From a virus: DNA of 36,520 nucleotides. Shown here in pieces: positions 1 to 36,520 of this stretch (position 1 is its first letter; each line of letters begins with the position of its first letter). The notes under the pieces are model-generated. The model had not been told where the DNA came from. It was given only the letters and a program-made list of their open reading frames with translations, and searched no databases. A program made the position numbers and the translations under genes. The DNA is taken from IMG/VR virus record IMGVR_UViG_3300027965_000183, positions 1-36,520 of that record, one strand, 5' to 3'.

Positions 1-180
1 GGCTACACGTTCAACTGGACTGGCCTGATCGGCGCGACCGGCGGCGCTGGCGTCCGCATCAAGACCTTCCGCATGGAGCACCTGGCTTCTGACCGCGTGG
101 AGATCGACATGGCGCTCGATATGCGAGTGGTCTCGAAGGACTGCGGCTTCTTCTTCAACAACGTCGTCTCGGCGGCGTGA
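1..180 (+). CDS. Major capsid protein, C-terminal fragment (probable)
   Basis: The window opens inside a coding frame that runs for 59 codons to a TGA at 178-180; the start lies off the left edge. The visible tail is a beta-strand-rich stretch with alternating charged and hydrophobic residues, ending in a Cys-Gly-Phe-Phe-Phe patch. Its position just before small head and decoration genes and head-tail joining genes is where siphoviruses keep the major capsid gene, and the sequence resembles the closing strands of such proteins. The call rests mainly on gene order. It could instead be another head protein, and the upstream sequence would decide. Confidence 0.45.
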   Translation, partial: GYTFNWTGLIGATGGAGVRIKTFRMEHLASDRVEIDMALDMRVVSKDCGFFFNNVVSAA

Positions 181-182
181 CC

Positions 183-473
183 ATGTTTCAGAGAAGACCT
201 TCTTGGGCGCAGTTGACCAAGGGCGGCGTGCCGCCGCTCGTCGTACTGCGCCCTCTAACTGGCGGTTTCACGCCTCCGACCGTCGGCGATGACTATCCCG
301 CTCCCGATCTGAATGACAAGTTCCAAGTGACTCGCGCGCGGCAGATGTACGAGCAGCGCAGGATCGGCACGCAAGCCGAGCTGGAGCGCGCACTCGCGAA
401 ATTCCCCAAGCAGGAACCGGCCAAGCCGGGAAAGGAAAGACGTCATGGTCAAAGTGGAAAAAACTCCCGTTAA
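183..473 (+). CDS. Small conserved phage head-region protein, unknown function
   Basis: This encodes about 96 residues beginning MFQRRPSW. A GTG at 177 overlapping the upstream stop is an alternative start that adds two residues. The N-terminal half is rich in Pro, Gly and Thr. The C-terminal half is charged and probably helical (RARQMYEQRRIGTQAELERA), ending in a basic, Lys/Arg-rich tail. There is no signal peptide or membrane segment. Its last 29 bases overlap the start of the next gene. Position after the capsid gene suggests a minor head or assembly role, but I do not recognise a named family. Confidence 0.6.
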   Translation: MFQRRPSWAQLTKGGVPPLVVLRPLTGGFTPPTVGDDYPAPDLNDKFQVTRARQMYEQRRIGTQAELERALAKFPKQEPAKPGKERRHGQSGKNSR

Positions 474-732
474 TGCGCCGGAGTTCCAGAGCGCTGGTCC
501 GCTGCCGAATCTCAAGGGTGTCTATCTCTCGAAGGCGAAGCTGTTCTTCGCGAGTCAACAGACGGGAACAGGCTCGAGCCAGAGCATCGCTCACGGACTG
601 GGAGCGGCGCCAGCCGGCGTGATCTGCGTTCCGACCGATGGCGGCACTGTCACGTACGGCACGCACACTTCGACCAACATCGTCGTGACTGTCACCAGCG
701 GAAAGAAGTTCGACGTGTTGGCGTGGTTGTGA
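445..732 (+). CDS. Putative head decoration/fibre-like protein
   Basis: This 95-residue protein has a short polar N-terminus. Its second half (from about residue 40) is a small beta-rich domain with the pattern GTGSSQSIAHGLGAAP, then alternating Val/Thr strands, ending in a hydrophobic VLAWL. Similar Gly/His/Gly beta motifs occur in small phage head-surface or fibre proteins, so a decoration role is inferred. A purine-rich AAAGGAAAG lies just upstream of the ATG. It overlaps the preceding gene by 29 bases and is followed by another small structural candidate 10 bases later. Function is not certain. Confidence 0.5.
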   Translation: MVKVEKTPVNAPEFQSAGPLPNLKGVYLSKAKLFFASQQTGTGSSQSIAHGLGAAPAGVICVPTDGGTVTYGTHTSTNIVVTVTSGKKFDVLAWL

Positions 733-742
733 GAGCGAGGCC

Positions 743-1090
743 ATGACCCCTACTTCGCTGGGCCGCGTCAACGTGCCGACGCCGGGAACGCCGGTGCATC
801 TCGCCGCCACGCGGACGCCTTGTTGCCGCATCCGCGTGCAGGTGATCGCCGGGCTGACAGGCAAGATGTACTTCGGCACCGCCGGGCTGAACAAGACCAC
901 CTTTGCGGGCGTCATCAAAGAGCTGTGGCCGAACCAGGCCGGCGGCGTCGATGATTCCTACGAGGTGTGGTCGAGCAAGGATGAGGATTCCCTCGATCTG
1001 GCGGATTACTGGATCGACGCCGCCGTGGCGGCTGAAGGGCTGATCGTTTCCTATTGGAACAAACCCTCGTGGACGTATCCGGCTGGTTAG
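743..1090 (+). CDS. Conserved phage structural protein, unknown function
   Basis: This 115-residue protein resembles a small family found beside capsid genes: an early beta-sandwich-like segment with two adjacent Cys (about residues 27-28), a central Gly-rich strand (GKMYFGTAGL), then acidic residues and a Tyr-Trp-Ile-Asp motif, and a closing VSYWNKPSW. No catalytic motif, signal or membrane helix is visible. It begins 10 bases after the preceding stop with a weak GAGCGAGG ribosome site. A head decoration or connector accessory role is inferred from position only. Confidence 0.5.
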   Translation: MTPTSLGRVNVPTPGTPVHLAATRTPCCRIRVQVIAGLTGKMYFGTAGLNKTTFAGVIKELWPNQAGGVDDSYEVWSSKDEDSLDLADYWIDAAVAAEGLIVSYWNKPSWTYPAG

Positions 1091-1094
1091 CGCG

Positions 1095-1412
1095 ATGGCT
1101 TGGCCAGATCTTGTCAATGCGCTCGACGAGGCGTGCCTGAACACGTTCGGTGTGCCGGCGACCTTCACGCCGCAGGATGGCTCGGGCGACCAGCAGATGA
1201 CCGGCATTATCCAGCATCCTGCGATGGCCGAGGATTACGTGCCGGGCAGTGTCCAGGGCACGGCTGTGGTTCGCTTCTTCGTGCGCTTCGCGAAGATCAC
1301 GCCCGCCCCTCAGCGCGGCGACGTGATCACGATCAACGGCATCGTCTACACCGTGCTCGAGGTGGACGCTGACACGCAGGGTGGCGCGGTCCTGAAGCTG
1401 AGAGTGGCGTAA
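1095..1412 (+). CDS. Head-tail joining protein (lambda FII-like head completion)
   Basis: This 105-residue protein has a short N-terminal helix, then a compact beta-barrel ending in a GDVITINGIVYTVLEVDAD strand pair followed by Gly-Gly and a final basic strand. That closing pattern (a 'GD.I...G..Y.V..v..D..G...L.L' layout) is typical of the lambda FII-like head-tail attachment proteins that seal the DNA-filled head and receive the tail. The length and the place between head genes and a tail terminator-like gene fit. The preceding stop is 4 bases upstream, and the TAA is immediately followed by the next ATG. Confidence 0.6.
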   Translation: MAWPDLVNALDEACLNTFGVPATFTPQDGSGDQQMTGIIQHPAMAEDYVPGSVQGTAVVRFFVRFAKITPAPQRGDVITINGIVYTVLEVDADTQGGAVLKLRVA

Positions 1413-1877
1413 ATGCTGAATCCGGCTCCGATCACGGACGCGATCGCCGAAGTGCTTCTTTCGATCCCCGAGCTGAACGCCGCGATGAACGGGCGCATCA
1501 CGGCGTTCCACTACCGGCTCGGCCAGGAATACCGGCTCGCCGAGGCCGTCTACAAAATGGCCGCGCCCTCCGTGCTCGTGGTTTGGGAGGGCACGCGCGG
1601 CGGCAACTTCGACGGCCAGACCATCTGGAAACATCGTTGGGGCATTTACTACCGCATGGGCAACGCGGCGGGGGTGGCCGAGCCGGTCGGTTACGAAGAC
1701 CTATGGTGGATCATCTGCAACCGCCCGCCGGGCGGCAACGGGCCGAACATCCGCCAGATGCAGCTTTATCCGGGCCTGGACATCATGGACACGCCCAGTA
1801 TCGATCACGAACTCGACGAAGATCTGATCGACCGCTTCAAGGGCGTGTTCGTCATCCCGGAGATCGGAGACAACTGA
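1413..1877 (+). CDS. Tail terminator/tail completion-like protein
   Basis: This 154-residue protein starts immediately after the preceding TAA. An N-terminal helix (ITDAIAEVLLSIPELNAAMNG) precedes an alpha/beta core containing SVLVVWEGTRGG, then strand-rich sequence with WKHRWGIYYRMG and a C-terminal DRFKGVFVIPEIGDN. Small alpha/beta proteins at this place in siphovirus genomes (lambda U position) cap the tail tube and bind the head. No catalytic residues are expected. Assignment is by position, size and general fold impression rather than a clear signature. The stop overlaps the next ATG (TGATG). Confidence 0.5.
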   Translation: MLNPAPITDAIAEVLLSIPELNAAMNGRITAFHYRLGQEYRLAEAVYKMAAPSVLVVWEGTRGGNFDGQTIWKHRWGIYYRMGNAAGVAEPVGYEDLWWIICNRPPGGNGPNIRQMQLYPGLDIMDTPSIDHELDEDLIDRFKGVFVIPEIGDN

Positions 1878-2026
1878 TGGACGAACAAGAGTACGCGCCA
1901 GCCCGCGAAACCGTTCGCCTGCGCCATCCGCACACGGGCGACACGCGCGAAGTCGAAGCGACGCCCGAGAAGCTGGTCCCGCTGATGGGACTCGGCTACC
2001 AGCAGGTCAAAGAGGAGAGCGAATAG
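1877..2026 (+). CDS. Very small conserved tail-region protein (49 aa)
   Basis: The ATG at 1877 shares its A with the preceding TGA, and the TAG at 2024-2026 is directly followed by the ATG of the major tail gene. The 49 residues contain VRLRHPHTGDTREVEATPE followed by LVPLMGLGYQQV, a pattern seen in tiny phage proteins lying next to major tail genes. It is acidic at both ends and has no membrane segment. Tight packing on both sides and the conserved-looking core make it likely real despite its size. Function is unknown. Confidence 0.6.
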   Translation: MDEQEYAPARETVRLRHPHTGDTREVEATPEKLVPLMGLGYQQVKEESE

Positions 2027-3040
2027 ATGCCCGCAAGAGTACAGCAATTAATCCTGGGCCTCGGCAAGGCGAAGCAGGCCAACATCTCGACCGCCGCGGC
2101 TTCGTTTATGCGGTTCAAGAAGCTCGACATGGCGCTCACCACGCCCAAGCCGGTCTTCGAAAACGACGCCGCGGAAATCGGGAAAGGCCACGAGTTCATC
2201 ACCCAGACGTTCCCTTCGCATTACGAAGTCGCCAACCGCATCGAAAAATACGCCAGCGCCGAATTCGTCACATGGGCTGTGGCCTACGCTCTGGGCAACA
2301 TTGTGCAGACCGGCTCCGCTGCGCCGTACACCTACACCATCACGCCTATCAACCCGGGCGTCACGCTTGAGCTGCCCTACTTCTCCCTCGTCGAGCAGGT
2401 GGCCGAAGGCGGCGGCAGTGCCATCGACAACCTTTATATAGGCTGCTCCATCGAGGATTTCACTTACCAGTTCAACTACGGCCCCGGCCGCGCGTCCTCA
2501 AAGATGACGGTGAACTGGGTCGGCTCGGGTCTGCTGACCACCCCGAGCGGCGTCACCGTTCCCGCGCTCACCACCGAGAACAATATGCTGGCGGCCTCGA
2601 TGTCGCTCTCGGTGAACGGCGTCGATTACGTGGGCACCAGACGCATTCTTTCCGGCTCGATCGGCTGGAAAAACAACCTGCTGCTGAATGCTGGCTTCTA
2701 TCCCGGCTCGGGCTTGCAGAACGGATTGCAGGTGCGCGGCCGCATGGAGATCGGCGTGCGTGCGCCGACGTTCCAGTTCACCGCGCGCCTGCTGGCCGGG
2801 TCGCCCGAGTACAACACGCTCGTCAATCAGACGACCGGCACGGCGACGCTCAGCGTGCAGCATGACGCGAACAGCTCGGTGACGTTCACCTTCCCGCAGA
2901 TGGCGTTCCAGGTCGCCGAGAACACCGAGGCCGACGGCATTGTGGCTGTGACCGTGACGGGCGCACCGCAGTACAGCAATTCGCAAAACACCGTGATGTC
3001 GGTGACCACGCTTTGCGGTGTGGCGGGCATCGCGCAATGA
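2027..3040 (+). CDS. Major tail (tube) protein
   Basis: This 337-residue, strand-rich protein lacks signal or membrane segments and has many Thr, Ser, Gly and Val residues. It has the two-domain look of siphovirus tail tube proteins, with a long beta-rich C-terminal half ending in an Ig-like stretch (about residues 250-330) that resembles domains decorating tail tubes. It lies between the terminator-like gene and the frameshifted chaperone pair, exactly where lambda has V. It begins with the base after the upstream stop. Many copies would polymerise around the tape measure. Confidence 0.72.
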   Translation: MPARVQQLILGLGKAKQANISTAAASFMRFKKLDMALTTPKPVFENDAAEIGKGHEFITQTFPSHYEVANRIEKYASAEFVTWAVAYALGNIVQTGSAAPYTYTITPINPGVTLELPYFSLVEQVAEGGGSAIDNLYIGCSIEDFTYQFNYGPGRASSKMTVNWVGSGLLTTPSGVTVPALTTENNMLAASMSLSVNGVDYVGTRRILSGSIGWKNNLLLNAGFYPGSGLQNGLQVRGRMEIGVRAPTFQFTARLLAGSPEYNTLVNQTTGTATLSVQHDANSSVTFTFPQMAFQVAENTEADGIVAVTVTGAPQYSNSQNTVMSVTTLCGVAGIAQ

Positions 3041-3051
3041 GAAAGGACACC

Positions 3052-3666
3052 ATGTACGGAAACATTCCCACAGAGGGCATCACCATCCGCGTGCCCAATC
3101 CGCCGAAGACGGCCCAGTTGCGGCTACCGACCAACGACGAAATATTGGATCGGCTCGACCAGCAGAAATCGATCCGGCGCACGATCGGCCGTCGGAAGTC
3201 GCAGACGGAGTTTGTGCCGAACACAAAGGCCGACCTCGATCTGTTCAACCGGATCCGGCTGGACAAGGACGGCCCTGAGTTCGATGAATACGAAGCCGGC
3301 AACGCCATTTCGAAGCTGACCTTCTGCGAGGTGACGGATTGTGAGCGCGCGGGCGACCAGTACCGCATCACGCTGAAGACGCCGTTCGGCTCGACGGTCC
3401 ACTCGCTGAAGATTCCGACGCAACGCGACATCACCGTGTACCGGCGTAGTGTGGTTTCCTCGACCGATCTGCCGCACGGCCAGGAAGAGCTGCGTTACCG
3501 GATCGAGCCGGCTGTCGCTCTCTACGATTCGGTGGTGACCGGGATTGAAGGCTACACCGATGCGTTCAAGCCTACCGATGTCCCGCCGCACCACAAATCG
3601 GCTGTGGTCGTCGAGCTCGTTCAGGCGATCGACGATCTTGATCCGGCGCTGGACCCAAACTCCTGA
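3052..3666 (+). CDS. Tail assembly chaperone, short form (lambda G-like)
   Basis: This 204-residue, charged, partly helical protein lies directly after the major tail gene. The start at 3052 is preferred because AAAGGA sits five bases upstream; an in-frame ATG at 3037 overlapping the previous stop is possible. The last codons read Asp-Pro-Asn-Ser-stop, and the Pro-Asn codons sit inside the slippery heptamer CCCAAAC. Most ribosomes should end here and make this short form. A minority should shift back one base and continue into the downstream frame. Such chaperones coat the tape measure during tail assembly and are absent from the virion. Sequence similarity to lambda G is not obvious; order and the frameshift carry the call. 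Confidence 0.72.
   Translation: MYGNIPTEGITIRVPNPPKTAQLRLPTNDEILDRLDQQKSIRRTIGRRKSQTEFVPNTKADLDLFNRIRLDKDGPEFDEYEAGNAISKLTFCEVTDCERAGDQYRITLKTPFGSTVHSLKIPTQRDITVYRRSVVSSTDLPHGQEELRYRIEPAVALYDSVVTGIEGYTDAFKPTDVPPHHKSAVVVELVQAIDDLDPALDPNS
3654..3660 (+). promoter_or_regulatory. Predicted -1 ribosomal frameshift slippery site, C CCA AAC
   Basis: In the frame of the short chaperone the bases read C-CCA-AAC, the canonical X-XXY-YYZ arrangement for tandem -1 slippage. The zero-frame stop TGA follows at 3664-3666. The -1 frame is open from 3642 to the TAA at 4104-4106 and has no ATG at its beginning. Confidence 0.82.
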
Positions 3667-4106
3667 CCCCGGACGAGTGGCCACACCCGATCCCTCTCCG
3701 GTTGTTGATTTATCGTTCCATCCACTCAGAGGATTTGTGCGATGGCGGCCCGGACGGCGCTCGCGGCTGCCCCCAGGCGAACGACGTTACATGTACCAAG
3801 TGCGGCCGCGTGCACACTGTGGAGGACGCGAACGCTCCCGGCGCGTGCCCGCAGTGCGGCGGCTGGCAGTTCACTGTGAATCGGTGCACGCATTGCAAGC
3901 TGGATGATCTCGATTACGCGCGGACGCACTCGAACGCTGGGCGGTTGTTCGAGCGGCTGCTGGAGCTCGAATTCGATGCGGCCCACTTCAGCATTCCCTG
4001 GAGCGACGTCACCGCGGAAGAGGTCCGCGGGCTTCAGATCCTGAAAGAAGAACGCGACCGCTATCAGCGGGAGCAGATGGAGAAACGAAATGGCGTTCAC
4101 GGCTAA
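3660..4106 (+). CDS. Tail assembly chaperone T extension, made by -1 frameshift (lambda GT-like)
   Basis: This frame should be read as a fusion: codons from 3052 through AAC at 3658-3660, then a one-base step back and CTC at 3660 onward, giving about 351 residues. The extension is open from the slippery site, reads smoothly (LLTPDEWPHPIPLRLL) and has no ATG near its start; only TTG at 3702 or 3705 could start it separately. It holds a zinc-ribbon-like set of Cys pairs (CTKC, CPQC, CTHC) in its first half and a charged helical C-terminus (EERDRYQREQMEKR). In lambda the T part binds the major tail protein while G binds the tape measure. The Cys pairs are an unusual addition. Confidence 0.75.
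   Translation, partial: LLTPDEWPHPIPLRLLIYRSIHSEDLCDGGPDGARGCPQANDVTCTKCGRVHTVEDANAPGACPQCGGWQFTVNRCTHCKLDDLDYARTHSNAGRLFERLLELEFDAAHFSIPWSDVTAEEVRGLQILKEERDRYQREQMEKRNGVHG
3669..3701 (+). promoter_or_regulatory. Possible frameshift-stimulating RNA hairpin
   Basis: Eight bases after the slippery heptamer, CCGGA (3669-3673) can pair with TCCGG (3697-3701). The loop contains the self-complementary octamer GTGGCCAC (3677-3684). The spacing suits a stimulator of -1 slippage. The stem is only five base pairs, so its effect is inferred. Confidence 0.35.
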
Positions 4107-4539
4107 AATTACGCGCGCCCGGTTCGTGCTGGGCCCGTTCACCTCCGAAGAGATGCTGGCGATCGGCAACGTCCTGCGCGATTCCATCGCCGCTCGCATC
4201 GGCAGGGGCATGAACGTGACCGATGCGCCGGCGAAGGCCCTCAAGCCTGGGCGCAATGGTCGGCGCGGTTATCCAGATTACAAGAAGGCGCGCGGGCTAC
4301 AGCCGATCCGCGATTGGTTCTGGACTGGTCGCACCTTGCGATCGCTCAAGGTGAAGAGCGCGAGCGAAAACCAGGCTGTGATCGGATTTGTCGATCCAAA
4401 TGCGGATCGCATCGCGCATGTGAATAATCTACGCGCGAAGCAGTTCGGGGTTTCGCTCAAGGACCGCCAGGCTCTCGGTGCGGCGGTCCTGACGACACTG
4501 CGTAAGGCGCGCGTAGTGCGCGTGGCGAGGGCGGCGTGA
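4090..4539 (+). CDS. Phage tail-region protein, morphogenesis-like
   Basis: This 149-residue, basic protein overlaps the end of the T frame by 17 bases. It opens with a strand then a long helix (FTSEEMLAIGNVLRDSIAAR), has a basic linker (LKPGRNGRRGYPDYKKARG), then DWFWTGRTLRSLKV and a strand with VIGFVDPN. The 'tG.tL.slkv' and 'iGf' spacing recalls virion morphogenesis and tail completion proteins, but the similarity is general. Its position between chaperone and tape measure supports a tail assembly role. The next base after its stop begins the convergent ParA-like gene. Confidence 0.5.
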   Translation: MAFTAKITRARFVLGPFTSEEMLAIGNVLRDSIAARIGRGMNVTDAPAKALKPGRNGRRGYPDYKKARGLQPIRDWFWTGRTLRSLKVKSASENQAVIGFVDPNADRIAHVNNLRAKQFGVSLKDRQALGAAVLTTLRKARVVRVARAA

Positions 4540-5556
4540 TCAGAGTTTCTTAACGAGATTGTCCATTGCAACGAGACAATTTCTCCGGTAGTCATCCTTG
4601 ACCTGAACGCGGTGACCACCGATGTCCTGTTTGCCTGCTTCTAGTTTCGAGAACGGGCAGCCCTTCGCAAATGCCACGACACCCGTAGTCTGGAAGTCGC
4701 GGATATCCACCGCACCGTCTGCCGGCGTCTTGAAGGTGAAGAACTGCGGATTGGTTTTGGCCAGCGCCCGAATATCGCTGTCAATTTCTTGGAGCACCGC
4801 ATAATAGGCCGAGGCGGGCCCCATGTACTGAGTGAGCCGGTTCTTGACTATCATATGCACCTGGGGAAGTGTTCGGTTGTCCTCGGCAAGTTTCGTGCTG
4901 AAGGCGTGCGTGGCGTAAATCGGCGAAGGCAAACGCAGCCCGTAAACGAGCGAAAGCGCATTCTGCACAGCGCGACGCGATGAATCATCCGCCATGACCG
5001 GCAGAATCAACCGGTCCGCTGCCGCCAGTCCAATCTGCGTATATATCGAGAAACTGGGGTTGCAGTCTAGGAAGATCGGATCATATGTATTATCGAGCGG
5101 CGCGAGTAAGTCCCGCACCCAGTCTATGATTGCAATCCACGTCTTCGTGCCCGGAATCTGAGTATTTGAAAGTGTGCTGATGGCATTTGCCTGAAGTTCC
5201 AAAAGGGGGTCGCCGCAAACCAGGTCGATGTTACTCGGCACGCGGTAATTGAACTTCGACGGCGTCGTAATGAAATCGGAGGGATTGATTGCCGGAACAT
5301 TATAAGGCGATGGGAGCCTCATCTGGAAGTATCCTCCGATGCTGCACCTGGGCAACATTCCTTGCCTCGCTAGGAGATGCTTACTGCCCTGTCCGGTGAG
5401 CCCGCCGAGGAATAGTTCGGATAGATTCGCCTGGGGACAGATGTCGATGGCCAAGATCTTCTTTTTCGGGTTGCGCTCGGCGTAGCGACAGATCGCTTGA
5501 AAAGCCAAACTTGTCTTGCCGGTTCCACCTTTGTTGTTCCAGAATGCATACCGCAT
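4540..5556 (-). CDS. ParA-like ATPase, orphan, moron in tail operon
   Basis: This 338-residue soluble protein has a deviant Walker A box at residues 9-15 (KGGTGKT, with the signature first Lys), a Walker A' region (AIDICPQANLSELF) and a Walker B-like FLDCNP, all typical of the ParA/MinD/Soj superfamily that dimerises on ATP. There is no N-terminal DNA-binding domain and no ParB-like partner nearby. AGGAG lies 8 bases before the ATG. It opposes the tail genes, abuts the upstream gene with zero spacing, and is more A/T-rich than its neighbours, so it looks like inserted cargo. Two near-identical palindromes precede it. A role in partition, lysogenic maintenance or defence is possible; none is proven. 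Confidence 0.8.
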   Translation of the reverse strand: MRYAFWNNKGGTGKTSLAFQAICRYAERNPKKKILAIDICPQANLSELFLGGLTGQGSKHLLARQGMLPRCSIGGYFQMRLPSPYNVPAINPSDFITTPSKFNYRVPSNIDLVCGDPLLELQANAISTLSNTQIPGTKTWIAIIDWVRDLLAPLDNTYDPIFLDCNPSFSIYTQIGLAAADRLILPVMADDSSRRAVQNALSLVYGLRLPSPIYATHAFSTKLAEDNRTLPQVHMIVKNRLTQYMGPASAYYAVLQEIDSDIRALAKTNPQFFTFKTPADGAVDIRDFQTTGVVAFAKGCPFSKLEAGKQDIGGHRVQVKDDYRRNCLVAMDNLVKKL

Positions 5557-5571
5557 GCTTGTTTCTCCTGT

Positions 5572-5587
5572 GGACGCTGTGGCGTCC
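5572..5587. promoter_or_regulatory. Operator-like palindrome 1 upstream of the ParA-like gene
   Basis: GGACGCTGTGGCGTCC is a 6+4+6 perfect inverted repeat. It lies between a TATATA -10-like hexamer (5588-5593) and the ribosome site of the ParA-like gene, so a bound protein would block transcription of that gene. Confidence 0.6.
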
Positions 5588-5613
5588 TATATAGACGATA
5601 GCACGGCCTAAAC

Positions 5614-5629
5614 GGACGCAACAGCGTCC
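5614..5629. promoter_or_regulatory. Operator-like palindrome 2 upstream of the ParA-like gene
   Basis: GGACGCAACAGCGTCC is a second 6+4+6 perfect inverted repeat. Its reverse complement matches palindrome 1 at 15 of 16 positions. The two centres are 42 bases apart, close to four turns of B-DNA, placing them on the same helix face. It lies on the upstream side of the presumed promoter, and 26 bases before the tape measure ATG. Confidence 0.6.
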
Positions 5630-5655
5630 TAGCGAGCGTAACTACCACTAACGAC

Positions 5656-8600
5656 ATGGATCAGGAATCCATAGTCCTCGACGTTGACCCCCGCTCTGTC
5701 CTCGCGGCCATAAAGCAGGCCAACACCGCAGTCGAGGGTTGGGAAAAAGGCACGGTCGGCGCGGGCGAGCGCATGCAGAAGTCGCTCGAGCGGATGTCCG
5801 AGATGCTGATCAGGGTGAACGACCGCTCCCGCAGTTCGATGGAGCGGCTCACTCAGTCCATCGAAAAGCAGGCGGCTGCCTACGGCAAAACCGGCGTGGA
5901 CCGCCTGATCGCCGACCGCGACCGGCTCATCAAGAAACTGGGCGATGAGCAAGGGATGGTTGACCGTGTCCGCGCAGCCTACGAGAAGATGATCGCCGTT
6001 GAACAAAACGCAGGGGGGGGCGGCGCGGGTGCGGGCGGCACGGGATTCAGCGCGCGGTATGCCTTCTTCGGAGTTAAAGACCTGATAGAGGGCCGCACCA
6101 AATTCGCAATCGCAGAAGCGGCAAACGAGTTAATGCGGCTTCGAGGGAGCGCGTTGGCGATTGGCGGCGCCATCGCGGGGGTGGCGGCTCTGGGCTTCGC
6201 GGCATACGAGGTCGCGAAGAAGTTGCGTGAAATCCGGGAAGAGCCTGAGCGGATCGCGGCCGAGTTTGCGCGCCTTACGGGCGCAACCAGGACAGCCAAC
6301 GACGAGCTGCGCGCTGCGAACGACCGGCTGGAGAACTCCATCGCAAAACTGGAGCACCGGCCCCAGAACAACCTGAAGCTCGCGATTGACGAGGCGGCGG
6401 TCGCGGCCGACCACCTCTCGGAAAAGATGGACAAAGCCATCCGCTCCTTCGCGGAAGTGGCCATCAAGAACGCGCCGGGAGTGTTCGCCAGCATCCTTGG
6501 CCAAGCCGGCATTGACGATATCGTGAAGCTCGTCCAGGGCAAGTCGGGATATGGCGGTCTGATCGGCGATCTCTACAAAGCGACCTCCGGCGCCGGCGAT
6601 CCCACCAAGGTGCTCGAACAGTATCGCGCGCAAGTGGTGACAATGATCCGGCAATCCGAAATGGCCGAGGCCTACCAGCAAGGCAAGGGTTATGAGGGCG
6701 TGAGCTATGAGGATATCCGCGCCGCCATGACGGGCGCTTTGACGGGACGCGGGAAGCTGCCGCCCGGCCTTCGATTTGAGAATATGCTGTCTGATCAGGG
6801 GACAAGGCTCGAAACTCTGCGCGCGCTCGAGCGGGAGATTGACCTCGTGACCCAGAGCTACAGCCTCGAAAAGAAGAACACCGGCCTCACCGCGCAGGAG
6901 GGCCGGCTCAAGGAGATTGCGAAATCAACCAACGTTACGGAGGAACTGCGCCAGCAGGTGGCTCGGGCGCAGGAAGGCGAGTTGAATGGCTTGGCCCGCA
7001 TCAACGGCGCCTACCAGGAACGATTGCGGCATCTAAAGGAAGAGGGCGAACTCAACACCGTCAACGCGAAACTCGCCGGCGAAATCCGCGATGCAGAGAT
7101 CGCGCGCTTCGAAAAAGAAGAGCAGCGAAAGACTGCCGCCGCCGTGTTTGGCGCGAACACTTCTGTGGGAGAAGCCGGCATTCGATCGAACTATGCGATC
7201 TTCCAGGCCACTCGGAAGGCAAGCGGCGCGGCGTTTGGCGAGGCGGACATCAATGCCGAGTACGACACCGCCATGGCGCTCGCGCAGAAGCAGTTCGACC
7301 TTGCCGCCCAGCATGTTCGCGAACTGCGGGACATGAACGCGACGGACGGAGAGATTCAGCGTGCCCAAATCGAGGCCACGAAGAACTTCGCGTTGGCGGC
7401 TCTCGACGCAGAGACGAAGAAAAGGGTCGAGTTGATCGACCTCGCCAAACAGCAACGGGACGAAGAGTCCAAAACCGCCCGCGCCAACTATGACAACGCC
7501 CGGAGGCTTGGCGATGCCATGGCCACTGAGCAGGAACGCCGGCAACGGGACGTGGCGCAGCGGCAGACCAAGATGGCCGAGGTGCTCAGCTCGAAGACTT
7601 CCGGCGGCCAGATCGCGACGGCGCTAACTGTGGAGCAGTTGCGCATCGCGGCCGCGCAGTCGCAGCATGATCAGGCCATCACGCGAATCGTCCAGGAGAC
7701 CATTGAGGCGCGGAAGCTGCCCGGCGGTACGCCCGAGGAGCAACGGCAACGTGAGGCAGAACTCAACCGGCTGAAGATCGAAGGCCTGAAGTCTGAGGGC
7801 GAGTTGCAGCGTGAGATCGACGACGCGCACGAGGATCGCGTGGTGAAGCTTTTGGAGCTTCAGAAGCGCGAGATGGAAGAGATCCAGAACAAAGCCTCGG
7901 GCCTGTTCCACACGCTGTTCACGAAGCCGCAGGACTTCGGCAAGCAACTCGGCAGCACCGTGAAAGAAGCGGTGCTGAAGCCGATAACGGACGGACTCGG
8001 CGGCCTGGTCGCGAAGGCGATCCATCCTCTGATCTACGGCTCCGACGGCCAGGGCGGGTTCGCGGGCGTATTCCGAGGGATCTTCGGTGGCGAGAAACAA
8101 GACCCGATGAAGATTGCGACGGACCTGAACTCGGCGGTAACGGCGCAAAACTCGGTCGCGCTCGCGTCTCTGACAGCCGTGTTCGCGGCGGCCATGGGAA
8201 TGGGTGGGCCAGCGATCGCCGCCCCGAGTGGCATTCCAAGTGGCATTTCGGTCCCGGCGATCTCGATCCCTGCTCAGACTGGCGGCGTCTCAGGTACCGT
8301 CGGTGCGTCGATTTCCATTCCGGTTGCTGCGGGCGGCGCGGGCGCATCATCTGGTGGCGCCTTGCCGGCGGACGTTCTCAACCTGCCTGCAATGCACTCC
8401 GGTGCGGCCATGAACCCGTTGGGAATGATCCTCGGTGCAAACCAGCGGGGAGGCACCTCGGGCATCTACAGCCTGTTCACGAAAGCTGGCTTCTCGAAGA
8501 TGCTGTCGAATCTGAAGGGGACCGTGTGGAACCAGCAGGCATGGGAAGCCTCCGACAGCAACTTCTGGGGCGGCGTACAAGGCGTTGCAGAGTCGCCCGC

Positions 8601-9306
8601 CGCCGGCGCTGCCGGCATGATGCTGGCGATGAATGGCCTGTTCGGTTCCAGCCGCGGCACGTGGGGCGGGATTGCGCAGAGCACCGCCGGAGGCGCGCTC
8701 ATCGGAGAGCAAATCGGCGGCCCGCTGGGTGCGGCGATCGGTGCCGGCGCAGGTTTCCTGGCGGGTCTGGGCGAGAAGCTGTTCGGAGTTGAGTCCCCTG
8801 AGAACGAGGCGAAGCAACTGGTCAAGCAGCTCTACTCAATCAACATCGACAATTCGATGGCTCGGCAGATCGCCGGAATCGCGCAACAGAAGTACGCGGG
8901 TCATGTGAGCGTGGCCGTTCGCGATCCCGACGTGCGCAAGATGCTGATGCTCTATTCCGAGGGCACTGGCCAAAAGATGCCGCTCTCGGCCACCACGCCG
9001 CAGTCCGCGAGCCTCGCGGAAATGGGTGGCCGCCTCTACCAGCAGGCGAGCTACGTAAACGGTACGCCGTACGCGTTCCAGAGCAATCTGCCGGTGCTCG
9101 GCGGCTACGCGGCCGGGATGTATCCGAGTCTGGGACCGATGATGCTCCAGGTGAACGTCCAGGGCCAAGGAGCCGCGCAGTTCGTCGCCGGCCAGGTCGT
9201 TACGCCGGAGTTCGTGCAGGCGCAATGGTCCAATGCCGCGGCTGGCAGCAACGGACGATTGCAGAATTCGGCTGTGATCCAACAACCGGGACTGGTGATC
9301 GCATGA
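5656..9306 (+). CDS. Tape measure protein
   Basis: This 1216-residue protein is by length and composition the tape measure that sets tail length; at about 0.15 nm per residue it predicts a tail near 180 nm. It has long Ala/Glu/Gln/Arg-rich helical and coiled-coil stretches, a hydrophobic segment near residues 160-180, and further Ala/Gly-rich hydrophobic segments in the last 400 residues (for example GGPLGAAIGAGAGFLAGLG), as in tape measures that help DNA cross the membrane. No clear ribosome site precedes the ATG, perhaps because the ParA-like insertion rebuilt this junction. The stop overlaps the next ATG (ATGA). Confidence 0.9.
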   Translation: MDQESIVLDVDPRSVLAAIKQANTAVEGWEKGTVGAGERMQKSLERMSEMLIRVNDRSRSSMERLTQSIEKQAAAYGKTGVDRLIADRDRLIKKLGDEQGMVDRVRAAYEKMIAVEQNAGGGGAGAGGTGFSARYAFFGVKDLIEGRTKFAIAEAANELMRLRGSALAIGGAIAGVAALGFAAYEVAKKLREIREEPERIAAEFARLTGATRTANDELRAANDRLENSIAKLEHRPQNNLKLAIDEAAVAADHLSEKMDKAIRSFAEVAIKNAPGVFASILGQAGIDDIVKLVQGKSGYGGLIGDLYKATSGAGDPTKVLEQYRAQVVTMIRQSEMAEAYQQGKGYEGVSYEDIRAAMTGALTGRGKLPPGLRFENMLSDQGTRLETLRALEREIDLVTQSYSLEKKNTGLTAQEGRLKEIAKSTNVTEELRQQVARAQEGELNGLARINGAYQERLRHLKEEGELNTVNAKLAGEIRDAEIARFEKEEQRKTAAAVFGANTSVGEAGIRSNYAIFQATRKASGAAFGEADINAEYDTAMALAQKQFDLAAQHVRELRDMNATDGEIQRAQIEATKNFALAALDAETKKRVELIDLAKQQRDEESKTARANYDNARRLGDAMATEQERRQRDVAQRQTKMAEVLSSKTSGGQIATALTVEQLRIAAAQSQHDQAITRIVQETIEARKLPGGTPEEQRQREAELNRLKIEGLKSEGELQREIDDAHEDRVVKLLELQKREMEEIQNKASGLFHTLFTKPQDFGKQLGSTVKEAVLKPITDGLGGLVAKAIHPLIYGSDGQGGFAGVFRGIFGGEKQDPMKIATDLNSAVTAQNSVALASLTAVFAAAMGMGGPAIAAPSGIPSGISVPAISIPAQTGGVSGTVGASISIPVAAGGAGASSGGALPADVLNLPAMHSGAAMNPLGMILGANQRGGTSGIYSLFTKAGFSKMLSNLKGTVWNQQAWEASDSNFWGGVQGVAESPAAGAAGMMLAMNGLFGSSRGTWGGIAQSTAGGALIGEQIGGPLGAAIGAGAGFLAGLGEKLFGVESPENEAKQLVKQLYSINIDNSMARQIAGIAQQKYAGHVSVAVRDPDVRKMLMLYSEGTGQKMPLSATTPQSASLAEMGGRLYQQASYVNGTPYAFQSNLPVLGGYAAGMYPSLGPMMLQVNVQGQGAAQFVAGQVVTPEFVQAQWSNAAAGSNGRLQNSAVIQQPGLVIA

Positions 9307-11447
9307 AGGCCATGCGGATTATACTTCTGCTTTTCTTCTGCGCCGCGCGCTGCCTCGCTCAGCCGGCCCTGACCACGATCAAGGACACGCTCTACAACCC
9401 GGACGGCTCGCTGATGAACGGCAATATCATCGTGACCAACGCGGCGTTTTCGATCGGCGGCGTGCCGATCGCCGCCGGAACACATACCTTCCGAATCACG
9501 AACGGCGTGGTCAACATCCAGCTCGCGCCGACGGATCACGCGAGTCCCGCCGTCGCCTACAACGTCAACACTGTCTCGAACGGGCGGGCCGCAACGAGCC
9601 TGTGGTCGGTGCCGACGCTGCCTTCATCGCGGTGCCCATCGGGAACTTGCACGATCGCGGAGGCCACCACCCTGTACACGCCTGGTCCAACAACTGCGGT
9701 TGCGGTCTCGCAGCTTTCCACGCAGGGTGCAAGCAACGGGCAAATGGTCTGCGACACGGCTGGCGTAGCCGGATGGTGCAATCCGCCCGCGAGCGGCGTC
9801 ATTTCATTCAATGGCAGAACGGGCGCAGTAGCGCCAACGGCGAATGATTACAACTTCAACCAACTCGCGGGCACGGCGTCGGTGGGGCAGATCCCGGCGG
9901 GAATCCCGGCTGTGAACATCGGAGCGGGAACGGTTGGAAATACGGCCTTCGGATACATCGCGAACTTGGGGAGCGATGCGCAGGCTCAGCTCAATGCGAG
10001 GCTCGCCGCGGCGAACAACCTGTCAGATGTCGCGAACACCGCAGCCGCGCTCTCAAATCTCGGCGGACTCCCGAAGGGCACAGTCGCCACCTGGATCGAC
10101 CAATATTGCGCCACGCAGGGCGTGTACGACCAGACCTGCTTCTCCGCCGCATTCACGGCGGCTGGCTCGGCAAGCAACGTCACTTTCATGCTGGGTCCGA
10201 ATACCTACACCTTCTCTGCGGGTGTCACCATCTCCAGCAAGACGGGCTGGACCATCGTCGGCCTGAAGGACCGCAGCAAGATCCGGGCGGCCAACGGTGC
10301 GAACGCGGCGTTGTTCACGCTGAACGGCACCACCGACTTCGCCATGCGAGACGTGTTCGTCGACGGCAACTACCAGAACCAGACCAGCGAAATTTCCATC
10401 ATCTCGGCGACGAACATCGTCGGCCTGATCCTCCAGGGCAACCGATTCACGAACGTGAAGGGCCGAGCCGTGGTGGTGAGTAACTCGGCATACGACTTCA
10501 ACGATGGAGTGTTCATCTCGAACAACATCATCTCCGGCACCACCGATTCCGCCCTTTATTTGGCGCTGCGCTACGACGGCCTGACCATCACGGGGAACCG
10601 CATCGACGGCGTTGGCGTGGACGGAAGCAATCCACAGAAAGCCGCCGCGATCTACGTCACCCACGGCAGCACCTTCGGCGGCCTCACCTCGGTCGGCTAC
10701 AGCGGGAATTACATCATGGCCTCACCCGCCGTGAACAACAACACGTTCTTGCAATACGGCATTCTGTTCGACGCGATCGCTGGACCGCCGGTGACAGACA
10801 TGTCGAATTCGTACTCGAACATCGGGACCAACTGCGGCAGCATCAACAGCGCTGTGACCTGCTCCACGGCCATCCCCAGCCTGGTGAACGGCAACGCGAC
10901 TCAGATTTACCCCGTCGGTTACTGTTCCAGTGTCGGTGCGACTCCGGTGCCGAGCCCGCACTTCATGGGGTCGAGCGCCGCGATGCAGTGTATCTCGATC
11001 GGGGGAACGCCGATGGCTGCCGTTCCGCTGGCCCACGGAGGCGGCGACGTGTACGCGTCGATGCTGTTTGAGACTCCCGCGACGTACAGTTCTGTGGCGC
11101 TCTCCTGGGCCGGCTACACGGATGCGGCGGGCGGAAATGTGAATTTCATGGCGCTGATGGCCTGCGCGCCGTTCAGCGTATCGAACGGGCCGAATTTTCC
11201 GGCCATGCCAGGAGGTTCGACCTCGTATTCGGTGACCTCCGCCGGAGGCGGATTCTCAATCAGCAGCAGCGCGATCACGGAGTTCAGCGGACCCTACGGC
11301 CTTGGCGTTAACTCCTCATGCCCGAATCCGGTAACGGGCGCGATCATCACGCGGCTCTACCGACGCGGCAGCAATGCACCTGATACGAACACTGGCACGC
11401 TCTGGATCGTCTGGGCCAGGCTCGAACAGAACTTCAAGGTTCAGTAG
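9303..11447 (+). CDS. Tailspike-like right-handed beta-helix protein with Sec signal
   Basis: This has 714 residues from the ATG that overlaps the tape measure stop. A GTG 26 codons upstream is open but would bury the signal. Residues 1-20 form a textbook Sec signal (basic MKAMR, then IILLLFFCA, a likely cut after CLA). Next comes a beta-sandwich-like domain, a phage-fibre element (VISFNGRTGAVAP, near residue 165), and from about 295 to 470 an Asn/Ile/Val-rich repeat with GN/NN turns typical of pectate-lyase-like beta-helices. The C-terminal part is beta-rich. It probably binds or degrades surface polysaccharide. A secretion signal on a protein encoded between tail genes is odd, since tails assemble in the cytoplasm. 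Confidence 0.75.
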   Translation: MKAMRIILLLFFCAARCLAQPALTTIKDTLYNPDGSLMNGNIIVTNAAFSIGGVPIAAGTHTFRITNGVVNIQLAPTDHASPAVAYNVNTVSNGRAATSLWSVPTLPSSRCPSGTCTIAEATTLYTPGPTTAVAVSQLSTQGASNGQMVCDTAGVAGWCNPPASGVISFNGRTGAVAPTANDYNFNQLAGTASVGQIPAGIPAVNIGAGTVGNTAFGYIANLGSDAQAQLNARLAAANNLSDVANTAAALSNLGGLPKGTVATWIDQYCATQGVYDQTCFSAAFTAAGSASNVTFMLGPNTYTFSAGVTISSKTGWTIVGLKDRSKIRAANGANAALFTLNGTTDFAMRDVFVDGNYQNQTSEISIISATNIVGLILQGNRFTNVKGRAVVVSNSAYDFNDGVFISNNIISGTTDSALYLALRYDGLTITGNRIDGVGVDGSNPQKAAAIYVTHGSTFGGLTSVGYSGNYIMASPAVNNNTFLQYGILFDAIAGPPVTDMSNSYSNIGTNCGSINSAVTCSTAIPSLVNGNATQIYPVGYCSSVGATPVPSPHFMGSSAAMQCISIGGTPMAAVPLAHGGGDVYASMLFETPATYSSVALSWAGYTDAAGGNVNFMALMACAPFSVSNGPNFPAMPGGSTSYSVTSAGGGFSISSSAITEFSGPYGLGVNSSCPNPVTGAIITRLYRRGSNAPDTNTGTLWIVWARLEQNFKVQ

Positions 11448-11455
11448 AGGGCAAA

Positions 11456-11896
11456 TCATCGCGACAGATCTTCGGATCGGAACTCCACAATCTCAGGTGG
11501 ATTCTGGTTGTAGTCGCTGTACCGGACCCATTTGGGCTTGGCTCGAATGTAGATCAACCCAGGCCAGCTCGCGCGACTCGGGCCATCCCGGTACACCGAG
11601 TAATAGATCTGCTTGAGTCGCTCCAGATCCGCTCCCGACGGTTCGTCCGCAATGCCCTCATACTGGACGGTTCGCTCGTCACCTGCAATCAGGCCACCTA
11701 TAACCAGCGCGACACGTGGATTCTTGCGCAGGTTTTGCGCCTTCCGCGTCGTCTGGAGCGTGTCGAAGACAATCTCGAAGTGATCGCTCACGGCGAACCC
11801 GACGACCGCTGCTTGAGATCCACCATCGACCGAGACGGATGCCTGCACGGCTAAGCGGTGAGACCGCAGGAACTCCAAAAGTTTCTGGGGATTCAC
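11456..11896 (-). CDS. Pyridoxamine-phosphate-oxidase-fold flavoprotein, moron
   Basis: This 146-residue protein starts at a GTG (11894-11896). The sequence from there (LLEFLRSHRLAVQASVS) matches the usual start of PPOX-like FMN-binding split-barrel proteins, followed by AAVVGFAVSDHFEIVFDT and a TTRKAQNLRKNPRVALVIG stretch that contributes to flavin binding. The family reduces or binds FMN/F420-type cofactors; its substrate here is unknown. A frame extending to 11962 exists, but those extra residues look non-native. It runs against the tail genes, has its own extended -10 and is less GC-rich, so it is probably captured host DNA. No membrane segment is seen. Confidence 0.8.
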   Translation of the reverse strand: MNPQKLLEFLRSHRLAVQASVSVDGGSQAAVVGFAVSDHFEIVFDTLQTTRKAQNLRKNPRVALVIGGLIAGDERTVQYEGIADEPSGADLERLKQIYYSVYRDGPSRASWPGLIYIRAKPKWVRYSDYNQNPPEIVEFRSEDLSR

Positions 11897-11902
11897 CGCG
11901 AA

Positions 11903-11911
11903 AGAATAGCA
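11903..11911 (-). promoter_or_regulatory. Extended -10 promoter for a leaderless PPOX transcript
   Basis: On the minus strand TGC-TATTCT forms an extended -10 element. Only six bases separate it from the GTG start, so transcription would begin at or next to the start codon. No Shine-Dalgarno sequence is present, consistent with a leaderless mRNA. No good -35 is visible. Confidence 0.5.
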
Positions 11912-11916
11912 CACCG

Positions 11917-12309
11917 ATGCCTGGAAATGTTCAGAACGCTGCGCCCAGCGGCGTGATGCCATACGCGCTCTGCACCGCTTTCACGGAATCGCGCGAATAC
12001 TTCCAACTTCAGGCCCAATATCACGACGGCACACCTGAGCAATCGCAGCTCGCGGAAACCTCGCGCCGCACGTTCAAGCTCGCGCAGCGATTGACAGCTA
12101 TCGGGGTCGCGCTACTCAAAGCGTTTTGGGACGCCCACCAGGGCGGCCTGACTCCGTTCCTGTTCTACAACCTCGCTGAAGGCGCTTACGATGCTACGGG
12201 TAATTCGACGCAAGGCCGCTACACGGTTGTATTCCGCGGCAACTGGTCCCAAAGCACCGGCGTGCTCCGTACAGACGTCCCGCAAATCGAACTCGTCGAA
12301 GTAGCTTAG
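11917..12309 (+). CDS. Distal/minor tail protein (lambda M-like)
   Basis: This 130-residue protein starts at an ATG 20 bases upstream of the PPOX start on the other strand. It has a helical segment with aromatic residues (ALLKAFWDAHQGGLTPFLFYN) followed by strands RYTVVFRGNW and a closing IELVEVA. The 'aF...r.G...pF.f' motif followed by a 'v.F.g.w' strand is typical of DUF2460-type or distal-tail proteins at the tail tip. It is followed after 9 bases by the large tip protein, whose N-terminus repeats the same kind of domain. It probably links tube to tip. Confidence 0.6.
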   Translation: MPGNVQNAAPSGVMPYALCTAFTESREYFQLQAQYHDGTPEQSQLAETSRRTFKLAQRLTAIGVALLKAFWDAHQGGLTPFLFYNLAEGAYDATGNSTQGRYTVVFRGNWSQSTGVLRTDVPQIELVEVA

Positions 12310-12318
12310 CCCGCCACC

Positions 12319-15300
12319 ATGCCCGACACCATCGGCCGCATCCCTGTGCCCGCGCTCGTCGACTCGGGCCTGACCTTCCCGCTCACATCCGACTTCGGCT
12401 ACGGCTTCAGTCAGGACCGCCCCGTCGTCGTCCACCAGTTCGGCGAACTCGACGCGAAGGCCGAACAGCGCTACGCTGTCGGACTTGGCCCACGCAAGTT
12501 CGCCTTTCGGCGCGAGCATCTCAGCATGCGCGATCGCGCCACATTGGTCTCCTTCTGGGAATCCCTCCAAGGCGCGTGGAAATCGTTCACCTACAACGTT
12601 CCGAATCCCGACCAGTCCACCACGCCCACCAAGGTCACCTGGGAGTACGCACCGCTCACGATCCAGTACCTCGCCAACGCTGCTCAGACCGGCTTCAACT
12701 TCATCGAAGTTCCTGATCCCGCTGCCGCGCCCAACTACACCGTCAACAGCACGTGCCTGCGGTTCCCGTCCTCGGCGCTCCAATCCGCGCTCCTCTCGCA
12801 GGTTCAGCAGATCATTCCGCTCGTCCACATCCGCGTGCGCGAGCAGGCCGTGCCCGACATCCACATCTCCGATCGCCGCGCCACTGTCGGCGGCCAGCCC
12901 TATCTGCCGCGCGTGCTGGGCATCGGCGAGCCTGGCTCCGACGTCATCATCAGCCAGGACATCCGCGGCACCGCCGACAACGTCCAGTTCACTTTCGGCA
13001 ATGCCGACCGCGTGATGACGCAGCTCGCCAACGACACCGATCTCAAGTACGCACAGATCGAGCTGTTGCTGTTCCACATCAACTCCGGCATCCTGCTTCA
13101 GTTGTGGTCGGGTTTCATCATCAGCTTCGTCGCCGACGGCACCGCGCGCTTCACCGTGCAGTGTAGCGACGGCCTTTATCAGATCACGCAGTCTTATCCC
13201 ACCAAGGCGATCTCGCGCCAGTGCTGGAAGACGTTCAACGATGACGTCAACTGCCCCTATGCTACGCACGGCTCCGGCGGCGATCCCAACTCCTGCGATT
13301 ACTACTTCGATTCCGCGAACGGATGCCGCGCGCACGGCATGCAGCAGTATTTCGGAGGCCATCCCGCAACGCCGCAGGGCGTGAGCGTCAAGGACAATTC
13401 GACCGGTCTCTGGGGCTTTGGCCGCAGCACGGTCACGGCCGTCTCGATCATTTCGGACAGCATCTGGGGCAACGCCCTTCAGGAAATCTGGTGCAACGAC
13501 GACGGCGATCCGGGCAAGGCCTTCTGGGTGCAGTGTATGATCGCCGCCGGCCGTGACGAGGGCGATTTCTACGATGCGCTCGGCATCGTGGGCGCGGGGC
13601 CGATTGGCGCATTCACCGGCATGCTCGTGTACCAGAACGCCGACGGCTACCGCTACATCATCGCGCCGCTCCTCGACGGGCAACCTCCGCACGGCTTCAA
13701 GGTGGACGGCAGCCTCAACGTCATCACGAACAACCCAACAATGGGCCTGCGCGAGTCGTTCGGCACCGATCCAACGGATCAAACCTCCGTTGACGACCGG
13801 TTCCTGTTGAGCGCTGGTGGCCAGATCATCGGTGACCAGCGCGCCGCCGGGACCGCCTTTGTCGAGCTTCGCCGCGCGAAACCTTCTGGCATCATGCCGA
13901 CGACCACGGATCAGCACGAAATGAAGGTGCCTATCTCGCAGGGACTCACCGGATGGGTGTGGGACCAAAACGGCAACCGTACCGCCGTGGCGGGCTTGAC
14001 GAATCCGTTCTGGATCGCCGTAAACAGCCTGCTCCGCGCGCTTGGCCTAGCGAACGCGGCTTCCGCAACCCAGTTGGGCAAACTCGTTCTTTCGTCGGTC
14101 ATCGTGGGTAACGGCAGCGGAGCGGCTGAGATCGCGGACACATTGGTGATCCCCATTGTGGGCGGCGGCAACGAGAAGCAGTTCCGGTTTCAGGGAGTGC
14201 TCGCGCAGCAAAAGCCTTTCCGCGACTGGCTCACCGAGATTCTCGCCTGCGGACTTGGCTACTTCACCTGGGAGTTCGGCAAGCTTAAGCTCGGCTGCCG
14301 CATTAACGCATCCGCCGTCGATACGTTCACGCTCGGCAACATGCTGTTCCAAAGCTTGCGCCTGGAGCCCGTCGAGGCCGCCTTCGAGCACCTGATCGTC
14401 GATTTCGCCGACCAGACATATCAATACCAAGCCAACACCGCCGAGTATCAGGACAAGACTCACGCCGCGTATTTTGGCCGCGCCGGCGCACCACTCACCG
14501 CGCGGCAGCACCTCGTGGGATGCGCCACACTCTCGCAGGCTTTGCGCCTGGCGGCCACGCGCACGCGCGAGGAAATCGGCGGCATCAATCCCGCCGAGTG
14601 GCGCAACGCGCGCATGGCCACGTGGAAGACCACGCTGCTGGGCCTGAACAACGAGGTCGGCCAGGTCGTCTCGATCACGCACCTGGATGTGCCCGGCATG
14701 AAGGGCACGTGCTCGGTCACCGCCGGGCAGTGCGGCAATCTGACCGGCGACCCGCTCGACAAATTCATCGTCAACAAAGAGGTTCTGATTAACGGCGTCC
14801 AATGCACCGTGACGCAGATCTTCACCTCGGCGGATTACAAGACGGTCACCGGGTTCGTGGTATCGCCGGCTCCGGCCGACGCCACGAACGCGACGTTCCA
14901 GTTCATCACCGCCGATTTCCGCATCCAGTCCTGGAGGCTCCACAAGGACTGGAGCGTTACCATCACCGGTCGGACCGTGACCGCGTCGATGTACGACCTG
15001 GACATCGGGCCGAAGCCGCTCGACGTGGTACCCGCCCCGCTGCCCGCACTGTTCTATCCAATTCCGGCAGGGCCGACGTGGGCTCCGTACCAGGTCCAAG
15101 CGCGCTCCGACGATGCGCTGTTTCCGGGCGAGTGGACCTTCGGCACGAATCAATCCTATGCGCAGTTGGCCGATGGCAGCGTGTTGGCGAATCTGATCGT
15201 AACCGGCAAGCTTCCCACGAACGCGTTCAGTCCAGGCGTTGGCGCGCCTGTGGCCGGCCGCATCGTCGTGAACACCACCGGCGGTTCGCTCGTGGGCGGA

Positions 15301-16677
15301 ACGACGATCCGGCTGACACTATGCGCGCTCGACGCGAAAGGCCTGCCATCGGTCCCGATGGCCATCGCGATTGTGCCCCTGCCAACGGGCGGCTCGACGT
15401 ACTCGATCACGCTGAATAACATCGTTTGGCCCGCCGTAGCCGGCTTGCAGAGCTACGTCGCGTTCGCGTCCGCGCAGGACGATCTGATCTGCGCGCAGCA
15501 GAGTGGCCCGCTCACGCCCACCGGCAACGGGACCACCTACACGCCCGGGTCGATCACGTTCACCGGACTATTGCGGCGGTCCACATACGCGCTTCCGTCA
15601 CCATATGTGAAGAAGCTCCGGCTCAAAGCCAAACATGAAATCCACGGCGGCGTCATCGGCGGCCAGATCGATAGCGTGTCCGCTGGCGCGCTGGTCATCG
15701 GCGCTCTGAAGGGCCCGCCGCCATCCACGAATCCATCCTGGACGCCGGTGGGTCGCATCGTCTCGATTATCGGCAGGCCGGAAGGAGCCACGCCGTTCTT
15801 CAGCGCGAAGGTGACCTCGTGGGACCAGGCCACCGGCACCGTCGGCCTCACTCCCGATCCCAACGGTATCGTCCAGGAGGGCGATTGCTTTGTTCTGCGC
15901 TTCAACGCCGATGCATCGAACACCGCGAATCCAACCTCGATCACGGATTCCGGTATCCAGAACCCCGTCTATCCGAACGGCATGACGCCTGGCGCGGAGG
16001 TGGGCAATCTGATCCGCGTGATTCAGGGCGCCTCGCGCGGGACCCAGCCGCGGAAGATTATCGCCAACACTGCGACCGCGATCACTTGGGACCTTCCGAT
16101 GGTCATCAGTCCCGGTGATGTGTGGATTATCGAAGAGCCGACGTGGCCCTACTCCTGCGACACAACCTCATTCGACAACGCCGACCCGCTGGCCACCACG
16201 ACCATCAACATGCCCACCGGCAACTTCGTAGACGAGACGCTCGTGATCGCCGGTTTCACTGTTGACGTAAACGGCAATGAGTCGCCCGATGGCGACGCTC
16301 CCATCCGCGAGGACTGGGTGTTCGGTGCGGAAGGACTGTCGAAAGTCGCGGGACTCGTGTTCCAGATGCAGGGCACGCTGGGGATCGAGTCCAACGCGGC
16401 CCAACCTTTATATCTGAATCGCCCGGTCACTGTGGGCGACGTCAAGGCTTATGTGCAGTCGGCACCTACCGGTTCAGGGATCACGTTCACGATATACGTC
16501 GGCGGCACGGCCTGGCTCACTCTCACGATTCCCGCCGGCCAGACGGCTGTGGTCGCGACGCCGTCGCAGATCAGCGCCCTATCGCAGATCCCGGCGAATG
16601 CGGCGCTATCCATTGGCATCACGGCGGTGGGCAGCACGTTTCCGGGCGCGGACCTTTCGGTTTTCATTTACTCGTAA
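12319..16677 (+). CDS. Giant tail-tip protein: M-like, L-like (four-Cys) and J/hub-like domains fused
   Basis: This 1452-residue protein has an N-terminal part (about 1-110) resembling distal-tail/DUF2460 proteins (FPLTSDFGYGFSQ; RDRATLVSFWESLQG). Residues about 130-350 resemble lambda L and DUF2163-type proteins. They end in four cysteines C302, C312, C326 and C336, with SCDYYFDSANGCRAHG close to the lambda L motif that binds a [4Fe-4S] cluster. The middle (about 600-900) resembles gpJ/hub proteins (CGLGYFTWEFGKLKLG; a WRNARMATW helix). The C-terminal 500 residues are beta-rich, with repeated fibronectin-like strands, and probably face the receptor. In lambda these jobs belong to separate genes. 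It begins 9 bases after the M-like gene. Confidence 0.8.
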   Translation: MPDTIGRIPVPALVDSGLTFPLTSDFGYGFSQDRPVVVHQFGELDAKAEQRYAVGLGPRKFAFRREHLSMRDRATLVSFWESLQGAWKSFTYNVPNPDQSTTPTKVTWEYAPLTIQYLANAAQTGFNFIEVPDPAAAPNYTVNSTCLRFPSSALQSALLSQVQQIIPLVHIRVREQAVPDIHISDRRATVGGQPYLPRVLGIGEPGSDVIISQDIRGTADNVQFTFGNADRVMTQLANDTDLKYAQIELLLFHINSGILLQLWSGFIISFVADGTARFTVQCSDGLYQITQSYPTKAISRQCWKTFNDDVNCPYATHGSGGDPNSCDYYFDSANGCRAHGMQQYFGGHPATPQGVSVKDNSTGLWGFGRSTVTAVSIISDSIWGNALQEIWCNDDGDPGKAFWVQCMIAAGRDEGDFYDALGIVGAGPIGAFTGMLVYQNADGYRYIIAPLLDGQPPHGFKVDGSLNVITNNPTMGLRESFGTDPTDQTSVDDRFLLSAGGQIIGDQRAAGTAFVELRRAKPSGIMPTTTDQHEMKVPISQGLTGWVWDQNGNRTAVAGLTNPFWIAVNSLLRALGLANAASATQLGKLVLSSVIVGNGSGAAEIADTLVIPIVGGGNEKQFRFQGVLAQQKPFRDWLTEILACGLGYFTWEFGKLKLGCRINASAVDTFTLGNMLFQSLRLEPVEAAFEHLIVDFADQTYQYQANTAEYQDKTHAAYFGRAGAPLTARQHLVGCATLSQALRLAATRTREEIGGINPAEWRNARMATWKTTLLGLNNEVGQVVSITHLDVPGMKGTCSVTAGQCGNLTGDPLDKFIVNKEVLINGVQCTVTQIFTSADYKTVTGFVVSPAPADATNATFQFITADFRIQSWRLHKDWSVTITGRTVTASMYDLDIGPKPLDVVPAPLPALFYPIPAGPTWAPYQVQARSDDALFPGEWTFGTNQSYAQLADGSVLANLIVTGKLPTNAFSPGVGAPVAGRIVVNTTGGSLVGGTTIRLTLCALDAKGLPSVPMAIAIVPLPTGGSTYSITLNNIVWPAVAGLQSYVAFASAQDDLICAQQSGPLTPTGNGTTYTPGSITFTGLLRRSTYALPSPYVKKLRLKAKHEIHGGVIGGQIDSVSAGALVIGALKGPPPSTNPSWTPVGRIVSIIGRPEGATPFFSAKVTSWDQATGTVGLTPDPNGIVQEGDCFVLRFNADASNTANPTSITDSGIQNPVYPNGMTPGAEVGNLIRVIQGASRGTQPRKIIANTATAITWDLPMVISPGDVWIIEEPTWPYSCDTTSFDNADPLATTTINMPTGNFVDETLVIAGFTVDVNGNESPDGDAPIREDWVFGAEGLSKVAGLVFQMQGTLGIESNAAQPLYLNRPVTVGDVKAYVQSAPTGSGITFTIYVGGTAWLTLTIPAGQTAVVATPSQISALSQIPANAALSIGITAVGSTFPGADLSVFIYS

Positions 16678-16730
16678 TCGCAGTCTCGGCGTGTTATCGG
16701 TCCGCCACGCGCGCGCGAATCGAATTCAGC

Positions 16731-16736
16731 TACAAT
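16731..16736 (+). promoter_or_regulatory. Candidate -10 box for the GHKL-nuclease gene
   Basis: TACAAT differs from the sigma70 consensus at one position and stands out in a GC-rich 93-base gap. It ends 34 bases before the preferred start codon. No convincing -35 was found. It overlaps an earlier in-frame ATG (16735), which argues against that start. Confidence 0.45.
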
Positions 16737-16770
16737 GCTGGTTTTCCATAGATCTCACGTCGGAGCGCAA

Positions 16771-18468
16771 ATGAGCGAATTCATTCTGGTACCCACCGTC
16801 GACCAAGCCCAGGAGTTCATAGAAATCGCGAACGATTTCGCAAATCCTCTTGATCTGGTTAGGGAGGCCATTAGCAATGCCTTTGACGCCCACGCGACGG
16901 AGATCCGTCTAGAATTCGATACAGAGCTCATTTCCGGTGAGACGACGTTCGTAATTCGACTCACGGATAATGGCCATGGCATGGATCGGGCAGGCCTCCA
17001 GGCGTTCTTCGATCTCGGCAATTCTACGAGACGGGCTGACAAGAGCACGATCGGCGAAAAGGGTCACGGAACAAAGGTCTACTTCAACGCGAAGAGACTC
17101 ACGGTGGACACTCAGCGCGATGGGACCCGTCTCTTAGCAGTGTTGGACTCGCCATTCACAAAGCTCCACAACCGCCAAATACCTGAGGTTCGTGTCCAGG
17201 AGGAGCCGAGTGAAACGCAGGCGAGTGGAACATGCATCACCATCTGTGGCTACAACAATAACCGCCGAGAGCGCTTCACCCATAGCCGTTTAAAAGATCA
17301 CATTTTGTGGTTTACAAAATTTGGCAGTATAGAGCGGCAGTTCAGCATCGACGCACTCGCCTGCGTCAAGCTTCAGCTAAAGGGTTTGGATCGAGATGAT
17401 CTCGAAGTACTTGATTTCGGCCACCCCTTTCCGAGTGAGAGCGAAGATGTCGGTGTACTCTTTGACAAATATGTAATCCAGGCACCGAATTACTATTGCC
17501 GGCGACTCATTCGGACCGGCAGCCTGCCCAATCATCCAGAGGTGCGATACCACGCCATTTTCTCCGTTGAAGGCAAGCGCGTGAAGTACGACAACAATCC
17601 TATGCTTCGCCGCCCAGGCTACAATGCGCCCGACGGGGCTTATACGGTTCAGGACCGCTATGGACTCTGGCTCTGCAAGGATTTCATCCCGATCCAGCGA
17701 AAGAATGAATGGGTCACCACGAAGGGATCTGAGTTTACCAAGCTGCATGCGTTCCTCAACTGCCAGGCATTGAAACTCACCGCGAACCGCGGCTCCGTCG
17801 AAAACACGCCCTCCGAGATCTTGCAGGATGTGGAAACTGTCGCGCGCAGAATCTACCAAGATCTCACGGAAGGTGACGAATGGCTGCAGCTGAGCTACCT
17901 GGAAGAGGAGGCGGACACGTACAACACGATTGAGAAAGAGAAGAAAAATTTCTCTTTTCGCGTCGATAAGGCCAACGCAGCCAAGATCGCGGCCTTTCAG
18001 GACATCACACTTGTCGAACCAAAACGCGAGAGTGGCGTTCACAGTCTCGTCGTGCAGTTGATGACGATTGAGCCGCAGTTGTTCCCGTTCACCATCGTCG
18101 ACTATGACACGCTCGAAGGGATCGATGTGATCGTTAAAGCAAACGATGCCGTTCCTGTGCACGGATCGCGGCTCTATTACGTAGAGTTTAAGTATCTTCT
18201 GTCAACTGCCTTCAATCATTCATTCGAGAATTTGCACAGCATCATATGCTGGGACACCGAGCTTAAGCACGGTGACATCATTAAAGACATTAACCGCGAA
18301 GAGCGGAAGCTTTCGATTATCGCGCCTGCAACGCCTGCTGATTACACACGGTATTTCCTCGACAACCCCCGCAAGGCCCACAGAATTGAAGTTTATGTCC
18401 TGAAGGACTACCTGCACCAAAAGCTGAAGCTGGAATTCCGACCGCGTACACCCACCGACATCCATTAG
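16771..18468 (+). CDS. GHKL (MORC/MutL/Hsp90-type) ATPase with C-terminal PD-(D/E)XK-like nuclease, moron
   Basis: This has 565 residues from the ATG with GGAG five bases upstream; an ATG at 16735 overlaps the presumed -10 box and is unlikely. The N-terminal domain has the Bergerat fold: N-box E32-x3-N36 with D39, G1 box DNGHGM at 66-71, and G2 box GEKGHGTK at 95-102. A transducer-like middle region follows. Near the C-terminus, D452 in EGIDVIV and E472-F-K474 (YYVEFKYLL) give the D...ExK spacing of a PD-(D/E)XK nuclease, followed by a hydrophobic SIICWD strand. ATP-gated clamps of this class often work with nucleases, and MutL/MORC relatives occur beside restriction systems. It is visibly A/T-richer than the tail genes around it. 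A defence role is inferred. Confidence 0.8.
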   Translation: MSEFILVPTVDQAQEFIEIANDFANPLDLVREAISNAFDAHATEIRLEFDTELISGETTFVIRLTDNGHGMDRAGLQAFFDLGNSTRRADKSTIGEKGHGTKVYFNAKRLTVDTQRDGTRLLAVLDSPFTKLHNRQIPEVRVQEEPSETQASGTCITICGYNNNRRERFTHSRLKDHILWFTKFGSIERQFSIDALACVKLQLKGLDRDDLEVLDFGHPFPSESEDVGVLFDKYVIQAPNYYCRRLIRTGSLPNHPEVRYHAIFSVEGKRVKYDNNPMLRRPGYNAPDGAYTVQDRYGLWLCKDFIPIQRKNEWVTTKGSEFTKLHAFLNCQALKLTANRGSVENTPSEILQDVETVARRIYQDLTEGDEWLQLSYLEEEADTYNTIEKEKKNFSFRVDKANAAKIAAFQDITLVEPKRESGVHSLVVQLMTIEPQLFPFTIVDYDTLEGIDVIVKANDAVPVHGSRLYYVEFKYLLSTAFNHSFENLHSIICWDTELKHGDIIKDINREERKLSIIAPATPADYTRYFLDNPRKAHRIEVYVLKDYLHQKLKLEFRPRTPTDIH

Positions 18469-18555
18469 GACTCAGTTTCTCCAACCCGTAACGCGAATAA
18501 GTCTTGCGCACCGACACGGCGGCGCACGTTGCTGCGCGTTGATTCACGGCGACCA

Positions 18556-21500
18556 ATGGACCAGATCCTCAAACTACAACCCCACCGCACCCTCCATCTC
18601 CAAGGCTTCGACGACTATGGCGCGGCGGCCGCGTTCTGGGGAGCCTCGGACACAGGCTTCACCGTCTCCGGCGTGTTCCGCGACATGGCCGATTTCGCCG
18701 TGCTCGTTCTGCTCCAGAAAGATGACCCGTTCGGCCACCCGCGCTTCTCCTATCTCCCCGACGGCGATCTCACGGGCCTCGCGCTCGACTTCGATGTCAC
18801 CTGGGAAGGCATCCAATCCTGGGAATCGATCAAGAACGCCTGGACCGACTGGAACACGCTCGGTTACTCCGTCAAAGGCGCCGGCCAGCGCGTGCCCTGG
18901 TTTGGCACCTCGGGCATCACCATCACCTGCAACACAGCGGGCCGCACTGGCGCGTCGGCCACCTACACGCTCAACCTAAACAATCCGCAGCCCGGCGACA
19001 AGGTCACGCTCTGGTATCAAAACCAGTCCTTCGTCAGCCCGGCGATTTCCGCCTCGCACCCCACCACCGACCAGGCAATGTGGTGGCAGGGCAACGCCGC
19101 CTACAACCACTGGGTCACGATCGGCTCGGCCACGTACTCGTGCGTTGAAGGTTCGCTCAACAGCGCGGGCATCGCTGCCAACATCGCCGCGCAAATCAAC
19201 GCCTCCGATCCCAACTGCACAGCCACCACGGGCGGTGCCTCCGGCAACGAGATCTTCATCACGCTGAAAGCCGGCGTCTCCGGGCCAGTCGCGGTTTCAA
19301 GCTCCGATGGCTCGGCCGCCGACATGCTGACGCAGACCACCGCGGCGGCGATCCTACAGCCCATCGCGAACCAGATCAATGCCGTCAACTGGCCCGCCAA
19401 CAGCACGCCTGCCCTGACCGCGACCGTATCCGGCAACAACCTGGTCATCACCGCCGCGCCGGGCGCCGACGGCAATATGGTCGCGTTCTACCAGACCGAC
19501 AACAACTCAAGCAGCCGCCTCTACTTCACCGCCAGCAACTGGAATCTCTCCGGTGGCTCCTCGGATGACGTTTCCTGGCACGTCCACATCAACTTCACCA
19601 CGCTCGGTTGGAGCAACGTGGACAAAGTCTGGTGGACCATTGCGCCGGCGCTTCCGGAAGGCCAAGCCTACCAGCCCACCGAGTGGAAGATGGTCGTCAC
19701 CAACTGGACCATTACCGATTCCGCAGGCAAGCGCGCGCTTAAGGTGGCCGGGCCGGGATCGGTTCGCATCGAAGAAGACAGCACGTGGGTGAAAACCTCC
19801 GGCTACTGGGAAGCCGCGCCGGGAAACGATCCCGTGAGCGGCGCGTTCGCCTTCTGGAGTCAGGGCCGCGCGATCCGTGCCGCGGCCGCCGGCGCGAGCG
19901 TGACCATCGAGACGCACTGCCAGTCCACGCACGACATCTACGTCGGCACGCGGCTCGATACCAACTGCGGCATCGTGAGCGCCACGCTCGACGGGGGCGC
20001 GCCTGTCACGCTCGATTGCTATTACCCGCAGGCCACGACCTCCCAAACGCGGCGCTTGCTTTTCTCCGGCGCCGCCGCCGGCCAGCACAGGATCGTGATC
20101 ACCCTCACGGGCAACAAGAACCCGTCGAGCCAGGGCTGGTACTTCTATTTCGATTTCCTCGAATGCGCGGTGAAGAGCGACGTGCCGGATCCGGTTTCAA
20201 CCACCACCGCCGTGAGCGTCGCAACCGACTTCGACACAGACAACACCTACAAGCTCTCGCCGCAACGGCTCCTGTGGAACATTCAGAAACTCGGGCTACT
20301 GGGCGAGATCGACCACTACTGCGGCGTCTTCTGGTGGAAGCAGGCCGTGGCGCAGAATCCGTCGTACCCGCAATGCACGGTCACCTTCACGGGCAATTGG
20401 AGCGACCAGGATGTGATCTGGCTGCACGTGGGCGGCTCGGCGATCGGCAAGACGATTTTCGGCGGCCAAGACACGAACTCGACCGTTGCGCGCCACTTCG
20501 CCAATTTCATGAACGGGATTTTCGATGGTGTCTGGGCCTCGGCCGCCGGCAACGTGCTCACGATTACCTCGCATTCGTTCGGAACCAACTGGCAATACCA
20601 CGTGTACACAGAACTAGCCGCCACCGGCTCCGGCCAGGCCACAGTGACCGGCGATCTCCAGGGCGGCAGCTACGGAGTGAAGTGGGCGATTGATCCGGCG
20701 CAGACTCCCGTGCTCAACCGGGCGTTCCGCGACTGGCACGCCGATTTCTTCGCGCTGCTCAAGGCCAATAACATGAGCGCGGTCTGCTCGTTTTCACAGG
20801 AGCTGGTGAATCCACCCGATAGCTGGGTCCAGCGATTCCCCGATGGTGCGCCGGTGCAGACCGCGACCGGTTTCGGCACTCTCAACAGTTCCCAGATCGC
20901 GTTCGGCTCAGGACCGCAGGCGTACATGCAGCAGGCGTATGCCGCGATCGCCAGCCTGATGCAGGCGGCGGGGCTCACCCCGAAGGTGCAATTCGGCGAA
21001 ATTCTGTGGTGGTTCCAGGCGAACGTCTCAGGCATGGCGTTCTACGACGCCGAAACGCAGGCCGCCGCACAGTCGGCACTCGGCCGCCCGCTGGTGACGT
21101 TTCTGACGCCCAACGACGATCCCTCCATCAACAGCTACGCGGACGCGAACTTCCTGCGGACGCGCCTGTACAACTACGTCGCCGCGATCCAGAGCTACGT
21201 TCTCTCGCAGGTCGCGTCGGCGGTGTTCGAGCTGCTGTGGCCCATGGACGTGAATGACCCGGAGACGCGCCGACTGCTGCGCTACATCAACCTGCCGACG
21301 CAATGGACGGGGCGCGCCGGTTCCGGTTTCGACACGTTGCTGATCGAGGGCTACCAGTATCCGGGGATTGACCACAACCTCGACAAAGCCGTGCGCTGCG
21401 CCTCGTACCCGTGGAAAGAACTCGCCTGGGACGAGGCCCACAGCCGCTACCTGATGGGCCTGTTCTACGCCACGTGGCCGTGGCTCCGCGAGTTCGTCAA

Positions 21501-21612
21501 GGTGAACCGCCTCGGCCTGCCCGCTATCAAGCTCTGGGCCTACGATCATCTCTGCCTGTTCGGCTGGCCCGTCCCGCTTCCCACGAGCGACGCCCGCTCC
21601 TTCATCTACTGA
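18556..21612 (+). CDS. Large tail fibre-like protein with putative glycosidase-like C-terminal domain
   Basis: This 1018-residue protein is separated from the hub gene only by the GHKL moron. The first 150 residues are beta-rich. Residues about 150-550 contain Ser/Thr/Gly-rich strand repeats and two HxxY/NxA-like segments resembling carbohydrate-binding modules. From about 715 to the end it is alpha/beta with many Trp, Tyr, Asp and Glu residues (CSFSQELVNPPDSW; FGEILWWF; FELLWPMDVND; LIEGYQYPGIDH), suggesting a TIM-barrel glycoside hydrolase. No catalytic pair can be assigned. The start is by position; no ribosome site is evident, so an in-frame start at 18529 is possible. It probably binds or trims host surface glycans. 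Confidence 0.65.
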   Translation: MDQILKLQPHRTLHLQGFDDYGAAAAFWGASDTGFTVSGVFRDMADFAVLVLLQKDDPFGHPRFSYLPDGDLTGLALDFDVTWEGIQSWESIKNAWTDWNTLGYSVKGAGQRVPWFGTSGITITCNTAGRTGASATYTLNLNNPQPGDKVTLWYQNQSFVSPAISASHPTTDQAMWWQGNAAYNHWVTIGSATYSCVEGSLNSAGIAANIAAQINASDPNCTATTGGASGNEIFITLKAGVSGPVAVSSSDGSAADMLTQTTAAAILQPIANQINAVNWPANSTPALTATVSGNNLVITAAPGADGNMVAFYQTDNNSSSRLYFTASNWNLSGGSSDDVSWHVHINFTTLGWSNVDKVWWTIAPALPEGQAYQPTEWKMVVTNWTITDSAGKRALKVAGPGSVRIEEDSTWVKTSGYWEAAPGNDPVSGAFAFWSQGRAIRAAAAGASVTIETHCQSTHDIYVGTRLDTNCGIVSATLDGGAPVTLDCYYPQATTSQTRRLLFSGAAAGQHRIVITLTGNKNPSSQGWYFYFDFLECAVKSDVPDPVSTTTAVSVATDFDTDNTYKLSPQRLLWNIQKLGLLGEIDHYCGVFWWKQAVAQNPSYPQCTVTFTGNWSDQDVIWLHVGGSAIGKTIFGGQDTNSTVARHFANFMNGIFDGVWASAAGNVLTITSHSFGTNWQYHVYTELAATGSGQATVTGDLQGGSYGVKWAIDPAQTPVLNRAFRDWHADFFALLKANNMSAVCSFSQELVNPPDSWVQRFPDGAPVQTATGFGTLNSSQIAFGSGPQAYMQQAYAAIASLMQAAGLTPKVQFGEILWWFQANVSGMAFYDAETQAAAQSALGRPLVTFLTPNDDPSINSYADANFLRTRLYNYVAAIQSYVLSQVASAVFELLWPMDVNDPETRRLLRYINLPTQWTGRAGSGFDTLLIEGYQYPGIDHNLDKAVRCASYPWKELAWDEAHSRYLMGLFYATWPWLREFVKVNRLGLPAIKLWAYDHLCLFGWPVPLPTSDARSFIY

Positions 21613-21632
21613 TTCAATTCTGGAGGTGTTAC

Positions 21633-22121
21633 ATGGAAGACCGCGAACAGCGGCTCGATGAAGTCGCGCGCATTGCCGTCAAGCTCGAAGCCGAAACCGG
21701 CTGCCCGCCGCGATTGTTGATCGCGCAGTGGGCCGTGGAATCCGACTGGGGCGCGAAGCCCGTGGGCCAAGCGAATTATTTCGGGGTGAAGAAATCGGAG
21801 CGCCACACAAAGGGCTGTGTCGTCCAAACGCGTGAAGTAATCAACGGTCGGACGGTGATCGAGAGCTGCGAGTTCGCCGACTACGATTCCCTCGAGGACT
21901 CCTGCCGCGACTATGCATGGCTGATCACGCTGGGCGCGCCGTACCACGCCGCCTGGGAGCGGTACCGGCAGGACCACGACCTCGCCGCGCTCATCTCATC
22001 GGTCGCGCGCGTCTACGCCACCGATCCGAATTACGCGCGGTTGGTGAATGCCGTCGCCAGCCAGACGAATGTGGCGCGGGCGATCACCGTGGCGCGCCAG
22101 GGCCAGCCGGCGGCGGCTTAG
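21633..22121 (+). CDS. Endolysin, GH73-type glucosaminidase
   Basis: This 162-residue single-domain protein starts after a strong GGAGG (21622-21626). The core LLIAQWAVESDWG with probable catalytic Glu36, then NYFGVK, a FADYDSLEDSCRDYAWLI helix and YATDPNYARLVNAV, are the hallmarks of FlgJ-like N-acetylglucosaminidases of family GH73. It would cut the peptidoglycan sugar backbone at lysis. No signal peptide or membrane anchor is seen, so it needs a holin, and none is obvious next to it. It is the last rightward virion/lysis gene. Its end overlaps the convergent small gene by 38 bases. Confidence 0.82.
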   Translation: MEDREQRLDEVARIAVKLEAETGCPPRLLIAQWAVESDWGAKPVGQANYFGVKKSERHTKGCVVQTREVINGRTVIESCEFADYDSLEDSCRDYAWLITLGAPYHAAWERYRQDHDLAALISSVARVYATDPNYARLVNAVASQTNVARAITVARQGQPAAA

Positions 22122-22272
22122 GCGCCGGCTCCGCGCGCCGGGCTTCCACCAGCGATTCCCGCCTCGCCTTTGCTCGCGACTCCAGTTCCTTAGCGATGCT
22201 CTGCAGCTCGCGCGGCGTGGCCGCGGCCCGGATGCGCACCTGCATCTCGGTTAACCAGTGGTGCTCTTCCAT
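22084..22272 (-). CDS. Small helical protein, unknown
   Basis: This 62-residue protein has GAGAGGA a few bases before the ATG. The first 45 residues are one predicted charged helix (TEMQVRIRAAATPRELQSI and onward), and the end is Ala/Pro-rich (APKPPPAGPGAP). It forms a leftward pair with the gene 11 bases upstream and overlaps the endolysin tail-to-tail by 38 bases. No family is recognised. A longer upstream frame reads as low-complexity shadow and was not used. Confidence 0.55.
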   Translation of the reverse strand: MEEHHWLTEMQVRIRAAATPRELQSIAKELESRAKARRESLVEARRAEPAPKPPPAGPGAPR

Positions 22273-22283
22273 GGATGGTCCTC

Positions 22284-22547
22284 TCAATCTCCGGACGCCG
22301 CCGGAGCCTTCTTGTTCCTCACGAGATGCCGCTCGTGGTCGAAGTAGAACTGCGCAGAGACGACCTGGGCGCCGCGCTTGATCCGTTTCTCGATGGACCG
22401 GACCTTCGCGGCCGCCTCGAGATTCGCCTTCCATGAGATGTCCTGCCAGGCCACCACTTCGGCAAAATCGTCGTCCGTCACGAAGTCGAGTTCCATCTGC
22501 TTGGGGAACCTGATCAGGCGTGGTTTGGGATTCGCTTCGCTTGCCAT
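22284..22547 (-). CDS. Conserved small phage protein, unknown
   Basis: This encodes 87 residues from the ATG at 22547; in-frame ATGs at 22586 and 22589 would add 13-14 less typical residues. The core PRLIRFPKQMELDFVTDDDF, followed by EVVAWQDISWKANLEAAAKV and a basic EKRIKRGAQVV, looks like a conserved, folded small protein. The last part (FYFDHERHLVRNKKAP) is basic. It may bind nucleic acid, but no motif proves it. It is first of a leftward pair and lies between the lysis gene and the control region, a place where phages often keep lysogenic or accessory genes. Confidence 0.6.
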   Translation of the reverse strand: MASEANPKPRLIRFPKQMELDFVTDDDFAEVVAWQDISWKANLEAAAKVRSIEKRIKRGAQVVSAQFYFDHERHLVRNKKAPAASGD

Positions 22548-22692
22548 ACGGTCCAAATTCCCTTCCCGAAAGCTGCTATGAACCATCAATTCTAAGGCGA
22601 AGAGATGGCGAAATCAATCGCGCTCGTTTTGCGCATTAGTTGGGGTCGGGGACCTACGGGACCACGCTATCTTGTGGAATCGCCCGCTACAA

Positions 22693-23067
22693 TCAACCCG
22701 CTTTTTGTTTTTTCCGGGCCGTAACCTGCTTTACTCCCGCGACTTCCGCGCCTGCCAGGCGCACCGCCTGTAACGCGATCTCGGCCGATGGCGTGGGCTT
22801 CTTCTGGCGGATAAGCGCGAGGAGCCAGGACACGTACTGCTCCTCTTCGGAAGAAAGCGGGCCAAAGGGCGTGGCAGCTTCGGCTTGCGCCGGTTCCGTG
22901 TGCCGGTGCGGGCGTTTTCCGCCTTCGGCGATCCCCTCCAGCCACCACGTAAATGCTTGTTCCGAAGCCTCTTTCATCTTTACGCCGCGCGTGGCGACGG
23001 CGATTTTAACCTGGCGGTGCAGTTCCTTGGGCAGTTCGATCCCAAATTTTATTTGCTCTTGATCCAT
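22693..23067 (-). CDS. Ribbon-helix-helix DNA-binding regulator, candidate lysogeny-side repressor
   Basis: This encodes 124 residues from the ATG at 23067; a GTG at 23091 lies inside a palindrome and is less likely. Residues about 4-45 (IKFGIELPKELHRQVKIAV, then TRGVKMKEASEQAFTWWLEG) form the strand-helix-helix pattern of Arc/ParD-type regulators. The rest holds a charged linker, a helical stretch (EEEQYVSWLLALIRQ) that may bind a partner or oligomerise, and a basic tail. It is transcribed away from the early operon and shares a compact control region with it. A role as repressor of the rightward promoter is inferred; it could also be an antitoxin-like protein. Confidence 0.68.
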   Translation of the reverse strand: MDQEQIKFGIELPKELHRQVKIAVATRGVKMKEASEQAFTWWLEGIAEGGKRPHRHTEPAQAEAATPFGPLSSEEEQYVSWLLALIRQKKPTPSAEIALQAVRLAGAEVAGVKQVTARKKQKAG

Positions 23068-23089
23068 AGATTTGGCGCGACTCTGGTAC

Positions 23090-23099
23090 ACACGCGTGT
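23090..23099. promoter_or_regulatory. Short perfect palindrome in the divergent control region
   Basis: ACACGCGTGT is a 10-base perfect palindrome just upstream of the ribbon-helix-helix gene. It could be a second operator for the leftward promoter. A 10-base palindrome alone is weak evidence. Confidence 0.3.
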
Positions 23100-23101
23100 T
23101 A

Positions 23102-23123
23102 TCGCGATTGACAACAATCGCGA
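23102..23123. promoter_or_regulatory. Operator: interrupted palindrome overlapping the rightward early promoter
   Basis: The arms TCGCGATTG (23102-23110) and CAATCGCGA (23115-23123) are perfect inverted repeats around ACAA. A further half-site AATCGCGA lies at 23124-23131, so TCGCGA occurs three times in 30 bases. The palindrome covers the -35 box and the extra half-site reaches the -10 box of the rightward promoter. Binding would therefore shut off the early operon. Confidence 0.65.
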
Positions 23124-23136
23124 AATCGCGAATAAT
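23108..23136 (+). promoter_or_regulatory. Rightward early promoter TTGACA-N17-AATAAT
   Basis: A perfect -35 (23108-23113), an optimal 17-base spacer and a 5/6-match -10 (23131-23136) point rightward to the HTH gene at 23160, with a start site expected near 23143. On the other strand TTGTCA (23109-23114) could serve as a leftward -35, though no good leftward -10 was found. Confidence 0.72.
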
Positions 23137-23159
23137 GAGCTTTCAACTTCTTCTCAACT

Positions 23160-23390
23160 ATGAAACACCCGGTGGTCAAACGCAAGCGCAATCGCAAGGA
23201 GGAGCCGCTGTTTGGCTTGAATCGCCGCGTGGCGCGCAAGCTCGGCAAGAGCGAATCGCTGGTGAGCATGGTGCGGCGCGGCGCGGCGGTTTCGTCCAAG
23301 GTGGCCGACGCAATCGAAGAAGAAGCCCGGCTGATGTTCGAGGAGTGGACCGCGGCAAGGCGGGCAAAAAGGGGGGCCAGCCGTGCCTGA
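23160..23390 (+). CDS. Small HTH protein, Cro-like (first early gene)
   Basis: This 76-residue, strongly basic protein has an N-terminal KRKRNRKEEP arm, then a helix-turn-helix: RRVARKLGKSESLVSMVRRG, followed by VSSKVADAIEEEARL. The SESLVS turn and basic recognition helix resemble small phage Cro/HTH regulators. It is the first gene behind the rightward promoter and overlaps the SNF2 gene by 8 bases. No ribosome site precedes the ATG; a short untranslated leader of about 17 bases is predicted. It may bind the TCGCGA operator and set the lysis-lysogeny choice. Confidence 0.65.
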   Translation: MKHPVVKRKRNRKEEPLFGLNRRVARKLGKSESLVSMVRRGAAVSSKVADAIEEEARLMFEEWTAARRAKRGASRA

Positions 23391-24996
23391 GATGGTCGGT
23401 GTATCGGACGGCCGCATCTTTGTGCGGGCTTCGATCGGGGATCTCCTTGCGATCCGCCGGGTGCCGGGCGGCAGTTGGGATCGAGCGCGCGGCGCGTGGT
23501 CATTCCCCGCGACGGAGCATCACGCCGGGCTGCTCAAGGTGTCGCTGCCGAGTTCGAACGCGTCAAAGCACATAGAAGTGCCCGCCTCCCATACCGCTTC
23601 GGAACGGGAAATCGCGATTCCCGAGGGATTGCTGACGCATCCTTGGCGGCACCAGTTGGCGGCTTACAAATTCTGCCTGGATAAGTTCACCGCCGGCGCC
23701 AGAGGCCTGCTCCTGGCAATGGGGATGGGTACCGGGAAAAGTCTAACCGCGATTATGCTGCTGCTTCACCTCCGCGCGCGGCGCGTGATGATCGCATCGC
23801 CCCTCCGCGTGGTCCCGGTGTGGCTGGCGCAGCTCGAGCGCCACGTCGGCGCGAGAATCGTCGTGGTCGCGCTCGATGAGGACATCGGCTCGGTCGCGAA
23901 GAAGCAGCAGCTCGCGCTCGAAAAGATGAAACTCGCCGAGGCGCTGGGCGTGCCGTTCATTTGCGTCATCAACTACGACAGCGCCTGGCGAGATCCATTC
24001 GCGTCGTGGGCCGAAAAGGTCGCCTGGGATTTGGTAATCGCCGACGAAGCCCACCGGATCAAGGCTCCGGGCGGCAAGGCATCGCTGTTCTTCAAGCGCC
24101 TGCGCACGCGCGCTAACTACCGCGTCGCACTCACCGGCACGCCGATGCCGCACGGCCCGATGGACATTTACGCCGTGTTCCGCTTCCTTGACATTCGGAT
24201 CTACGGGCCATCGTTCAGCGCCTTCCGGCAGAAGTACGCGGTAATGGGCGGCTACCAGCGCAAGCAGATCACCGGATTCCGACGCCTCGAAGAACTAGAA
24301 GATTTGATGAGCCGGATCACGTTCCGCGTGGGGAAGGAAGTATTGGATCTGCCGCCGGAAACGCACGTAACGTATGAGTGCGATCTGTCGCCGGAAGCGG
24401 CGCGCGTGTACCGAGATCTTGAAGAAGATTTCGTCGCGCGCGTGCTCGACGGAACAGTTACCGCCGCGAACGCCATGGTGAAACTCCTGCGCCTCCAGCA
24501 GGTGACCGGAGGTGTGGTACCCACCGACGACGGCGTCGCGCATCGCATCGACGATTCGAAGCAGAAGCTGCTGGCCGACACGCTTGAGGATATCGGCAAG
24601 GACGAACCGGTGGTTGTGTTCTGCCGGTTTCACGCCGATCTCGACGCCGTACACGAAGCCTGCCGGCAAAACGAGTTCGCGAGCCTCGAACTCTCCGGCC
24701 GCCGTGACGAGCTGAAGCAATGGCAGGCCGGCGAAGCACAGGTGCTCGCGGTGCAAATCAGCGCGGGCGGCATTGGAGTGGATCTGACCCGCGCGCGTTA
24801 CTCGATTTATTACTCACTCTCGTTTTCGTTGGGCGAATACGACCAGGCGCTCTCCCGCGTGCATCGGCCCGGGCAGACGCGCCCGGTGGAGCACATCCAT
24901 CTTGTGGCGAGGAACACGGTGGACGTGAAGATCATGCGCGCGCTGGAAAAGCGCGCGGAGATCGTGCAGTCGATTCTCGCGGAGATCAGGAACTAA
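23383..24996 (+). CDS. SNF2-family DNA helicase/translocase
   Basis: This has 537 residues from a GTG with a GGGGGG ribosome site; an ATG at 23392 is possible. Motif I is GMGTGKSLTA with K119, motif II DEAH at 221-224, motif III LTGTPMPHGPMD, then a second RecA domain with ISAGGIGVDLTRA and the arginine-finger-rich motif VI ALSRVHRPGQTRPVEH. These are the SNF2/SMARCAL1-like hallmarks. A small N-terminal strand-rich region before the helicase may bind DNA. Phages carry such ATPases in replication loci, where they remodel forks or protein-DNA complexes. It overlaps the Cro-like gene and leads the replication block. Confidence 0.9.
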   Translation: MPEMVGVSDGRIFVRASIGDLLAIRRVPGGSWDRARGAWSFPATEHHAGLLKVSLPSSNASKHIEVPASHTASEREIAIPEGLLTHPWRHQLAAYKFCLDKFTAGARGLLLAMGMGTGKSLTAIMLLLHLRARRVMIASPLRVVPVWLAQLERHVGARIVVVALDEDIGSVAKKQQLALEKMKLAEALGVPFICVINYDSAWRDPFASWAEKVAWDLVIADEAHRIKAPGGKASLFFKRLRTRANYRVALTGTPMPHGPMDIYAVFRFLDIRIYGPSFSAFRQKYAVMGGYQRKQITGFRRLEELEDLMSRITFRVGKEVLDLPPETHVTYECDLSPEAARVYRDLEEDFVARVLDGTVTAANAMVKLLRLQQVTGGVVPTDDGVAHRIDDSKQKLLADTLEDIGKDEPVVVFCRFHADLDAVHEACRQNEFASLELSGRRDELKQWQAGEAQVLAVQISAGGIGVDLTRARYSIYYSLSFSLGEYDQALSRVHRPGQTRPVEHIHLVARNTVDVKIMRALEKRAEIVQSILAEIRN

Positions 24997-25018
24997 CCGG
25001 GAAGGGAACACCACAGCA

Positions 25019-25465
25019 ATGAACATCGAGCAGTTGAAGGAATACGTGTGTCTCGAAAAGCGCAAGAAGGAGCTTGACGCCGAACTCAAACAAACCAACC
25101 AGCGAATCGGCGAATTGGAAGAGGCGCTCGTCCCTCAGTTCGTCGCCGACGGAGTGGACCGGATGAGCCTGGACGGGCGCACTATTTACCTCCTTCAGAA
25201 GGTGTCCGCGGCTCCCGTGAAGGATCGCGGCGACGTGATCGACGCCCTGAAGCAGTCCGAACTCGGCCAGTACGTCGCGGAAAACTACAATACGCAGTCA
25301 CTCACCGCGTTCGTGAACGAAATCCGCAAGGATCTGGAAGCGCGCTTCGAAAAAGAAAACCGTCCACTGGCCGAAGAGGACGTCCGGGCGGCGCTTCCCG
25401 AACCGCTCGGCCGCGCGCTGCGGATCACTTTCTTCTACAAGCTTGGCAATCGAACCAATTACTGA
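25019..25465 (+). CDS. Conserved phage protein with N-terminal coiled coil, unknown
   Basis: This 148-residue protein has a heptad-like N-terminal helix (residues 1-35, ending RIGELEEALVPQFVADG) followed by a small alpha/beta region with MSLDGRTIYLLQKVSA and a C-terminal RALRITFFYKL. It has a charged, soluble composition and an upstream AAGGGA. It lies between the SNF2 helicase and a Cys-containing protein in the same operon. Proteins of this layout occur in phage replication clusters, but I cannot assign an activity. Confidence 0.6.
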   Translation: MNIEQLKEYVCLEKRKKELDAELKQTNQRIGELEEALVPQFVADGVDRMSLDGRTIYLLQKVSAAPVKDRGDVIDALKQSELGQYVAENYNTQSLTAFVNEIRKDLEARFEKENRPLAEEDVRAALPEPLGRALRITFFYKLGNRTNY

Positions 25466-25476
25466 AAGGAAAACTA

Positions 25477-26250
25477 ATGTCGCAAGAACTCGTGAAGCAT
25501 CAACCAGGAACTCCGGCCGGTCCTCTGGCGCTGGCGCTGACGCCGCAGGAACTGAACGAATTTCAGGAAGCCTGGGACGTCAACATCGGCAGCGGCAACG
25601 TCTCTGTCGCGGACCTCTCGCGGATCAAAGTCATGAGCGGGGCGCCCCTGTGGCTTATTCCGGGCCTTGAGGGGGAACAGACTGCGCCCAAGATCGAAGG
25701 CGTCGTCGTCCTGGCCAGGGACACGCGGGCCTATTGGAAATCGAAGGAGGCCGGCAACTCGCCGCCCGATTGCTCCTCCAAGGACGCGATCACCGGCGTG
25801 GCGAAACCTGGAGTGAATCTGGGCGGTGAATGCGCCAAATGCCCGATGGCGCAATTCGGCAGCGACGGCGAGGGGCAGGCCTGCAAGCAGATCAAGCAGT
25901 TGTTCATGCTTCGGGGCGAATCGATGCTGCCGGAGCTGGTCTCCCTGCCACCCACCAGCGTACAGCCGGCGAATCGTTTCTTCGTCAAGCTCCAGGCCAG
26001 CCGCATCCCGCATTACGCCGCGCTGATTTCTATCGAACTCGAAAAAGCACAGAACGCGCAGGGGAAGCCCTACGGCAAAGCGAAATTCACGCACATTCGC
26101 ACGCTGACCCCCGACGAGAAGGAGCGCGCGCTGCAGTTCCGCAAGATGTGCAAGGAGATCGCGGACCGCGTCATCGAGAACGCGACAGCCGCCGATGCCG
26201 CGAGTGACGCTCCGAATCACACTGAACCCGCAACCCAGGAGGCCAAGTGA
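25477..26250 (+). CDS. Conserved phage replication-region protein with Cys cluster
   Basis: This 257-residue protein contains a Cys group within about 45 residues (DCSS, GGECAKCPMAQFG, QACKQIKQL), compatible with a metal-binding knuckle. A strand-rich central region and a helical Lys/Glu-rich end (TPDEKERALQFRKMCKEIAD) follow. Similar proteins are encoded beside phage helicases and primases, where ssDNA-binding or recombination accessory roles have been supposed. No catalytic motif was seen. Its TGA shares its last base with the ATG of the next gene, and GGAGG for that gene lies within its own end. Confidence 0.6.
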   Translation: MSQELVKHQPGTPAGPLALALTPQELNEFQEAWDVNIGSGNVSVADLSRIKVMSGAPLWLIPGLEGEQTAPKIEGVVVLARDTRAYWKSKEAGNSPPDCSSKDAITGVAKPGVNLGGECAKCPMAQFGSDGEGQACKQIKQLFMLRGESMLPELVSLPPTSVQPANRFFVKLQASRIPHYAALISIELEKAQNAQGKPYGKAKFTHIRTLTPDEKERALQFRKMCKEIADRVIENATAADAASDAPNHTEPATQEAK

Positions 26251-26588
26251 TGCTCCAGGAAACACTCCTTCAGTTGAACAGCGGCGCGACCGTGGCGGAG
26301 ATGGCCGAAGCGCTCGAAAGAGCCGTGGCCGCCGTCCGCGTCACCGGCAAGAGCGCCGCGATTACGCTGACGCTCAAACTCTCGCCGGCATCGAAGGGCA
26401 TCACGGATGTCCTGACAGTCGAGTCACAGGTGAAGACCAAGCTCCCGGAACCGGATCGCGGGATCACGATCTTCTACGCCACCGACGACAACAAGCTGGT
26501 CCGCAGCGATCCGAAGCAGCCGATGCTCCCGCTGCGCGTGGTCGATATCGACTCCACCAAGAGGGGCGATCTCAAGGAGGTTGTTTAA
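26250..26588 (+). CDS. Conserved small phage protein, unknown
   Basis: This 112-residue protein has its ATG overlapping the preceding stop by one base and GGAGG 8 bases upstream; a GTG at 26247 is a one-codon-longer alternative. It has a helix (ATVAEMAEALERAVAAVRVT), then alternating strands (AAITLTLKLSPA), a Pro-rich loop and ITIFYATDDNKLVR, giving an alpha/beta sandwich impression. It sits between the Cys-cluster protein and the DUF2303-like gene, which it often accompanies in other phages in my recollection. Function unknown. Confidence 0.6.
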   Translation: MLQETLLQLNSGATVAEMAEALERAVAAVRVTGKSAAITLTLKLSPASKGITDVLTVESQVKTKLPEPDRGITIFYATDDNKLVRSDPKQPMLPLRVVDIDSTKRGDLKEVV

Positions 26589-26591
26589 GCC

Positions 26592-27431
26592 ATGCCGAAC
26601 TATGACGAAAACGCCCAACCAGCCGGCGACGTGGAAGCCGCAATCGCGGCCGGAGCCGCGCTAGGCGAACCGCGCTCGCTGACACGCACGTCCGCCCTCG
26701 AAGGGATTTATGCGGTTGTGCCCGAGGGGTACGAGCTGCGCTCGCTCGAAGAATACCTGCCGCGGCCGCTGCGGGTCCGCCAGCAGGTGGAGTTTCACGA
26801 CGCCGATTCGTTTACCGACTACGTGACCGACTTCGAAAAGATGGGCGCGAGCCGGATCTTCTTTAACGCCGAGAAGGAAACGTTCGCGGCGATCCTCGAT
26901 TATCACGAGGGCGCGGGCGCTGCGCCCGGCTGGTGCGAGCATGTCGCCACGTTTACGCCCCGGCGCTCGGCCGAGTTTCAGACCTGGATGGGCCAGAACC
27001 GGAAACAGTTCACGCAGGTTGATTTCGCGCGGTTCCTGGAGGAGAACCTGCCGGATGTAGTCGAGCCAGACGGCGCCGCATTGCTGGAGATCGCGCTGAC
27101 GTTCGAGGCCAAGAAGGATGTCGAGTTCTCCTCGGGCGTTCGCCTGCAAAACGGGCAGATCCAGTTCACCTACAACGAAGTGGTTCGCGGCGCCGCCCAG
27201 AAGGGCACGCTCGAGGTGCCGGAGCAGTTCGTGCTCGGGATTCCGATTCATGCCGGCGGGCCGGCGTACCGGATCGCGGTGCGCTTCCGCTGGCGGCTAC
27301 AGGAAGGGAAGGCGGTCTTTTGGTACGAGATCGTGCGGCCCCACCGTTTCGTCGAGGACGCGCTCAAGGAACTCCGCGCGAAGGTTGCGGACGACACCCA
27401 AACCGCCGTGCTCGCGGGAGTAGTCAAGTAG
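26592..27431 (+). CDS. DUF2303-like (YfdQ-type) phage protein
   Basis: This 279-residue protein matches the DUF2303 pattern: an N-terminal disordered stretch, a VPEGYELRSLEEYLPRPLRV motif, a strand-rich middle (SFTDYVTDFE; AILDYHEGAGAAPGWCEH), FARFLEENLPDV, and a long C-terminal beta region ending in WYEIVRPHRF. The biochemical role of the family is not established; members lie in prophage early regions. It starts 3 bases after the previous stop. After it comes a 113-base untranslated gap. Confidence 0.75.
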   Translation: MPNYDENAQPAGDVEAAIAAGAALGEPRSLTRTSALEGIYAVVPEGYELRSLEEYLPRPLRVRQQVEFHDADSFTDYVTDFEKMGASRIFFNAEKETFAAILDYHEGAGAAPGWCEHVATFTPRRSAEFQTWMGQNRKQFTQVDFARFLEENLPDVVEPDGAALLEIALTFEAKKDVEFSSGVRLQNGQIQFTYNEVVRGAAQKGTLEVPEQFVLGIPIHAGGPAYRIAVRFRWRLQEGKAVFWYEIVRPHRFVEDALKELRAKVADDTQTAVLAGVVK

Positions 27432-27544
27432 GCCGGCTTTTAGCCAACGGACAGGAGAGAACCATCCGCCCAGAGCGAGCCGGCAAATTCGAGAGATCCA
27501 TATCCTCGGAGCGTCACAAAACAGCAAATCAAGGGGAATTTGAA
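27432..27544 (+). other. 113-base untranslated leader with inverted repeats
   Basis: This is the longest gap inside the otherwise overlapping early operon. GCCGGC occurs at 27432-27437 and 27479-27484 and can self-pair. CAAATTC (27484-27490) pairs perfectly with GAATTTG (27536-27542), which directly follows the AAGGGG ribosome site of the next gene. Folding could therefore limit translation. No clear promoter was found. Confidence 0.35.
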
Positions 27545-28396
27545 ATGGAAAACACCACTACCATACCTGTGTCGGATGCCGTGGAGCGCCTGAGCCGCGA
27601 CCTGATCAATGCGGCCGCGACTCTCAGCGTCAACGAAGCTCGCTATCTGGTCGACGCCTATTACGCCATGCAGGAGTACCGCAAGGCCGCCGGCAATCAG
27701 GTTCGGGAGCTCGCCGCCGCAGACGAGCCGCACAGCGTCATCCAGTGGCTTTTCGACCAGAACGAGACGCTCGAAAAGCAGATTACGCGCGCGCTCGATG
27801 CATGGACCGATACGCTTCCCGCGGCGCGTTGGGCGAAGTCAATCACGGGGATTGGGCCGGTGATCTCGGCAGGTCTTGCCGCGCACATCAACGTCTCGCA
27901 GTGCCCCACGGTCGGGCGCATATGGCGCTTCGCGGGTCTCGATCCCACTGTCGAGTGGCGGAAAGGCGAGAAGCGGCCATGGAACGCGGGCCTGAAAACG
28001 CTGTGCTGGAAGATCGGCGAGAGTTTCGTCAAGGTCTCCGGGCGCGAAGGCGAGTTCTACGGCCAGTTGTATCTCCAGCGAAAGCGGATCGAGCAGCAGC
28101 GTAATGACGCCGGCGAGTTCGCCGAACAAGCCCGCCAGAAGCTCGCGCGCTTCAACATCGGCAAAGATACTGAAGCCCGGAAGTGGTACGAGCAGGGCAA
28201 GCTCCCGCCCGCCCACATCCACGCGCGCGCCAAGCGCTGGGCCGTGAAGCTGTTCCTGGCCCACTACCACCATGTCGCCTGGACGCTCGAAACTGGTGCG
28301 CCGCCGGCGAAGCCCTACGTAATCGGCATTCTCGGGCACGCCGATCACATCGCGCCGCCCAACTTTGCCCAGCCGGGGGCGGAGGCGGCGGCATGA
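27545..28396 (+). CDS. IS110-C-terminal-like helix-hairpin-helix protein (no transposase N-domain)
   Basis: This has 283 residues from the ATG with AAGGGG 8 bases upstream. Residues about 100-150 contain ITGIGPVISAGLAAHI, then FAGLDP, the helix-hairpin-helix and following motif characteristic of the C-terminal Transposase_20 domain of IS110/IS116 enzymes. The DEDD catalytic N-domain of those enzymes is absent; instead the first 100 residues are helical. The rest is basic and helical (KRIEQQRNDAGEFAEQARQK) and ends with a WAVKLFLAHYHHVAW segment. It is probably a DNA-binding phage protein rather than a mobile element: no terminal repeats are seen. Its stop overlaps the next start (ATGA). Confidence 0.65.
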   Translation: MENTTTIPVSDAVERLSRDLINAAATLSVNEARYLVDAYYAMQEYRKAAGNQVRELAAADEPHSVIQWLFDQNETLEKQITRALDAWTDTLPAARWAKSITGIGPVISAGLAAHINVSQCPTVGRIWRFAGLDPTVEWRKGEKRPWNAGLKTLCWKIGESFVKVSGREGEFYGQLYLQRKRIEQQRNDAGEFAEQARQKLARFNIGKDTEARKWYEQGKLPPAHIHARAKRWAVKLFLAHYHHVAWTLETGAPPAKPYVIGILGHADHIAPPNFAQPGAEAAA

Positions 28397-28635
28397 AGGA
28401 CTATCTGCCACTTGCGCTCGCGACAGGGGTCTTGCTCTTCCTGTTCTGGCTCACTCATAGACCGGCGAAGAAGAAGCGCCGGCCAGCGACTCTCGCGATT
28501 GCTCGGGGTTTGCGCCGGGCGGCGCGCCGGCTGTGGGTGTGCGGGGAGGCCCTTGAGATCGGCTTTTTTCACGGCCGCAAGGTGCGCGACCGTATCAGCC
28601 TGGACATCGACGGCGAATCGGGAGAGGCGCGGTAA
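28393..28635 (+). CDS. Small single-pass membrane protein, unknown
   Basis: This 80-residue protein overlaps its neighbours on both sides (ATGA at 28393, TAATG at 28633). Residues 3-20 (DYLPLALATGVLLFLFWL) form one membrane helix, followed by a strongly basic segment (RPAKKKRRP) that predicts the C-terminal part stays in the cytoplasm. The rest is a basic then acidic soluble tail. It could be a replication-complex anchor, an exclusion protein or a small lysis helper. Its operon place, far from the endolysin, argues against a standard holin. Confidence 0.6.
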   Translation: MKDYLPLALATGVLLFLFWLTHRPAKKKRRPATLAIARGLRRAARRLWVCGEALEIGFFHGRKVRDRISLDIDGESGEAR

Positions 28636-28973
28636 TGCAGTCGGCTTCTCCTCGGGAATCCGCGGTTGTAGCGGCCATCATGCGCGCGCTCAAATCCACT
28701 CCCGGTGTCGTCGTTCGGAAGCGCCACGGAACCGGGATGGGGATCGCGGGTGATCCGGATCTGTACGGCGCCGTCAATGGCCGCCACTTCGAAATCGAGG
28801 TCAAGCGGCCCAACGATCCTTCGTCCCGTCTGACGGAGCTGCAAGCTCAGCGGCTCCTGGAGTGGCAACGGGCCGGCGCAATCACCGGCGTCGCGCGCGG
28901 CGCGGATGATGCACTCGAAATCCTGGGCTTGACGCGGGATGACACGCGTGCGGCCGCGCCGGAGGCCTCGTGA
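28635..28973 (+). CDS. VRR-NUC-type PD-(D/E)XK nuclease
   Basis: This 112-residue single domain has an N-terminal helix, then GDPDLYG (39-45) and HFEIEVKRPN (51-60), giving the D...E-x-K active site with D40/D42, E55 and K57, then LTELQAQRLLEWQRAGAITGVARG, the Q/W helix and closing strand typical of VRR-NUC domains. Such phage proteins act as structure-specific or Holliday junction nucleases in recombination and DNA processing. It overlaps the membrane protein by one base and the methyltransferase by four. Confidence 0.85.
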   Translation: MQSASPRESAVVAAIMRALKSTPGVVVRKRHGTGMGIAGDPDLYGAVNGRHFEIEVKRPNDPSSRLTELQAQRLLEWQRAGAITGVARGADDALEILGLTRDDTRAAAPEAS

Positions 28974-30337
28974 TCTACGGCTCGGTGTGCTCCGGCATCG
29001 AAGCCGCAACCGCGGCCTGGCATGGCCTCGGCTGGCGGCCCGCATGGTTCGCCGAGATTGATCCGTTCGCGAGCGCGGTGCTTGCCTATCGCTACCCGGA
29101 GGTTCGAAACCTTGGCGACTTCACCTCGATCCGGGGCCGCTGGCTCCGGCGCATCGGAGCGGCGGCAGTTGACCTTCTCGTGGGAGGCACCCCTTGCCAG
29201 TCCTTCTCCGTCGCCGGACGCCGCCTCGGATTGGATGACGCGCGCGGCAACCTCACGCTCGAATTTCTCAAGCTGGCGAAGCGCCTTCGTCCACGGTGGA
29301 TCGTGTGGGAAAACGTCCCTGGCGTCCTGTCGATCGACTCTGGAGGGACGTTTGGAACCGTGCTCCGGGCGCTGGCTGAACTCGGGTATGGGATCGCTTA
29401 CCGGGTTCTGGACGCTCAGTTCTTCGGAGTGCCCCAGCGCCGCCGCCGCGTGTTCGTTGTCGGACATCTTGGAGCGTGGCAGGCTGCCGCGGCGGTACCT
29501 TTTGAGCGCGAAAGCTTGCGCCGGGATCTTGCGCCGGGCCGCAAGGCGCCGGAGATCGCTGCCGCCATTACTGCGAACGGCCTTGGAACGTGTGGCGGCG
29601 ACGCAAAGCAGGCACAGGCCGGCCACCTGATCCCGTTCGGCGGAAACAACGGTTCTGGGCCGCTGGACGTCGCGACCGCCTGCAACGCGCATGGCGGCGC
29701 CGGCCGCATGGACTTCGAAACCGAAACTCTCTGTGTCGAGATCGCGCCGCCGCTGCTTGCGGGGGCAAACCGTAAAGGCGGCGACCGCTTCCCCGGCATG
29801 AGCGCGGACACGTGCGAGTCGCTGATTGCGTTCTCGTGCAAAGACTCGGAAGCCGATGCAATGGAGGATGTGGCGCCCACTCTCCGGGCGATGGGCCACA
29901 GCGAGTCGCATGCGAACGCGGGAGGGCAAGTTACGGTGGTGTTCGAATCCCGCTTCGCGCGCAACGGACGCGGCGCACCCGGCGTGATCGCGCCGCCGCT
30001 CAAGGCGCAGTCGGGTAGCTCGGGCCGCGGCGACGGCGCGCCCCTGCTGGCGACGTGGGTCGCGGTGCGCCGATTGACTCCGCGAGAGTGCGAGCGTCTG
30101 CAGGGCTTTCCAGACGACTGGACGCTGGTCCCGAACTACGCGCAGAAACTTCGCGCGGACGAGCTCGAGGAAATGGCCGCGTACCTAGACATCCCGTTTG
30201 AAGCGGCTCGGGTGCTGGGCGCGACGCCGGACGGCCCGCGATACAAGGCCATCGGCAACAGCATGGCTGTGCCGGTCATGCGCTGGATCGGACAGCGGCT
30301 CGATCACGTGGATCGCGCGCTGCGGAGGACCGCATGA
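28970..30337 (+). CDS. DNA (cytosine-5) methyltransferase, orphan
   Basis: This has 455 residues from a GTG overlapping the preceding stop (GTGA). Motif I is CSGIEA (7-12), motif II EIDPFASAVL, motif IV GGTPCQSFS with catalytic C76, motif VI ENV (114-116), motif VIII QRRRR, and near the end LQGFPDDWT and AIGNSM (motifs IX-X). A long target-recognition region lies between. It transfers a methyl group from S-adenosylmethionine to carbon 5 of cytosine. No restriction enzyme with an obvious matching role is adjacent, so it probably protects phage DNA against host restriction or tunes expression. Its target site cannot be read from sequence. The last four bases overlap the next start. Confidence 0.93.
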   Translation: MIYGSVCSGIEAATAAWHGLGWRPAWFAEIDPFASAVLAYRYPEVRNLGDFTSIRGRWLRRIGAAAVDLLVGGTPCQSFSVAGRRLGLDDARGNLTLEFLKLAKRLRPRWIVWENVPGVLSIDSGGTFGTVLRALAELGYGIAYRVLDAQFFGVPQRRRRVFVVGHLGAWQAAAAVPFERESLRRDLAPGRKAPEIAAAITANGLGTCGGDAKQAQAGHLIPFGGNNGSGPLDVATACNAHGGAGRMDFETETLCVEIAPPLLAGANRKGGDRFPGMSADTCESLIAFSCKDSEADAMEDVAPTLRAMGHSESHANAGGQVTVVFESRFARNGRGAPGVIAPPLKAQSGSSGRGDGAPLLATWVAVRRLTPRECERLQGFPDDWTLVPNYAQKLRADELEEMAAYLDIPFEAARVLGATPDGPRYKAIGNSMAVPVMRWIGQRLDHVDRALRRTA

Positions 30338-30546
30338 CTGCGCATCCAGGCTTTGGCCTCGCGGCTCTGCGACAGGCACGCGAAGAAGAGGCGCGCCGCC
30401 TCGCGCGGCCGCCGCGGTCGCTGCTTGAACAGGTGCCGCCCGATGCACCCTACGAAAACCCGGATGAGGTTCTGCATGTGTGGAACGGCAAACGGTGGGT
30501 TCCCTGGAAGAAGTGGCTGGCAACGGCGCCGCTGTTGATTGATTGA
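30334..30546 (+). CDS. Small phage protein, unknown
   Basis: This 70-residue protein starts in an ATGA overlap with the methyltransferase. The first 30 residues are a charged helix (LRQAREEEARRLARPPRSLL), then a Pro-rich loop and a Trp-rich core (VWNGKRWVPWKKWL) of the kind seen in small phage proteins that bind other proteins or DNA. No family name can be given. It is cotranscribed with its neighbours. Confidence 0.55.
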   Translation: MTAHPGFGLAALRQAREEEARRLARPPRSLLEQVPPDAPYENPDEVLHVWNGKRWVPWKKWLATAPLLID

Positions 30547-30558
30547 CGGAGGACAACC

Positions 30559-30783
30559 GTGACCGACGCGCAAGAGAAACATCTCGCCCGCGTGAAGGAT
30601 CGCTTCAGCTTTCTTGTCGACCTGAAGTATCGTCGCGGCGCCGACGAGCATGCCGGCGAGTACGACGGCGAACTGCTGCGCATGCCTCCACTGCGGATTC
30701 TGGATCACGCGATCGACGAAGCCATCGACCAGGTCGTGTATCTCCTGTCGCTCCGCGAAAAGCTCCTCCAGGAGGTCATGTGA
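30559..30783 (+). CDS. Small MazG-like/helical phage protein
   Basis: This 74-residue protein starts at GTG with GGAGG upstream. Its C-terminal half, LRILDHAIDEAIDQVVYLLS preceded by a Lys-Tyr-Arg-Arg-Gly and Glu-His region, resembles the helical 'EAIDqvvYl' signature of MazG-like nucleotide pyrophosphohydrolases and their degenerate phage relatives. A full set of metal-binding acidic residues (ExxE...ExxD) is not evident, so enzyme activity is doubtful. Its final codons overlap the primase start (ATGTGA). Confidence 0.5.
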   Translation: MTDAQEKHLARVKDRFSFLVDLKYRRGADEHAGEYDGELLRMPPLRILDHAIDEAIDQVVYLLSLREKLLQEVM

Positions 30784-32507
30784 CACCGCAGGCCTTCCTG
30801 GAATTACTGTGGCAATTCAAGCCCGAGGACCTGTACGTCCTGATTTGGACGTACCCGGGTAAGCGGTCACACTGGTTCCGGGATATCGCGAAGGCCGCCG
30901 CGTGCGTCGCTTCTTCCACCGACAGCGACATCTATCTGGGCGTCGGCCTCTCCAAGACGGACCTCGGTCCGGCGTGCCGCTGCCCATCCGATGAGATCGC
31001 CGGCATCGCGGGGCTGTGGGCCGATTTCGATCTGCGATCCGAGGCGCACGGGAATAAGCCGCTGCCGCCAACGATCCAGGACGCGCTTTCGGTGATCCCG
31101 GCGTCGATGCCGCCGACCATTGTGATCTCGACCGGCAACGGCGCCCATGCCTGGTGGCTGCTCAAGGAGCCGTACATTTTTGACGACGCCGATGACCGCA
31201 AGGAGACGGCATCGCTCGTTTCCCGTTGGCACACGCTGCTTCGGCTGAACTCGGCAGCTCGCGGCTGGGCGTTCGATCGCCTGTCGGACCTCGCTCGCGT
31301 GCTGCGCATTCCCGGCACGCGAAATCTGAAAGATCCCAGGAATCCCAAAGACGTGTCGGTGTACTCGTTCAAGGACCGCCGCTACAACCTCTCCGATTTC
31401 GAAGAGCTGCTAGATGAAGCCGCGATACCCGATGCGGAAGCGCGGGAGAAAGCCGCTCGCGAGTGGGCGGAACGGTTCGCGGACAAGCCGCCGGCCATCA
31501 ACCTCGATGCGCGCATTCCCCAAGACATCCTCGACGGTTGGATGGAAACGGACCTGCGCTTCAAGAACACGTGGCTCCGGCAGCGCCATGATCTGAAGGA
31601 TCAGTCCCAGTCCGGGTACGACCTCGCGCTCGCCGACTTCGGTGTCGCCGCCGGTCTCCCCGAGCAGCAAATCATCGATCTGATCGTTCACCACCGCAGC
31701 ACCCATCATCCTTATAAACAGCGCACTCGCGGCGATTACTATCAGCGCACGATTGCGAAGGCACTGCGCCGCACCGATGCTCCGGCGTGCCCACCGGCCG
31801 CGCCCTCCAGTCCGGATTCCGGCGCAGCCGATCAAAGCCCCGTGGGCGCCAGCGTGCCGGATCCTGAACACGCCAAGGGGATCTTGTGTGAGCGCATCTC
31901 CGCAACGCTGGGAGTCCGAATCCTCCGGCTCGTGAAGATCACGGGCAAGGAGCCGACATTCCATATGGACCTGGAAGTCGGCGGCAAGATCGAGTTCGAC
32001 AGCATCCAGAAATTCGCGAACCAGAAACACGTCCACTACGCCGTCGCGGCGGCGACCGGCAAATTCACGCGGTGGGTCAAGCCCAAGGAGTGGGAGGAAC
32101 TCAAGCAAATGATGCAGGACGCCTGTTTCGTCGAGGAAGGCAGCGTCGAGGAGGAATTCGAAGGCGGGGCACGCACGTATGTGGCCGAATACCTGTCCGA
32201 GACTCCCTTCATCGAATCAATCGAAAACGAACAGGTGCAGAACCAGAAGAGGCCGATGGTGAAGTACGGCAGGATCGCCGTCAACGCCACCGACCTGGCG
32301 ATGTACGTCAACAAGACCCATTTCAAAAACATCACGCCCAAGGCGGTCGCGTCGATGCTGCGCGCGATGGGCGCCGAGCAGAAGCGCGAATGCGGCCGGA
32401 AGTTCAAGGAACAGAGCCGGTGGCTGCTTCCCGCCGATCAATTCGATCCCGCCGATTATCCCGCCGCGCGCGCGAAGGAAGCCACGGAGAAAGGACAAGA
32501 AGGCTAA
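30780..32507 (+). CDS. AEP/PrimPol-type phage primase
   Basis: This has 575 residues from the GTG in the GTGA overlap, with AGGAGG a few bases upstream. The N-terminal half has LWADFDL with metal-binding D82 and D84, STGNGAHAWW (117-126) with H123, and RVLRIPGTRN, the motifs expected for archaeo-eukaryotic primases. The second half has a helical region and a C-terminal winged-helix-like domain (KYGRIAVNATDLAMYV; FKNITPKAVASMLRAMGA) that may bind origin DNA. It would start DNA synthesis on phage templates together with the helicases of this operon. An open frame extends farther upstream, but it overlaps the preceding gene in another frame and was not used. Confidence 0.82.
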   Translation: MTPQAFLELLWQFKPEDLYVLIWTYPGKRSHWFRDIAKAAACVASSTDSDIYLGVGLSKTDLGPACRCPSDEIAGIAGLWADFDLRSEAHGNKPLPPTIQDALSVIPASMPPTIVISTGNGAHAWWLLKEPYIFDDADDRKETASLVSRWHTLLRLNSAARGWAFDRLSDLARVLRIPGTRNLKDPRNPKDVSVYSFKDRRYNLSDFEELLDEAAIPDAEAREKAAREWAERFADKPPAINLDARIPQDILDGWMETDLRFKNTWLRQRHDLKDQSQSGYDLALADFGVAAGLPEQQIIDLIVHHRSTHHPYKQRTRGDYYQRTIAKALRRTDAPACPPAAPSSPDSGAADQSPVGASVPDPEHAKGILCERISATLGVRILRLVKITGKEPTFHMDLEVGGKIEFDSIQKFANQKHVHYAVAAATGKFTRWVKPKEWEELKQMMQDACFVEEGSVEEEFEGGARTYVAEYLSETPFIESIENEQVQNQKRPMVKYGRIAVNATDLAMYVNKTHFKNITPKAVASMLRAMGAEQKRECGRKFKEQSRWLLPADQFDPADYPAARAKEATEKGQEG

Positions 32508-32510
32508 AAG

Positions 32511-34215
32511 GTGATTACACCCGATCAAATTCAGGAAGTCGCGGAGGGGCGGGCCGAAGAAACACGGGAATTCCGTATCTTCGGCCCGCCTTGACGGAAA
32601 GACAGGGACAGGAAAAACCACAAACCTCACGCGCCAGATCGCCCGCGCCGTTGACAAGTTTGGTCCCGATTCGGTCCTGGTGACGTCGTTTTCCCGGAGC
32701 GCTGCCGCGGAGCTGGCCGGGCGCGACCTGCCGATCGCCGGCGATCGGATTGGCACGCTTCACTCGCACTGCTATCACGCGCTGGGCGGCCCAGAGATCG
32801 CGGAGGCGAACGTCGATGAGTGGAATCGGGACCATCCTTCGCTTGCCATTACCCCGGTGAAGAGGCAGGGAAAGCTTGATGGCGAGGAATCCATCGCAGA
32901 AGACGATTCGGACTCAGAAAAAGAAGGCGACAGGCTCCTTCAGCAGTTGAACCGCTTCCGCGGCCGGATGATTCCGGCTCGGGGCTGGCCGAAAACTGTC
33001 ATGGAGTTCGCCGCCAAATGGCAGGAGTACAAAGACGCCAACGGCCTGCTCGATTTCACGGATCTCATCGAGAGATGTTATCGGGACGTTTACTGCGCGC
33101 CCGGCAATCCTTCCGTGATCTTTGCGGATGAGGCGCAGGACCTGAATCGCTTGCAGTTGTCGCTTGTGCGGAAATGGGGAGAGCGGGCCGCATACTTCAT
33201 CGTCGCGGGTGACGATGATCAGACCATCTTTTCGTTCTGCGGAGCGACGCCTGACGCGTTCCTCGATCCAGACATTCCGGACGATCACAAGATCATCCTG
33301 AAACAGTCGTATCGGGTGCCGCGCGCTGTTCACGCGCTCGCGGAGAAGACGATTCGCGGAGTGGGCCGGCGTCAGGAGAAGATCTATTTGCCGCGTGCGG
33401 CCGACGGTGCCGTCCATCGGTTAGGTCGCGACGGCTACAAACATCCCGAGCTGTCGATCATCCCCGAAGTCATCAATCACGTTGCGCGGGGCAAAAGCGT
33501 CATGCTGCTGGCCTTGTGCTCCTACATGCTTCGCGCGGTAATCCAGGTGCTTCGCAAGGAAGGCGTCCCGTTTCACAATCCATATCGCAAGGCGAACGGT
33601 TTCTGGAATCCGCTGCGGGCCGCCAGGAAGGGCTCGACCTCCGGACGCGTGTTGGCTCTGGTTTCCAGCGCGCCCGATGTGCAGGGTTTCCGGCCGTGGA
33701 CGAACGGCGACGTTCGGGCGTGGGCCGAAGTGCTCCAGTCAAAAAGCATCCTGCGGCGCGGCAGTAAGAAGGCCCTCGCGGATTACGATCCCGAAGAAGT
33801 CGCCACGCTTTCCGCAAAAGGAATTCTGATGCAGTGCTTCGAACCAGCCGCCCTCGAATCGCTGGCGGCCGCCTGGGACGCGGGCTACCTGGCTCTCCTC
33901 CAATGGTGGCGCGAGCGTTTGACCGCCGATGCATTCAAGCGTGCGCAGTTTCCGGCGGATGTCGCCGCCAAACATGGGCCGCGCGGCTTAACGGAGATGC
34001 CCAAGGTGGTCGTCGGCACGATCCACTCCGTGAAAGGGGGCGAGGCCGACGTTGTTTATCTCTTTCCCGATCTCAGCCAGGCGGCGGCCGCCCAATACGA
34101 AAGCCGTGGGCCGGCGCGCGATTCGGTGACTCGCGTGTTTTACGTCGGCATCACACGCGCGCGGGAAGCGCTTAATATCTGCTATCGGGAGTCCCCGGAT
34201 GCGATTTGCCTGTGA
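32511..34215 (+). CDS. UvrD/Rep-superfamily helicase, frame broken at the P-loop
   Basis: A GTG at 32511 begins TPDQIQEVAEGRAEETREF, the usual UvrD-type start, and runs to RIFGPP, where TGA at 32592-32594 stops it. The +1 frame then carries DGKTGTGKTTNLTRQI (P-loop) and a full helicase: FADEAQDLN (motif II), GDDDQTIF (III), QSYRVP (IV), GTIHSVKGGEADVV (V) and FYVGITRAREAL (VI). The downstream frame has no normal start before GTG 32680, which would give an enzyme without Walker A. Joining both gives about 563-567 residues. Either a +1 shift at CCT-TGA-C restores a valid GxxxxGKT motif, or a 13-base insertion has killed the gene, or it is a sequencing error. Confidence 0.8.
32592..32602 (+). 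repeat. 11-base direct repeat copy A, inside the helicase P-loop break
   Basis: TGACGGAAAGA here contains the premature TGA of the helicase. The same 11 bases recur at 34213-34223, where they begin with the true stop of the same gene. If a GPPGTGKTT P-loop is assumed as ancestral, the extra bases are 32592-32604. Confidence 0.6.
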
Positions 34216-35570
34216 CGGAAAGATTGCAGTTGCCTATGACTGCGGATAAAGGTACCCTCCTGTCGCTGTTGACGGGAGGCGCCGGATTGAAAACGAGAGT
34301 CCAGCACCCCAAGGTGCAGGAGTGCCGCGATTACAAGCAGTGGTATTGGTTCTTCCGCTACTGGCACGACGAATTGCTCCCAGATGGCTCGGTGAAGACG
34401 AGCCGGAAACGCCACATCTGCGGCGACAGCCGCGGGCCGAACAAGATCACGCATACGCGCGCGGAAGAGATTAGAGACGACTTTCTGCACGACCTGAAAA
34501 TAAAGGCTAAACAGCAGGCCGAAGGCGCCGCCGCCCAGGAAAAGGCAGCCAAGGAACCGGACGCGCCCATCGACCCGCGCCAAATCATCTTCGGCAAATT
34601 GGCCGAGTTGTGGCTCAAGGACTATGCCGAGAACCCGAAGGTTAAACTCGCGCAGCCCACGCGCGAGAAGTACCGGATACGAATGGATACCCATATCCTG
34701 CCCCGATGGAAGGACGCGCGTCTGACGGAACTCGATAACAGCAAGGCCATCGTTGACTGGCTCCAGGGGGAGTGCACTTCGTGGTGGATGATGGTCGATC
34801 TCCGAAATATTATGAGCGGCGTCATCACCCGTGCGCAGGAGTGGGGCATTGTCCCGCGTTCTTACGCGAACCCGATGAAATGGGTGAAGCTCGGCCGGAA
34901 ATGGACTGTGTGGGAAGACCGCATTCTTTCGGATGAGGAGACGGCAGCCGTGTTCGCGCGCCTTGCGGACCCGCACTTGCTGATCTGCGAAACCTGCATT
35001 TACACGGGCACGCGCATCAGCGAGGCAGTGGGCCTCACCCTGAAGTGCGTCGATCTGAAGAAAGGCACCATCAAAATCGAGAGGCGGCATTGCCGCGGAG
35101 ACGTTGACGATCCGAAATCCGCGAGCAGCAAGCGCGTCCTTGCGCTCGGTGTGCTCATCGATCGCTATGCGGAGTGGATAGGTAAGAAAGGCATCAAGGA
35201 GCCGAATGCGTGGATCTTCTCTCAACCCGAGGACAGCTCAAAACCAATGTGGGATTCGGGCGTGCGCAAGGCGCTAAAACTCGCCGCGGAAGATGCCAAA
35301 TGCGACTTCCCCGGTTTCGGCCTGCATTCGTTCCGTCGCGCCAATATTACGCTCCGACAGGAGGTCGGCGGCAGTGCGATCGAGGCCTCAAAGATCGCCG
35401 GCCACTCCGGGCTGGCCATCACTGGCGAGTACACGAAAGTGCAGCTACGCCGCCAGGAGGAGTTGACGCGCGCGATCCAGGACCGCATCGAAGAAGCGCG
35501 GCGCAAGCAGGAAGCGGAAGCCGCCAAGGAGCGGAGTGGAAATCAGGATGCCTCGGAGGCGGCGGCATGA
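34212..35570 (+). CDS. int: Tyrosine integrase
   Basis: This has 452 residues from the GTG that overlaps the helicase stop (GTGA). TTG 34206 and ATG 34236 are alternatives. The N-terminal part is basic and resembles an arm/core DNA-binding region (YKQWYWFFRYWHDE; FGKLAELWLKDYAE). The catalytic domain has R268 in TGTRISEAVGL, a beta-hairpin Lys region (DDPKSASSKR), H372-S-F-R375, H398 in AGHSG and nucleophile Y407 in GEYTK. It inserts the phage into, and helps remove it from, the host chromosome. It is fused by overlap to the replication operon and lacks an evident promoter of its own. The C-terminal 35 residues are a Glu/Arg-rich helix. Confidence 0.92.
   Translation: MTERLQLPMTADKGTLLSLLTGGAGLKTRVQHPKVQECRDYKQWYWFFRYWHDELLPDGSVKTSRKRHICGDSRGPNKITHTRAEEIRDDFLHDLKIKAKQQAEGAAAQEKAAKEPDAPIDPRQIIFGKLAELWLKDYAENPKVKLAQPTREKYRIRMDTHILPRWKDARLTELDNSKAIVDWLQGECTSWWMMVDLRNIMSGVITRAQEWGIVPRSYANPMKWVKLGRKWTVWEDRILSDEETAAVFARLADPHLLICETCIYTGTRISEAVGLTLKCVDLKKGTIKIERRHCRGDVDDPKSASSKRVLALGVLIDRYAEWIGKKGIKEPNAWIFSQPEDSSKPMWDSGVRKALKLAAEDAKCDFPGFGLHSFRRANITLRQEVGGSAIEASKIAGHSGLAITGEYTKVQLRRQEELTRAIQDRIEEARRKQEAEAAKERSGNQDASEAAA
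34213..34223 (+). repeat. 11-base direct repeat copy B, at the helicase stop/integrase start
   Basis: TGACGGAAAGA begins with the stop codon of the helicase frame and contains the first codons of the integrase frame (GTG ACG GAA AGA from 34212). It is identical to the sequence at 32592-32602. Confidence 0.6.
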
Positions 35571-35591
35571 AGTTTCTGTCCTAGGCTCAGG

Positions 35592-36092
35592 TCAGGATGC
35601 CGCGCGATCTACGGCATCAAGTTGGATCGCCCACCATGAGATCGCTTCGTCGACGAGTGTGCGGCCATCTTCTCCTTCGTATGGACCGGAGTCCATGGGC
35701 CGATAAATGTTTTCCTCAATTAAGAATTGCCGAATAACGTCGAACCCATCGTGATTCTGCAAATGCGCAAGGATCGGCACCGGTCCTTCCGTCATTGCGA
35801 ACGAATACTCTTTCAGGATGTTGTTGCGCTCGTGCTCGATAAAGTCGCGAAAGATCGCGTGATCAGGTCCCTCGCGCCATGATCGGTGCAGATCGTTCGC
35901 GGCCTTCTTGACCTTCGCATCTGCCGCTCCATCCACCTTATCCAGAACGTGTCCCACGGCCCTGAGAAGCACGACTGCCAGAACCCAGTACAGCCGCCAT
36001 TCAATGCGACCGGTCTCATTCTCAAGCTTGTCCCGAACAAACATCGCATCTTGCAGAACGAGCCGGGCATACGGCACCTTCGTGGCCTGCAT
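35592..36092 (-). CDS. Conserved alpha-helical protein, unknown (HEPN-like impression)
   Basis: This 166-residue, nearly all helical protein faces the integrase tail-to-tail 21 bases away. The motif RLYWVLAVVLLRAVGHVLDK, then FRDFIEHERNNILKEYSF, is seen in a widespread family of small helical proteins. The long helices and the ERN motif recall HEPN proteins, but a true R-x4-6-H site is not seen, so RNase activity is not claimed. No signal peptide; the hydrophobic stretch is better read as a buried helix than a membrane span. It may be phage cargo or the first host gene. Confidence 0.6.
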   Translation of the reverse strand: MQATKVPYARLVLQDAMFVRDKLENETGRIEWRLYWVLAVVLLRAVGHVLDKVDGAADAKVKKAANDLHRSWREGPDHAIFRDFIEHERNNILKEYSFAMTEGPVPILAHLQNHDGFDVIRQFLIEENIYRPMDSGPYEGEDGRTLVDEAISWWAIQLDAVDRAAS

Positions 36093-36098
36093 AGGGAT

Positions 36099-36281
36099 CT
36101 ATTCAAGGATATGCCAATGCCCAGCGTCCCGTTGCGATGTCATTTGCTCATCTTCGCGGCCCAATCTACCGATACACGTAAGGATGCGATCACCTCGTCT
36201 TAATACGAGCTCATATACGTCAATCGCAGACGGGTTGCTGACGGTTGCTGAGTTTTCTTCTAGTATTTCAATCTGATACAA
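36099..36281 (-). CDS. Possible small protein (60 aa), doubtful
   Basis: An open frame from TTG at 36281 ends 6 bases before the leftward helical gene, as an operon partner would. Residues such as LRRGDRILTCIGRLGREDEQ look protein-like, but the start overlaps the extended -10 of the opposing ribbon-helix-helix gene and no ribosome site is clear. If not coding, the 197 bases between 36093 and 36289 hold only control elements. Confidence 0.3.
   Translation of the reverse strand: MYQIEILEENSATVSNPSAIDVYELVLRRGDRILTCIGRLGREDEQMTSQRDAGHWHILE
36233..36251. promoter_or_regulatory. Tandem GGTTGCTGA repeat, possible RHH operator
   Basis: GGTTGCTGA occurs at 36233-36241 and again at 36243-36251, a 10-base period. 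It lies just upstream of the promoter of a ribbon-helix-helix gene. Such proteins often bind short tandem repeats one helical turn apart and repress their own gene. Confidence 0.45.
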
Positions 36282-36282
36282 T
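36274..36282 (+). promoter_or_regulatory. Extended -10 promoter, apparently leaderless
   Basis: TGA-TACAAT is an extended -10 with a 5/6 hexamer. It ends seven bases before the ATG at 36290, so the transcript would start at the start codon. No ribosome site is present. Confidence 0.55.
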
Positions 36283-36289
36283 TCGCTGC

Positions 36290-36520
36290 ATGAAGTATGA
36301 CAGCGTGCAGCACGATGGCGAATCTGTGGCGAAACCGCTGCGCCGCGTTACCTTGACCGTCGACCCTATTGACTATGCCGCGCTCGAGGCACTCGCACGA
36401 CGAAGCGACGTGTCTACGTCATGGCTGGTCCGTCGCTCAATTCGCGAATTCCTAGCGCGCGTTCGGGGAGAACGCGTCGACCCGATGAGTGAAGGCCGGA
36501 AGGCCGAGCACGCTGCATGA
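36290..36520 (+). CDS. Ribbon-helix-helix DNA-binding protein
   Basis: This 76-residue protein starts at the ATG just after an extended -10; a longer in-frame start at 36245 would cross that promoter. Residues about 17-53 (LRRVTLTVDPIDYAALEALA, then RRSDVSTSWLVRRSIREFL) give the strand-helix-helix pattern of CopG/Arc-type regulators, with a basic, disordered tail. It may repress its own promoter through the tandem repeat upstream, or act as an antitoxin to a gene beyond the window. The stop TGA is the last codon of the window. Nothing shows whether it belongs to phage or host. Confidence 0.72.
   Translation: MKYDSVQHDGESVAKPLRRVTLTVDPIDYAALEALARRSDVSTSWLVRRSIREFLARVRGERVDPMSEGRKAEHAA

Follow-up and report, generated by a model that had tools for sequence, protein, structure and literature searches.

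A GHKL ATPase-nuclease gene between the tail hub and tail fibre genes of a phage: a candidate ATP-gated defence nuclease carried as prophage cargo

The stretch of soil phage DNA analysed here (hereafter the window, an IMG/VR record covered over its full 36,520 bases) carries, exactly between the genes for a tail hub protein and a tail fibre, a gene whose product combines a GHKL ATPase, an S5-like transducer region and a PD-(D/E)XK-like C-terminal domain. We consider it probable that this gene encodes a stand-alone, ATP-gated restriction or defence nuclease that travels as prophage cargo (a 'moron') of a temperate phage. In the mechanism that we propose, ATP binding would dimerise the N-terminal GHKL-S5 module, which is of a kind that ATP drives to close into a dimer clamp, around or beside DNA, clamp closure would pair two C-terminal nuclease domains, and the paired domains would cut incoming foreign DNA, i.e. 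that of rival phages; the benefit to the prophage would be that its host is kept alive.

Gene and domain architecture

The features of the region are the following:

12319..16677, + strand: tail hub protein, J-like, left flank (phrog_31 central tail fiber J, 5.7e-7; 49 IMG/VR relatives)
16678..18555, + strand: inserted cargo segment of 1878 bases, from J stop to fibre start (junction abuts in 20 related phages)
16762..16765, + strand: GGAG, ribosome-site-like as read from the letters, 5 bases 5' of ATG 16771
16771..18468, + strand: gene for the GHKL ATPase-S5-PD-(D/E)XK protein, 565 aa, stop codon included (ORF call, Pfam, alignment, model)
16834..17250, + strand: GHKL (Bergerat) ATPase domain, about residues 22-160 (Pfam HATPase_c_3; structural match to the Morc3 ATPase)
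17353..17910, + strand: S5-like transducer region, about residues 195-380 (model, VIA alignment, conservation)
17962..18465, + strand: predicted PD-(D/E)XK-like nuclease domain, residues 398-565 (separate model, structural ranking)
18028..18030, + strand: codon of E420, at the helix start before the core sheet; invariant
18124..18126, + strand: codon of D452; invariant
18184..18192, + strand: codons of E472-F-K474; E and K invariant
18556..21612, + strand: tail fibre gene, right flank (phrog_6040, 1.7e-30; tail assembly family, 3.6e-7)

The reading frame starts at ATG 16771 (MSEF), a Met position that the homologues share, and ends with the stop codon 18466-18468; an in-frame alternative start lies at ATG 16735. 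The sequence-only reading had given the gene its own -10 box and ribosome site: a TACAAT hexamer (16731-16736) and the GGAG do exist, but a promoter scan of the upstream region yielded no signal exceeding chance. That the gene is richer in A/T than its neighbours was borne out, the GC fraction of the insert being 0.526 against 0.631 for the J hub gene. Between the window gene and its three nearest homologues dN is 0.14-0.18 (0.14 to the nearest) and synonymous sites are saturated in these comparisons, which implies that the gene is under purifying selection.

Conservation was read from an alignment of 33 full-length bacterial proteins, the window protein included, the others being 36-80% identical to it. 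In the case of the N-terminal part, E32 (codon 16864-16866, + strand), N36 and D39, D66, G68 and G70, and I94-G95 and K97-GHGTK102 are all invariant; the open reading frame is real, and the complete N-, G1 and G2 boxes that had been read in it hold across the family. With these motifs on a Bergerat fold the protein belongs to the GHKL ATPase superfamily, and the ATPase is also the sole part of its 565 residues that Pfam recognises (HATPase_c_3, residues 30-144, E 1.9e-14, 54 bits against a cut-off of 25). The S5-like region that follows contains an invariant K303-D304 and LTANR(336-340). In a full-length model (mean pLDDT 89) residues 9-374 match the Morc3 ATPase with a structural Z of 22.1, residues 9-380 align to MORC3, Hsp90, TopoVI-B and GyrB at Z 20-22 (VIA), and a long helix (residues 369-403) is predicted to connect the GHKL-S5 module with the C-terminal domain. 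At the sequence level, the nearest NCBIfam models are those of the BbrUII/HgiDII restriction enzymes (NF050001) and the sacsin-type ATPases, and PADLOC gave only weak hits; for the N-terminal domain there are also weak matches to MutL models and to a family of RIIA-type phage proteins (phrog_612, 0.0035). Phage records yielded nothing beyond a partial match to rIIA of Sinorhizobium phage ort11, in which the likeness is confined to the ATPase.

The C-terminal domain, modelled alone (pLDDT 92.3, pTM 0.88), matched neither SduA_C nor any other Pfam family in sequence; a search of its profile against the sequences of solved structures gave nothing meaningful, and Foldseek alone no match below 0.001. 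When the 999 best Foldseek chains were realigned by VIA, EndoMS/NucS, VC1899, DdmD, MspJI, Avs4, McrC, NucC, HamA, SPARDA, Hjc and BamHI came to the top; the first 20 rows read as PD-(D/E)XK-type nucleases or known relatives, and several of the structurally closest nucleases are defence nucleases. The EndoMS/NucS rows have Z 5.9, 5.9, 5.4 and then 4.2. Since the best of these is middling, and taken alone could reflect a common arrangement, the case for a PD-(D/E)XK nuclease is made by the one-sided list together with the invariant D...E-x-K. In the numbering from the MSEF start, which had been given correctly for D452, E472 and K474, these three residues and E420 are unchanged in all 33 proteins; in the model D452 lies just ahead of a strand (453-457) and E472 and K474 lie within another (468-477), so that the predicted core fold would hold the D and the E-x-K in one site, as is characteristic of the superfamily.

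The hub-fibre junction and its cargo

The record contains an integrase-like gene (34206-35570) and a ParA-like gene (4540-5556), so the phage is likely temperate. A search of phage records found no relative of it; the comparison was made with 49 IMG/VR contigs that carry a relative of the hub gene. In 20 of these the junction is empty, in 21 it is filled by 0.3 to 3.4 kb, and in the other eight it is cut off or unclear. An empty junction reads, for instance, 'tcg TAA atggaccagatc' (L094), with the fibre start straight on the hub stop. The split of hub from fibre gene that had been described for the window is therefore exact: the J stop codon (16675-16677) and the fibre start, which the relatives place at ATG 18556 and not at the TTG 18529 of the ORF call, abut in phages without insert. 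The insert shows the hallmarks of a moron: divergent composition, absence from close relatives and a precise position between phage genes.

The other inserts are diverse, and where ORFs could be listed their GC content is mostly below that of the hub gene. They include a TIR/SEFIR gene (L099:14415-15710, - strand), a pair of ParA-like and HEPN-like genes (L123:14496-16284, - strand), a DUF5677 gene (L133:14451-15191, - strand) and further cargo at L100:14421-15260 (- strand), L113:14505-15767 (- strand) and L139:15899-18107; several of the cargo genes have no match in Pfam, and we regard the cargo genes listed here, with or without such a match, as candidates for new defence genes. Most of this cargo is oriented opposite to the tail genes, whereas the GHKL gene shares the strand of J and fibre. 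HNH genes were recognised by eye in two phages (L111, L117), an 851-aa tail-spike-like gene was read in three (L121, L122 and L124; six phages share that insert length), and two inserts are short with no clear gene (L103, L130). Given the tail-spike-like and HNH-like cargo, the junction does not serve defence genes exclusively, but is a site of variable and partly defence-like cargo.

Some observations concern the wider phage group. A related phage with a cargo-free junction has, at another place in its genome, a gene for a different GHKL ATPase (L131:2259 onward; 29% identity over residues 29-166). An Acidobacteriota genome contains a related tail module without insert (L145, G558:C127:20000-39500; hub 38-47% identical), which suggests that Acidobacteriota are the hosts of this group. 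The window phage itself encodes a cytosine-5 methyltransferase (28970-30337, + strand; phrog_116, with PCQ, ENV and QRR motifs), of a type encoded in 4 of 37 records of related phages. These include relatives without the GHKL gene, and we judged it a weak candidate for a partner.

Distribution and genomic neighbours of the family

The best homologues, 75-80% identical, come from Acidobacteriaceae and a verrucomicrobial MAG, a Caballeronia plasmid encodes a full-length homologue (59% identical), and two haloarchaeal plasmids encode relatives that are 28-31% identical. When 84,980 genomes were scanned with an alignment of four proteins (window, Caballeronia and the two haloarchaeal relatives), 61 loci were obtained. 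In IMG/VR a single-protein search found no homologue and an alignment search one further virus with a relative; no other IMG/VR virus was found to carry the family at the hub-fibre site. With one exception, the remaining bacterial homologues that we found are located in cellular genomes or on a plasmid and outside phage records. The 33 aligned proteins span about a dozen phyla that are mixed in their tree, and one of 347 sampled Acidobacteriota carries the family; together these point to a rare, laterally moving gene.

Among 131 neighbouring proteins, taken up to two genes to each side of the bacterial members, there is no constant partner. The neighbours that recur are methyltransferases, EcoO109I- and Eco47II-type endonucleases, Mrr-type nucleases, resolvases and integrases. 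Methyltransferases of two unrelated families were counted by hand in 34 genomes and records: 5 of the 34 members have such a gene at a distance of up to 5 kb (PF00145 in 3), where 0.63 would be expected; the P of about 5e-4 comes from a post hoc test, chosen after the neighbour list had been seen. Two genes away from the 80% identical homologue (L029) there is a metacaspase-like gene, accompanied by an unassigned 132-aa gene and, by eye, a tyrosine-recombinase-like gene, and these surroundings (L029:9025-12763) are possibly a defence island; the TIR-like look of another gene there could not be confirmed.

The haloarchaeal relatives (L003, L004, L040-L063) stand apart. They are GHKL proteins associated with TGT genes, homologous over most of their length and 27-34% identical in the aligned part, on a very long branch of the tree; their C-terminal part matches the profile weakly (E 6.6e-4), and the nuclease E-x-K is missing in the two that were aligned in full. 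Their gene lies directly behind one for a TgtA-like transglycosylase, abutting it in 20 of 22 loci (in the other two a longer ORF start overlaps), a DUF6884 gene is found about 1.2 kb ahead in 20 of 22, and QueC, QueD and QueE are near some (e.g. L004:6278-9542). These loci look like an undescribed operon for 7-deazaguanine-linked DNA modification or defence.

Relation to known systems and alternative functions

The design of a GHKL ATPase joined to a nuclease has been described before. Iyer, Abhiman and Aravind defined paraMORC3 in 2008 as GHKL-S5 proteins with a C-terminal RE-fold domain and E-D-ExK residues, noted that a subset is stand-alone without conserved neighbours, and recognised in the pairing the logic of MutL-MutH (PMC2292703). 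In 2025 VcSduA, a GHKL-DUF4263 protein of the Vibrio cholerae island VSP-II, was equated with paraMORC3 and with Shedu type I-D and found to act against phages in the laboratory, E27A in the ATPase and K557A in the nuclease both being inactive (PMC12137116). The window protein has the architecture of Shedu type I-D, i.e. a GHKL regulator and a PD-(D/E)XK domain in a stand-alone gene. Like VcSduA it consists of one gene without partner, on a mobile carrier, with an N-terminal GHKL, a clamp-like middle and a C-terminal PD-(D/E)XK-like domain. VcSduA is longer, however (its catalytic K is at 557 instead of 474), and has a DUF4263/SduA_C nuclease, whereas the C-terminal domain of the window protein shows neither a match nor profile-profile similarity to SduA_C. 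PF14082 (SduA_C) was found neither in the window protein or the 33 members, at E up to 1, nor at the gene locus in the genomes of 11 members. In hhalign comparisons the domain reached a probability of 0.4-0.5% against Shedu- and BbrUII-type domains, with 0.5% for the Shedu proteins, where the positive comparison, i.e. BbrUII-type nuclease domains against Shedu SduA_C, gave 95.7% (E 9e-9). The protein likely works like VcSduA, but since its C-terminal domain lacks a Shedu/SduA_C match this function is transferred by architecture only; remote common descent with the Shedu nuclease inside the PD-(D/E)XK superfamily is possible.

By description, the window protein resembles paraMORC3 in its GHKL-S5 and RE-fold domains and E-D-ExK residues, but paraMORC3 was later equated with DUF4263 proteins (PMC12137116), and by sequence the window protein is not one of these. 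MORC proper was rejected, as the S5 motif GhXhhpXXRhl (PMC2292703) is missing from all 33 members. With BbrUII/HgiDII the family shares the arrangement of GHKL ATPase and C-terminal PD-(D/E)XK domain, and in hhalign the two align over the ATPase alone (98%, E 1e-13). NF050001 covers residues 30-219 of the window protein (3.9e-9), but its 35.6 bits fall far short of the cut-off (550), and BbrUII/HgiDII genes mostly adjoin a cytosine methyltransferase, whereas the window gene has none adjacent. Identity with VcSduA/Shedu or BbrUII was dropped because the alignments cover the ATPase and leave out the C-terminal domain. The closest solved structures to that domain, NucS/EndoMS (Z 5.9, rmsd 3.1-3.4 Å over 89-93 residues), differ in having 12-15% identity, no sequence match and another partner domain. 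As a separate observation, the BbrUII/HgiDII (NF050001) enzymes at our loci L081 and L085-L092, most of which adjoin a cytosine methyltransferase, have a nuclease domain of the SduA_C kind that is related to Shedu; this links a classical type II family of restriction enzymes with Shedu/VcSduA.

The likeness to BbrUII/HgiDII raises the question of whether the protein is simply the endonuclease of a conventional restriction-modification system, ATP-dependent and type II-like, with the phage cytosine methyltransferase at 28970-30337 as its partner. We consider this unlikely: methyltransferases do occur near 5 of 34 members and the phage enzyme has PCQ, ENV and QRR motifs, but 29 members have none nearby, those found belong to two unrelated families with separate type II endonucleases among the neighbours, the phage enzyme is encoded at a distance of 10 kb and is also present in relatives without the GHKL gene, and the C-terminal domain differs from that of BbrUII. 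The lead of EndoMS/NucS in the structural ranking and the weak MutL matches of the ATPase, i.e. the MutL-MutH logic (PMC2292703), would fit a nuclease whose main role is not defence but the processing of mismatched, branched or recombining DNA of the phage or its host. This is a distinctly unlikely reading, as the Z values are middling and near those of other PD-(D/E)XK nucleases, and the family, unlike repair genes, is rare and patchy and occupies mobile or cargo-like sites. The same structural likeness leaves a small place for a variant within defence, in which a MutL-like clamp with a NucS/EndoMS-like nuclease would sense abnormal structures in the DNA of invading phages (a mismatch, a branch or an intermediate of replication) and cut there, discriminating by structure and not by sequence or modification; the nuclease would then be a separate PD-(D/E)XK branch, recruited independently of those of Shedu and BbrUII.

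Other alternatives concern the phage itself. The strand shared with J and fibre and the lack of an own promoter above chance would suit late expression from the tail operon and a function in the lytic cycle (host takeover, DNA processing or a role like that of rIIA, RIIA-type proteins being GHKL ATPases too). Against this, which makes it very improbable in our view, 20 close relatives have an intact junction and lack the gene, its bacterial homologues lie with one exception outside phage records, and the RIIA likeness stops at the ATPase. That the gene is a passenger without benefit, i.e. host or mobile DNA that became trapped where inserts are tolerated, some of the other inserts at the junction being short and without clear gene, is hardly credible in view of the low dN at saturated synonymous sites, the retention of all catalytic residues and an insert trimmed exactly to stop and start codon.

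A stand-alone, ATP-gated defence nuclease carried as cargo is supported by the invariant ATPase and nuclease residues, the GHKL-S5 fold and the PD-(D/E)XK-like C-terminal domain; by the exact, lower-GC insert at a junction of which 20 relatives have the empty and 21 a filled form, where TIR/SEFIR, HEPN-like and DUF5677 genes also occur; by the rarity and patchiness of the family, its methyltransferase and endonuclease neighbours and the metacaspase-like gene near one member; and by the integrase in the window and the architecture of VcSduA, which defends and needs both active sites. It is weakened by the small share of members near a methyltransferase and the post hoc nature of that test, by the structural or HNH-like part of the junction cargo, by the nuclease Z of 5.9 without SduA_C match, and by the lack of a second IMG/VR virus with the family at the junction. 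From this balance we infer a role in defence. The sequence-only reading had likewise predicted a single-gene ATP-gated nuclease, probably for defence, and as a prediction this is well supported: none of the three outcomes that it had named against itself was found, as the model of residues 398-565 ranks PD-(D/E)XK-type nucleases at the top, the active-site residues are invariant, and the gene occupies a cargo junction of related phages while methyltransferases lie near some bacterial members. Its further claim of an undescribed system holds for the family, the nuclease domain and the phage cargo junction, but not for the combination of GHKL and PD-(D/E)XK, known from paraMORC3 since 2008 and from VcSduA.

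The protein appears to be akin to anti-phage proteins whose activity was demonstrated recently, and not to be a wholly new system: what is new is this family, its branch of PD-(D/E)XK nucleases and the hub-fibre cargo junction, and what was known is the design of GHKL clamp plus nuclease. Because the nuclease has no Pfam entry and no well-fitting model in the PADLOC version searched, current searches miss the family. The junction, of which empty and filled versions can be distinguished to the base, offers a simple route for harvesting candidate defence genes. If our reading is true, the joining of a GHKL clamp to a PD-(D/E)XK nuclease has happened repeatedly and with different nucleases, i.e. 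with those of the Shedu type and with that of the family described here, and the 'ATP-gated clamp plus nuclease' would be a general defence design instead of the property of one family.
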